Source of the DNA: a virus
Length of the DNA stretch: 43,897 nucleotides
Virus record (IMG/VR): IMGVR_UViG_3300032174_000014
Location: 1 to 43,897 of that record
Direction: 5' to 3' (one strand)
A program made the position numbers and the translations under genes. Of the stretch, positions 1-43,897 are shown in pieces (within the stretch, counting starts at the first letter, position 1; every line of letters begins with the position of its first letter). The notes below the pieces were generated by a model. The model was not told the origin of the DNA. It ran no database searches and was given only the letters and a program-made list of their open reading frames with translations.

Positions 1-127
1 ACTTCGATTGCCTCAGACAGAGCCAGCCGGTCGGCTAACGCCGTTCTCACGCTCCCAACGTCGCGCCTGTTCGGCCATGTCCCCGGCGAGGTCGCTAAGG
101 CTTTGCTTACGTATTCCATTTCCGCTG
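1..127. repeat. Terminal direct repeat, left copy
   Basis: These 127 bases are repeated without change at 43771-43897. The repeat carries the 3' end of the O-like replication gene and the 5' end of the P-like gene, so joining the ends restores a continuous operon. The exact 127-bp length matches a common assembly k-mer, so this is more likely the closing overlap of a circular or circularly permuted genome than a packaged terminal repeat (inference). Confidence 0.95.
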
Positions 128-663
128 CCTCTTTCGAGAGATTTCCGCATGTTGTTTCGCCATGTCGCCAGCCAGTCTAGTTTCACGCCCCGACTACCGG
201 GAACCGCGACCCAATAATCCACGAATTCAGCCCACAAGGCTTCGACCCGCGCAGGCGCCGCACCGAGCATAATCGCCGCCTCACGAAATTGGTCTGTGAG
301 AATCGCCCCCGAAACCATCCGCTGCCCTCGCGCGCGCATACTCCGATCTTCTTCCTTTTTTTCCTTACTTCCTTCCTCGGAAGTCCCTTCCAAATTGAGA
401 GAAAGAGAAGTAAGTAAGGTAGGAGCACGCGTCACGCTTGGCAAAGGGGGATTTGCGGCATCGTTTGCTTCCGCTTTCCCCTTGTTTTGTTTGATGTTTT
501 CGCGGTATCGTGCCGCGCGTTCGGCTTCCTTGGAGCGTGACGGCGTCGTGACGGCGTCGTGACGCGTCGTGACGGTCTCCAAGGTGCGTACGGCCAACAC
601 GATGACGGACAACTGCACCCCTTCGGCGTGCATACGTTCGATCATGTCGGCAATTGGCGTCAT
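13..663 (-). CDS. Phage replication initiator-like protein (lambda O / DnaT-like C-terminal domain)
   Basis: 216 aa. The C-terminal part (about residues 118-180) has the pattern F-x-E-A...W-x-x-F-x-D-Y-W...DWLATWRNNMRKS seen in DnaT/primosomal and phage O-type replication proteins; the middle is low-complexity and charged. It probably binds the origin and loads the host helicase together with the next gene across the circle junction (43233-43889). Four repeats of CGTGACG lie inside this gene at 536-575, as in lambda where ori is inside O. Its start overlaps the stop of the upstream gene by ATGA at 660-663. Family assignment is from motif recall, function is inferred. Confidence 0.65.
   Translation of the reverse strand: MTPIADMIERMHAEGVQLSVIVLAVRTLETVTTRHDAVTTPSRSKEAERAARYRENIKQNKGKAEANDAANPPLPSVTRAPTLLTSLSLNLEGTSEEGSKEKKEEDRSMRARGQRMVSGAILTDQFREAAIMLGAAPARVEALWAEFVDYWVAVPGSRGVKLDWLATWRNNMRKSLERGSGNGIRKQSLSDLAGDMAEQARRWERENGVSRPAGSV
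536..575. repeat. Iteron-like tandem repeats, candidate replication origin
   Basis: Four copies of CGTGACG at 536, 547, 558 and 568, with period 11, 11 and 10 bp (about one helical turn), inside the O-like gene (codons about 30-43). A T-rich tract (479-503) and a strongly pyrimidine-biased tract (349-375) lie on one side. Iterons plus an AT-rich segment within the initiator gene is the lambda ori design. Confidence 0.55.
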
Positions 664-917
664 TGAAGGCTCGCGCCTTCACGCCTCATGGCGGCAACAG
701 CCTCGGCGGCTAGCTTTTGCTGCGCCCAATCGCTCTTGGCGTGGCCACCGTCACAGCGACCGTTTCGCCAGCCGTGCCAGTAGGAGAGGGATCGGTTGTC
801 GCCGCAGCGGAAATTCTCCCGCCCATCAAAATAGCCTGCGATGATTTCAGAGTCGTCGAGCGACGCTAAATCGGCTAAAGTCGATATTGGAATTCGTTCG
901 GTCATATCCCGCGACAT
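660..917 (-). CDS. Small conserved phage protein with YWHGWRNG motif
   Basis: 85 aa. The motif SYWHGWRNGRCDGGHAKSD in the middle is common in small phage proteins that resemble ribosome modulation factor, but no function is established. An alternative start at 905 (MTERIP) has a weak GGGA upstream. The stop overlaps the start of the replication gene (ATGA), so the two are likely translationally coupled. Confidence 0.6.
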   Translation of the reverse strand: MSRDMTERIPISTLADLASLDDSEIIAGYFDGRENFRCGDNRSLSYWHGWRNGRCDGGHAKSDWAQQKLAAEAVAAMRREGASLQ

Positions 918-1308
918 CGGGCTAGAGGGGCGGGCGGGGCCTCTGGTGATGTCGCACCATCAGCGCCCGCCCAAAATCACCGCTGGCCGGCGGCTATGTC
1001 GAAATTACCTCGCGCATTCGTTGCCGTCAATAGCCCTTGCCTCCCATCCCCTTCCATGCAACGCTGCGGTCGTCCAGCTTCTGGACGTCGAGTGGCTCCT
1101 GTCCACTCTGTTTGACGCCTCCCTGTTACCCAACTTGGCCGCCTTTACGGGCGGTCATTTCTTTGGTAGGTAGGCCATCGGAGGCTTTGCTTCGGCATTG
1201 CCTTTCGAGTTAGCGGGCGCTGCATTCCATCGTGGCCCCGCCGGATTGAAGATGGAATACGGTCGCTCTGCACCGGGGAGCGGCAAGAGATTAAACAGGT
1301 CGTATAAT
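918..1308. other. 391-bp gene-free stretch with hairpin and palindrome
   Basis: No open frame on either strand here looks like a gene. It holds a strong hairpin (928-972) next to the YWHGWRNG gene and part of a palindrome (1294-1320) at the other end. It splits the otherwise tightly packed leftward early operon, so it may hold a promoter, terminator or small RNA for the replication genes. Confidence 0.6.
928..972. terminator. Strong bipartite hairpin upstream of replication genes
   Basis: Nine-base-pair stem GGGCGGGCG (928-936) with CGCCCGCCC (964-972), and a nested TGGTG (944-948)/CACCA (955-959) stem. There is no T-run after it on the minus strand and only AAAAT after it on the plus strand, so it may be an attenuator, a processing site or a leader structure rather than an intrinsic terminator. 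Confidence 0.4.
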
Positions 1309-1320
1309 CTACGTCCTGTT
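1294..1320. promoter_or_regulatory. 27-bp interrupted palindrome, candidate operator
   Basis: AACAGGTCGTA, 5-base centre TAATC, then TACGTCCTGTT: 10 of 11 pairs match. The centre contains TATAAT on the plus strand (1303-1308). It overlaps the 3' end of the 1309-1491 gene and opens the gene-free stretch before the replication genes, a sensible place for a regulator of replication. Confidence 0.45.
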
Positions 1321-1491
1321 AGCCGGTGCCAATTTCCGCTCCGCCCTAACCTCCCGCCTGATCTGCCGGGCTACTGCGATGACCAGCCGCCGTTCAAGAT
1401 CACGGGCGCCCTTGCGGGCATGGCGGCGGGCGCGGATTCTGTGGATAAGTCGGGCGGGCGAGTCAGTTTGTGTACGGGGTAGGGGCGTCAT
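1309..1491 (-). CDS. Small arginine-rich protein
   Basis: 60 aa, very rich in Arg (RRHARKGARDLERRLVIAVARQ), predicted basic helix. Support is mainly positional: its ATG overlaps the stop of the upstream gene (ATGA, 1488-1491), as for its neighbours. Function unknown. Confidence 0.45.
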   Translation of the reverse strand: MTPLPRTQTDSPARLIHRIRARRHARKGARDLERRLVIAVARQIRREVRAERKLAPANRT

Positions 1492-1673
1492 GTTCCGCCA
1501 TCCAGATAGTCGAAGTTCTGCTCCAGAAGCACACGCGCATCGGCAACCATCTCAAGCAGGAACTTTCCTTCCTGCTCACGGACGACACAGCCGGATTTAG
1601 ACAGCGCGCGAGGCGTGACGCGCAACTCAATCTGCTTTAAGCCCTCGATGATACGGTGGATAGGGGCGGTCAT
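1488..1673 (-). CDS. Small hypothetical protein
   Basis: 61 aa, mixed alpha/beta composition, ending in LLEQNFDYLDGGT. ATGA overlaps with both neighbours place it in a translationally coupled early cluster. No family recognised. Confidence 0.55.
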   Translation of the reverse strand: MTAPIHRIIEGLKQIELRVTPRALSKSGCVVREQEGKFLLEMVADARVLLEQNFDYLDGGT

Positions 1674-1999
1674 TCGGTGCTCACCCCATCGAGCACTTGG
1701 CGAAGCGCCTCACGCAAAAGATCGCGGTCGCTGTAGACGATGTAGGTTGATTTCTTGTCTGTACCCATCGCGGTCGCGGAATCGAAGTAGGCCAACGCGA
1801 TCAACATTCCGATATTGGTTGCGCGTTGAACGTGCTTGCGCGAGAATGAATATAGCTCTCCAGCGTCGGCTGTTTTCTCTTTCTTGCGCCGCTTCAAGCG
1901 AAGGTCGGCTGCGGCAGCCTGAATGATATTGTTCGGCTTCAGGCCGTTTAGTTTTGTGCCGCGCTCGCTGAGCAACCTGGTCTCGCCGATGTCAGGCAT
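1670..1999 (-). CDS. Hypothetical early protein
   Basis: 109 aa from MPDIGETRLL, the start chosen because GGGGAGAGG lies just upstream; an ATG at 2029 would add ten residues. A basic stretch RLKRRKKEK is followed by a predicted helical, partly hydrophobic segment (NIGMLIALAYFDSA). It may bind nucleic acid, but no family is recognised. ATGA overlap with the next gene. Confidence 0.55.
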   Translation of the reverse strand: MPDIGETRLLSERGTKLNGLKPNNIIQAAAADLRLKRRKKEKTADAGELYSFSRKHVQRATNIGMLIALAYFDSATAMGTDKKSTYIVYSDRDLLREALRQVLDGVSTE

Positions 2000-2025
2000 T
2001 TCCCTCTCCCCGTTATGAATTCTGG

Positions 2026-2244
2026 TCACTTCCCCGCCCCCTCGATCCTAACCCGCCACATGTCCTTGAACGGCGGCAACGGCTGCCCGTCCGGGCGTAG
2101 GGTGATTGTGCGGATTCGCTTAGGTTCCTGCACGGTCCAGCCTGCGGGCAATGGATTTCTCTTGTCGGCTTTCTCGCCCATGGCGGCCGATGTCCCGACG
2201 AATAGCAGTACGGCGAGGGCCATGAGGAAGGCGAGGGGGCTCAT
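2026..2244 (-). CDS. Small secreted or membrane-anchored protein
   Basis: 72 aa with an N-terminal hydrophobic stretch (residues 4-21, PLAFLMALAVLLFVGTSA) followed by an Ala-Met-Gly site, looking like a signal peptide or single anchor. The remaining 50 residues are polar and Pro-rich. ATGA overlap with the upstream gene. An early phage envelope protein could act in exclusion or host modification, but nothing specific is seen. Confidence 0.55.
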   Translation of the reverse strand: MSPLAFLMALAVLLFVGTSAAMGEKADKRNPLPAGWTVQEPKRIRTITLRPDGQPLPPFKDMWRVRIEGAGK

Positions 2245-2456
2245 GACGCGGTGAGTTCGTTCACGGCACGCAATGCAGCGCGGCCCTTGTCAGTCGAGCG
2301 CCAGTAGCCATCTTCAAATGTCACCCAGCCCTGCCGTTTGCAGAATTGCCGCGCTGAATTTTCCTCTTGTGAGGTCTGCGGCCCCAAATCTCTTGCCGTG
2401 GCGACATGCTGCCAACGAGCTAAATCGCGCATGAATTTCAGTTGGGCAGGTTTCAT
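2241..2456 (-). CDS. Small winged-helix-like protein
   Basis: 71 aa. The pattern A-R-Q-F-C-K-R-Q-G-W-V-T-F-E-D-G-Y-W-R-S-T-D-K-G-R-A-A-L resembles the recognition helix plus wing of a small winged-helix domain, where a helix leads into a beta hairpin and a final helix. DNA binding is an inference. ATGA coupling at both ends. Confidence 0.55.
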   Translation of the reverse strand: MKPAQLKFMRDLARWQHVATARDLGPQTSQEENSARQFCKRQGWVTFEDGYWRSTDKGRAALRAVNELTAS

Positions 2457-2800
2457 GATTTGTCTTTCTTATGTTTCTCAATCGCCGCCTGCCCGCTGCT
2501 CAGCATAATCTCTATCGTCGCGGCCAAGCTTGCAGCTTGTGTATGCGATGCAGCCTCCCGGTTCATGGACTCGCGCTCGCGTTCGTTCATGCGACCTATG
2601 GTCAGTTCCATTTCGGCAATCCGAGCATCCGAGTTGGCGAGCAATCGGCGGGTGTCGTCAAGCTCCAGTTTCATCCGCTCATAGTCGCGGCGTTCGGCGG
2701 CGCGGTTGGCGTAGTAGGCGCGCGCCGTTTCGTCGTGATGATCGGCGGGAGTTGTGACTTGTGGCTGCGGGACAACGGTTAATCCGGTCATGATAGTCAC
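2453..2800 (-). CDS. Coiled-coil protein
   Basis: 115 aa; residues about 30-90 are a long charged helix with heptad-like spacing (RDYERMKLELDDTRRLLANSD and onward), likely a coiled coil. It starts within the stop of the GcrA-like gene (ATGA) and ends within the start of the next. No catalytic motif is present; function unknown. Confidence 0.55.
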   Translation of the reverse strand: MTIMTGLTVVPQPQVTTPADHHDETARAYYANRAAERRDYERMKLELDDTRRLLANSDARIAEMELTIGRMNERERESMNREAASHTQAASLAATIEIMLSSGQAAIEKHKKDKS

Positions 2801-3330
2801 CGATGGCCGCTGCTGAAGATATTCGATGCGACGCGCTTGGCCCTGACGATAGGCTCACGTGCGTACACGATCCCGTAACAGTGCTCGCACCATGAACTGT
2901 CGATTGATTTAGTCGGTTGACCGCAGAACAGATACGGGGGATTATCGTTAAAGCTATAACGGCATTCGTGGGGATTAAGGTCAAGGAGGGGGATATTGCG
3001 GGAGCCCTCCCATGGCAACATCAGTTTTGGTTGGGTCATGACGGCGATCTTGGGTTTGGGAGGCGTTATTCGTGTCTTGCGTCTTGTTTGTTGTGCAGCG
3101 GCTTTTTGCTCGCGCGTTGGGATTGGTTTAGAGGCTTTCCTGCCGCGTCCTTCAAGTCTAAGCCGATGAACCTTGCCGATGACGGCCGAACGGGATGGGC
3201 CTTGTGTACCATCATGCAATAGAGAAGATATTTGCGAGGCTGTGCGGCCCTCAGCCCACAGTCTCTTGGTCATGGCGACCGCCACGTCCGTCCAATCGAA
3301 TTGTGCAAATCCCCGCGTGTCGCCTTGCAT
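2797..3330 (-). CDS. GcrA-like cell-cycle regulator
   Basis: 177 aa from MQGDTRG. Residues about 12-60 match the GcrA N-terminal HTH (WTDVAVAMTKRLWAEGRTASQIS...SAVIGKVHRLRL). A basic linker follows, then a Cys-containing C-terminal part (HECRYSFNDNPPYLFCGQP...WCEHCYG) like the GcrA C-terminus that contacts sigma70. GcrA in alphaproteobacteria activates sigma70 promoters carrying GANTC methylation. The start at 3330 was chosen because the upstream gene stops at 3347; an in-frame ATG at 3399 would overlap it. It could redirect or compete with the host GcrA (inference). Confidence 0.85.
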   Translation of the reverse strand: MQGDTRGFAQFDWTDVAVAMTKRLWAEGRTASQISSLLHDGTQGPSRSAVIGKVHRLRLEGRGRKASKPIPTREQKAAAQQTRRKTRITPPKPKIAVMTQPKLMLPWEGSRNIPLLDLNPHECRYSFNDNPPYLFCGQPTKSIDSSWCEHCYGIVYAREPIVRAKRVASNIFSSGHR

Positions 3331-3346
3331 TTTTCGATCTTTCCCG

Positions 3347-3625
3347 TTACATTCCAATAGCTTGTTGGCGCTGTCGCATTCCGTCACGGATTGCGACAAT
3401 ACGCCGCGCCCTCACATCCGGATCGCGCCATGTCAGGCGCACGGCTTGCGAACGAAGGGTCCTTGTCGGCAAGCCGCTAGAACCGATGAAACCAAGCCGA
3501 TTGAGCTTGCCGATGGCGGCATTTCGCGGACAGCCAAGCTTTTGCGCAGCCACTCCAGCCGAATCACCCGCAATCCAAGCTGCAATCAGGATGGCAAGGC
3601 GCTTGTCGGTCCAGAAGCCGCTCAT
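3347..3625 (-). CDS. Second GcrA-like HTH protein
   Basis: 92 aa. WTDKRLAILIAAWIAGDSAG followed by CPRNAAIGKLNRLGF is the GcrA N-terminal DNA-binding pattern, but the Cys-rich C-terminal part is absent, so this may bind DNA without recruiting sigma70. It lies 16 bp upstream of the longer GcrA-like gene, making a tandem pair, and is ATGA-coupled to the gene before it. Confidence 0.75.
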   Translation of the reverse strand: MSGFWTDKRLAILIAAWIAGDSAGVAAQKLGCPRNAAIGKLNRLGFIGSSGLPTRTLRSQAVRLTWRDPDVRARRIVAIRDGMRQRQQAIGM

Positions 3626-3831
3626 AACGGCAACAAGGCTTTGGCTGCGATTCGTCCGCCGTCGCGCGACACGTCGAGAAGGTAGGGCTGGTCCTGTGGC
3701 TGGTATTCGTCTGGCTCGCCATCAATGCGCTGGTTTACCCCGTGATATCGCCTGGGATCAGCGTAAAATCTCAGCGCGCGCCTAAGCTTGACGACTTCTT
3801 CTTCCAACTGGCGCGTTCGGATTGTTTCCAT
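3622..3831 (-). CDS. Small hypothetical protein
   Basis: 69 aa from METIRTRQLEEE, chosen because AAGGG lies about 7 bases upstream; an ATG at 3855 is less likely. The N-terminal third is a charged helix (LEEEVVKLRRALRFYADP), a pattern common in small phage proteins. ATGA overlap with the GcrA-like gene downstream. Confidence 0.55.
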   Translation of the reverse strand: METIRTRQLEEEVVKLRRALRFYADPRRYHGVNQRIDGEPDEYQPQDQPYLLDVSRDGGRIAAKALLPL

Positions 3832-3950
3832 GGCTAGCCCTTCGCGCTCACGCAAAGTTGATAGGTATCCCTATGCCATGAGCCCATGCCGTTATCCTTG
3901 GTGCGGTGCGGGATGGTGGTGGAGTGTGGCATATGACTGGAATGCGCTGG

Positions 3951-3966
3951 CGCGCCCGTAGGCGCG
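3951..3966. other. Hairpin with UACG tetraloop
   Basis: On the minus strand CGCGCC-TACG-GGCGCG forms a perfect 6-bp stem with a UNCG-type loop, within the 184-bp gap after the repressor-like gene. No T-run follows. It may shield or partly terminate the early leftward mRNA. Confidence 0.4.
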
Positions 3967-4015
3967 ATTTCACGACCGCTACCAGGCTTGGCTAGGTTCT
4001 GCCTGTTCCAGCGTG

Positions 4016-4231
4016 TCACGGCGCGCCCCTGCCATTGCGGGATGACTTTGTGCGGGGGAGAAGGGGCGGAATCTCGATTTGCAGCAGGCGTTGGGCAAGC
4101 CCCTTCTCTGGGGCCTTCTTTTCCCACCGATGCACCGTCGCCTGATCGACGCCAAGCCGCTCGGCGAACACGGCTTGAGTTTCGCCGGTTCCCTTGCGGG
4201 CGCGGCGTATATCGACTGCCCTAACCATCAT
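4016..4231 (-). CDS. Small HTH transcriptional regulator (Cro/repressor-like)
   Basis: 71 aa. GETQAVFAERLGVDQATVHRWEKK (residues about 16-39) is a standard XRE-type helix-turn-helix with a W-E-K turn. It is the first gene of the leftward early operon. The -10 box CATAAT ends at 4240, so transcription would begin around 4233, two or so bases before the ATG at 4231: the mRNA is probably leaderless or nearly so, like lambda cI from PRM. It likely binds the inverted repeat in the divergent promoter region and controls both operons. Confidence 0.8.
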   Translation of the reverse strand: MMVRAVDIRRARKGTGETQAVFAERLGVDQATVHRWEKKAPEKGLAQRLLQIEIPPLLPRTKSSRNGRGAP

Positions 4232-4239
4232 GGAGCCGC

Positions 4240-4267
4240 ATTATGCACACGGCATTTTTTTTTGCAA
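4240..4267 (-). promoter_or_regulatory. Leftward early promoter
   Basis: On the minus strand TTGCAA (4267-4262), 16-bp spacer containing a run of A, then CATAAT (4245-4240). It drives the HTH gene and the leftward early operon. The predicted start lies almost at the ATG. Confidence 0.6.
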
Positions 4268-4273
4268 GAGGGG

Positions 4274-4302
4274 TTGACTAGGAAAATGCAGCGTGCATAA
4301 TG
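4274..4302 (+). promoter_or_regulatory. Rightward early promoter
   Basis: TTGACT (4274-4279), 17-bp spacer, ATAATG (4297-4302). A near-consensus sigma70 promoter for the operon that begins at 4331. The -10 lies inside an operator half-site. Confidence 0.75.
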
Positions 4303-4330
4303 GCCCTCACGAACATAGGGGAGCCCCACA

Positions 4331-4648
4331 ATGTCCAGTCACCGAATCGACTTCGCCCGCCCCGGCCGCATGATGAGCGGCAGCAAACACAGCCCCTCCG
4401 GGCATGTCTGCGTCTGGAATGCGAATATTTGCACCAAGAGCGCGGGCAAGATTTGGTTCGGCGACCTTGATCTGACCGACGAGGCGGACGCCGCAGAACT
4501 CAAACGCCTTGCCGCCGAGAAAGGCGAGGACATCTACATCCTTCGCGAACGTGATGCGCGTTTTCAGAATGAGGCCGCGCCTCTCTTTGAGAACGCGGTC
4601 GCGCGCGTCACGCCTGCTGGCGAAGTCGTCCACCTTAGCATCGCCTGA
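4331..4648 (+). CDS. First protein of rightward early operon, hypothetical
   Basis: 105 aa with a good ribosome site (GGGGAG about 7 bases before ATG). The sequence SPSGHVCVWNANICTKSAGKIWFGDLDLT followed by EDIYILRERDARF suggests a small beta-rich domain. It is the first product from the strong rightward promoter, so it is probably made immediately on infection. Function unknown. Confidence 0.7.
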   Translation: MSSHRIDFARPGRMMSGSKHSPSGHVCVWNANICTKSAGKIWFGDLDLTDEADAAELKRLAAEKGEDIYILRERDARFQNEAAPLFENAVARVTPAGEVVHLSIA

Positions 4649-4653
4649 CCGCC

Positions 4654-4833
4654 ATGCCCCGCACCGCCCCACAGTCTGGCGACGCTACGGCCAACCCCGC
4701 ACAGCGCGGATGGCAATGCGTCGAATGCTCCGGTGTCCGAATTGATCGGTTTGAAAGCCGATTCGGCGGGCCGTCCGAAGATCGTTTTAAGTGTCGCGAG
4801 TGCGGCGCAACTTGGCATCGGAAGGCCGAGTGA
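4654..4833 (+). CDS. Small zinc-ribbon protein
   Basis: 59 aa beginning MPRTAPQSGD. Two CxxC pairs, C22-x2-C25 and C47-x2-C50, form a likely zinc ribbon (WQCVECSG ... FKCRECGATWHRK). It follows the preceding stop by 5 bases and is followed by another Cys-rich protein. DNA or protein binding is inferred. Confidence 0.65.
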   Translation: MPRTAPQSGDATANPAQRGWQCVECSGVRIDRFESRFGGPSEDRFKCRECGATWHRKAE

Positions 4834-4838
4834 CCGTC

Positions 4839-5285
4839 ATGGCCGTCAAAACCATCAAGACATGCTTCGCATGTGGAGTACAATTCGAAGGGGGAGCCCG
4901 CGTTTCGCGTTGTCGTCCGTGCACTAGACCTAAGGAGCGCCAATACGTTGCAAAGGCCAAAGCCGCAGGTCGATGGAAGCGCAGAACGCCCGAGCAAAAC
5001 CGCGAACATTTACGGCGCTATCTGTCCAATCCTGAGAACCGCGCGCGGCGCAGCCTTTACGAAAAAGCCTACTTTAGCCAGCCCGCCAACAAGAAGCGTA
5101 AGGCGGCGCGAAGGGCTGTAGCTTTGGCCCTCCGAAAAGGACTTCTGCTGAAGCAGCCCTGCGAGAAATGCGGGTCGCCTGAAGCGCACGCGCACCATGA
5201 CGATTATAGCCGCGCGCTCGACGTGCGTTGGCTTTGTGAGAAGCACCACCAAGAACACCATCATCCGGAGAGGTTCGCGGCATGA
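4839..5285 (+). CDS. Zinc-binding HNH-like protein
   Basis: 148 aa from MAVKTIKTC. An N-terminal zinc knuckle has C9-x2-C12 and C25-x2-C28; a basic helical middle follows; the C-terminus has CEKCG...AHAHHDDYSRALDVRWLCEKHH, an HNH/His-Cys-like pattern common in phage proteins. It may be a nuclease or a structural zinc protein. An ATG at 4791 is in frame but would overlap the preceding gene. ATGA overlap with the next gene. Confidence 0.65.
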   Translation: MAVKTIKTCFACGVQFEGGARVSRCRPCTRPKERQYVAKAKAAGRWKRRTPEQNREHLRRYLSNPENRARRSLYEKAYFSQPANKKRKAARRAVALALRKGLLLKQPCEKCGSPEAHAHHDDYSRALDVRWLCEKHHQEHHHPERFAA

Positions 5286-5656
5286 GCACGAACAACCAGC
5301 AGAGCCGTGGCGCGCGCAGCATCGGTGATCAGAGAACGGAGATTGCTGAGCCGAAGTTTACGCCGGGACCGTGGGCCGTGAAGGGGCTCAACGAAAATCT
5401 GGTGTACGCGAAGGATGGATTTGTCGCCGATGTCCACGGCGGGACCAAGGGCTCTGCATCCACTGTGGCAAAAGCCAACGCTCATTTAATCGCGGCGGCA
5501 CCTGAATTACTCGCACACGTCAAGCTGCTCGAAAAGACAATCGAATACGAAATCCGCCGGTCGAAGGCCGAGGGCGACGACGAAGGCGCGCGCCTTAAGA
5601 CTTTCACGCTCTATTTGGTGCGCGACAGCATCGCCAAAGCCGAGGGCCGGTCATGA
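5282..5656 (+). CDS. Conserved phage protein with FTPGPW motif
   Basis: 124 aa. The central region FTPGPWAVKGLNENLVYAK followed by ANAHLIAAAPELLAHVKLLE is a widespread small phage domain of unknown role. Coupled to both neighbours by ATGA overlaps. Confidence 0.75.
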   Translation: MSTNNQQSRGARSIGDQRTEIAEPKFTPGPWAVKGLNENLVYAKDGFVADVHGGTKGSASTVAKANAHLIAAAPELLAHVKLLEKTIEYEIRRSKAEGDDEGARLKTFTLYLVRDSIAKAEGRS

Positions 5657-5841
5657 CCTTCTCAGTCGGCTCCATGCTCACCGTAGCCCTGTATGGCCAG
5701 CGAGGGCTTTTGGACAAGCGACAAGCCGATGACGATGCCGATGCCGTCCGCGTGCTGGTCGAAATGGCCCGCGAGCGTAATGGGCTGAAAGCTGGACAGC
5801 GGTTTGAAATCGAGCCGTTCAAATACACAGTGGCAGAATAA
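5653..5841 (+). CDS. Small hypothetical protein
   Basis: 62 aa, mixed alpha/beta, with an acidic run DDDADAV and C-terminal FEIEPFKYTVAE. ATGA overlap with the preceding gene. No family recognised. Confidence 0.55.
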   Translation: MTFSVGSMLTVALYGQRGLLDKRQADDDADAVRVLVEMARERNGLKAGQRFEIEPFKYTVAE

Positions 5842-5852
5842 TAGGAGACGAC

Positions 5853-6125
5853 ATGGCGAAGCTCAAAGAAGTCAGCACCGACGAATTGTCCGATCTTATC
5901 GGCCGCACTCAGGACCTAACGGGCGAAGCGCATGGCGTGACGCGGCGACTGGAAAGCAATCTCCGCACTCCAATCGAGAAGCCGATACAGGCCGCGTCAT
6001 CGGCGCTCGCAGCATCGCGCGCCTTCGCTGATCTAGCGCACGCAATCCTGATCCGCGCGTCGCTCGCCGAACAGGAGCGCGAGATCAAGGCGATGGTTGA
6101 ACAACGCGTCAAGGGAACCCAATGA
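5853..6125 (+). CDS. Helical hypothetical protein
   Basis: 90 aa, almost entirely predicted alpha-helical and Ala-rich. AGGAG about 5 bases before ATG supports the start. Its stop overlaps the start of a 19-residue frame (6122). Confidence 0.6.
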   Translation: MAKLKEVSTDELSDLIGRTQDLTGEAHGVTRRLESNLRTPIEKPIQAASSALAASRAFADLAHAILIRASLAEQEREIKAMVEQRVKGTQ

Positions 6126-6181
6126 CCCTCCACCCCCACATCGGCATAGCAGCCGCCAATCAACTGCGGTGGGCGGCATGA
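6122..6181 (+). CDS. 19-residue micro-ORF linking two genes
   Basis: MTLHPHIGIAAANQLRWAA. Its ATG overlaps the stop of the gene before (ATGA at 6122-6125) and its TGA overlaps the ATG of the gene after (6178-6181). Such double coupling argues that ribosomes translate it, either as a micro-protein or just to carry ribosomes through to the next gene. Confidence 0.4.
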   Translation: MTLHPHIGIAAANQLRWAA

Positions 6182-6510
6182 CGACGAAACGCAAGATACT
6201 GTCGGTTCTGGTCGCGGCGAGGAAGCTGATTACGCCGCGCGAGAAGTGGACGCAGCGCGTCAACGCTCGCGACAAGTTTGGCCGCTACACTTATCCACTC
6301 AACGCCGATGCGGTTTGTTTCTGTGCGCAGGGAGCCATCGCACGGATCGCTGGGGGTATGGGAAACCCAGCGAAGATTAGTGCAATGGTCGTGCTTGGGA
6401 GTGTCATCAAGGGCGACGTTACGACATTTAACGACGCGCCAAAGCGGACACACAGGCAAATCCTCGCCGCTTTCGACCGCGCAATAGCAAAACTGAAAAG
6501 CACCCCATGA
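6178..6510 (+). CDS. DUF6197-like hypothetical protein
   Basis: 110 aa. The motif NADAVCFCAQGAIARIAGG and the later FNDAPKRTHRQILAAFDRAIAKL resemble the DUF6197 type of small actinobacterial/phage protein; no function is known. Start chosen by ATGA overlap with the micro-ORF. Confidence 0.6.
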   Translation: MTTKRKILSVLVAARKLITPREKWTQRVNARDKFGRYTYPLNADAVCFCAQGAIARIAGGMGNPAKISAMVVLGSVIKGDVTTFNDAPKRTHRQILAAFDRAIAKLKSTP

Positions 6511-6647
6511 CCACCCGCCCCTCCCTCGGCTTTCAAGTCACCCGTTCTGCAACTGAAATAGCCCTGTACAATATCGCATGGCATGGGGCGTTGGCAGGGG
6601 CGTGCGTGGTTGGGATTGCGGTTATTGTGGTGGGGGTTTGGCCATGA
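6507..6647 (+). CDS. Small single-pass membrane protein
   Basis: 46 aa beginning MTTRPSLGFQ. Residues about 24-44 (IAWHGALAGACVVGIAVIVV) form one membrane helix. ATGA overlaps at both ends. Its place among early genes rules out a lysis role; it might act on the host envelope. Confidence 0.55.
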   Translation: MTTRPSLGFQVTRSATEIALYNIAWHGALAGACVVGIAVIVVGVWP

Positions 6648-6913
6648 AACATAAATGCCCCAACAGATACGTGGGAGACGGCGCAAAAGGCGCTTGTTTC
6701 GTTGAAATCGAGCCAGGAACCGCCGAAGACGCGGCTTATCTTAAAGCGGGCTGGTCCTGCGTTATTGTCCACAACGAGGAAATTCCAATTTCGTGGATTT
6801 CGGAGCTTATAGCTATCGCGGGTGCTCACGTAGGTGGCATTCGAGGTTTTTTAGAACAGCACAATTACGGCGGCGGATATGCTCTTATGGTAGACCCAGA
6901 GAAAAAATCATGA
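6644..6913 (+). CDS. Hypothetical early protein
   Basis: 89 aa beginning MKHKCPNRYV, mixed alpha/beta, Gly-rich near the C-terminus. Coupled by ATGA to the membrane protein before it and to the gene after it. No family recognised. Confidence 0.6.
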   Translation: MKHKCPNRYVGDGAKGACFVEIEPGTAEDAAYLKAGWSCVIVHNEEIPISWISELIAIAGAHVGGIRGFLEQHNYGGGYALMVDPEKKS

Positions 6914-7113
6914 GCCCGCATTCAATCTTCGGCATTGCCCGGTCCCTGCTTGCTGACGGCATCTTCATGATGACCGACGCAGTAGAGGATGGGGCATTTA
7001 TCCGTTCGCACTCGGCATCCGATCTGGAAAAGCAAAGTACGGCCTTGCGCAAAATGGCTTCCGACCTCGATGCCGTGCGAGCCGAGCTTATCGCGAACAG
7101 GCCAGCGGAGTAA
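6910..7113 (+). CDS. Small helical hypothetical protein
   Basis: 67 aa beginning MSPHSIFGIA, with a C-terminal helix (STALRKMASDLDAVRAELIA). ATGA overlap with the preceding gene decides the start. Confidence 0.55.
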   Translation: MSPHSIFGIARSLLADGIFMMTDAVEDGAFIRSHSASDLEKQSTALRKMASDLDAVRAELIANRPAE

Positions 7114-7117
7114 CGAC

Positions 7118-7315
7118 ATGAGCAGGAAGAAGATGCGCGAATTTGTCTGCACCGGGACAATGGAATTGCGCGGAGTGACATTCTTCATTGAAGCGGCAAC
7201 TGAAGAAGAGGCTATCGAGAAAGCGAAGGCGGGCGAATGGTCAGATTACGACACGAACGGCGCCGAAAGCGTGAACTGGGATATGCGCGAGAGCACGCTA
7301 GAGGCCAACGAATAA
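7118..7315 (+). CDS. Small beta-rich hypothetical protein
   Basis: 65 aa: strand-like REFVCTGTMELRGVTFFIEA, then a helix ATEEEAIEKAKAGEW, then acidic tail. The strand-strand-helix pattern (VxAxTxEEAxxKA) is common in small phage proteins of unknown role. Confidence 0.6.
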   Translation: MSRKKMREFVCTGTMELRGVTFFIEAATEEEAIEKAKAGEWSDYDTNGAESVNWDMRESTLEANE

Positions 7316-7316
7316 C

Positions 7317-7565
7317 ATGCCAACCGCTACGCCCTGCGAAGAATGCGACAACGTGCATATGGACACGCGCAAGCTGCGTCCGAGCTATTGGGTGTGCGTC
7401 AAGTTCCCACGGCTGGAAGGGCTGTCAGCAATCGCCCCGAAGCAATGGGTAAAGCACGCGCCCTACATGCGCTGCGAAGGAATTAACGGTGGCTTTTGCC
7501 CGCTCTGGGAAAAACGCCGGGATGGGAAGTTAACCGAACAACGGGAGCAACAAGATGCCGCTTAA
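7317..7565 (+). CDS. Cys-containing hypothetical protein
   Basis: 82 aa with C7-x2-C10 near the N-terminus and later VCVKF, MRCEG and FCPLW, suggesting a four-Cys zinc site. It overlaps the start of the SSB-like gene by 11 bases, so the two are probably co-translated. Confidence 0.6.
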   Translation: MPTATPCEECDNVHMDTRKLRPSYWVCVKFPRLEGLSAIAPKQWVKHAPYMRCEGINGGFCPLWEKRRDGKLTEQREQQDAA

Positions 7566-8193
7566 TCTTTCTGTCGGTGACGGCGAATTCGTCCCCTACC
7601 TCAAGTACAATGCCAAGGCCGGGCGCTTCTATGTGAAGCCCGAAGGCGCGACCGAGGAAATCGAAATCACCGGCCCGATGCTCGCCTTCGATATGGCTAA
7701 TATCAAAACTGGCTGGCTCTACTACGCCGAAGGTTCGGGACCGGAGAAACTGTGGGACCCGTCACCGACGCAAATGGCCGCGAAGCCGCCCGGACCACGC
7801 AAGTTCAAACGCGGATTCGAGGTCATGGTGATCGGCAACATGATGCTGCCGGGCGGCAAGAAGCTTGGCCTTCGCGAATTCAGCAGCACGGCAGGCAACG
7901 TAATCGCTTCAATGCTCCGGATGCATTCGGCCTATGAAATGGGCTTGAAGGAAAACCCCGGCAAGGTCCCGGTGTTCAAGTGTACCGGCGTGAAGCCGAT
8001 CACGGGTGCCTATGGCGTCAACTACGAGCCGCTATTCGATCTTGTCGCGTGGGTGGAACGTTCGCGTGTTCCCGACTTCGACGCCCACGCAGACAGCAAA
8101 CAGTCGGCACCGCCGACCGATGATGATGTGCCGTTCGACGATACGCCACCCGCCCGCTTCGACGAACCGCATGGAGACCCGATTCCGTTTTGA
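7555..8193 (+). CDS. Phage single-stranded DNA-binding-like protein
   Basis: 212 aa. A beta-rich core is followed by a low-complexity acidic tail with DDDVPFDDTPP and final DPIPF, the kind of acidic aromatic-ended tail by which SSBs bind partner proteins. The core (VPYLKYNAKAGRFYVK, GWLYYAEGSGPEKLW) matches a family common in phages beside recombination or replication genes. Probably coats ssDNA during replication or recombination; family assigned from memory. Confidence 0.6.
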   Translation: MPLNLSVGDGEFVPYLKYNAKAGRFYVKPEGATEEIEITGPMLAFDMANIKTGWLYYAEGSGPEKLWDPSPTQMAAKPPGPRKFKRGFEVMVIGNMMLPGGKKLGLREFSSTAGNVIASMLRMHSAYEMGLKENPGKVPVFKCTGVKPITGAYGVNYEPLFDLVAWVERSRVPDFDAHADSKQSAPPTDDDVPFDDTPPARFDEPHGDPIPF

Positions 8194-8204
8194 AAGCCGC
8201 CGCC

Positions 8205-8801
8205 ATGCCCGAAGCAGTATTCAAAGCAGTCTATGCAGAATGGAAGGTCATCAAGACCCGCTCCGCCGTGCAGCTTGTCTTTGAAATCCCGATTGAGAAA
8301 GCGGACGAAGCCTATCAGGTACTCGGCGGGATGCCGATTGCCGCGAACGAACAATGGTGTGCAATTGCTCGCCTCGATTACTCCCGCATATCCACCCCCA
8401 GCGGGAGCGGAGCGCAGCCCGTGCCGGACAAAGCCCCCCAGCCCCCGGCACGGGCTGACGGTCCACGAGATGCAGATGACGGCTCCGCTAGCCGTGCGCG
8501 TGGCCGGAATGGGCCTGACGAGCTTGACGCTCCGGTATTTCTCGACAGGCGGCCTTTCACGTCATTGCCGTATTCAACACGCGCGGCGATCCGTGGCAAC
8601 GATCCGATCTTCCGCGCCTTCCTGCGAGAAATGTGCAGCGTGACGGACAACAGCCCGGAGGGGGCAAGAGCTTTTTACCACAGGCAATGTGGCGTCGGAA
8701 GTCGCAAGGAAATTCTTCCGGGGACACCCGCCGCGCAATTGTTTGATGAGGTAGAGCGGTGGTTTGAGGCGTGGAAAGTTCAGGACCGGGTTGTAGCATG
8801 A
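8205..8801 (+). CDS. Hypothetical protein next to SSB-like gene
   Basis: 198 aa from MPEAVFKAVY; a TTG at 8190 overlapping the previous stop is possible. The N-terminal 60 residues (AEWKVIKTRSAVQLVFEIPIEKADEAYQVLG) look like a compact alpha/beta domain often encoded beside phage SSB genes; a Pro/Arg-rich linker leads to a helical C-terminal domain. Likely in DNA metabolism by neighbourhood. Confidence 0.6.
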   Translation: MPEAVFKAVYAEWKVIKTRSAVQLVFEIPIEKADEAYQVLGGMPIAANEQWCAIARLDYSRISTPSGSGAQPVPDKAPQPPARADGPRDADDGSASRARGRNGPDELDAPVFLDRRPFTSLPYSTRAAIRGNDPIFRAFLREMCSVTDNSPEGARAFYHRQCGVGSRKEILPGTPAAQLFDEVERWFEAWKVQDRVVA

Positions 8802-9061
8802 CCGATCATCCTTGCAAGGGAATGACGAAGCCGCAGATCGCTACATTCGAGCGGATAGCGATCGGTCAGCCGCCCTATGCCAGCGAGCGCACGCTGAAGA
8901 TTCTACTCGCGCGAGGCGTCATTGAAAAGGAAATCCGCAACACGTCCTCAGGCATCGGGAACTTGATGATCAGATACGCCGTCTACCACGTCCCGCTCCC
9001 GGTTCACATGCAATGGTGCAAGTGGTGTTCCGAACAGCCGGATATCGCGTCGCTGTCATGA
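8798..9061 (+). CDS. Small hypothetical protein, possibly winged helix
   Basis: 87 aa. MTKPQIATFERIAIGQPPYASERTLKILLARGVIEKE resembles a helix-turn-helix with a wing, followed by VYHVPLPVHMQWCKWCS carrying CxxC. ATGA overlaps with both neighbours fix the ends. Confidence 0.6.
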   Translation: MTDHPCKGMTKPQIATFERIAIGQPPYASERTLKILLARGVIEKEIRNTSSGIGNLMIRYAVYHVPLPVHMQWCKWCSEQPDIASLS

Positions 9062-9261
9062 AAAACCTCTTTGATCCCAAATTATTCGGTTTACAAGTGA
9101 AACGCGCCGTGCAACACTGCCAATCGCAATCCGGCGACGGCTACCGTGCCATCGCAAAGCAGATCGGGATAGGCCACGCTACTCTGTCCCGCGTCTGTCA
9201 TGGCAAGCCACCGACCGTAGAGAACTACATGCGGCTGAATAAGTGGATGGAACGGAAATGA
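9058..9261 (+). CDS. Small XRE-type HTH protein
   Basis: 67 aa. GYRAIAKQIGIGHATLSRVCHG is a clear helix-turn-helix; the tail PTVENYMRLNKWMERK is typical of compact phage regulators. It sits mid-operon and may control late early genes. ATGA overlaps with both neighbours. Confidence 0.7.
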   Translation: MKNLFDPKLFGLQVKRAVQHCQSQSGDGYRAIAKQIGIGHATLSRVCHGKPPTVENYMRLNKWMERK

Positions 9262-9620
9262 GCCGCAGTGTACCAGAATGGATTGGCAAGACGGATGACG
9301 CCCGCGTGCCAGCGCGCGTTCGGCTTCGCGTGTTCCTTGCCCACGAAGGCAAGTGCTGGCTATCGGGACGCGCTATCCGGCCGGGTGAGGCTTGGGACAT
9401 CGAACACAAGATAGCACTCTGCAACGGTGGCCTTCACGCAGAATCCAACCTCGCGCCCGCACTGAAGACACCGCATAAAATCAAGACTCGTGCAGATCGC
9501 CGCGTAAAAGCGCGCACCGACAAGCGCCGCAAGAAGCACCACGGGATCAAGAAGCCGCGCACGATCACGCGCTGGCGGAAGTTCAACGGCGATATCGTCT
9601 ATGCGAGCCGGGAGCGGTAA
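9258..9620 (+). CDS. HNH endonuclease-like protein
   Basis: 120 aa. RVFLAHEGKCWLSGRAIRPG, then WDIEHKIALCNGGLHAESNLAPA gives the HNH-type D-x-x-H...N...N core. The C-terminal third is very basic (KTRADRRVKARTDKRRKKHH). Small HNH enzymes of this form cut DNA and occur widely in alphaproteobacterial phages. It is not beside the terminase, so a packaging role is less certain. Confidence 0.75.
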   Translation: MSRSVPEWIGKTDDARVPARVRLRVFLAHEGKCWLSGRAIRPGEAWDIEHKIALCNGGLHAESNLAPALKTPHKIKTRADRRVKARTDKRRKKHHGIKKPRTITRWRKFNGDIVYASRER

Positions 9621-9622
9621 TC

Positions 9623-9865
9623 ATGAAATCGAAACCAGAATTTGAGCTAGCAAAAAAATTGACGGGCCGTTCGCAGATGGATCGTGTACGCGCCGCCCGC
9701 GCTTATCTCAATCAGGCTGGACCGCAAGGTTACGACCGTCAAGTTGATTTGGAACTGCACGCATTCATGGCGTTGTTCCATCCTGAGTTCCCTACTGACA
9801 AGGTGCGCGAAATGTCACGCGACATGCGTAGGACTCCGATAGCCCGTGCGCGCGGGCGGTCATAG
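9623..9865 (+). CDS. Small hypothetical protein
   Basis: 80 aa, helical and basic, with a central HAFMALFHPEFPTDKVREMSRDM. Separated from the HNH gene by 2 bases. No family recognised. Confidence 0.55.
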   Translation: MKSKPEFELAKKLTGRSQMDRVRAARAYLNQAGPQGYDRQVDLELHAFMALFHPEFPTDKVREMSRDMRRTPIARARGRS

Positions 9866-9889
9866 CCGATAAGTGATGCGAAAGGTTCC

Positions 9890-10774
9890 ATGAGCCTAAC
9901 CGAGACCATAACTGCTCCTACCCGCCCCGTGCTGCGCTGGCATGGCGGCAAGTGGAAGCTCGCGCCCTGGATCATCGGCCACTTTCCGCCGCACCGTGTT
10001 TACGTCGAGTCGTTCGGCGGTGCAGCGTCCGTACTACTCCGCAAGCCACGGTGCTACGCCGAGGTTTACAACGATCTGGACCAGGACGCCGTTGCGCTGT
10101 TCCGCGCGCTCCGTGATCCGCCCCAAGCCGCCCGGCTGCTTGAACAATTGCGCCTCACGCCGTTCTCCAAGATGGAGTTTGAGGAAAGCTACATCCCGGT
10201 CGAAGACCAGGTTGAGCGAGCGCGGCGGCTGCTCATCAGATCCTTCATGGGCTTCGGCTCGAACGGCCATAACGCCGCCACGAAGACCGGGTTTCGGGCG
10301 AAAAGCAACCGTTCCGGCACGACGCCAGCTCGCGATTGGGCGAACTACCCTGATCTATTGCCCGTCATTGTCGAGCGACTTACCGGCGTCGTTATCGAGT
10401 GCCGCGATGCCTGCGAGGTCATGTCCGCACACGATGGCCCGCTGACCCTTCACTACGTCGATCCGCCCTATGTCCTCGAAACGAGGTCGAAGGCGATGCA
10501 CCGCAATGGCTGCTACGCCTTTGAGATGGACGCGGCCGGGCACGAGCGCGTCCTGGGCCACCTGAAATCGCTTGAGGGCATGGTGGTGCTGTCCGGCTAC
10601 GCGCACGGCACCTACGACGCCGCGCTACCCGACTGGCGACGAGTTGAAGTAGCCGCGCACGCTGACGGCGCCCGTGATCGCACCGAAGTTCTCTGGATCA
10701 ACCCGCAGGCCTGCGCGGCACTAGATCGCGAGCGCGGCAAGGGCACGCTGTTCGAAGCACTTTCATCCCAGTAA
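9890..10774 (+). CDS. DNA adenine-N6 methyltransferase, D12/Dam class
   Basis: 294 aa, usual length. N-terminal SAM-binding motif RWHGGKWKLAPWI (16-28) with FGGAASV (42-48), and catalytic DPPY at 191-194, the order found in Dam-type (D12 class) enzymes that transfer a methyl group to adenine N6. Protects phage DNA from host restriction or alters methylation signals. It starts 24 bp after the preceding gene. The target site cannot be read from the sequence. Confidence 0.9.
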   Translation: MSLTETITAPTRPVLRWHGGKWKLAPWIIGHFPPHRVYVESFGGAASVLLRKPRCYAEVYNDLDQDAVALFRALRDPPQAARLLEQLRLTPFSKMEFEESYIPVEDQVERARRLLIRSFMGFGSNGHNAATKTGFRAKSNRSGTTPARDWANYPDLLPVIVERLTGVVIECRDACEVMSAHDGPLTLHYVDPPYVLETRSKAMHRNGCYAFEMDAAGHERVLGHLKSLEGMVVLSGYAHGTYDAALPDWRRVEVAAHADGARDRTEVLWINPQACAALDRERGKGTLFEALSSQ

Positions 10775-10791
10775 CGCCCGGAGGCCGGACG

Positions 10792-11301
10792 ATGACGCGA
10801 TTTGATGCAGTCGATTTGAAACGAGCGATTCGTCACCGGCATAGCGGGCGGGGCGCCGTTCTGATCGAAGAGCTGCGAACCGCCTGCGGATTCGTCGGCG
10901 GTGCCGAGCGGTATATGGATGTTTGGGCCATCGAGGCCAATGCTTCGAAAGGATGCACAGCACAAGCCTACGAGATTAAGGCGTCACGGGCCGATTTCCT
11001 TCGCGACGTGAAGCAGCCGCTTAAACAGCGCGGCGCGCGATTGTTCTCAGATCAATTTTGGTTTGTGACGCCGCCCGATCTTTTGAAGGCCGAAGAAATT
11101 CCGGATTGGGCTGGCCTGCTTGAACCGTATCCGCAAAGCAACGGCTTATTTGAAAGCTGGGAACAGTGGCCGATCCTTCGCCAAGTTGTCCCGGCGCCGT
11201 TTCGGTCAAAGGACGCGCCATCGTGGCCGCTGGTCGTGTCGATGCTGCGCCGAACACCGATCATCCTCCCGGAAGAGCCAGCAGCATTGGCCGCCGAATG
11301 A
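10792..11301 (+). CDS. MmcB-like putative DNA repair nuclease
   Basis: 169 aa with a good ribosome site (GGAGG). DVWAIEANASKG followed by AYEIKASRADFLRDVKQPLK contains D...ExK spacing as in PD-(D/E)xK nucleases, and FWFVTPPDLLKAEEIPDWAGLLE matches the family often annotated MmcB-like. MmcB is part of alphaproteobacterial mutagenesis/DNA repair. Nuclease activity is an inference from the motif. Confidence 0.65.
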   Translation: MTRFDAVDLKRAIRHRHSGRGAVLIEELRTACGFVGGAERYMDVWAIEANASKGCTAQAYEIKASRADFLRDVKQPLKQRGARLFSDQFWFVTPPDLLKAEEIPDWAGLLEPYPQSNGLFESWEQWPILRQVVPAPFRSKDAPSWPLVVSMLRRTPIILPEEPAALAAE

Positions 11302-11402
11302 TTCCCCTCGCCCTTCCCCGCTCCCGCCCCGTCCACCGTGTCGCGAACACGACGCTGGTGGTCATCGTGGCGTTGGACAGAAAGAGGATGCCAGAGAAAT
11401 GA
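11298..11402 (+). CDS. 34-residue hypothetical protein
   Basis: Starts within the preceding stop (ATGA) and ends within the next start (ATGA at 11399). Begins MIPLALPRSRPVHRV, with a short hydrophobic part TTLVVIVAL. Support is positional only. Confidence 0.4.
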   Translation: MIPLALPRSRPVHRVANTTLVVIVALDRKRMPEK

Positions 11403-11842
11403 GTTGGGAAGACGCGAACGAAATCACCCGGACCAGCGATCCTGCGGGGTGGCGGGGGCGGATAAGAGGAATACGTGCAGGAAAATGGAGAAGTGAAATG
11501 CTCTGGAATCCGAAATTTGATGTACCAACGAAGGCCGATCCGCTTTCGCTGGAGACACTGATCGCGTGGCTGGAAAAGCAACCCGCCGACGAACGATACG
11601 ATTTCTGTGAGTGGAACCAATGCTTGCTCGGCCAATGGCTGCGCACCATTGATCCCCTTGCTCGCCGGCATGAGGGTGGCGACACAGGATTTATTTACTG
11701 CGTCTTCGGGCAACCCGTCGATTTAGAAAAGTTCGCCGAAATCACTCATGCAGGTTGGGCCAGTTTACGTCACCTACACACCTTTGGCCTTGCGCTCTCC
11801 CGCGCCCGCTCTCTCCTGACACAGAAAGCCGCCCGCACATGA
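11399..11842 (+). CDS. Hypothetical protein
   Basis: 147 aa from MSWEDANE by ATGA overlap. A second start at 11498 (MLWNPKFD) has GGAG 8 bases upstream and begins the conserved-looking domain DPLSLETLIAWLEKQPADE...CLLGQWL, so the shorter product may be the main one. Coupled by ATGA to the next gene. Confidence 0.6.
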   Translation: MSWEDANEITRTSDPAGWRGRIRGIRAGKWRSEMLWNPKFDVPTKADPLSLETLIAWLEKQPADERYDFCEWNQCLLGQWLRTIDPLARRHEGGDTGFIYCVFGQPVDLEKFAEITHAGWASLRHLHTFGLALSRARSLLTQKAART

Positions 11843-12048
11843 GCGCGAATGCACAATCGAAAGAGCGGCGGATTATCAATCTGCAACAGCAGGTACGGAT
11901 AGCTCGCGATGCGCTGAACCGAATTGCCGATGGTCGCACGCGCGATGCCGCCAAGGTCGCAGAAGCCGCGCTCGACAGCATGTGGCCGCTCGATCCCAAA
12001 CAGCCGTTGCAGGGCATCGTCGGACATCAGCAGAGAGCCCGCCCATGA
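11839..12048 (+). CDS. Small helical hypothetical protein
   Basis: 69 aa, a charged helix ERRIINLQQQVRIARDALNRIADG then ARDAAKVAEAALDSM. This kind of coiled-coil-like small protein recurs in this operon (see 12407 and 14296). ATGA overlaps with both neighbours. Confidence 0.55.
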   Translation: MSANAQSKERRIINLQQQVRIARDALNRIADGRTRDAAKVAEAALDSMWPLDPKQPLQGIVGHQQRARP

Positions 12049-12407
12049 CCGCGAACGTCGAGACGAAGGGGAGTGCGCTCCCTTGGAAAGCGTGCCCCTC
12101 CATTGAGGGAGACTTCCTGGGTATCTATCCCGATACTGACAGGTCGGAATTTCCGATTGCGATAATGCCAACCTACGTCCGCGCCGAGATCAACGACACT
12201 CATGCCGACCTCATCGTCCGCGCCGTGAACTGCCACGACGATCTGGTAGCGGCGCTGAGGACCTGCCGCTGTCCGGGCGGGGGCTGGAACGGAATGCCGG
12301 AAGATATGGACCCAACAGTCGAAAACTGCATGGCGGCCGGAGCTTGCGGATGCGACTGCGGCGCCGCCCTCGCGAAAGCACTGCCGGAAGATAAAGGATC
12401 GATTTGA
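12045..12407 (+). CDS. Hypothetical protein with Cys-rich C-terminus
   Basis: 120 aa. The N-terminal half carries an ADLIVRAVNCHDDLVAAL motif found in many small phage proteins; the C-terminal half has CRCPGGG and ACGCDCG clusters that may bind metal. Overlaps the following start by one base (TGATG). Confidence 0.6.
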   Translation: MTANVETKGSALPWKACPSIEGDFLGIYPDTDRSEFPIAIMPTYVRAEINDTHADLIVRAVNCHDDLVAALRTCRCPGGGWNGMPEDMDPTVENCMAAGACGCDCGAALAKALPEDKGSI

Positions 12408-12667
12408 TGGCTGACATCATGAAACAGTTCATCCGCCACATGGACGGCATGGCGAAATTCAACGTCGCAAATGCCGCAGCGAAGGCGATGGCCGAGCACT
12501 GCGACAAGCGCATTGAGAAAAAGGACCGCGAGGTAGCCCGATTGCGCAAGGCGTTGCAAAAAATCGCCGATCTTCCGTTGCGGGAAACCCGAACCAGCGA
12601 TAAGCCGCCGCTTCAAGGTCGAGCTCGGCGCATCGCCGTCGCCGCACTTACGAGCAATACGCGATGA
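12407..12667 (+). CDS. Coiled-coil hypothetical protein
   Basis: 87 aa or fewer from MADIMKQ, start chosen at ATG 12407 instead of TTG 12404. Helical, with KRIEKKDREVARLRKALQKIADL and then ARRIAVAALTS, as in other small phage proteins of this operon. ATGA overlap with the DUF1643 gene. Confidence 0.55.
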   Translation: MADIMKQFIRHMDGMAKFNVANAAAKAMAEHCDKRIEKKDREVARLRKALQKIADLPLRETRTSDKPPLQGRARRIAVAALTSNTR

Positions 12668-13245
12668 GCAAGCCAGAAAAATACATCAACGCAGGCGCGC
12701 GCATTTCGGCTTGTGGTCTCTACCGCTACGCGCTTTGGCGAGAGTGGCGCGGAACGCATGATCCCAAAAACTGGCAATGGTTCGGCGCGAAGGACGGCGC
12801 GGGCGCCGACCTAGGTGAGCCGAAAAGCTGTCTGTTCGTGATGCTCAACCCTTCGACCGCAGATGGCGAGAAGGATGACCCTACGATCCGCCGCTGTGTC
12901 GGCTTCGCCAAGGCATGGAAATTCGAGCGTCTAGAGGTAGTCAATCTGTTTGCCTATCGGGCCACCAAGCCGCGCGATCTGCTCAAATTGCAGAACGAAC
13001 GCGGCGACATCATCGGCTGGCAGAACTCAGAGATCATGGATCGCGCCGCCCGTGACGCCGGGCTGATCGTATGCGCGTGGGGCGCGAACGCCGCAGCCTT
13101 CGATCCCACGGGCGACCATGTTGAAACTGTTCGCGGCTGGCTTCGCGACAAGCCGATGTTTGCGCTCGGCTTCACGCAAGACGGCCACCCGCGCCACCCG
13201 CTCTACGCATCATCAGATTCGGCGCTCGTTCCGATGCCGGATTGA
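12664..13245 (+). CDS. DUF1643 family protein
   Basis: 193 aa. The block CLFVMLNPSTADGEKDDPTIRRC, then VVNLFAYRATKPRDL, then VCAWGANA and ALGFTQDGHPRHPLY follows the DUF1643 family order. The family is widespread in phages and bacteria with no established reaction. ATGA overlap with the preceding gene; 26 bp precede the next. Confidence 0.85.
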   Translation: MSKPEKYINAGARISACGLYRYALWREWRGTHDPKNWQWFGAKDGAGADLGEPKSCLFVMLNPSTADGEKDDPTIRRCVGFAKAWKFERLEVVNLFAYRATKPRDLLKLQNERGDIIGWQNSEIMDRAARDAGLIVCAWGANAAAFDPTGDHVETVRGWLRDKPMFALGFTQDGHPRHPLYASSDSALVPMPD

Positions 13246-13271
13246 AAAGCCTTAACGCAGGATGATCGCCC

Positions 13272-13490
13272 GTGAAGCTGACCCAGGCACAACGAAGCTG
13301 GCTGCTCGCCGCGAAAGGCGATGGGTTGAACGTTGATGCCGTGTGGCCGGGCAGTTCCTATCGCTGCGTCGAGCGTCTTGTTTCGATTGGCCTTCTCGAA
13401 AAGCGGCACGTCCCGACAGAAGGGCCGCGCTACTTCATCACGGCGGCCGGCCGCAAATCCCTTACCGCAGCACAGCGAGGCAAGCCATGA
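13272..13490 (+). CDS. Small winged-helix-like protein
   Basis: 72 aa, GTG start with AGGA about 9 bases upstream. TQAQRSWLLAAKGDG...SSYRCVERLVSIGLLEKR followed by RYFITAAGRKSL is the helix-helix-wing pattern of phage winged-helix proteins. Same fold class as the 2241-2456 product. ATGA overlap with the next gene. Confidence 0.6.
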   Translation: MKLTQAQRSWLLAAKGDGLNVDAVWPGSSYRCVERLVSIGLLEKRHVPTEGPRYFITAAGRKSLTAAQRGKP

Positions 13491-13810
13491 GCGGAGCGAG
13501 CGAGGCGAGAGAGCGACTGGTTGAGAGGCTGCGCGCCTTTCATCGACGGGTTGTTGATCGCCTACCATTAACGGCCTTTGCCGATGTTCTTGAGGAAGCG
13601 CCGCGCTGGCGCCATAAGAAGCGCGGCACAACTTACGTCGAAATTGGACGGGGCCGATTTCAAATGGCGGGGTTTAAGGACGATCAGCCAATTGTGCTGT
13701 ACCGCTCTGAAATCGACGCATCATTGTGGGCGCGCCCGGTCAGTGAATTTGAAGACGGGCGCTTTGAAGCCGTTGCGTCCGCCGCCCCTTCCCCTCACGG
13801 CGGGAGCTGA
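13487..13810 (+). CDS. Hypothetical protein
   Basis: 107 aa. A basic helix (SEARERLVERLRAFHRRVV) is followed by a beta-rich part (TTYVEIGRGRFQMAGFKDDQPIVLYRSE). No family recognised; start fixed by ATGA overlap. Confidence 0.55.
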   Translation: MSGASEARERLVERLRAFHRRVVDRLPLTAFADVLEEAPRWRHKKRGTTYVEIGRGRFQMAGFKDDQPIVLYRSEIDASLWARPVSEFEDGRFEAVASAAPSPHGGS

Positions 13811-13830
13811 CGAGAGAAGGAGTGAAGAAC

Positions 13831-14040
13831 GTGATCTACCGCGCGATTGTAACTCCAGCGGGATCGGAGCCGTTCATGACGGCTGAAATGGACCAGGCAA
13901 CGTTTGCGCGTCTCGTCCGCTATTTTCTGTGGTGCGGCTCGCGCGTGCTTTTGTATCGCTCGTGGGACCGCGAGGTGTGGCGGCGGTTCGAATTTCCGTT
14001 CACGGCCGCGCTTCCCACATCAAAAGGCTCTGAGAAATGA
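13831..14040 (+). CDS. Small hypothetical protein
   Basis: 69 aa from a GTG at 13831, preferred because AAGGAG lies 8 bases upstream; the GTG at 13822 has no room for a ribosome site. Sequence MIYRAIVTPAGSEPF with aromatic and Arg-rich middle. ATGA overlap with the next gene. Confidence 0.55.
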   Translation: MIYRAIVTPAGSEPFMTAEMDQATFARLVRYFLWCGSRVLLYRSWDREVWRRFEFPFTAALPTSKGSEK

Positions 14041-14279
14041 GCGACCAAGCGTTCACGCTGATCTTCGACGGTGACATTCGCAGGTTCAAGCTCAATCCGT
14101 TGACGACCGAAACACCCTTTGGCATCCCCTACGGGGCCGGGGTGGGCGATGCATTCGGCGAACTGGATTGCCTGCGTGAGCTTCTGAATGAGGCCCTAGA
14201 CAGCCGGGCGTCCGACTACGCTGACGCCGCTCATCCAGGGTGGAGCGAGCGGGTGAATAAAGCCCTCGGAAAGCCTTAA
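14037..14279 (+). CDS. Small hypothetical protein
   Basis: 80 aa, beginning with strands (AFTLIFDGDIRRFKL), then Gly-rich GIPYGAGVGDAFGE and a helix. ATGA overlap with the preceding gene. Confidence 0.55.
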   Translation: MSDQAFTLIFDGDIRRFKLNPLTTETPFGIPYGAGVGDAFGELDCLRELLNEALDSRASDYADAAHPGWSERVNKALGKP

Positions 14280-14295
14280 GGGAAAGGAAGTACCG

Positions 14296-14487
14296 ATGAC
14301 GAACAAGCCGCTTGCCAACGAGCTATTCACAAAGATTGGCGACGTGTCGGCTGAGAACTCCCGGCTTCGGGTGAAGCTGTCGCGCATTCAAAAGAGCGCC
14401 AGCGACGGCCTGATACTCGGATCGAGCGAGGGCGCAATCAAGTGGCGCGACGCCTTGGAGAAAATCGAAGCCACGGCGCGTTCTTAA
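14296..14487 (+). CDS. Small helical hypothetical protein
   Basis: 63 aa with a good ribosome site (AAAGGAAG). Charged helices, AENSRLRVKLSRIQKSASDG and WRDALEKIEATARS. No family recognised. Confidence 0.55.
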   Translation: MTNKPLANELFTKIGDVSAENSRLRVKLSRIQKSASDGLILGSSEGAIKWRDALEKIEATARS

Positions 14488-14615
14488 GGCCAAGGAAGCT
14501 CGCGCGAGAGTGCTGAAAGTGCCGCAAATCACAAATTGTTACATTGAGCGGATTGGAGAAAATCAAGGAAGTGGCTGCGAAATGGGCGTTTCTAGCGGGT
14601 TGCGAAAAGTCGATA

Positions 14616-14624
14616 TGCTATAAT
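14616..14624 (+). promoter_or_regulatory. Extended -10 promoter
   Basis: TGCTATAAT: a perfect -10 preceded by the extended TGn element; no good -35 is visible. It lies in the 165-bp gap before 14653 and would start a short transcript of the last three early genes. Confidence 0.55.
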
Positions 14625-14652
14625 GCCCGCATCGCAACAGATGGAGAGCGCC

Positions 14653-14850
14653 GTGCGTCAATATGAAATCATCGTGATGGTCGGCCCGTGGACCTCAGAA
14701 GACCAGAAGCAATTCGGATGGGAAAGCATCAAGAGCCATTACCGCAACGGACTGGATGCAGCGCGGGACTGCCGCGACTATTGGCGGAACAAGAACCCGA
14801 ACGCAATGGTCATGATCCGCGATGCGGAGACCTTGCGGCAGGCTGGGTAG
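14653..14850 (+). CDS. Small hypothetical protein
   Basis: 65 aa from GTG 14653 (GGAGA 6 bases upstream); an ATG at 14641 lacks a ribosome site. RQYEIIVMVGPWTSEDQ then a helix and MVMIRDAETLRQAG. Follows the extended -10 promoter, so it may be made separately from the main operon. Confidence 0.55.
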   Translation: MRQYEIIVMVGPWTSEDQKQFGWESIKSHYRNGLDAARDCRDYWRNKNPNAMVMIRDAETLRQAG

Positions 14851-14885
14851 AGCGTTTTGCGTCAGACAGGGATAGGAGACGATCG

Positions 14886-15092
14886 ATGAGCAAGTGCATT
14901 GCCGAGGCTTACCGAGAGAAGCCTTGTGTAAGCCGATGCCTCGAACCCAAGGACTGCACCGCTATGCCGCTGGCAACGGCGATCATTCGCGATGTGGCCG
15001 AACTGCCCGACCGCACCAGCCCGAATGACCAGCCAGACATGATGCTCGTGACAGCTGATGAGCTGCGCACGATCTTGGAAGCGCACTTATAA
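14886..15092 (+). CDS. Small hypothetical protein
   Basis: 68 aa, with AGGAG 7 bases before ATG. Three Cys near the N-terminus (KCIAEAYREKPCVSRCLEPKDC makes four in all) may bind a metal or form a disulfide pair. No family recognised. Confidence 0.6.
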   Translation: MSKCIAEAYREKPCVSRCLEPKDCTAMPLATAIIRDVAELPDRTSPNDQPDMMLVTADELRTILEAHL

Positions 15093-15115
15093 GGCGGGAG
15101 CGCGGAGAGGAAAAG

Positions 15116-15304
15116 ATGATGGCAACTAAAATTTGCGATGGTGTATGGCAAATCGGAGACTACATAATCGAGGAACGATGGGAGGTGCGAAAGTCTGGAT
15201 CCGAAGAGACCATAAGCGCTCATCCAACGCTCAGCACCGCAGAACTGACGGCGAAGCGATATCAAGCTTCCGATAAGAAGCGTGCACCTACCGCTGAATC
15301 ATGA
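15116..15304 (+). CDS. Last gene of rightward early operon, hypothetical
   Basis: 62 aa (start 15116 or 15119; GAGAGGAAAAG upstream). KICDGVWQIGDYIIEERWEVRKSG suggests a small beta-rich domain. After it comes the 209-bp gene-free stretch leading to the transposon. Confidence 0.55.
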   Translation: MMATKICDGVWQIGDYIIEERWEVRKSGSEETISAHPTLSTAELTAKRYQASDKKRAPTAES

Positions 15305-15363
15305 TCTGCGCTTCCACGCCCTTCGGCCCAACGAAGATCGGCCAGACTTCGGAAAATCAGGGC

Positions 15364-15497
15364 TTGCAAGTCGCATAAGCCTGTGTATCATCCGCTTGCC
15401 CGTCAGGCTTCACACAATCTGAATCCGCGCGCGTGATAGCGGTCTTCGGTCCCTCTGACGGGTGGCCGGAGACCGCGCACGCCCGCAAACCCGTCAG
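15364..15497 (+). ncRNA. Candidate small RNA with pseudoknot potential
   Basis: Inside the gene-free stretch 15305-15513. A promoter-like TTGCAA (15364-15369), 16-bp spacer, TATCAT (15386-15391) is followed by CCCGTCAGG (15399-15407), a hairpin with an 11-bp stem (15439-15449 with 15466-15476, one G-U), and a second CCCGTCAGG (15490-15498). The hairpin loop contains CTGACGGG (15455-15462), complementary to either flanking copy, so two alternative pseudoknots are possible. The hairpin could also act as terminator of the early operon, but no T-run follows. Confidence 0.4.
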
Positions 15498-15513
15498 GTG
15501 ATGCTATGCGAAA

Positions 15514-15543
15514 GGCGATGTTATAGTTAACAAACCCAGACAC
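15514..15543 (+). repeat. Left inverted repeat of IS1595-family transposon
   Basis: Begins GGCGATGTTATAGTTAACAA. Matches the right end at 28 of 30 positions (differences at positions 16 and 27); CTAG at 15549-15552 is also matched at the corresponding place on the right. Confidence 0.85.
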
Positions 15544-15578
15544 TTCCCCTAGAGTCGCAAGGGTTAGGGAGAGGTGTC

Positions 15579-16511
15579 ATGGCAAGTGTTCTTACCGAAG
15601 CATATTTCACCAACGAGGCGGCGGCCTTCGCTGCGCTTGAAGGGATCATGTGGCCGAACGGCCCGACCTGCCCGCACTGCGGCGCCGTGGACCGGATCAA
15701 CAAGCTTGAAGGCGTGAAGGACAAGAAAGGCCGCGTCCGGTTCGGCCTTTGGAAGTGCTACCACTGCCGGGGGCAATTCACAGTCCGCAAGGGCACCGTT
15801 TTCGAGGCCAGCCACCTAAAGCTTCACCAGTGGTTTCAGGCGGCCTACCTGCTTTGCAGTAGCAAGAAGGGCATCAGCAGCCATCAGCTTGCCCGCACGC
15901 TCGGCTGCACGGTCAAGACCGCGTGGTTCGCCAGCCATCGCATCCGCGAGGCGATGAAGGACGGCAAGCTCGGCCCTATCGGCGGCGGCATGAAAGCAGT
16001 CGAGGCGGACGAAACGTTTATCGGAAACCGCAAGGGCTTTCCGAAGGGCAAGGGCGGCTTCGGTCACAAGATGAAGGTCATGAGCCTTGTCGAGCGCGGC
16101 GGCCGCGTGCGGTCCATGGTGCTCGACAGCGTGACGCGGACGGACGTGGAGCGCGTGATCCGCGAGAACGTGAAACCGGATTCCAAGCTGATGACGGACA
16201 CGGCGGCGTACTACAAGCGCGGCGATCTCGGCACGGCCGAGCACCACATGGTCAACCACTACGCCAACGAGTACGTGCGCGGCGAGGCGCATACAAACAC
16301 GCTGGAGGGCTATTTCAGCGTGTTCAAGCGCGGCATGAGGGGCGTGTACCAGCATTGCGAGGAAAAACACCTTCCCCGATATCTCGCGGAATTTGACTTC
16401 CGCTATAACCACCGCATCGCGATCGGCGTGGATGACGTGAGCCGCACAACACATGCGCTACAAGGCGCAAAGGGCAAGCGGCTTACTTACAAGCCAGCTA
16501 ACCGAACCTGA
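15579..16511 (+). CDS. IS1595-family (ISXO2-like) transposase
   Basis: 310 aa, usual length. N-terminal zinc ribbon C31-x2-C34 and C60-x2-C63; HTH-like region about 97-120 (SSHQLARTLGCTVKTAWFAS); ISXO2-like catalytic domain with D144 (EADETFIGN), D207 (MTDTAAYY) and E243 (NTLEGYFSVFKRG). No frameshift or stop, so likely active. Ribosome site GGGAGAGG before ATG. Its promoter probably lies within the left inverted repeat. Confidence 0.93.
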   Translation: MASVLTEAYFTNEAAAFAALEGIMWPNGPTCPHCGAVDRINKLEGVKDKKGRVRFGLWKCYHCRGQFTVRKGTVFEASHLKLHQWFQAAYLLCSSKKGISSHQLARTLGCTVKTAWFASHRIREAMKDGKLGPIGGGMKAVEADETFIGNRKGFPKGKGGFGHKMKVMSLVERGGRVRSMVLDSVTRTDVERVIRENVKPDSKLMTDTAAYYKRGDLGTAEHHMVNHYANEYVRGEAHTNTLEGYFSVFKRGMRGVYQHCEEKHLPRYLAEFDFRYNHRIAIGVDDVSRTTHALQGAKGKRLTYKPANRT

Positions 16512-16587
16512 CCCGAGACTTGAAGTTCACGCTGCGTTGGCAGCGTTGCGCCGCAAGCCAGCGCCCAGCGGCGACCGCGCGTTCGTC

Positions 16588-17776
16588 CTAGGCCGACCAA
16601 AAGCTAAGTGCATGGGAGGGGAACTGGTGGTCTCTCCCCATATTGATGAGGTCCCAAGCAAATTCTCGAAGCTCGAAGCCTTCGCCAATCGATTTTCGAA
16701 CTCTTGGTCGCGAGGCAACACCCTTCTTGTTGTAGAGTTCGAATGCTTCTTCAAAGGTGTTGGCGTATCTGAATTTCTTTTGCAGTCCTTCATACGGCGG
16801 AAGCGCACCACCGTAACCGATCACGCGACGCGCCATCGCAACCATGTTCAGTTGATCGATCGTCCAGTTCGGCGAAACGTATGAGTCTTTCTCTAGCGCC
16901 TGTTCTCCGATGAGCGGCTGATAGCGCATCGGGTAAGCGGCGACACCCCACGCAAGCAGGTCCTGAACGCGCCGGAATAGGTCCTCTGGCGTGTCGCGAT
17001 AGTTATACAAGACGTAGCAGCAAATGTGCCCGTATCGATGACGGCCTAGACCGGCGGCCTTTAGATTCTTGATCGCGCGTTCCATTCCTTTGCGCATACC
17101 GGGGAAGTCATAGGCGAAGCGAATGGTTGGAATGTTGAGCGTCGCAAGCTCGTGCGCGACTTCCTCTGTAACGAGACGCGCATCAAGGCCCTGATTGAAA
17201 TCGACTTCGACCTTTAGGTCGCGTAGCTCCGCGAAAAGATCACGCCAATGACTTTCGCCAAGCACATTGTTGTCCCACAAGATCACCCGCTTGTGGTTCT
17301 CATGGATCAAATGCGCGACCTGGCTGTTCGCTCGAATTTGAAAAGGCTTTCCTTCAAGCTTTGGCACCGCGCAGAAATCGCATTTTCGGATGCAGCCACG
17401 ATGGCTGAACATGATCGAGGCGCCGCGTTCCTCGTGCCATTCCGGAACGAGGCTATAGTCCGGCAGTAGATCCTCCGCTTCGCGAGTCAGACCAACCGAA
17501 ACTTCGTGGGCGCCACTTTGCCGCGCGTGGTCCGGCATGAGTGTCGCATAGATGCCGCCAAGCGAGACTTTCGCGCGCGGAAAAAGCGCGCGATAAAAAG
17601 CGACTGCTTCCCAGACCGGTCGCCACGCCCAAGTGAAAAGGCTAGCGCGTCACCAACTCAATGCCACGAACGAAACGAACCTCATGCCCTCGCTGCTTAT
17701 AGAGCGTCGAGAGCTTAAGCAGACCAAGGGGTGGGTACTGTGTGTAGTACGCTGGCTCGACAAGCAGAATTTTCAT
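16588..17776 (-). pseudogene. Radical SAM protein gene, frameshifted
   Basis: The gene starts at 17776 (MKILLVEPAYYTQYPPLGLL, a B12-binding-like radical SAM N-terminus), coupled by ATGA to the MerR-like gene, but stops at TAG 17644-17642 after 44 residues. The rest continues in another frame as SLFTWAWRPVWEAVAFYR and onward, with SHRGCIRKCDFCAVP giving the CxxxCxxC cluster motif (C49, C53, C56 of the 316-residue part that begins at ATG 17538). GTGACG then four extra bases CGCT then AGC marks the break; about 15 residues usually present here also seem lost. The core might still be translated from 17538. Confidence 0.75.
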
Positions 17777-17970
17777 GCTGCTCGACCGATCACCGCCGGT
17801 GCTGTTTCGTCCTTGAATGCCTGTAACTTCGCGCGGTCATCGTCGCTGTAGATCAGTTGTTTGGTGCGAAGATGCCGCTTCGGATTGGCCGGACTGATGC
17901 CGCGCTTCTCCCATCGATAAATCGTCGCTGGCGTGACACCGATAACCTTCGCCACTTCGTTTCTCGTCAT
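17773..17970 (-). CDS. MerR-like HTH regulator
   Basis: 65 aa from MTRNEVAK (GGAG 6 bases upstream); an ATG at 18018 would add 16 residues. TRNEVAKVIGVTPATIYRWEKRGI...RHLRTKQLIYSDDDRAKLQAF is a MerR-type winged HTH without a long effector domain. Divergent from the ParB-like gene and coupled to the radical SAM gene, so it likely controls this cargo. Confidence 0.75.
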   Translation of the reverse strand: MTRNEVAKVIGVTPATIYRWEKRGISPANPKRHLRTKQLIYSDDDRAKLQAFKDETAPAVIGRAA

Positions 17971-18099
17971 GGACAACTCCAACTCGATCGCGGTCGATCG
18001 ACAGCGATCTACTAGCATATCTGAGTGTAAACATCAACGATTCGCCTTGACGTGTCATTAACCGCGACGGTACGGATCGATTGTTCCGGCATTCGGCCG

Positions 18100-18138
18100 G
18101 TACTCGTTAGTACTCACTGAAACCGCAGTACTGCGGTT
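18100..18138. promoter_or_regulatory. Operator cluster with perfect 18-bp palindrome
   Basis: AACCGCAGTACTGCGGTT (18121-18138) is a perfect palindrome 17 bases before the ATG of the ParB-like gene. GTACTC occurs twice just upstream (18100 and 18110, one helical turn apart), sharing GTACT with the palindrome. It could be an operator for the MerR-like or ParB-like protein, a parS-type site, or a hairpin in the 5' leader. Confidence 0.7.
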
Positions 18139-18155
18139 GGGCTCTGGAGGCTCAA

Positions 18156-19229
18156 ATGGAACATACCGTCTTTGAGGAAATCACGATCAACAAAGAAAAA
18201 ATTCGTTTGGAGCATCGCGACGTTCCACTCGACTTGATCGAACTTGACGAAGACAACCCGCGTCTCCGCTACCTGCGCGAAAAGGATGGTGCGAAGTCGC
18301 TGGAGGACTTCATCAAGAAGCTCCCCGACGCGCCGAAGCTCCGCAAGGACATCGAACAAAACGGCGGCCTGCGGGAGCCTGTGATCTTGAAGCCAAACGG
18401 AAAGGGGAAGTTCAAAGCAGCCGAGGGCAACCGCCGTGTAGTGTCAATCGGCGAATTGCACGAGAAGCACCCCAAGGACGCGCGCTGGAAAATTGTGCCC
18501 GCACGTATCCTCCCGAAGGATGTCGATCCGAAGAAAGTTGCCATCCTGCGCGCGGACCAGCACGTGAACGGCAAGGTCAAATGGGACGCGCATGAGAAGG
18601 CGGGCGAAATCTATCACATGAACCGCACGTTGAAGATTCCGCTCGACGAGATCGTCACGGTGCTACATGCGAGCAAGAGCACGGTGCAGCGCTTCTTGAG
18701 CGCGTACAGCATGATGATGGACACCTTCCGGACCATCGACAAAGGCAAGTACGCAAAGCTCGGCGACGGAAAGTGGTCGTTCTTCGACGAGCTCTATCGC
18801 TCCAAGGACTTGCGCAAGCACTTGGACACTGATCCGGAGTTCGCGGACAACTTCTCGCGATGGGTTGGCGAGGAGCGACTTGCTAAAGGCGCGGACGTTC
18901 GGAAGCTCGCTGCAATTCTTGGTCATCCGGAAGCGCGGAAGGTCTTTGAGACGACGAAGAATCAGCCGAAGGGCAAGCCGTTCAACGAAGCCAAGAAAAT
19001 CTTGGAGAGCGACGAACCCGAACAAGGATCGGATTTCTTCAAGCTGCTCGCCAAGGTGCGCGACAACTGCACCAGCGCGGCGCAGGTCAAAGAAATTTTG
19101 CGCATCCGGACCGACGATATTGCGCGCAAGCGCGTGTTGGAAACCTACGAGGCGCTTGTTGACTTCATGCGTCTCGCCGATGTGGCAGTTCCAGATGCTG
19201 TGCCGGCAAAAAAGCGCAACGCTGCTTAA
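18156..19229 (+). CDS. ParB/Srx-domain DNA-binding protein
   Basis: 357 aa with GGAGG 6 bases before ATG. N-terminal ParB-like domain: VPLDLIELDEDNPRLRYL, then GGLREPVILKPNG and AAEGNRRV, where ParB nucleotide-binding proteins have a G-E-R-R-type box (here GNRR). HTH follows about residues 145-175 (LDEIVTVLHASKSTVQRFLS). The C-terminal half is helical and not a known domain. No ParA partner is nearby, so plasmid-type partition is unlikely; CTP-dependent clamp behaviour or transcription control is more plausible. Confidence 0.8.
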   Translation: MEHTVFEEITINKEKIRLEHRDVPLDLIELDEDNPRLRYLREKDGAKSLEDFIKKLPDAPKLRKDIEQNGGLREPVILKPNGKGKFKAAEGNRRVVSIGELHEKHPKDARWKIVPARILPKDVDPKKVAILRADQHVNGKVKWDAHEKAGEIYHMNRTLKIPLDEIVTVLHASKSTVQRFLSAYSMMMDTFRTIDKGKYAKLGDGKWSFFDELYRSKDLRKHLDTDPEFADNFSRWVGEERLAKGADVRKLAAILGHPEARKVFETTKNQPKGKPFNEAKKILESDEPEQGSDFFKLLAKVRDNCTSAAQVKEILRIRTDDIARKRVLETYEALVDFMRLADVAVPDAVPAKKRNAA

Positions 19230-19246
19230 GGCTGATCTTAGCCGAA

Positions 19247-19358
19247 CGGCCGGAGGCGATCTCTCGCACCCGGCCGCTCACTGGTGGGGGACGGGAGGTC
19301 CCCGGCGCGGGCTCTGGAACCTGACACCGGAGGGGTTCAATTCCCCTGTCCTCCACTA
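19247..19358 (+). ncRNA. Structured RNA with tRNA-type T arm and acceptor end
   Basis: Four hairpins in a row after the ParB-like gene: CGGCCGG (19247-53)/CCGGCCG (19270-76) with inner GCGA/TCGC; GGGGAC (19287-92)/GTCCCC (19298-303); TCTGG (19313-17)/CCGGA (19327-31); and AGGGG-TTCAATT-CCCCT (19331-47), a canonical T arm. GGGGGAC (19286-92) can instead pair with GTCCTCC (19348-54), giving an acceptor stem ending A-CTA in place of CCA. The D arm and anticodon arm are not canonical, so this is a tRNA- or tmRNA-like relic or a tRNA-mimic RNA. The first hairpin may also terminate the parB mRNA. Confidence 0.55.
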
Positions 19359-19410
19359 GCTCTAACATAAGCCTTACGGTGACGAGTCGCAAACCTACTA
19401 GGACGTGAAC

Positions 19411-19551
19411 ATGATCGCCAAGACGCGCAAGGCCACGGCCGAAGCTTCGCGGCCAGTGCCAGTATCGCTGCATCCTCTCTCGCTTGAACAAGCCTTGGGG
19501 GCGCTGTTGCGCATTCCCCATTCGGGCGCCACCAAGTATAGCGGCGGTTGA
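19411..19551 (+). CDS. 46-residue conserved-type small protein
   Basis: Begins MIAKTRKATAEASRP and has VSLHPLSLEQALGALLRIP, a motif typical of short proteins of about 50 residues that occur in many bacteria and phages; role unknown. Its stop lies one base before the ATG of the next small gene. Confidence 0.55.
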   Translation: MIAKTRKATAEASRPVPVSLHPLSLEQALGALLRIPHSGATKYSGG

Positions 19552-19552
19552 C

Positions 19553-19738
19553 ATGGCAAAATCAGTTAAGAAGCCTCAGAGACGTGCAGCAGCTAAGCGC
19601 AAGAAGCTCTCGACTAAGCGCCGCGCGCGTCGCAACCCAGCGGATAGCTTCATCGCCGTGGCCCGTCGCCTAGAGGCGGATGAGGACAAGGCGACGTTTG
19701 AAGCGAAGCTAGGGAAGATCGCGCGGGCGACGCCCTAA
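19553..19738 (+). CDS. Small Lys/Arg-rich protein
   Basis: 61 aa. N-terminal half extremely basic (KKPQRRAAAKRKKLSTKRRA), C-terminal half an acidic-basic helix (DSFIAVARRLEADEDKATFE). Its TAA (19736-19738) overlaps the stop of the convergent gene on the other strand. May bind nucleic acid. Confidence 0.55.
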   Translation: MAKSVKKPQRRAAAKRKKLSTKRRARRNPADSFIAVARRLEADEDKATFEAKLGKIARATP

Positions 19739-20052
19739 GACCTGACTGGTTTACGTGCGGCCCATTTTGTCGGGTCCACGCCATTGGGCGCCAGACGGCT
19801 ATCCCATCTTGGTCGGCGCTTCGGCGTGCGGTACGGAAAAAGCGGCGCAGCAAACGGGCCGTCATAGTCTAGAAATTCTAGACCTTCCCGCTGACAAAAG
19901 TCGCGGGCAACCCTTTCCGCATCGGGCTTCTTAAGAAACCCATCCAACAGCCCATCGCTTGCCATGTAGTAGGGGTTTTGAGTGACAAATCCGTCGTCGA
20001 TAATGTCACCCGTGCGCACGTTTCGGGCCAGAACCTTCACCAGATAGTGCAT
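19735..20052 (-). CDS. Hypothetical transposon cargo protein
   Basis: 105 aa from MHYLVKVLAR; an ATG at 20064 would add four residues. Mixed alpha/beta with a Pro/Arg-rich tail (FPYRTPKRRPRWDSRL). It is the last gene before the right inverted repeat and reads inward, convergent with the small basic gene. No family recognised. Confidence 0.6.
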   Translation of the reverse strand: MHYLVKVLARNVRTGDIIDDGFVTQNPYYMASDGLLDGFLKKPDAERVARDFCQREGLEFLDYDGPFAAPLFPYRTPKRRPRWDSRLAPNGVDPTKWAARKPVRS

Positions 20053-20099
20053 GGCCAATCCCACAGCACTGCGCCCAGCATGCGAAAACCCTAGCTTTC

Positions 20100-20129
20100 G
20101 TGGCTGGGTTTGTCAACTATAACATCGCC
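20100..20129 (-). repeat. Right inverted repeat of IS1595-family transposon
   Basis: Read inward on the minus strand it begins GGCGATGTTATAGTTGACAA and matches the left end (15514-15543) at 28 of 30 positions. The next base outward (20130) is the last base of the stop codon of the late membrane protein gene. Confidence 0.85.
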
Positions 20130-20345
20130 TCACCGGAGAAAGGGCGCGTGCATGGTCCCGCCCGCCAATAGCGTCAGCACGGCGATGATGATCAGTAGAA
20201 GCACGATGAACCAGATGCCCTGCACGAGACGCGGCGGCAGCGTGTAAATGAATTCGTTGATGCCGTAGATCACCAGCCACACCACACCGCAAAGCGCGAT
20301 GGCGCCGATCAGAAACCACAAGACCTGAATTGCGAGCGCAATCAT
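20130..20345 (-). CDS. Small two-pass membrane protein, last late gene
   Basis: 71 aa with two hydrophobic segments (about 4-28 and 41-62), short loop between, and AGGAGG before ATG. The topology fits a class II holin, but the gene lies ten genes away from the endolysin. Its stop codon touches the transposon edge, so its C-terminus may have been changed by the insertion. Confidence 0.6.
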   Translation of the reverse strand: MIALAIQVLWFLIGAIALCGVVWLVIYGINEFIYTLPPRLVQGIWFIVLLLIIIAVLTLLAGGTMHAPFLR

Positions 20346-20362
20346 GATCGCCTCCTATGAGA

Positions 20363-20388
20363 ACCGGGCCAGCGGGTGCCAGCCCGGT
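20363..20388. other. GC-rich hairpin between late genes
   Basis: ACCGGGC (20363-20369) pairs with GCCCGGT (20382-20388), loop 12. It lies just after the stop of the 20399-20740 gene and before the ribosome site of the next; may limit expression of the membrane protein. No T-run. Confidence 0.4.
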
Positions 20389-20398
20389 CGTTGGCGCG

Positions 20399-20740
20399 TT
20401 ACGCGGATGCCGATCCAAGCGAACTGCTCGGCGTGTTCTCGACCACCGAGGCGCCGAGCTTGGCGGTGTTGGCGTCGAGTTTCGCAATAACTGCATCGAT
20501 GGCCGCCGGATCGTTCGCGGCCTTCGCGTCCTTGAGCTGTTGCGAGATGCCCTTGAGCAGCGTCACAACGGCGTCTTCCGCATCGGTCTCGCGAGCGACG
20601 GCGGCATTCAGGTCTTCCATGGTAGCCATGATATTCTCCAATGAGATGATGATGAGGTCGAGTTTGTCCTCAACGGCGCGCAGTCGAGCCTCACCCTGCG
20701 GGTCGTTGTAGTGATGATGCTCGTGATGGTGCTTGAACAT
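20399..20740 (-). CDS. Hypothetical late protein with His-rich N-terminus and coiled coil
   Basis: 113 aa. MFKHHHEHHHYND is His-rich and could bind metal; EARLRAVEDKLDLIIISLENIMATMEDLNAA is a heptad helix; the tail is Ser/Ala-rich. Such proteins occur near lysis genes of phages. It lies five bases downstream of the next coiled-coil membrane protein. Confidence 0.6.
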   Translation of the reverse strand: MFKHHHEHHHYNDPQGEARLRAVEDKLDLIIISLENIMATMEDLNAAVARETDAEDAVVTLLKGISQQLKDAKAANDPAAIDAVIAKLDANTAKLGASVVENTPSSSLGSASA

Positions 20741-20745
20741 TACCG

Positions 20746-21102
20746 TTATCCGATCATCTTCAAGATCAGCGCCCCAACGACGCCGCCGAACAACGCACCG
20801 AAACCAGCCAGCGCGAGAGCGCGCCCCTGTAGCGTCGCCAGCCCGTCCTCGGTCGACTTGAGGCGGTGATCAAGACCGGCCACAGACTGTTCGACCGACT
20901 CCCGCGTCGCGTACTTACGAGCCTCGTCCGCTTGCTGCCCGCGGAACTCGTTCAGTAGCGTGAACCGTTTTTCGTCTGCGGCCTCGGCTTTTGTCACCGC
21001 TTCCTTCGCGGCGGACAACGCGAGATTCACCCGAACATCGCGATCCTCAATCGTTCTATCGAACAACTCCTTGAGGGTCGAAATGGTCCATTCGGTCGCC
21101 AC
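20746..21102 (-). CDS. Coiled-coil protein with C-terminal membrane anchor
   Basis: 118 aa. A long helix with heptads (about 15-90) is followed by a hydrophobic C-terminal segment ALAGFGALFGGVVGALILKMIG. The plan resembles small phage membrane-tethered proteins often listed as holin-like or spanin-like; a spanin would have its anchor at the N-terminus, so this is not a standard Rz. Confidence 0.65.
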   Translation of the reverse strand: MATEWTISTLKELFDRTIEDRDVRVNLALSAAKEAVTKAEAADEKRFTLLNEFRGQQADEARKYATRESVEQSVAGLDHRLKSTEDGLATLQGRALALAGFGALFGGVVGALILKMIG

Positions 21103-21108
21103 GACACA

Positions 21109-21303
21109 TCACCCGCGCGCCGCTTCATCGGCGATAGCCCGCTTCACGGCATCGACAAGCCGGAGCGCCCAATTGTCGGCGACGATCCCGCGTCGCGCTG
21201 GGCGTGTCCACAGACGGGTCCACGATGTTTCGGGATTCGCCTCTAGCCAAGCCCGCACACGCGCGGCGGTTTGGTCTGCGAGGAAGTCGGCCGGGCCGGT
21301 CAT
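21109..21303 (-). CDS. Small hypothetical protein
   Basis: 64 aa from MTGPADFLAD (start set by ATGA overlap with the membrane protein before it; longer starts would run through two real genes). Helical and Trp-rich (RAWLEANPETSWTRLWTRP). Confidence 0.55.
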   Translation of the reverse strand: MTGPADFLADQTAARVRAWLEANPETSWTRLWTRPARRGIVADNWALRLVDAVKRAIADEAARG

Positions 21304-21434
21304 CGCTCCGCTTTCCAAACATTGTATGCGATCACGCCCCAGAATGGAGACGTGATCGCCGCAAGCCCGAGCACGAAGACGATATGCCCGACCGTCACAG
21401 GGAGCGGCAGATAAAGGATCCTGTCGAAGGTCAT
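21300..21434 (-). CDS. 44-residue single-pass membrane protein
   Basis: Begins MTFDRILYLPLPVTVGHIV, with one hydrophobic helix (about 13-38) and a short charged tail KAER. ATGA overlaps at both sides. Could be a small holin or antiholin in the lysis region. Confidence 0.55.
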   Translation of the reverse strand: MTFDRILYLPLPVTVGHIVFVLGLAAITSPFWGVIAYNVWKAER

Positions 21435-21613
21435 CAGGGCGATCCGTCCACTGGATGGCCGAGGTCATCGCCGTTCGATGCGAGAACTGGCACCGACGCA
21501 TCGAGGGGAACAACACGAAACCCACGAACATTGTCGCCGAATGTGGCGAAGTACTCGCGCTTATCCGTGTCGCAGTAGATTTTGGCGAGCCGTTCGCCCA
21601 TTGGAACGATCAT
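21434..21613 (-). CDS. 59-residue hypothetical protein
   Basis: Begins MIVPMGERLAKIYCD; beta-rich, with DKREYFATFGDNVRGFRVVPL. Overlaps the start of the membrane protein (TGATGA) and the stop of the preceding gene. No family recognised. Confidence 0.5.
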   Translation of the reverse strand: MIVPMGERLAKIYCDTDKREYFATFGDNVRGFRVVPLDASVPVLASNGDDLGHPVDGSP

Positions 21614-21837
21614 GGCGCGCCTCCCGCCGGAAGCGGAAGATCGAACTCGGTCAGCAGCGCGTCGAGTTCGGCTTCCACCTTATCCAGATCGGCTTGCGTA
21701 ACATCTGTCGGAGGCTTCATGATGGCCATCAGCGACGCCCACACCCTCTCCGCCCCCGCGATGTTGTCGGCAGTCAGCAATGCGTTGGCAATGCCGATGC
21801 CACGTTCAACAAGACTAAGGATCAGTGCGAGGTCCAT
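21610..21837 (-). CDS. Small helical hypothetical protein
   Basis: 75 aa from MDLALILSLV; predicted helices, acidic C-terminal part (DLDKVEAELDALLTEFDLP). Start overlaps the preceding stop by one base (TAATG) and stop overlaps the next start. Confidence 0.55.
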   Translation of the reverse strand: MDLALILSLVERGIGIANALLTADNIAGAERVWASLMAIMKPPTDVTQADLDKVEAELDALLTEFDLPLPAGGAP

Positions 21838-22091
21838 TACCGTTCTCCCGATTTCGGCGCATCCAAGTCGAGAGCACGGTAGAAGGCGGACTTGGTTTCG
21901 TCCATGCACTCTCTGTCGCCGAGGCGCTGGTCTATCTTGTCGAGGAGTTGAAGCGCCTTTCGCAGCAACTCTTTCAATTCAGGATCAGACTGAACGACCT
22001 GCGGAAACGATTGGTTCGGCGGCCACAACGCGGGCGGATGGGGCCAGTTCGGGCGCATGTAATAGTCGGAAACCGCTGAAGATACACACAT
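21837..22091 (-). CDS. Small hypothetical protein
   Basis: 84 aa: an N-terminal Pro-rich part (MRPNWPHPPALWPPNQSF) and a C-terminal helix (DPELKELLRKALQLLDKIDQR). A start at 22058 (MRPNW) is also possible. No family recognised. Confidence 0.55.
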   Translation of the reverse strand: MCVSSAVSDYYMRPNWPHPPALWPPNQSFPQVVQSDPELKELLRKALQLLDKIDQRLGDRECMDETKSAFYRALDLDAPKSGER

Positions 22092-22094
22092 GGG

Positions 22095-22508
22095 TCAGAC
22101 TCCGTTGGCCGTGCGCTCGGCGTTGATACGCGCCAGCAGGCCGGAAAGCTCGTTGTAGACCGTGATGGCGCTGATCTGGTCATTCGTTCTGACGAACCTC
22201 CGAAGGTCGACCAGCAACGGTTCTGCCTGCCGCGTGTAGACCTGTATCTTCGCGATGATGGCGACGCAACTTGGCGAGATGGTCTGACGCGCGCACGCGC
22301 GTTTGTAGACCAGCAGGGTAGACGTGACCGCGATTAGCCCTTGCTCAATCTGGTAGAGCCGCTGTTTCGTGACGGGATTGTCCACCGTGGCGACGAAGGA
22401 CGATCCGCCGGACAGAATAGACCGTCCAGTCGGGTCGAGCGCTGCGCACCCGCTGAGTCCGACCGGCAATGCCAGCGCGAGGACGATGAGGAGCTTGTGC
22501 GTATTCAT
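22095..22508 (-). CDS. Phage lipoprotein
   Basis: 137 aa. Signal peptide with positive start (NTHK), hydrophobic core LLIVLALALPVG and lipobox LSGC with Cys21 as the lipidated residue. The mature part is helical. Coupled by ATGA to the putative holin. It could be an Rz1/u-spanin-like lysis protein or a superinfection-exclusion lipoprotein; its length exceeds that of usual Rz1 proteins. Confidence 0.7.
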   Translation of the reverse strand: MNTHKLLIVLALALPVGLSGCAALDPTGRSILSGGSSFVATVDNPVTKQRLYQIEQGLIAVTSTLLVYKRACARQTISPSCVAIIAKIQVYTRQAEPLLVDLRRFVRTNDQISAITVYNELSGLLARINAERTANGV

Positions 22509-22783
22509 GGCTGCAAAACCACGGCCGGGACCGGGTTCGTAACCGTCGTGGCTCCGGCCGGAGAGACAGTCACGCCGTTAACCTTGGCCGTCGCCTCAAC
22601 TGGCACTTTCTTCATGTCGCGATGGCTGTAGATCGTGTAGCCCATCACGAGTACATCTGCGATGTCAGAAGCGATGGCGCCCCAGAATGCCGTATCGCCT
22701 TCCATCAAGTGCAGTTTGGTTGCAAGGCTCGTAAGAGCCACAAGTAGAATTTTGGTGATCAGGGATTTGAATTCGTCGGACAT
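22505..22783 (-). CDS. Putative holin
   Basis: 92 aa from MSDEFKSL, chosen because AAGGAG lies 6 bases upstream. Two moderately hydrophobic helices (about 6-24 and 30-52: SLITKILLVALTSLATKL and FWGAIASDIADVLVMGYTIYS) then a polar, exposed tail. Size and position directly after the endolysin gene fit a class II or Pam3-gp28-like holin that would release or trigger the lysin. Confidence 0.6.
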   Translation of the reverse strand: MSDEFKSLITKILLVALTSLATKLHLMEGDTAFWGAIASDIADVLVMGYTIYSHRDMKKVPVEATAKVNGVTVSPAGATTVTNPVPAVVLQP

Positions 22784-22806
22784 AAGTTGCTCCTTGGGGT
22801 TATGCG

Positions 22807-23688
22807 TCACACGCCCTGTCTTTGCTCTTGCAGGGCCGCCCATGTCAGCGGGCCGACAAGACCGTCCACCTTCAGGCCGTGCGAGGTCTGAAAGTCCTTC
22901 ACTGCCTTTTCGGTGATTGGTCCGAACTGGCCATCGGCTTGTATGCCGAGCAACTGTTGCAATTGCTCAACCGCAGGCCCGCGTGCGCCGCGCTTCAATA
23001 GCGGGTGATCGTCTGGCGGGATGACGACGGGAGGCTGTCCGCTCGGCGCCCATGCGCCGATATCGGCGAAGGCGGGATTAACGTCGTCCCAATCCACCAG
23101 AAGACCGTTGAAGTTGACGTTCGACGGAAGGCGCTGGAGATAATGCCATTTGTTCGAGGCCAGAAATTCGTGATAGCCCGCCCAGCCTGTGGCATTTGGA
23201 AGCCAGCAAAACTCAATCGCGCCGTCCGCAAGAAGCCTGTTAAGCCACGTTCCGAACGAATAGGCGCCCATCCGATAAGGGTCAAGTGCAGCCTTGGCGG
23301 CTCGATAGTAGGGCAGAATGCGCGCCGTATAGTCGGCGGTCAGTGAGAACGCGCCGAATCTCTGGTCAGGCTCGCACGAGAAGTAGATCGCGGTCCCCGG
23401 AGGGGCGCCCATGGCTTCGGCTCTGGCACGGGAAGCAGCGCCATCGCGCGTCCCGGTTGCGGCCGAGAAGGCGCTGATGTGATCGCCAGCTCCCTCGAAA
23501 TTCAGGATCAAGTTGATGCCAGCGGCACGGATCGCGTCGGCTTCCGCCTTGGTTATTCCGCCTGCCCGCAAATAGCGCGAGGCGTGGGTGACACCGTTGG
23601 CAGCCAGCATGGCCGCATGTGAGATGCCGGACTGCGGTGTGAACGCGAGATTGGCTGTCGTGTCGATTCCACGATGCGGGGCGGTCAT
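22807..23688 (-). CDS. Endolysin: DUF1906-type glycoside hydrolase plus peptidoglycan-binding domain
   Basis: 293 aa from MTAPHRGIDT (AGAGGAAA upstream). Residues about 4-210 match the DUF1906/Rv2525c-like glycoside hydrolase fold (RGIDTTANL; THASRYLRAGGITKAEADAI; GTAIYFSCEPD; GLLVDWDDV). Residues about 222-285 form a PG_binding_1 domain (LLKRGARGPAVEQLQQLLGI, then GQFGPITEKAVKDFQ). It cuts the cell wall at lysis. No signal peptide, so release depends on a holin. Coupled to the 41-aa gene before it. Confidence 0.85.
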   Translation of the reverse strand: MTAPHRGIDTTANLAFTPQSGISHAAMLAANGVTHASRYLRAGGITKAEADAIRAAGINLILNFEGAGDHISAFSAATGTRDGAASRARAEAMGAPPGTAIYFSCEPDQRFGAFSLTADYTARILPYYRAAKAALDPYRMGAYSFGTWLNRLLADGAIEFCWLPNATGWAGYHEFLASNKWHYLQRLPSNVNFNGLLVDWDDVNPAFADIGAWAPSGQPPVVIPPDDHPLLKRGARGPAVEQLQQLLGIQADGQFGPITEKAVKDFQTSHGLKVDGLVGPLTWAALQEQRQGV

Positions 23689-23810
23689 GGAAGTTTCCTC
23701 TTGCAACGGAACGGGTGATAGTAGTCGGCGCTCTCCTCGAACCAGCGCAGCCAGACTAGCCTATTTCCTATGCGCTTGGGAAGGATGGCAAATCTCCGAA
23801 TCCAGTTCAT
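23685..23810 (-). CDS. 41-residue basic protein coupled to endolysin
   Basis: Begins MNWIRRFAILPKRIGNRLVW; basic and aromatic, amphipathic. Four bases follow the tailspike stop, and its own stop overlaps the endolysin ATG (ATGA). It could be a pinholin-like or antimicrobial-type lysis helper, or simply a coupling frame. Confidence 0.5.
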   Translation of the reverse strand: MNWIRRFAILPKRIGNRLVWLRWFEESADYYHPFRCKRKLP

Positions 23811-23814
23811 TGTC

Positions 23815-25476
23815 TCAGATTTCGCACATCATGTTAACGATTATCTCATTCCCATTTGCCACAGGAAACGTGCCATCGTACTTGTAAACACGGAACGACG
23901 ATGCGTCGTCATATTTCACTAGCCCACCTAGAGTAACACTTGTGCTGGAATTAAACCCGCTTATGGCCGAAACCGCACTGGCGGGGAAGGGCAACGTCAC
24001 TTTAAGTGCCCCCGCACCTGTTCCGATGTTAGCAAAAGACGCCCGAACAAAGACAAACATGGCGCGGCCGATCTGTTTGAAATTGGCCTCCAAGATTGTG
24101 TAAGTGGTAAGGGCACCAGTTGTTGCCGTGATGGTCGGAGTATAATCAGTCCATACCCTGTTATCTATGATCGTGTTTACATTCGATTTCGTTCCGCTCA
24201 ATAACGGCAGAGCAGCGCTGATAAAGTTGGGGATAATTACGTTTGACGCACAATTGTCATTGGTGTTGTCCAGATAAAAGGCGGACGTGGAAAACCCGCC
24301 ATCATCCCCGACATACACACTTACAAACACGTTGTAACCACACCCGCCAACATGAGCAATAGCATTGTCGAGCAGAGCAAACCCATGTTTATAGTGTGTT
24401 ACTTCGACCTGCGCGGTGTAGAATCCATTCGCAATTGCGCCCAATCCAACCCCATAGAAAGTAAATGGAGCGCCATGGGTTTCCGATGAGCCGCAGGTAT
24501 AATCGGCTGTGACATTCTGCACTACTACGCCATTGGCTGAGCCGCCAAAGTTGATCGCGTGGCGTACATGTGAAAACTCCATATTGATAAACTGAGTACC
24601 GTATCCCTGAAATCCATTGGTTGCCAAAACGCCGCCTAACGCAACGGATGCCGAGGTAATGCCGCCAAGTTGGCAGGCATCCTGTGCGCAAGACGTTCCG
24701 GAATTGGATGGGTTGCCGCATACACTCACATCATGAATGTTAAGTGTCGTGTTGGTCGTTTGAAGCATCAGGAAATTGTCCGATCCCCCACTCTTTAAAG
24801 TCAGATGATCGATCTCCAGGTTGCCAATTCCCCGCGTATCGATTTTGGCGGGGTGCAGCGTGTCCACGCCGTCGTATCTCAAATCGAGGATTGTCCCAAC
24901 CGTTAACCCCGCACCCTGCCCAACTCCATCAACGTCTCTGGCCTCGCCGGTAATTCTCAAGAAGGGCTGCTTGGGTGGAGATGTACCCGTGTAGGGAATT
25001 GCAAGACATCCGGTCATGATAACATGACCGGACAGGACGAGCGTTCCGCCGCCATGCGCCTGTAGCGTCACGATCGCATTGTTAATCGCCGTATCGGCAG
25101 CGGTGACGCCATCGCCCACACCACCGAATGCGCGGTAATCGAGAGTATTGCCTACAATCTCATACCACGTACCGTCTGCAATCTGGATTTTCCCAGCGTG
25201 GGTAGGCTGCGAAACAACTTGCTCGTAGAGCGCTCCGCCGCCGTCACCGGCTGAGATATACCCCTCAATTCGGATGAAAGATGGCGCCGCCACTACCGGA
25301 TCGTAAGCCTGAGCAGCAGCCTTCGTGGCGAACAGGGGATTATCGGTTGTTGGGATAATCGAAGGATCGAATGAAATCGTATAATTACCGGCCGTTTTCG
25401 TGACTATAACGCCGTTATCCCCAGTGACAGAAGCCGGGAAACGCGGGAGAACCTTTAGCCTGACTTGCGTAGTCAT
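23815..25476 (-). CDS. Tailspike with pectate-lyase-like beta-helix
   Basis: 553 aa. A short N-terminal adaptor is followed by YRAFGGVGDGVTAADTAINNAIVTLQ, the start signature of pectate-lyase-type beta-helix tailspikes, and then repeated short strands. The last 110 residues form a distinct C-terminal domain. It likely binds or depolymerises host surface polysaccharide. GC is visibly lower than in flanking genes, as is usual for exchanged receptor-binding genes. ATGA overlap with 25473-25814. Confidence 0.75.
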   Translation of the reverse strand: MTTQVRLKVLPRFPASVTGDNGVIVTKTAGNYTISFDPSIIPTTDNPLFATKAAAQAYDPVVAAPSFIRIEGYISAGDGGGALYEQVVSQPTHAGKIQIADGTWYEIVGNTLDYRAFGGVGDGVTAADTAINNAIVTLQAHGGGTLVLSGHVIMTGCLAIPYTGTSPPKQPFLRITGEARDVDGVGQGAGLTVGTILDLRYDGVDTLHPAKIDTRGIGNLEIDHLTLKSGGSDNFLMLQTTNTTLNIHDVSVCGNPSNSGTSCAQDACQLGGITSASVALGGVLATNGFQGYGTQFINMEFSHVRHAINFGGSANGVVVQNVTADYTCGSSETHGAPFTFYGVGLGAIANGFYTAQVEVTHYKHGFALLDNAIAHVGGCGYNVFVSVYVGDDGGFSTSAFYLDNTNDNCASNVIIPNFISAALPLLSGTKSNVNTIIDNRVWTDYTPTITATTGALTTYTILEANFKQIGRAMFVFVRASFANIGTGAGALKVTLPFPASAVSAISGFNSSTSVTLGGLVKYDDASSFRVYKYDGTFPVANGNEIIVNMMCEI

Positions 25477-25814
25477 AGAGTTACGATCCCGTCATAGACA
25501 ACAAGGTTGCCGACATAGATTTGGTTGATTTCGCTGTTGAGGCTGTAGGCCCCTCCGATGCGATATGTCCCCGCCCGCAGATTAGCCATCGTGGCCTCGG
25601 GGATATTCAGCTTAAGAACTGTAGTTGCGGGCTGCGTGATCAGGCCGTTCGCAATCGTCGCCGTCACACGCACTGTGTCGCAATCATCTTTGATTGTGAT
25701 TTCTACAGTAGCGCCCGTAAGGTCAATATCCTCATCCGTATCAACATCAACCGCAATAATTTCAGCGATAAAATCCGCTTTGTTGGATTGGTAAAAATTG
25801 ATTTGATATGCCAT
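25473..25814 (-). CDS. Ig-like baseplate or fibre adaptor protein
   Basis: 113 aa: FYQSNKADFIAEIIAVDVDTDEDIDLTGATVEITIKDD reads as a beta-sandwich like the N-terminal domain of phage BppU-type proteins; ends in DGIVTL. Lies between the tail fibre and the tailspike, so it may join one to the other. Confidence 0.55.
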   Translation of the reverse strand: MAYQINFYQSNKADFIAEIIAVDVDTDEDIDLTGATVEITIKDDCDTVRVTATIANGLITQPATTVLKLNIPEATMANLRAGTYRIGGAYSLNSEINQIYVGNLVVYDGIVTL

Positions 25815-25818
25815 TAAA

Positions 25819-26799
25819 TCAAAGCTTTACATAAATCGTTATGAGCACCGCTGGCGGCATCTTGTTCATTGCCGTTTGCGTGACATTTCCGTTTAGGTCG
25901 AAAGCTGCGGTAATCCCTGTCGTGGCTAAAGGAATTGTATTGGCGGTGCCATAAACATTATTTCCACCCCCAGTCTGATTTGAGTCTCCGGTTCCTGCTT
26001 TCACTACAGTATAGCCGAGCGATCCACTGGCTGCGGGGTGACCATGACCACCATGCTCGTCTATCGCCACGGTTACGCTGGTTTGCGGAAGATTGGAGCG
26101 CAACATAGTGACGGTCGCGGCTCCCAAGATAGAGCCCAGCGTGGTTGCGTTACCACTTGTGAACGTCACTCCAGAAAGCAACGTACTATCGCTGTTGCCC
26201 ATGTCGCTGAGGCCAGCAATGACACGCGAGCGGAAATCGGGAAGCGCTATCGTCTTGTTCGCGGACCAGTCGGCATTAGCTGACCCGCCACGTCCACCTG
26301 AGACCGCCAAACTCGCATCTGCCCCCCACAAATACTCAAATAACGCCTGACAATCGGCGTTCGCGCGCTCGGTCGCTCCGGACGATGCCGAGCCCATCGT
26401 GCGGCCATTGAGCCGAACGAAGCCGGATAGAACGCCTGTCCCGTATTTTGTCTTGATGTCTCCAGTTGACAGAACGGTGGTCGCATCAACCGGAGAGCCG
26501 CCGCCCCCTCCAGAGGAGGCGCCGACAACAAGAATGCCATCCGCTACGATAACTTCCGAACCGTTCGCTTTAGTGAGGCGAATCTTGATCGACCCGTCAG
26601 CAAGAAAGAACTGCGGAAGCCTCCCGCTGTCATCGAGAATGATCGGGTTCGGTAGGACCAGCGTAAGAGCACTGTCCTGGTAGGCGTTTTGAGGGGTGCT
26701 GACAGTCCCGGCCTGAATGAGATATAGCTTGCCACCAGCCAAGGGCTTGCCGAACTCGTCAAGCTGTTGCGTGAGACTTAGCGGGATCGTGCCTGCCAT
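25819..26799 (-). CDS. Tail fibre with head-binding-like N-terminus and collar domain
   Basis: 326 aa. N-terminus LTQQLDEFGKPLAGGKLYLIQAG...NPIILDDSGRLPQFFLADGS resembles the P22 tailspike head-binding type; residues about 110-200 have the tail-collar pattern (GFVRLNGRTM; ALPDFRSRVIAG). The C-terminal region has GGHGHPAASG with several His, a metal-binding style seen in fibre tips. Probably a short fibre or needle-side adhesin. Confidence 0.75.
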   Translation of the reverse strand: MAGTIPLSLTQQLDEFGKPLAGGKLYLIQAGTVSTPQNAYQDSALTLVLPNPIILDDSGRLPQFFLADGSIKIRLTKANGSEVIVADGILVVGASSGGGGGSPVDATTVLSTGDIKTKYGTGVLSGFVRLNGRTMGSASSGATERANADCQALFEYLWGADASLAVSGGRGGSANADWSANKTIALPDFRSRVIAGLSDMGNSDSTLLSGVTFTSGNATTLGSILGAATVTMLRSNLPQTSVTVAIDEHGGHGHPAASGSLGYTVVKAGTGDSNQTGGGNNVYGTANTIPLATTGITAAFDLNGNVTQTAMNKMPPAVLITIYVKL

Positions 26800-26810
26800 C
26801 GCGTGACCTG

Positions 26811-27182
26811 ATGTTCTGGAAACTTTTTCAGCTATCGATCATGGCTGCCGTGATGTGCAGCAATATACGCTATCAGTGGACGCCAAATCCATACTTAGCC
26901 GGATTGGCGGGTTTTTTCGTCGCGTTACTGGCGACTGCCCTGTGTTCTCTGTTCTGTCGTCGTCGCCCCGAGCTGGTTTATCATCCGCCCAGTGAGCACA
27001 AGCGCGCGGTCGGAGCCCGGTGGGATACGAATAATCTGATTGAAGGCGTTCCCCGCACGTGGGTCAGTGATGATCTTGGCAAGCGCATCGAGGTTCTGCC
27101 CGATGCTCCACGATTGAAACGTATCGTTGGCGAAGCTCATCCACTTGCCGGGGCTCAAGCCCTTGGCGGCAATCTGCTGTAG
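26811..27182 (+). CDS. Small membrane protein encoded against the late operon
   Basis: 123 aa as an open frame. The first 50 residues (MFWKLFQLSIMAAVMCSNIR, then WTPNPYLAGLAGFFVALLAT) match a small two-helix membrane protein common in alphaproteobacterial phages (recalled, not searched). It lies in the 125-bp gap before the ejection protein's stop and its 3' half runs antisense to that gene (26925-27182), where its sequence looks non-native. It may be a real gene whose end has drifted into the neighbour. Confidence 0.4.
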   Translation: MFWKLFQLSIMAAVMCSNIRYQWTPNPYLAGLAGFFVALLATALCSLFCRRRPELVYHPPSEHKRAVGARWDTNNLIEGVPRTWVSDDLGKRIEVLPDAPRLKRIVGEAHPLAGAQALGGNLL

Positions 27183-28994
27183 CCCCCCGGTCGTCATTGA
27201 CCCGACTTCAAGCGTATTGAACGCCGTCAGAGAGCCCTTCGGTTGGCGCGATCCGGTCGCCGCCATGATATCCAGCAAATGCTCAAATCCCTGCCAACGC
27301 GTCGCGCCGTTCGGTAGCGCCTCGATAGCTGCCTGAAGGTTCGCGCGTTGCTGCGGATTGCCGGACAGCGCCTTGGCAAAGGCTGCCCCACCGAATTGAT
27401 TTGACCCGCCTTGTAGAGCGCGTGTCGCTTCGTTGAAGGTGCTTTCGATATGAGCGCGGACAAGCTGAGTGGCAGCGCCGGGATTCTTGGCTGCTAGTCG
27501 AGTAACCGCATCCGCAATCTCGGTATGGCTGTTCGGGAGAGGATTTGACGGGAACAACGCATCAATCGCCCGCTGTGTCGTTACGTCCTTTTTCGCCAAC
27601 CTCCCAAGAGGACCATCAAGAAGCGGCTGAAGATATTGCTTCCGTGCTTGTTCCTGAATGGCCAGCGCGACGGCATAGTCTTGTGGCGACTTAAGTTCAC
27701 CGATCTGCTTAATCGCCGTCGCGGCCCTTTCGTGAACCGATTGGACCTGCTGATTGGCATTTTGATTGAATTTTGAACCCGCATTCTTGGCTGCCGTATC
27801 GAAGTATTTCTTAACCTCGTTCAAGAAGCCAACCGAGTTATCGGGTAAATGCTCAACGAAGCTGTTTAGCTGCGGACTGTTTCGCACCGCATCGCGTGCT
27901 TCCTGATAGCCCGGAATCCTTTTGACGAATGACATTTCCTGCGGTGTCAACAGAACATTTTCGGAGTTCTTGTAGAACGGATCGGAAGCCGCATTGATTG
28001 CCTTGCGAACACCCCCCACTTCCTCATTCGCCGCGCGGGCAACTTGAGGCCCGATCTGAGACGGATTAGCTGTACCGGGCGCGATCTTGCCGAATTCATC
28101 CAAGGCCGCGCGGTCAACCAGAGCCGGACGGCCGGCAAAGAAATCGCTCATGTGAGCGCGCGTCTGCCCGTGGCTTTCAAGGATGCGCTGCGTATCCGTC
28201 AACACGGGTTGGCCCGTGATGCGCGTCAGAGCCTCCGGCCATGTCAGGGATACTCCTCGCGCCTGTGCATGTTCGATCAACTGGCCTGCCCGCGTGATGT
28301 CCTGTTCCGTAACCGAGTTCGGGAGTTTCGCACGGATGATCTGCTGTGCCGATGATGGTCCGGCCATCACGGCGCCGGGAAGGCCGCCGATGAAGCCCGC
28401 CAGTGCCTTCACGTATGGGTTCTGTTCGCTATAGCGTCCGGCAACGATGGTGCTGGCCGCAGGCAATGCCGCTTGCAAGACGGTCTTGCGAACGAGACCA
28501 CCCGGCCCTGCCAGCGCCGCCGGTACGAACTCCCCGAACGTTTGTGCGTCTGCCTCGGTCTGGTTCTGAGGCTTGCGGAATGGTCCTGTGACGTTTTCGA
28601 CTTGCGTTTGGATATCGCGCGAGGCTGGCCCGGTCGCCATCGTCCGCATGACGGGCTCGGGGCTAAGCGCCGCAACCTTCTTAACACTACCCTTGAAGGC
28701 TTCGACTGTTGACGGGTCGATGCCGAGCTTGTCACCCACGTAGTCAGTCGCCGCGCTGGCTGCGTTGCGGATGTCACCCAGAAGACCGGCTAGTCCGATA
28801 ACGCCCTTGACGACACCGACGCCACCCTGTTTGGCAAGGCCAGAATAATCGGTCTCCGGAAAGTCATCCCACGATGCCGCGTTCGGCTTTCCCGGCGTGA
28901 CGGTAATACGCGGAATCTGGCGGCCGTCGTCACCGATCGGCGTTGGAACACGAGAAGGCGCCTCGGTCGGGAATGCGTCCCAAGTTTCAGGCAT
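26925..28994 (-). CDS. Ejection (internal virion) protein, P22 gp16-like position
   Basis: 689 aa. Two N-terminal WD-x-FP motifs (WDAFPTE, WDDFPETD), a Gly-rich hydrophobic segment (VGVVKGVIGLAGLLGDI, about 56-75) that could insert in the host membrane, then long helices. It is the third of three ejection genes in P22 order (gp7, gp20, gp16-like). Overlaps the preceding stop by one base (TGATG). Confidence 0.7.
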   Translation of the reverse strand: MPETWDAFPTEAPSRVPTPIGDDGRQIPRITVTPGKPNAASWDDFPETDYSGLAKQGGVGVVKGVIGLAGLLGDIRNAASAATDYVGDKLGIDPSTVEAFKGSVKKVAALSPEPVMRTMATGPASRDIQTQVENVTGPFRKPQNQTEADAQTFGEFVPAALAGPGGLVRKTVLQAALPAASTIVAGRYSEQNPYVKALAGFIGGLPGAVMAGPSSAQQIIRAKLPNSVTEQDITRAGQLIEHAQARGVSLTWPEALTRITGQPVLTDTQRILESHGQTRAHMSDFFAGRPALVDRAALDEFGKIAPGTANPSQIGPQVARAANEEVGGVRKAINAASDPFYKNSENVLLTPQEMSFVKRIPGYQEARDAVRNSPQLNSFVEHLPDNSVGFLNEVKKYFDTAAKNAGSKFNQNANQQVQSVHERAATAIKQIGELKSPQDYAVALAIQEQARKQYLQPLLDGPLGRLAKKDVTTQRAIDALFPSNPLPNSHTEIADAVTRLAAKNPGAATQLVRAHIESTFNEATRALQGGSNQFGGAAFAKALSGNPQQRANLQAAIEALPNGATRWQGFEHLLDIMAATGSRQPKGSLTAFNTLEVGSMTTGGLQQIAAKGLSPGKWMSFANDTFQSWSIGQNLDALAKIITDPRAGNAFNQIIRIPPGSDRALVLTGRMINQLGATTTEQRTQGSRQ

Positions 28995-30712
28995 CAGGGC
29001 ACATACCGGGTTTTGCCGTTCGCGTCCGTGAACGCATCGCCGCTCTTGAGCTTGCCGGCTGCAATGGCGGCGTGAACATCAGATGGCGTGGCGAATTTCT
29101 GCGTGGGCGCTCCCGGAGCCTTCGCGCCCTTATCGATGATCGCGCGGAAGTTCGGGATTTCATCGCTGGAGATCATCGGATTACGGCGATCGTAGTCCGC
29201 CACCTTGCGGTCAAACCCGGAATCCAGTCGTCCGTTATTGTAGTTCTGCGCCATGTCGGCAATGACAGCAGCGCGCTTTTGCAGACGCGATGAGAGTTCA
29301 AGCAGAAGACGGTTTGACTGCGGCGTGTTGTCAGGATTGGCCGCCGCGTCCTGCATGATCTTGATTTCAGCAACGCGGATTTGACCCGTTCCGGCCATGG
29401 CCTTGATCTGGTCGAGGATGCTGTTGCTGACGATCTTGCGGAAGGCTTCCTGCGGCGCCGCCGTGTTCGCATCGCCACCGAGCGCGACAAGAGCGCGCTT
29501 GACCAGAAGGTTATATTTCTCGCCGACGCCAGAATAGAAATTCGGGTCCTCGGTCAGTTTGCGAGCGAGGTCTAATTGCGGAATATCCACACGCGCGCGG
29601 TCGCCGTTCGCCTGGATTGCATCGTATTTCTTGACGTAGGATTTGACGTTTTCGGATGCGTAGGTCTTGTCGGCTTCGGTCTTGGTCGCCAAGTCCTGCA
29701 TCGTGCCGGTAAAGCCCTGCGATACCGCGTGCGCGTAGTTCTTTTCGTCCGGCGTCAGATTGGCGTCTTTTTGCAACGCCTCCAGCCGTGTCTTGGCCAG
29801 ATCGATGTTGCTCTTTGGCGACATCGGGTTGGACATGATGCCGGAATAGTAGGCGATGGCCTGCTGCGCCCGCGACGGACCCGGAGCGTTCGGCGTCGTT
29901 AGGGCGCTCGTGACCGGGCTGGGCTGGCCGGGCGGGGCTGGCGGCGCGGCGCCTTGCGGCAAGGGTTGGGGCGGCGGCATGACACCACCCGGCCCGTTTT
30001 GCGCTACCTGCGGGCCGCCCGGTCCCATGACCTGTTGCGCCGGGGCAACACCTTGGGGCACGGTTGGCTGATCGCCGCCCTTCATGCGCTGGATGGCCGC
30101 CCGCACAACAGCCTGAATGCGGGGCAGCATTTCGGGCGGGACCGGCGCATTCGGATCGATCCGCGCCATGGCCGATACTTGCCCGATGATCGGGCCTGCC
30201 AATTCGTCGGGAATGCCCATGCCGGACACAAGGCCGACAATCGAGCCGGGCCGGTCGCCCTGGGGTGAGCCCGCCGGGCCTTGCGGCTGCTGCTGTACGC
30301 CGCCCTTGTTGAGCGGGGGGGCAACCGGAGTGGAAGCTGAGCGATTGGGCGATGGCGGACTAACGAGCGGGGACTGTGGCTGTGGAGGCGCAGCGCCGCC
30401 CTGTTCAAAAGTATTGATCCCCGTACTTTGCTGCTGCCCAAACTTTAGCTGTTGGCGCTGAAGATCAAGGTTAGCCGCTGCGATGCCTTGTTGATAATCA
30501 CCCTTTTGAAAGAACGTCTTGGAAATCGCGCCAAAATCGGGCTGTCCGCTCTCGTCTAGCGGCACGCCATCGCGAAAGGCCCGGCGCGTATCGAATTCAG
30601 CGCGCTTCTTGCTTGTGTCAAAGAATGCGTCCGCAAGGCCGCCAAGGCTGGAGAAGTCAACGCGCGTGCTCGCCCCGGCGCCGCCAGCAAGGATTTGGTC
30701 GATATCGGCCAT
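28994..30712 (-). CDS. Ejection protein, P22 gp20-like position
   Basis: 572 aa. Starts MADIDQILAGGAG; residues about 100-280 are very Pro/Gln/Gly-rich and probably unstructured, which suits passage through the narrow portal; the C-terminal part is helical. Starts at the stop of the gp7-like gene with one base overlap. Confidence 0.7.
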   Translation of the reverse strand: MADIDQILAGGAGASTRVDFSSLGGLADAFFDTSKKRAEFDTRRAFRDGVPLDESGQPDFGAISKTFFQKGDYQQGIAAANLDLQRQQLKFGQQQSTGINTFEQGGAAPPQPQSPLVSPPSPNRSASTPVAPPLNKGGVQQQPQGPAGSPQGDRPGSIVGLVSGMGIPDELAGPIIGQVSAMARIDPNAPVPPEMLPRIQAVVRAAIQRMKGGDQPTVPQGVAPAQQVMGPGGPQVAQNGPGGVMPPPQPLPQGAAPPAPPGQPSPVTSALTTPNAPGPSRAQQAIAYYSGIMSNPMSPKSNIDLAKTRLEALQKDANLTPDEKNYAHAVSQGFTGTMQDLATKTEADKTYASENVKSYVKKYDAIQANGDRARVDIPQLDLARKLTEDPNFYSGVGEKYNLLVKRALVALGGDANTAAPQEAFRKIVSNSILDQIKAMAGTGQIRVAEIKIMQDAAANPDNTPQSNRLLLELSSRLQKRAAVIADMAQNYNNGRLDSGFDRKVADYDRRNPMISSDEIPNFRAIIDKGAKAPGAPTQKFATPSDVHAAIAAGKLKSGDAFTDANGKTRYVP

Positions 30713-31374
30713 CAGACAAACGCCCCGAACAGGCTACCGGCAAGCTTGCCACCGGCCATGAGCGCGTTGAACTGATTTGCGCCGACGTTGTAATTGTTCA
30801 TCGTCGCGGCAGCATCGGATGCGCCTTGTCCCGTATAGGTCGCGTTGGCCGCACCGCCCTGCCCTTGAAAGGAAGTATTCAGTGCATTGCCTTGCCCGGT
30901 AGCAACACCCGCCGCGCCTGCGGTTGCGGTTTGCATTCCGCTGAAGTACGGCAGCAACCGTTGAACGTAGCTGCCGTAGGATTGATCGGCGAGCCCTTGC
31001 GAGAATTTCAGCGTGTCGGCGTCAGCATTCCCGCTGTTAATATTGCCAGCCGCCGCGTGCGTGCGCTGAAGGGCCTGCAAGCCCTGATCCATCTGGAAGC
31101 CGTAACCTGGGTCGGTTTGGAAATTTGTCTTGGCGCGCGCAAATCCTGTGGGGCCGTTCGCGCCAGTCGCATCGCCATAGGCTTGCGTGCCGCCTGAGTA
31201 GGAATCTAGAAGATTCTTATAGAAGCCACCCGCCGTGCCATAGTTCGTCGTGATCGCCTGTCGGCCTTGATCGTAAAGACCAGACAGCGCGTCGTAGCCC
31301 TTTTGCAGACCGGCATTACGTTGAGCCGCCGCTTGTTCGGCCGTGTCATTGCTGAAAAGGTCAAAAAGGCCCAT
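30712..31374 (-). CDS. Ejection protein, P22 gp7-like position
   Basis: 220 aa. MGLFDLFSNDTAEQAAAQRN then repeated Gly/Ala/Asn-rich helical stretches and several aromatic-Gly motifs (YDALSGLYDQGRQAI). Similar composition to phage DNA-transfer proteins. First gene of the ejection block. Confidence 0.65.
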   Translation of the reverse strand: MGLFDLFSNDTAEQAAAQRNAGLQKGYDALSGLYDQGRQAITTNYGTAGGFYKNLLDSYSGGTQAYGDATGANGPTGFARAKTNFQTDPGYGFQMDQGLQALQRTHAAAGNINSGNADADTLKFSQGLADQSYGSYVQRLLPYFSGMQTATAGAAGVATGQGNALNTSFQGQGGAANATYTGQGASDAAATMNNYNVGANQFNALMAGGKLAGSLFGAFV

Positions 31375-31406
31375 GACAAGTTCTCTTTTTTAAGGTCTCT
31401 TACGAC

Positions 31407-31856
31407 CTATCTTCCAATCCACCAGAACATGATTGAATGTTTCTCACCATCAACCGTGTATTCGCGGATCGTCTCACAGCCTATCTTGAGGTAAAAAGCA
31501 GGAACCAAAGTGGTAAATATGATGATCTTGGCGCTTGGATCATCAATTATTATATTATCTTTTGTGTACTCAACGAGAGCGCGACCAACTGACTTTCGTC
31601 GTTGTGATGGGTGAACCATTACCCATGTCAATTCGTAAATGTCCCACGACATCATAGATCGCTGGTATCCAGCCATTCCAATAATTGAGCCATCAGATTC
31701 AAAAACAAAAAAACTCGGAGGAGATGAGCAGTCGGAAAATTGATCTCTCATCTCGCAACAAAGCTTTTGGCCGATACTGTCGGATTCGTCAGGCCATACT
31801 TCCGCAGCAAGAACCGCACATGCAGAAATGTCTACTTGTTTAGCAACACGGATCAT
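31407..31856 (-). CDS. GNAT-family N-acetyltransferase
   Basis: 149 aa. The GNAT core is clear: strand GSIIGMAGYQ, then YELTWVMVHPSQRRKSVGRALVEY, where Q/R-R-x-x-V-G-R is the acetyl-CoA-binding loop, and a late strand FYLKIGCETI. Much lower GC than neighbours, so it looks like a recent moron gene. It may acetylate a host or virion target. Confidence 0.85.
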   Translation of the reverse strand: MIRVAKQVDISACAVLAAEVWPDESDSIGQKLCCEMRDQFSDCSSPPSFFVFESDGSIIGMAGYQRSMMSWDIYELTWVMVHPSQRRKSVGRALVEYTKDNIIIDDPSAKIIIFTTLVPAFYLKIGCETIREYTVDGEKHSIMFWWIGR

Positions 31857-31859
31857 GAC

Positions 31860-32051
31860 TTAAGTCGGCACCCACAGTTTCGTTGTGGAATTATATGTCA
31901 GGACTTGTCCGTTCGTCGGCGCGACGGACGAAACGTCCGGCAACTGCGTCAGCTTTTGATGCTGCTGCATGTAGTCGTACCAAGCCTGCGTCATGCGCCC
32001 GCTCTGCGGATCAACGGCCGGAACGTCTAACCCCGGAAGTGGCTTAGCCAC
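31860..32051 (-). CDS. Small virion-associated hypothetical protein
   Basis: 63 aa ending SVAPTNGQVLTYNSTTKLWVPT, a pattern found at tips and joints of phage tail proteins. An N-terminal helix YDYMQQHQKLTQLP precedes. Overlaps the gp10-like gene by 8 bases. Confidence 0.65.
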   Translation of the reverse strand: MAKPLPGLDVPAVDPQSGRMTQAWYDYMQQHQKLTQLPDVSSVAPTNGQVLTYNSTTKLWVPT

Positions 32052-33492
32052 GGCGCAATTCCTCGCTCTGCGTTCCGCCTAGAAACCCAACATAGACGTC
32101 CGCCGAGACCTTCAGTCTCCAGCGTCGCCCCTGTCTGCCGGTCTTTCCGGTTCTAAGCATCGGCGGAACGCCCTTCGCTATTGCCTGCACGCCAAGATCG
32201 CGCATGAATTCATTGCCGTAAGTTGTTCCACCATCGTTGGACCAAGATATTCCGACTTGCGGATGCGTGTCGGTCGGATCGGAGCCAGTGGCAATGCCAA
32301 CTCCGGTTTCAAAATTGAAATCCGCGCGTGCAACTCGCGTAAAATTAGGAAAGTGAACAACTGGTCCGCTGTCGAGTTGATAGACAAGAGGACTGCCAAG
32401 TTCGCTGTAGTTCGTCGCATCGATGTAGAGCAGCCGACCGAGCGCGGCATCTCCTACGATCCACTTGCCGAATGCCGACGTGCCTCCGACCGCGCGCCAT
32501 GTCGTGCTAAGATAGCTTTGCCGCTCGTTCCACTTTTGGCTTCCGAGGTCAAATTCCCAACAGAACGTCGGACACTTGATGACCCATTTTGGATGCCCGC
32601 CAGAAATATAAACCGACGCCTCTAACGTGCTCTTGTTCGCTACCCCGGCGATCAACCGCTCCAGATCAGGTGGCGATATCTTCAGCGGATTCGGGCTGCC
32701 GTTACCCATGACAACCGAATTGTCATCCGCGACCCAGATCAGTGCGTTGCCGAACCCGTCCTCATGCCCGGCGATGCCGTAAGGACTGAGAAGACCGCGC
32801 TGAAGCACATAGGAGCGCGTGAATGGAAATCCGATCGGATTGGCCGTGTCGCTGTAGACCTCTCCGAAATTCGGTCCCAGCGCATAAAGCTGGCCGTTGA
32901 ATGGCACACAGCGCGTCAGCCCACCTGGCTTGCTTTGCGCCTTGGTCTTGTCGGTTGTGGCGATCGTGACATCATTGAGGCCCGATGCCTGTAGCGTGCC
33001 GTCGCCATAGGAGAAGATGAAATAGCCGTCCATGAAGCAGACACTATTCGGGGCGCCAACGTCCGTATCTGCAAACGCGATGACCGCCGTTGATGAAACC
33101 GAGAATGCTCCCGTTCCCGGCGCGACACACACCACATCGGGTGTGGACTTCATGTTGCGCGCCCAGAAGACTTTCTCAGTCCCGGTCAACGTGCCCGTGA
33201 GGGCGGTTTCGACACCTAGCGAACTATAGCGGCTCGCCTTCCCGCTCCAGGCCGCATACAGCGCGTTATCGACCAGAATTCCGCCGCGATAGCCCGTGTT
33301 GGCCGATGTGCCGAATAACGAAAGTCCTGGACTTTTACGCCATACGATCTGCGGCGGGGCTGCACTCTTGACGGCGTTGACATCCTTACCAAGTGGTTCC
33401 GCAAAGCAGTTAATCAGGCGCCCGGCCGATTCCTGCGGATTAGCTCCCGGCGATGAGGATAGGGGGAAAGGAATTGGGACAGGCGCGGCCAT
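32044..33492 (-). CDS. P22 gp10-like tail hub / DNA stabilisation protein
   Basis: 482 aa. N-terminal PNPQESAGRLINCFAEP-type motif (GANPQESAGRLINCFAEPLG) is characteristic of the P22 gp10 family, as are RGLLSPYGIAGHEDGFGNALIWVADDN and GISWSNDGGTTYGNE. Gp10 closes the portal-adaptor end after packaging and anchors the tail. Its start overlaps the stop of the gp4-like gene by one base. Confidence 0.85.
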   Translation of the reverse strand: MAAPVPIPFPLSSSPGANPQESAGRLINCFAEPLGKDVNAVKSAAPPQIVWRKSPGLSLFGTSANTGYRGGILVDNALYAAWSGKASRYSSLGVETALTGTLTGTEKVFWARNMKSTPDVVCVAPGTGAFSVSSTAVIAFADTDVGAPNSVCFMDGYFIFSYGDGTLQASGLNDVTIATTDKTKAQSKPGGLTRCVPFNGQLYALGPNFGEVYSDTANPIGFPFTRSYVLQRGLLSPYGIAGHEDGFGNALIWVADDNSVVMGNGSPNPLKISPPDLERLIAGVANKSTLEASVYISGGHPKWVIKCPTFCWEFDLGSQKWNERQSYLSTTWRAVGGTSAFGKWIVGDAALGRLLYIDATNYSELGSPLVYQLDSGPVVHFPNFTRVARADFNFETGVGIATGSDPTDTHPQVGISWSNDGGTTYGNEFMRDLGVQAIAKGVPPMLRTGKTGRQGRRWRLKVSADVYVGFLGGTQSEELRRG

Positions 33493-33830
33493 TAGAAAAA
33501 TTCGACCTGCTGTGGTCCATACCCCGGCGTCGGGCGAACGATCACCCGAAGGCGATTGCGGAACTGCTGTGCGGCCTGCTCATTGGATTGCCCCCCGAAT
33601 TCATCCGCCGCAGCATTCGCCACCAGCTTGCAGAACGTGGTGAACAGCGCGTCATCAAGCGCGTCCGGATCGTCGATATAGATCGTGCCGTCCGAATTCA
33701 GTTCGGCAACTTCGGCATCGATATAGCCGTCAAGCGTGGCGGCATCTTCGGCCGAAGGCCCCTGCCCAACATCGCCACCGACGATGATGGACAGGGCCTT
33801 GAACTGAATTTCAGTTCGGGTCTTAGCCAC
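33492..33830 (-). CDS. Head-tail adaptor, P22 gp4-like
   Basis: 112 aa, helical (MAKTRTEIQFKALSIIVGGD; ALDDALFTTFCKLVANAAADEFG), ends in QVEFF. Size and place between capsid proteins and gp10 match the gp4-type packaged-DNA stabilisation protein; sequence evidence is modest. Confidence 0.6.
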   Translation of the reverse strand: MAKTRTEIQFKALSIIVGGDVGQGPSAEDAATLDGYIDAEVAELNSDGTIYIDDPDALDDALFTTFCKLVANAAADEFGGQSNEQAAQQFRNRLRVIVRPTPGYGPQQVEFF

Positions 33831-33840
33831 TTACCGGCTC

Positions 33841-34239
33841 TTACGCAGCCGGTGCAGAGGCAAGCGGCGCGGGAGGTGCCGGGGGCTTCGGAGGCGGATC
33901 GCCCGCAGCCCTTTCGGTCGCTGCGAGGTCCGCCTTGGCATCGGCGGCTTTCTTCGCAGCCGCCTTGGCTGCAAGCTCGGCCTCATCAGCTGCCAGCTTG
34001 GCAGCTGCACGGTCCGCCGCCGATGGACGGCCGCGTTTCTTCGCCGCAGGCATCGCCTGCTTGTCGTCCTCACTCACCTTGGTATCGAAATACTGGTTGC
34101 CAACCAGCTTCGAAATCAGGTGCGGGTGTTCGTAGTCGTTGAGGTCGACCGGCTTCCCGTCGAAGAACGTGACGCCGCCCATTTCAACAACCTTACTGTC
34201 GCCCATGGGGGCAACATATGTCGCGGTCGCTTTCTGCAT
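33841..34239 (-). CDS. Hypothetical head-region protein with Ala/Lys-rich helix
   Basis: 132 aa: beta-rich N-terminal third (VVEMGGVTFFDGKPVDLND), then a KKRGRPSAADRAAAKLAADEA helix of Ala/Lys, and a Pro-rich tail. This plan is common for small proteins next to the capsid gene in phages, of unknown role. Confidence 0.65.
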   Translation of the reverse strand: MQKATATYVAPMGDSKVVEMGGVTFFDGKPVDLNDYEHPHLISKLVGNQYFDTKVSEDDKQAMPAAKKRGRPSAADRAAAKLAADEAELAAKAAAKKAADAKADLAATERAAGDPPPKPPAPPAPLASAPAA

Positions 34240-34251
34240 GTTTGTTTCTCC

Positions 34252-34671
34252 TCAGTTGTCCATGTAGCCGTCGAGGCGAAGATCGACCGTTCCGGCCGCT
34301 GCCGTCGCGGGCTGGAGCGTAACGGTGATCAGGATTTCGGTATCGACCGTGTTCTTGTAGAGAAGCCCAGTCGATGCCAGCGTGGTTGTCGAGGTCCCGG
34401 CCTGTCCGATTGTGGACGCGTTCAGGTAACGCGTGCCGGACCCGGAGTCGCCGACGCTCAGTGTGAGCGCCGGAGAACCCGTGTCCATGTCGGTCGCAAC
34501 CGCGATGATGCCAGTCACGACGAATCCAGCAGGCACCATGAAGGCGCCAACGATATTGCCGGTGACAAGATCGGCGACCGCCAGTGAGACGAGGCGGCCG
34601 AACGATTTGCGGGTACGCGCGAAGCCCTGCCCGCCCTGCTGGGGCTGGCCCCAGTCCTTGCGATAAGCCAT
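34252..34671 (-). CDS. Capsid-associated protein, possible decoration
   Basis: 139 aa, nearly all beta: VGDSGSGTRYLNAST and LLYKNTVDTEILITVTLQ with C-terminal VDLRLDGYMDN. Follows the capsid gene directly; the beta-rich form fits a head decoration or fibre protein. Confidence 0.6.
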   Translation of the reverse strand: MAYRKDWGQPQQGGQGFARTRKSFGRLVSLAVADLVTGNIVGAFMVPAGFVVTGIIAVATDMDTGSPALTLSVGDSGSGTRYLNASTIGQAGTSTTTLASTGLLYKNTVDTEILITVTLQPATAAAGTVDLRLDGYMDN

Positions 34672-34695
34672 TTGTTTATCCCTTCAGTTGTTGGG

Positions 34696-35889
34696 TTAGG
34701 CGTTCGCGACGCCGGAGACGAAGCCGGTGACCATTCCCCAATCGACAAGATCGCCGACCGTGGCGCTTGCGGTGGAGAGCGGAGCCTTGGCAACCTTGCC
34801 GACGCCGTACTGCGCTTCGATGCCCATGCCAGTGATGAAGTCGTAGTCGCCGTCCTCAAGCTGGGTCGGACGCGGCATCTGACCGAGCGCATACGCAATG
34901 GCGCCCTGACCGAGCAGGAATACCGGCTCGACATCGATGCCAGAGGCACCCGCTGCGGTGAGCAGAAGCCGCGTGGTGATTTCCGGAATGTTCAGGTAGT
35001 AGATGCCGTCATAGATCAGCCCGCCGCCCGTGAAGATCGGGTTTTTCTTGGTCGGGTTGCTCTCGCGCTCGCGCGCGTCACGGTTGGCCTGATACATCAC
35101 GGAATCGGCCTTCAGATCGCGGAAGGCGCGGTCGCCGAGAAGGCACAGATACCATTCCTGGTCCGTTTCCTTCAGCTGCCATGGCGTAATCTTGGGCTTG
35201 CCGTTATAGACGCCAGAGGTCATGCCGGTGGCCTTAGCTTGGTCCTTCATCAAGGAACCAACCGCCGCCGTCATCTTGTCGTTGGTCGAATCGACGTTGG
35301 CCGCAGCCGTCGCGAAGGTGGTGGAGTAGTTCGCGATGGCCGAGCCGAACACCACACGGTCAACGTTCGCCGTCACCCACGAGTTTTTCTGTCCCGCAGT
35401 CGCCGCCGACCACTTGATGCCATTGACGCGGTTGCCGCCGCCCGTCGAGGTCAGACGATTGGCCTGTACCGCAGAGGTCGGGATCGACAACAGTGCATCA
35501 ACAAGATCGTCGCGCACGATGCGACGAGACCAGCCGCTCAGAAGCGAACGGGCCGTCGAACGAATCGAGAATGAGGATTCCTTGTTGACCGCGCGGTTAT
35601 TGGCGACCGCGTTACGAGCCCAATCGGCCCAGATCGGAAAGCCGTAGCTGTCGATCTGTTCCTCATTGCCGCGCAGCGTACCGGCGCCGACGCCGGAACC
35701 GGAAAGCTGGGTCACCAACGGGATGTTGATTTCCTTGCCGTCCGCCGTCAGTTCCTTCAGGCGAACGATGGGATAGGTCGAGTCCGGCCCCATGAAGGGG
35801 TCGAAACGAGATTTGCGGAGGAAGTCGATTGCCGCCGTTCGGCGGAATTTGATCAGTTCGTTATTGACGTGGTTGGAAGTGAGGGCCAT
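34696..35889 (-). CDS. Major capsid protein, N4-gp56 family
   Basis: 397 aa, usual length. ELTADGKEINIPLVTQLSG then LRGNEEQIDSYGFPIWADW and ARSLLSGWSRRIVRDDLVDALLS match the N4-gp56 type HK97-fold capsid. The gene follows the scaffold by 50 bp and precedes a decoration-like gene. Confidence 0.88.
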   Translation of the reverse strand: MALTSNHVNNELIKFRRTAAIDFLRKSRFDPFMGPDSTYPIVRLKELTADGKEINIPLVTQLSGSGVGAGTLRGNEEQIDSYGFPIWADWARNAVANNRAVNKESSFSIRSTARSLLSGWSRRIVRDDLVDALLSIPTSAVQANRLTSTGGGNRVNGIKWSAATAGQKNSWVTANVDRVVFGSAIANYSTTFATAAANVDSTNDKMTAAVGSLMKDQAKATGMTSGVYNGKPKITPWQLKETDQEWYLCLLGDRAFRDLKADSVMYQANRDARERESNPTKKNPIFTGGGLIYDGIYYLNIPEITTRLLLTAAGASGIDVEPVFLLGQGAIAYALGQMPRPTQLEDGDYDFITGMGIEAQYGVGKVAKAPLSTASATVGDLVDWGMVTGFVSGVANA

Positions 35890-35939
35890 CGGGCCGCTAC
35901 CTTTCTTTCGTGACCATCACGTCCGAGCCTTGGACCCGA

Positions 35940-36818
35940 TTAGCCAGTGGTTTGCTCAAACAGCGCGTCGTCATCAACATCGGCTGTCATTGCCGAACGA
36001 AGCGCCGCATTAGAACGGCTTGCACCGTTCAGTGAGGGTGGAAGGTCAACACGCGGGCGACCATTGGGCTGTTGAGACGAAGCATCGGCCTGCCATGCGG
36101 CAATCGCGGTCTTGCGAAACTCCGGATTTTTCAGAGCCTCATCAAGAATGCGCTTGTTGTAGGCACTCAGATCGCCGCCGATCTCTTGGCGGGTTTTCTG
36201 TTCGCGATGCCAATCGAGAAGCACCCTGCCGGGATCACGCGCGGCTTGCATCCGGCCCTTCAGGCCCGGATCAACGCCATTCTGTGTGGCCGCAGCAAAA
36301 GCTTCATCGAATTCCTTTGGATTGGATTCGCGAGCGCGCGCCATGCTGTCTTCGCGACGCTCGCTGAGAAGTTCGTTACGAACCTCCTCGCGAACAGCCT
36401 TCGCATACCCATCGGGATCAAGCAGAGGATCGGGCTTGGACGCCTTCTCGGCAGGCTTTAGCTCCTCACGCGGCTGTTGCTGACGTTGCCATTGGGCGCG
36501 TTCGGCCCGCAGGCGTTCAAGCTCGGCAGCTTGCGCGCGCTTTTCCTCGTTAATCTCCCGAACACGCCAAGACGGAACCATGGCGGCGTTGTCGTCAACC
36601 AGCACTTTTGCCGGTGGATCGGTTGCCGCTAGTGTCTCGTCAGGCTTGTCCTCCGGCTTACCGGCAAACCTGCCCGCTTCGTCGCGGGGCTGGCCTTCCG
36701 GTTCGGCTTGGGTATCGACAGTCTCCGTTACGGTCTCCGTTTCCGGCTGATCCGCAACAGCGCCTTCGAACAGATCGTCTTCACTCGGTGCTTGTGCCTC
36801 AACTTGCTCCTTAGCCAT
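35940..36818 (-). CDS. Scaffolding protein
   Basis: 292 aa from MAKEQVEAQ (GGAG 6 bases upstream). Acidic N-terminus (DDLFEGAVADQPETETVTETV), DEAGRFAG motif typical of phage scaffolds, long charged helices, then a short basic C-terminal end. Directs capsid assembly. Placed directly before the capsid gene. Confidence 0.8.
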   Translation of the reverse strand: MAKEQVEAQAPSEDDLFEGAVADQPETETVTETVDTQAEPEGQPRDEAGRFAGKPEDKPDETLAATDPPAKVLVDDNAAMVPSWRVREINEEKRAQAAELERLRAERAQWQRQQQPREELKPAEKASKPDPLLDPDGYAKAVREEVRNELLSERREDSMARARESNPKEFDEAFAAATQNGVDPGLKGRMQAARDPGRVLLDWHREQKTRQEIGGDLSAYNKRILDEALKNPEFRKTAIAAWQADASSQQPNGRPRVDLPPSLNGASRSNAALRSAMTADVDDDALFEQTTG

Positions 36819-36947
36819 CGGTCGCTCCATTCCGCGTTTCGTGCGGTTACGTTGCCGACATTTCGCTGCCAGCGGGCGGTAGCCTGTGAACCTATATCGC
36901 CGGTTCGTGCGATCTCTGTTTCAGCGCGCGGATATGCAGCGCAGCGA

Positions 36948-38054
36948 CTACAGCCTTGCGTCGGCCGTGTAGTGAATAGCGAGGATATCGCCCAGCGTCG
37001 CGATGGTGCCTGAAGTCGCGATCAGAATGCCCGTCTCGCTTTTGGTCGAAGCAGGATCAACGGAAACGGTCGCATCTGCAGCAGCGGTGATGTCCCGCCA
37101 GTTTGCATTCGCGGCACTCGGATTGTAGGTCACAACCGTTGGTGAGGCGCGCATGGGAGGAATGAACTGCACGTATTCGGACGGATCGCCAAGAGCGATT
37201 GGGTTCTTGACCGTGATCGCACCCACAACACCGGCACTCTGTGCGACCGCCGTTCCCTGGGGAAATGATTTTTGGTAGTACCTGCGACAAGAATTGAGTT
37301 CTTGATCGAAAGGCCGCATGATAAATGGCGAACGGGTTGAAGAAGGAACAGAAGCCCCGGGGACCACAACAACACCAGTCAAACAGATGACGTTGTTATT
37401 CGATGCAAAGAAATTCGTAGTCGAAGACGTACCGAGAGGAGCAGAAGCGGCCCAAACATTGGCCGTTCCTTGGTTGGTCGAACCGCAACCAAAACTAAAA
37501 ACAATAGCTATTCCCACGCCTGTAGTAGACAACCAAGTTCCAGTTGTATCACCTGGAATTGTTACTGTTTTGTATTCCCACGTAGTCGCGTTATTAATAA
37601 TCACGTTCGTTACATAACCACGATTACCTGCGCTGTTTTGTAGCGCGACGCACATTGTCCCGGCAATCGTTGTGTAAACCCAAAAACCAATAGTAATCGG
37701 CTGAGCAACAGCATTACCAAATCCAAGACGAGCAATACGATTGCCCTCAATTTTTTGAGCCACGAGGGCAAAATCTCCAGAACCTAACGATGCCCCGGTA
37801 GTCGATTTAAACTGAATGCAGTTCGGAAAAGCGGCGCCAAACGCAGGACTCCCAGGCGGGGCGATTTGCTGCCCGGTCATAACGATAGTACCTTGACTGT
37901 AAATTCCATAAAACCCGTCCACAACATAAGTTGTGGTCACATTGGGAATTGTAATGGCGGAAGTCAGGTTGGTCTGGGAAACATCCATTGAACCGTTAAT
38001 CTGAAGACCGTTATAGGCCAATGAGTCTAGTGGGGTAGGAGTGTAAAGAGGCAT
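36948..38054 (-). CDS. Phage fibre or decoration protein with carbohydrate-binding-like region
   Basis: 368 aa from MPLYTPTPLD, two bases after the stop of the gene before. Long beta-rich region with jelly-roll-like composition, then LNSCRRYYQKSF, the RYYxK motif widespread in phage fibre/appendage proteins. Lower GC in the middle part (about 37300-37960). Lies between portal and scaffold, an uncommon place for a fibre. Confidence 0.65.
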   Translation of the reverse strand: MPLYTPTPLDSLAYNGLQINGSMDVSQTNLTSAITIPNVTTTYVVDGFYGIYSQGTIVMTGQQIAPPGSPAFGAAFPNCIQFKSTTGASLGSGDFALVAQKIEGNRIARLGFGNAVAQPITIGFWVYTTIAGTMCVALQNSAGNRGYVTNVIINNATTWEYKTVTIPGDTTGTWLSTTGVGIAIVFSFGCGSTNQGTANVWAASAPLGTSSTTNFFASNNNVICLTGVVVVPGASVPSSTRSPFIMRPFDQELNSCRRYYQKSFPQGTAVAQSAGVVGAITVKNPIALGDPSEYVQFIPPMRASPTVVTYNPSAANANWRDITAAADATVSVDPASTKSETGILIATSGTIATLGDILAIHYTADARL

Positions 38055-38055
38055 C

Positions 38056-38607
38056 TTAAAGTTCCGTCGCGTAAAGACTGCCAGAGCCAGCGGCCGACCA
38101 AATAACATCGATCCGGCCAGTATAGATCGGCTTGGGCATTTCCCAGTATCCGTTGTTTGGTATCTTCGCGGTAAAGGAAGTCGCGGAAGATGTCGTTCCG
38201 TATTTAACGTAACAATCGTTGGCGTCCGTGTTGACTAAAATCAGCCCCTTGCGAGCCGCGTTAGCCGCCAAGAGCTGAGCCGACGCGGCGGCGGATACAG
38301 CCGAAGAAAGCGAGGCCGTGGAAGCAAAGTCAGCGGCATTCGACGACATGGCCACAAGATTCGTCGTGCCCGGCGTAGTCTGGTCAATGCCAAACTTACC
38401 GACCAGATTTGTTCCAGCTGGGAGCGCCGCATTGACTTGCACGCCGTTGGTCGTTCCGGGCGTCGTCTGATCGATTCCGACCCTGCCGATGATGTTTGAT
38501 CCGGCAGGGATAGCCCCGCCCGCTGAGGCGCTGTAGGTATTTCCATTCTCATCGACCAAGCACGAGGCAGGGATTGCCCGCTTCCGTAGATCATCCATCG
38601 ATCCCAT
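38056..38607 (-). CDS. Structural protein with internal duplication
   Basis: 183 aa. Two tandem blocks of about 27 residues both contain GIDQTTPGTTN and are separated by a few residues, followed by an Ala-rich helix and a beta domain ending ... GTTSSATSFTAKIPNNGYWEM. Probably a capsid decoration or fibre base. Not recognised as a known family. Confidence 0.6.
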   Translation of the reverse strand: MGSMDDLRKRAIPASCLVDENGNTYSASAGGAIPAGSNIIGRVGIDQTTPGTTNGVQVNAALPAGTNLVGKFGIDQTTPGTTNLVAMSSNAADFASTASLSSAVSAAASAQLLAANAARKGLILVNTDANDCYVKYGTTSSATSFTAKIPNNGYWEMPKPIYTGRIDVIWSAAGSGSLYATEL

Positions 38608-38623
38608 GGGGGATTATCCTTGG

Positions 38624-40621
38624 TTAAGCCGCTTCGGCGGGCTGCGCTGCCTGCTGCTGTTCGGCTAATTCCTGTTCGTGATCCCGGTCAGCCGCGTTCT
38701 GAACGTGCTCGTGCAGCCTGTCAGCCGCGCCTTCCTGCTGCTGGTGAATGAGTTGGCCGAAGCCGAGAACCGCTTCAAGTTTCGTCGCCATGGTAGAGCT
38801 ATCCAGATCGGTCTTTGACCCGATGCGCGCGACTTCGATCTGCGTGAGTGAGGCCAGCACTGCTTTTTTCCATTCTAGGCTGGTTTCCTCCGCGACCTTG
38901 TGAGCCCCGGCCGCAGCCTTCATCTGCTCGACTTGGCCCTGAGCCGCAATCTTCGGATCAGGCGGGGGCGGCGTGCTCTGCTTCTGCTTGATCTTGTCCA
39001 GCATCGGCTTCTTGACCGAGTTGGGCAGCGGCGAAAGCTCCAGTGCGATTTCCGGGAACTGCTGCAAAAACTGCGGCCCGAGCGATTGCAGCACCATCAT
39101 GCTGTCGCCCTGTAGGTTCACCGCGTCCGGCCCTTCATCAATGATGATATCCACGTCGAGCGAACCGATGGCGTTGACCAGAGCCGGACGGCCGTACTGA
39201 TCGATCTGCAATTTGTTGATCTGGAAATACTGCGCGATATTCTGGTCATCCGTGACACGAATCCATCTTTCCGCAGTCCAATAACGCTGAATGATATTCC
39301 AGATATCGCGGTAAACCCTGATTTTCCAGTTCTTGTAGGCTGACAAGTACGGGCCGAGCTCGGCAATGCCCGCCTGTTGTAGCAACTGGATAGCACGGCC
39401 CGAGCTATCTTCAAGTCCCTGCCCGATCAGAGCCGGATTAGGCCCGAAGTTCTCAATCTCATTCTTGGCCTCCTGGAGCATTTCCAGTTGGCCCTTGAAG
39501 TCTTGATATTTCGAGTTGTCGTCCGGCTCCATTTTCAAGCCGGGGTTAACCTCGACCCAACCGTCATTCTTCGCCCACTCCCGGCGGGCTACCTCGATAT
39601 CGTCAACCGCGCCTTTCTCACTGATGACGCGCCGCGTATTGAGGCCATGGAGTGCCTTGGACCGGCGATGATTAACCTCGTCCTGCGGGCTTTTCAGGTT
39701 CCGCACGAACCCATAGCGGTCGCCGTCATGATCGACCGAGGCGGAAAACATCCGATAGCGCGGGAAGGTCTTGCCCCGCTCGTCAACGAAGGGCGACACA
39801 CCCTGCATCAGAACCGTATTGCCGACGTATAGGCACCAGCGCCACTTACCGCCCTTGATGTACCATTGATCGACGAGACGGAGCTTCTTTTCGTTCGTAT
39901 TGACCCAGTTTTTCTCCCGGTCGAATTCGTTGACCGTGATCAGGTCGGTTCCCGATTCCAGCAGATCATCGATCTCGTCAGCCTTGTCCGGCGCGATCTC
40001 CTTAGCCTGCTCGGCGTCAACCCATTTGGCAACGCCCAGAAATCGCGCGTCGGTAAAGCCTTCATCGAAGGAGCGCGGGTCATAGAAAAACCCGTCCCCG
40101 TACGCGATGTGCATCTCAAGGCTGGGATCGCCCTCGTCTCCGGGTACAAGATCGTATTCGATCCCGGCAATGCCATCGATCCCGCCAGCACGGGCAATGC
40201 GAGATGATTTGGATTTCCAGTCGTTGTTGTCGAGAACGAACCGAAGCGTTGCCGTGGCCAGTTCGGCGCCCTCGTCATGCTTGGGCGTGCGGGCGTATGC
40301 CTTCGGGTCCTGCCGAAGCCGTTCGACCAAGCCCACAACAGCATCGATCTTGCGAACGATCCGATTTGACGTGACGACCGGCTGCTTACGATCCCGTAGC
40401 TTGGCGATCTCGTCGCGCGTCCATTGGTCACCGTGGTAGTAATGGCGGGCATCTACCATTTCCCGCGCTTCGGCATCCTTGGCCGCCGCATAGTCCTGGT
40501 ACTGCCGTCGCAGGCGCGTGATATCGAAATAGTCGGCGTCTTTCCCCTGATCAATTGCGGGCGCGGGCTGCCGGGCAGCGGGCAATTGGGCCTGCGGTTG
40601 GGCAGTCTGAGTGGAAAGCAT
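38624..40621 (-). CDS. Portal protein, P22 gp1-like
   Basis: 665 aa. ARHYYHGDQWTRDEIAKLRDR...VTSNRIVRKIDAVVGLVE and SSGRAIQLLQQAGIAELGPY match P22-like portals, which form the dodecameric DNA channel. The C-terminal region is a long Gln/Ala/Glu-rich helix (barrel-like). Starts four bases after the 27-residue frame that follows TerL. Confidence 0.88.
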   Translation of the reverse strand: MLSTQTAQPQAQLPAARQPAPAIDQGKDADYFDITRLRRQYQDYAAAKDAEAREMVDARHYYHGDQWTRDEIAKLRDRKQPVVTSNRIVRKIDAVVGLVERLRQDPKAYARTPKHDEGAELATATLRFVLDNNDWKSKSSRIARAGGIDGIAGIEYDLVPGDEGDPSLEMHIAYGDGFFYDPRSFDEGFTDARFLGVAKWVDAEQAKEIAPDKADEIDDLLESGTDLITVNEFDREKNWVNTNEKKLRLVDQWYIKGGKWRWCLYVGNTVLMQGVSPFVDERGKTFPRYRMFSASVDHDGDRYGFVRNLKSPQDEVNHRRSKALHGLNTRRVISEKGAVDDIEVARREWAKNDGWVEVNPGLKMEPDDNSKYQDFKGQLEMLQEAKNEIENFGPNPALIGQGLEDSSGRAIQLLQQAGIAELGPYLSAYKNWKIRVYRDIWNIIQRYWTAERWIRVTDDQNIAQYFQINKLQIDQYGRPALVNAIGSLDVDIIIDEGPDAVNLQGDSMMVLQSLGPQFLQQFPEIALELSPLPNSVKKPMLDKIKQKQSTPPPPDPKIAAQGQVEQMKAAAGAHKVAEETSLEWKKAVLASLTQIEVARIGSKTDLDSSTMATKLEAVLGFGQLIHQQQEGAADRLHEHVQNAADRDHEQELAEQQQAAQPAEAA

Positions 40622-40624
40622 CGA

Positions 40625-40708
40625 TCAGCGCTTCCCTGGACGGCCATTAACCCAGCCGTAGTCGCGATTGGTCGGTGGCGGGACGGGGTTATAGGCAGGA
40701 ACGGCCAT
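40625..40708 (-). CDS. 27-residue frame between TerL and portal
   Basis: Begins MAVPAYNPVPPPTNRDYGWV. Its ATG overlaps the terL stop by one base (TAATG) and it ends four bases before the portal start. Pro/Tyr-rich. Could be a conserved micro-protein or a translational link. Confidence 0.45.
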   Translation of the reverse strand: MAVPAYNPVPPPTNRDYGWVNGRPGKR

Positions 40709-42183
40709 TAGAGGGTTTTCCATGCGTTGTTGGCGGACGGCGTAGCGCCTACAGCCTTGTAGCCGGAGACGTTCTTGGGCTTCTCAGGCTCTTTGATCTT
40801 CATGCCACTGGTCATCTTGGCGAGGAGCTGTCCGACAAGGCCGAGCGCATCAACCTGATCGTCATGCTTGCCCGCCGGGAAGCTCAGCAGCTCGCTCCGC
40901 AGCGCCGGATACCAAGGGGCACCGATCGGCACGTAAAGCCCTTCAGAGGCCATCCTGCCGCGAATGGACTGTGCTCTAACAGCCTTGTCGCCTCGGGTCG
41001 GAAACTGATCGCGGAATACGTAAGCCTTGCGCTCGCGTTGCCTGCGTTCGAGAAACGGTCCAACACCAGATTTGATCTGGCCTTGCTCCTCAGCCCAGCC
41101 GATGGGCTTCCATTCGGTTACGAGGTCGCAGAAGGCTTCGACCCAGATATCGGAAGCGGATTGTTTGCGCCAGAGGTCGAGGAGATACATTCGTCCTTCG
41201 GGATCGATGCCCACGACGGCATGAACGGTAAAGTCGCCGCCGTCCGCCGTAACTGCGTAATCTGATCCGCCGTAAACCCTGAGCGTGTTTCGATCTGGCG
41301 CTTTGTCATACGGTTTCAGCCATTCAGCCTTGAAGTAGTCGCCGTCTTCCGGGGCTGGCCGCTGCTGATAAAGAGCCGACCAATCGCGCGGGCCAACTGC
41401 ACGTCGCTTGCGGTCAAGCTCTGCCTTGCCTTCCCATTCAGGCCAAAGAGGTTCACCCGCGCTCCTGCCAAGCGGATCGTCACCTTCGGCAATAGCTGGA
41501 AGCGAAATAACCTCCCACTGATCGCCGCCGGTTTCCATGTCGGCCAGCAAACGCCCAGCAAGATCATCTTCGTGCCATCGGGTCTGGATTAGAACGATCC
41601 GCCCGCCCGGCTTAAGTCGAGTATAAAGGTCGGATTTATACCAGTCCCAGACCTTCTCACGGACGGTCTCGCTGTCAGCATCCTCTCGGCTACGGACTGG
41701 ATCGTCGATGACAACCAGGTCAGCTCGTCGTCCAGCAATGGCCCCGCCGATACCGGCTGCGAAATATTCGCCTCCATGATCAGTCTCCCATCGCCCGGCA
41801 GCTTGACTATCAGGCGCAAGACCGGCTCCTAGAACTAGATGATGTTCGCTCACCAGATTGCGAACGCGACGGCCCCATTTCTCCGCAAGTTCCGCCGTGT
41901 GCGACGCGGCTATCACGCAATGATCGGGATAGTTCCCGAGATACCATGGTGTAAACAAGATCGACGCATAGGTGGACTTCGCAGCACCGGGCGGCATGAA
42001 TACGGCCAGCCGGTCAACATCCCCGCGTGTAACGGCCTCTAGCTTACCGATCAACAGCCGATGATGACGAGCGGGCTCGAAGCCCGCGAACCGACACCAG
42101 TCAGTTAAGCTGCGACGGATCGACCGCCGCTGCAATAACGTCCTCGCCGCCTCCTGCCGCGATATAGGCGAGTTCATCATCAC
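40708..42183 (-). CDS. terL: Terminase large subunit
   Basis: 491 aa, usual length. N-terminal ATPase: Walker A MPPGAAKST (63-71), Walker B LVVIDDP (156-162). C-terminal RNase-H-like nuclease: GGSDYAVTADGGDF and HDDQVDALG (440-448) hold the catalytic acids. Pumps DNA into the prohead and cuts it. Overlaps the upstream small-subunit gene by 83 bases, though MMMNSPISRQEAARTLLQRR suits the family's N-terminus. Confidence 0.93.
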   Translation of the reverse strand: MMMNSPISRQEAARTLLQRRSIRRSLTDWCRFAGFEPARHHRLLIGKLEAVTRGDVDRLAVFMPPGAAKSTYASILFTPWYLGNYPDHCVIAASHTAELAEKWGRRVRNLVSEHHLVLGAGLAPDSQAAGRWETDHGGEYFAAGIGGAIAGRRADLVVIDDPVRSREDADSETVREKVWDWYKSDLYTRLKPGGRIVLIQTRWHEDDLAGRLLADMETGGDQWEVISLPAIAEGDDPLGRSAGEPLWPEWEGKAELDRKRRAVGPRDWSALYQQRPAPEDGDYFKAEWLKPYDKAPDRNTLRVYGGSDYAVTADGGDFTVHAVVGIDPEGRMYLLDLWRKQSASDIWVEAFCDLVTEWKPIGWAEEQGQIKSGVGPFLERRQRERKAYVFRDQFPTRGDKAVRAQSIRGRMASEGLYVPIGAPWYPALRSELLSFPAGKHDDQVDALGLVGQLLAKMTSGMKIKEPEKPKNVSGYKAVGATPSANNAWKTL

Positions 42184-42391
42184 TCATTCCGAGTGCGGCG
42201 TTGAGCTTGTGTACGTCATCGGTGGAGAATTGCGGTGCCTTGCCCCATCCACGATCAAGCAGAACCGAGGCCGCTGATACGCGGGCAGCAGGCGGCGCAT
42301 CGGGCTCACTCATGATGCGAGCAAGCGTTCTAACGGCGCTTTGTGTGTGGGAACGCGCCAATGATCTCAAATCGGTCGGGGCTTTAGCCAT
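42101..42391 (-). CDS. Putative terminase small subunit
   Basis: 96 aa. SHTQSAVRTLARIMSEPDAPPAARVSAASVLLDRGWGKAP is a motif common in small proteins directly upstream of terL. Probably recognises phage DNA for packaging. The 3' end overlaps terL by 83 bp. Assignment rests mainly on position. Confidence 0.65.
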   Translation of the reverse strand: MAKAPTDLRSLARSHTQSAVRTLARIMSEPDAPPAARVSAASVLLDRGWGKAPQFSTDDVHKLNAALGMSDDELAYIAAGGGEDVIAAAVDPSQLN

Positions 42392-42465
42392 TTAGGAAAG
42401 TTCCAGCCAATTCGGGCGCGGTTTGTGATTTTGTCTTTCGTGCATCGGATAATTTACCTGCATTG

Positions 42466-43065
42466 TCAAGATGGAGCGGGCAACCGAGCCGGATTCCGAG
42501 TGTCGGACCATGGACGTTGAGGCCCTGTCAGTCCGAAATGAACCGCCAAGGCATTCAGGCCATTCCAGAGATGCGTCAGTTCCTCATCCGAGCACGGCTG
42601 ATCCTGGATGACTACCCGGTTGATAATCATGTGCGTTACACGCGCCTGCTTTCCGGTGCATTGGCTGATGGCGTCGTGGGCGTCCATGTATGCATCAGTT
42701 CGCAGTTTGCAGATACAGACTTTCATGGGTTCGACGGGGCAATTCTTGTCCCCCAGGCACTCGTAAAAACCCCGTCCGGAACCTGATGTGCCCTTTGGAG
42801 CCGCCGCCATCGCCAAGTAGCTGCCGACGATGCGGGAATACCGTAGCCCGGATTCATAGAGATCGTCGCTGATGCGATTTGCGAGGTTAAGCCTGCCAAG
42901 GTAGCTCTCTCCCCGTTCCGTCGCACCCAGCCCGCCCGCTATTGATCTGCGGTGCGGCCAGTCGGCGGCCATGGCCCGATAATCCACGGGGGAACGTGCC
43001 AGAGCACCAGAAGCCGTCCGGCGGCCGGACTTGCGCTTGCGGCCCTTGCGGTTTTTGCCAATCAT
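42466..43065 (-). CDS. Conserved phage protein of replication region
   Basis: 199 aa from MIGKNRKGRK, ATGA-coupled to the small zinc protein. Basic N-terminus (GRKRKSGRRTASGALARSP), then Cys-containing core (FYECLGDKNCPVEPMKVCICKLRTD) and LTHLWNGLNALAVHFGL. Small proteins of this plan stand before terminase genes in several alphaproteobacterial phages; a regulator of late genes (antiterminator-like) is possible but not shown. Confidence 0.6.
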   Translation of the reverse strand: MIGKNRKGRKRKSGRRTASGALARSPVDYRAMAADWPHRRSIAGGLGATERGESYLGRLNLANRISDDLYESGLRYSRIVGSYLAMAAAPKGTSGSGRGFYECLGDKNCPVEPMKVCICKLRTDAYMDAHDAISQCTGKQARVTHMIINRVVIQDQPCSDEELTHLWNGLNALAVHFGLTGPQRPWSDTRNPARLPAPS

Positions 43066-43190
43066 GCCGTGCATAAGGGTTTATCCCGTTTTCGCTTGGC
43101 TCGCCAGCGCCGGAAGTATTCCGCCCGGTCACGCTGCGGCTTCTGGTGGAATTGGTGCCCGCACTTCGGGCATGTCAGGCACTTTGCCAT
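43062..43190 (-). CDS. 42-residue zinc-finger protein
   Basis: Begins MAKCLTCPKCGHQFHQKP with C4-x2-C7-x2-C10 and H12, H15, then a basic helix (RDRAEYFRRWRAKRKRDKP). Overlaps the next gene by ATGA. A DNA- or RNA-binding adaptor is plausible. Confidence 0.6.
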   Translation of the reverse strand: MAKCLTCPKCGHQFHQKPQRDRAEYFRRWRAKRKRDKPLCTA

Positions 43191-43232
43191 TGAGCAAGGC
43201 TACGCGGTTGTGCAACCTCAGTCAAGCGGAAA

Positions 43233-43889
43233 TCACGGAACGGCTCGCATCAGTTTCAGCAACGCATACGAAATCGGAATACCCGGCGCGGCGTATCTCG
43301 GTTCAACACCAGCATCCGCATATTCGGCCGCGCGCAGTCGGTCATTCGCTTCCTCGGCTCGCGCACGCTGCTGTTCGCGTTTGGCGGCGCTGATTATCTC
43401 GTCGTCGGTGTTGATACCCCAATTCGGCCCGTATTGCTCGTGTAATTGCTGGAGTGTGGGGCGTAGTTTTCGGTCAGCGGCAAGCTTTTCATCGGCCATG
43501 CGCCGCGAAGCAGCCTCAGAGGCTATCCGATGTTCGCGGTCGGCGCGTTCCACTACTTCACGCAAATCCTGCGTTTTCGGGTCACACCAGGAAATAATAT
43601 CAGCCGGCGTCGGCAGGAATTTGGTCGTGCTCGGAACGCCCGCCACGAGGTCGCCAGCCCCGCTGGCGACACAGCGCGGGTAATGCGCTAGCACTTGCGC
43701 GAGCGCGCCGATATAGCTGCCGCTCGCCTGCTGCCCGCCGTTGGCGTAACCGCGCAGCATGAGGCGAACGACTTCGATTGCCTCAGACAGAGCCAGCCGG
43801 TCGGCTAACGCCGTTCTCACGCTCCCAACGTCGCGCCTGTTCGGCCATGTCCCCGGCGAGGTCGCTAAGGCTTTGCTTACGTATTCCAT
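43233..43889 (-). CDS. Lambda P-like / helicase-loading replication partner
   Basis: 218 aa. The N-terminal half (IGALAQVLAHYPRCVASGAGDLVAGV...FLPTPADIISWCDP) is a widespread phage pattern associated with replication proteins; the C-terminal half is a charged helix. On the circle its start (43889 = 119) overlaps the O-like gene by 107 bases; a GTG at 43820 would reduce this to 38. It probably helps to load host DnaB with the O-like protein. Confidence 0.6.
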   Translation of the reverse strand: MEYVSKALATSPGTWPNRRDVGSVRTALADRLALSEAIEVVRLMLRGYANGGQQASGSYIGALAQVLAHYPRCVASGAGDLVAGVPSTTKFLPTPADIISWCDPKTQDLREVVERADREHRIASEAASRRMADEKLAADRKLRPTLQQLHEQYGPNWGINTDDEIISAAKREQQRARAEEANDRLRAAEYADAGVEPRYAAPGIPISYALLKLMRAVP

Positions 43890-43897
43890 TTCCGCTG
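43771..43897. repeat. Terminal direct repeat, right copy
   Basis: Identical to positions 1-127, showing that the sequence closes on itself. Confidence 0.95.

Follow-up and report, generated by a model that had tools for sequence, protein, structure and literature searches.

What is a segment with the acceptor stem and T arm of a tRNA, and no normal anticodon arm, doing among the cargo of a phage-borne transposon? The segment (positions 19247–19358) belongs to the genome of a tailed soil phage, IMG/VR record IMGVR_UViG_3300032174_000014, which we analyzed over its full 43,897 nucleotides (hereafter the window). A first-pass annotation had offered a choice between a relic derived from tRNA or tmRNA, an attachment-like element and a tRNA mimic, and had proposed two exclusive folds in a switch-like design. 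We favor a degenerate, non-decoding relic of a tRNA-Ala (a pseudo-tRNA), a reading that we hold at about even chances and whose direct basis is the two intact helices, the alanine identity positions, the missing features of the 5′ half and the transposon setting.

Architecture of the element

The element lies on the plus strand between a ParB-like gene (18156–19229), which is directly upstream, and small open reading frames. The ParB stop codon is directly followed by a weak hairpin (19230–19243), and then by a strong hairpin with a 7-bp outer stem (19247–19276, −22.0 kcal/mol). The T arm, AGGGG-TTCAATT-CCCCT, occupies positions 19331–19347 and is as perfect as first annotated. It abuts the 3′ acceptor strand GTCCTCC (19348–19354), which pairs with GGGGGAC (19286–19292) at all seven positions, through six Watson-Crick pairs and one G·U pair. 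The strand is followed by the discriminator A73, which closes the stretch 19348–19355, and by CTA; the 3′ end of the element reads GTCCTCCA. A 5-bp T stem with a TTCRANN loop next to a 7-bp acceptor stem is the arrangement of a tRNA, the two helices stand at tRNA spacing, and counting up to position 73 gives 70 nt in total.

The downstream strand that pairs with GGGGGAC and ends in A-CTA had thus been correctly recognized. As for the acceptor stem itself, the seven tRNA-like pairs stand, whereas its ending does not: upstream CTGGT continues to pair with downstream ACTAG, which extends the stem to 12 bp (5′ strand 19281–19292 with 19348–19359; acceptor pair probabilities 0.999–1.0). In the predicted precursor fold A73 is base-paired, which it is not in a tRNA. 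This pairing of A73, together with the five extra pairs beyond the tRNA boundaries (TGGT/ACTA plus C/G), would argue against a relic.

The 38 nt between the acceptor strand and the T arm contain neither a D arm nor an anticodon arm in register. When the acceptor stem and T arm are enforced, an irregular central arm (19303–19329) takes the place of the anticodon arm; its inner stem, CGGG/CCTG, has 4 bp and an 8-nt loop, and a 5-bp stem with a 7-nt loop is absent from the element. U8 and the D-arm residues are also missing, position 8 being a G with no D stem in register, and the element contains no CCA.

Comparison with tRNA and tmRNA classes

The lack of a normal anticodon arm, noted at first pass, was confirmed, and neither ARAGORN nor Rfam calls a tRNA here. 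ARAGORN found no tRNA gene in the window and the Rfam tRNA model RF00005 had no match in the record, a silence to be expected of a non-canonical tRNA. None of the Rfam tRNA models exceeded its threshold. The best covariance-model match was tRNA-Sec, at 21.9 bits against a cut-off of 47 (E = 6 for the whole window and all Rfam families); the element has no UCA anticodon and no 6-bp D stem, and tRNA-Sec was rejected. With tmRNA, including its permuted form, the element shares a T arm, an alanine-type acceptor and the lack of a normal anticodon arm. Unlike a tmRNA, however, it scored 11.3 bits against 47, with the T arm alone aligned, and the tmRNA origin that had been suggested was dropped.

Could the resemblance to a tRNA have arisen by chance? 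The T-loop-like sequence would then be fortuitous, part of a long, imperfect, GC-rich hairpin that follows the ParB gene as a 3′ structure of the transcript. The finding was chosen by eye, and the tRNA-Sec E value quoted above also counts toward chance. In simulations with loose criteria, a perfect T arm with a 7/7 acceptor occurred about 0.07 times per window, and our case therefore rests on a stricter definition: a T stem of five Watson-Crick pairs, a TTCRANN loop, a 7/7 acceptor with at most one G·U pair, and tRNA spacing. The simulated expectation then falls to about 0.01 per window. The element is the only strict match in the window, and in 1.4 Mb of loci the remaining matches were all genuine tRNA genes, with no false positives. 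Coincidence is further opposed by the joint agreement of the T-loop consensus, the length, A73 and the positions of alanine identity.

The chance explanation is also opposed by the terminator scan, in which the element did not qualify as an intrinsic terminator because no U-run follows it. The segment folds strongly, with an energy below that of all 200 shuffles (z = −3.86). Its lowest-energy fold is a single long stem of 14–16 bp that crosses the tRNA boundaries, as a chance hairpin would. Weighing these points, we consider chance resemblance unlikely, though a rival to be taken seriously.

Alanine identity and the nearest tRNAs

The determinants of bacterial alanine acceptors are A73, G2-C71, G3·U70 and G4-C69 (PMC9976931), and the sequence of the element contains the full set. 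It further resembles bacterial and phage tRNA-Ala in its T arm, AGGGG-TTCRATT-CCCCT, and in its near-tRNA length; it differs in the absence of a canonical D arm, anticodon arm, U8 and CCA, and in the acceptor pairing that overruns the ends. The closest phage match is a genuine tRNA-Ala(TGC) in phage locus L008, identical in 7 of 7 positions of the 5′ acceptor strand and in 27 of 28 positions over 19331–19358, CTA included; the length of this match is not independent evidence, because L008 came to light in a search for this same motif. Among 337 alphaproteobacterial genomes, 25-nt matches within two mismatches were present in only 6, all of them in tRNA-Ala(CGC). The relic proposed at first pass gains support from the strict tRNA-half criteria, the alanine set and these nearest tRNA-Ala matches.

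As a side observation, a spurious antisense open reading frame on the minus strand (19165–19554) encodes VEDRGIEPL, a peptide of the type obtained when tRNA genes are read backwards, and the real tRNA-Ala of L008 yields the same peptide.

The element would descend from a phage-type tRNA-Ala, the class of its nearest match. Its decoding half would have decayed or been replaced, while the acceptor stem and T arm were retained. Because the data searched hold no homologue, we infer this descent from short stretches. That both helices are perfect speaks against random decay of a tRNA, which should have cost some pairs.

Predicted folds and the proposed switch

According to ViennaRNA, the T arm is open in the lowest-energy fold (−42.6 kcal/mol), where a GGG pairs with the 3′ strand of its stem; the T arm has a probability of about 0.03. 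A cloverleaf-like fold that keeps the T arm reaches −39.8 kcal/mol, and the acceptor pairing is common to these two best folds. The predicted disruption of the T arm would count against the relic.

The alternative local hairpin, GGGGAC-GGGAG-GTCCCC (19287–19303), was the basis of the switch-like design that had been proposed. Combined with the T arm, it gives a fold of −32.5 kcal/mol, 10 kcal/mol above the minimum, and in the full-length RNA its probability is about 0; it approaches 1 only for transcripts that end at 19303–19345, and is lost once the 3′ strand emerges. The full-length RNA does not hold two states of comparable stability, and a switch operating through this hairpin was rejected. 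On these calculations, the exchange between hairpin and acceptor is ordinary co-transcriptional refolding and no sign of regulation. We would expect neither a decoding role nor a regulatory switch for a tRNA-Ala relic. If it were transcribed together with the ParB gene its main role, more speculatively, might be that of a stable structure at the 3′ end or of a processing point of the RNase P type.

The transposon and its cargo

The element is cargo of a transposon, as had been stated at the outset. Terminal inverted repeats of 31 nt at 15513–15543 and 20100–20130, 94% complementary to each other, enclose an ISXO2-like transposase gene (15579–16511, plus strand; PF12762, 115.6 bits; PF12760, 47.9 bits), which places the transposon in the IS1595 family. 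In related IS1595 loci a similar end lies upstream of the transposase, with about 5 mismatches in 24. No target-site duplication is visible, the flanks ATGCGAAA and TCACCGGA being different.

Besides the RNA-like segment and the small open reading frames, the cargo comprises a radical SAM gene, a MerR-type HTH gene (17773–18018, minus strand; PF13411, 32.4 bits) and the ParB-like gene (PHROG ParB-like), whose relatives share 32–36% identity. The core part of the radical SAM gene (16588–17538, minus strand; PHROG 9298) and its N-terminal part (17642–17776, minus strand) are in different frames, and both match one continuous open reading frame in loci L010 and L011. The split gene (16588–17776) is either a pseudogene or a sequence error; it looks like decayed cargo next to the element, and we count it in favor of the relic.

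L010, L011 and the Rhizobium/Mesorhizobium plasmid loci L003–L007 share a conserved neighborhood, varying in gene content between loci, in which a radical SAM protein is accompanied by an SNF2-type helicase, a DndB/DpdB-like DGQHR protein and two or three proteins of the ParB-like type. Such a neighborhood looks like an island for defence or DNA modification, and the transposon in the window carries a reduced part of it.

No close copy of the transposon, the ParB gene, the radical SAM gene, the inverted repeat or the RNA was found in searches of IMG/VR, phages and plasmids. The transposon was found in none of 50 related phage records, and DNA relatives of the transposase at 63–69% came without matching cargo. 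Conservation of the RNA together with the ParB gene was rejected, as the ParB relatives examined lack the element downstream.

Could the element instead be a working tRNA mimic, either an RNA that resembles a minihelix and accepts alanine or an element with two co-transcriptional states, in the service of a defence-like cargo? Its acceptor–T half is intact and carries the alanine determinants; AlaRS reads the acceptor, so that such a mimic could in principle be charged. The local hairpin and the acceptor pairing are predicted to swap during transcription, and the neighboring genes are weakly similar to the defence-associated families PDC-M38A (38.7 bits in PADLOC for the ParB-like protein), PD-Lambda-5_A and mad1 (32.2 bits for the MerR-type protein). 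There is also a precedent in tRNA-Other of Bacillus cereus, a pseudo-tRNA with a cellular phenotype (PMC3399842). Like the element, tRNA-Other is tRNA-like, is not expected to decode and is linked to mobile DNA; it has a Trp anticodon and a tested phenotype, whereas the element has neither. No homologue was found for the element, however, the ParB relatives examined come without it, and the predicted fold leaves its T arm unstable, all of which makes a working mimic very unlikely. More specific still, and in our view highly improbable, is a candidate function as a working part of a transposon-borne defence-like cassette, in which an anticodon-arm-less, alanine-accepting mimic would serve, for example, as a substrate or decoy of AlaRS or of tRNA-processing enzymes and could not itself be cut in an anticodon loop.

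If functional, the element would be a rare tRNA mimic of a bacterial mobile element, built on an alanine minihelix. If it is a tRNA-Ala relic, it would be one clear case of how non-decoding fragments of tRNAs gather in phages and transposons, here in a phage group in which tRNA halves for several amino acids occur among the relatives.

Related phages and possible attachment sites

The window carries a 127-nt direct terminal repeat at its ends and is therefore circularly complete. Genes for terminase, portal, capsid and tail mark it as a tailed phage and occupy the minus strand between 20 and 43 kb. For the capsid protein, IMG/VR contains 193 relatives, of which the best 80 show 73–88% identity. 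A capsid relative at 76% also occurs in a Bradyrhizobium manausense family genome, so that the host probably belongs to this family or is close to it. In the prophage with this relative, ARAGORN called no tRNA, and neither a long flanking repeat nor a T arm of the tRNA type was found.

Mobile DNA commonly leaves tRNA fragments behind in prokaryotes, a point that we also count for a tRNA-Ala relic, and integration sites are a well-known source of such fragments (PMC9897764). The element might be the relic of an attachment site, a tRNA 3′ end that formed the attP core and was left behind after loss of the integrase. The integrase family was matched in 14 of 22 relatives, 10 of them over the cut-off, and in several (e.g. 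G1170) the integrase is at the end of the early arm, where the window has its transposon. A search of 37 records with RF00005 revealed true tRNAs in several related phages, and sub-threshold 3′ halves of tRNAs that have lost their 5′ halves (loci L137–L140): Gly-TCC in G1190 (24045–24112) and G1191 (3089–3156), Met-CAT in G1194 (42147–42297) and Val-TAC in G1203 (34696–34767). An integrase gene is found about 100 nt away from the Val half. In G1183 a tRNA 3′ end shortly follows the integrase, and in G1184 a cut tRNA-Ser follows it by about 160 nt. These halves and ends look like attachment sites. Near the halves, repeats of the AAGTGGTTGA/TCAACCACTTA type are common to G1203 and G1191, as is expected of such sites.

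In the circularly complete window, by contrast, the integrase family PF00589 has no match. A search of about 85,000 species genomes for the 24-nt 3′ end of the element gave no exact match, and a scan of 398 genomes from the order did not find its acceptor plus T-arm pattern, so that neither set yielded a host tRNA with a 3′ end identical to the core. The element also ends in CTA, whereas the sites of the relatives show CCA, and it lies within transposon ends. Like the integration-site fragments described previously (PMC9897764), it keeps the 3′ part of a tRNA in mobile DNA; unlike them, it retains the 5′ acceptor strand, not expected in a 3′ fragment, and lacks an anticodon arm, and neither an integrase nor a matching bacterial tRNA was found for it. 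A working attachment site is unlikely because no integrase was detected, the genomes searched gave no exact match, CCA is missing and the 5′ acceptor strand was kept; a functional site was rejected because neither an integrase nor a matching host tRNA was found in these searches. The attachment-like element of the first pass gains an unexpected lead from the relatives, with their 3′ halves, some beside integrases. An attachment-site relic, such as an old and rearranged site, is, in our judgment, also improbable.

Several further sequences resembling tRNAs or small RNAs were noticed. G1178 (L127:2700–2780) carries tandem T-arm-like hairpins, GCGGG-TTCGACC-CCCGC and AAAGG-TTCGAAT-CCTTT, without complete tRNAs. 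A phage tRNA missed by ARAGORN (L008:7451–7546) has the apparent anticodon TTC and an extra hairpin in its D loop. In the window itself, positions 1057–1164 (plus strand) match BjrC1505, an alphaproteobacterial small RNA family, at 79 bits, here within a phage genome.
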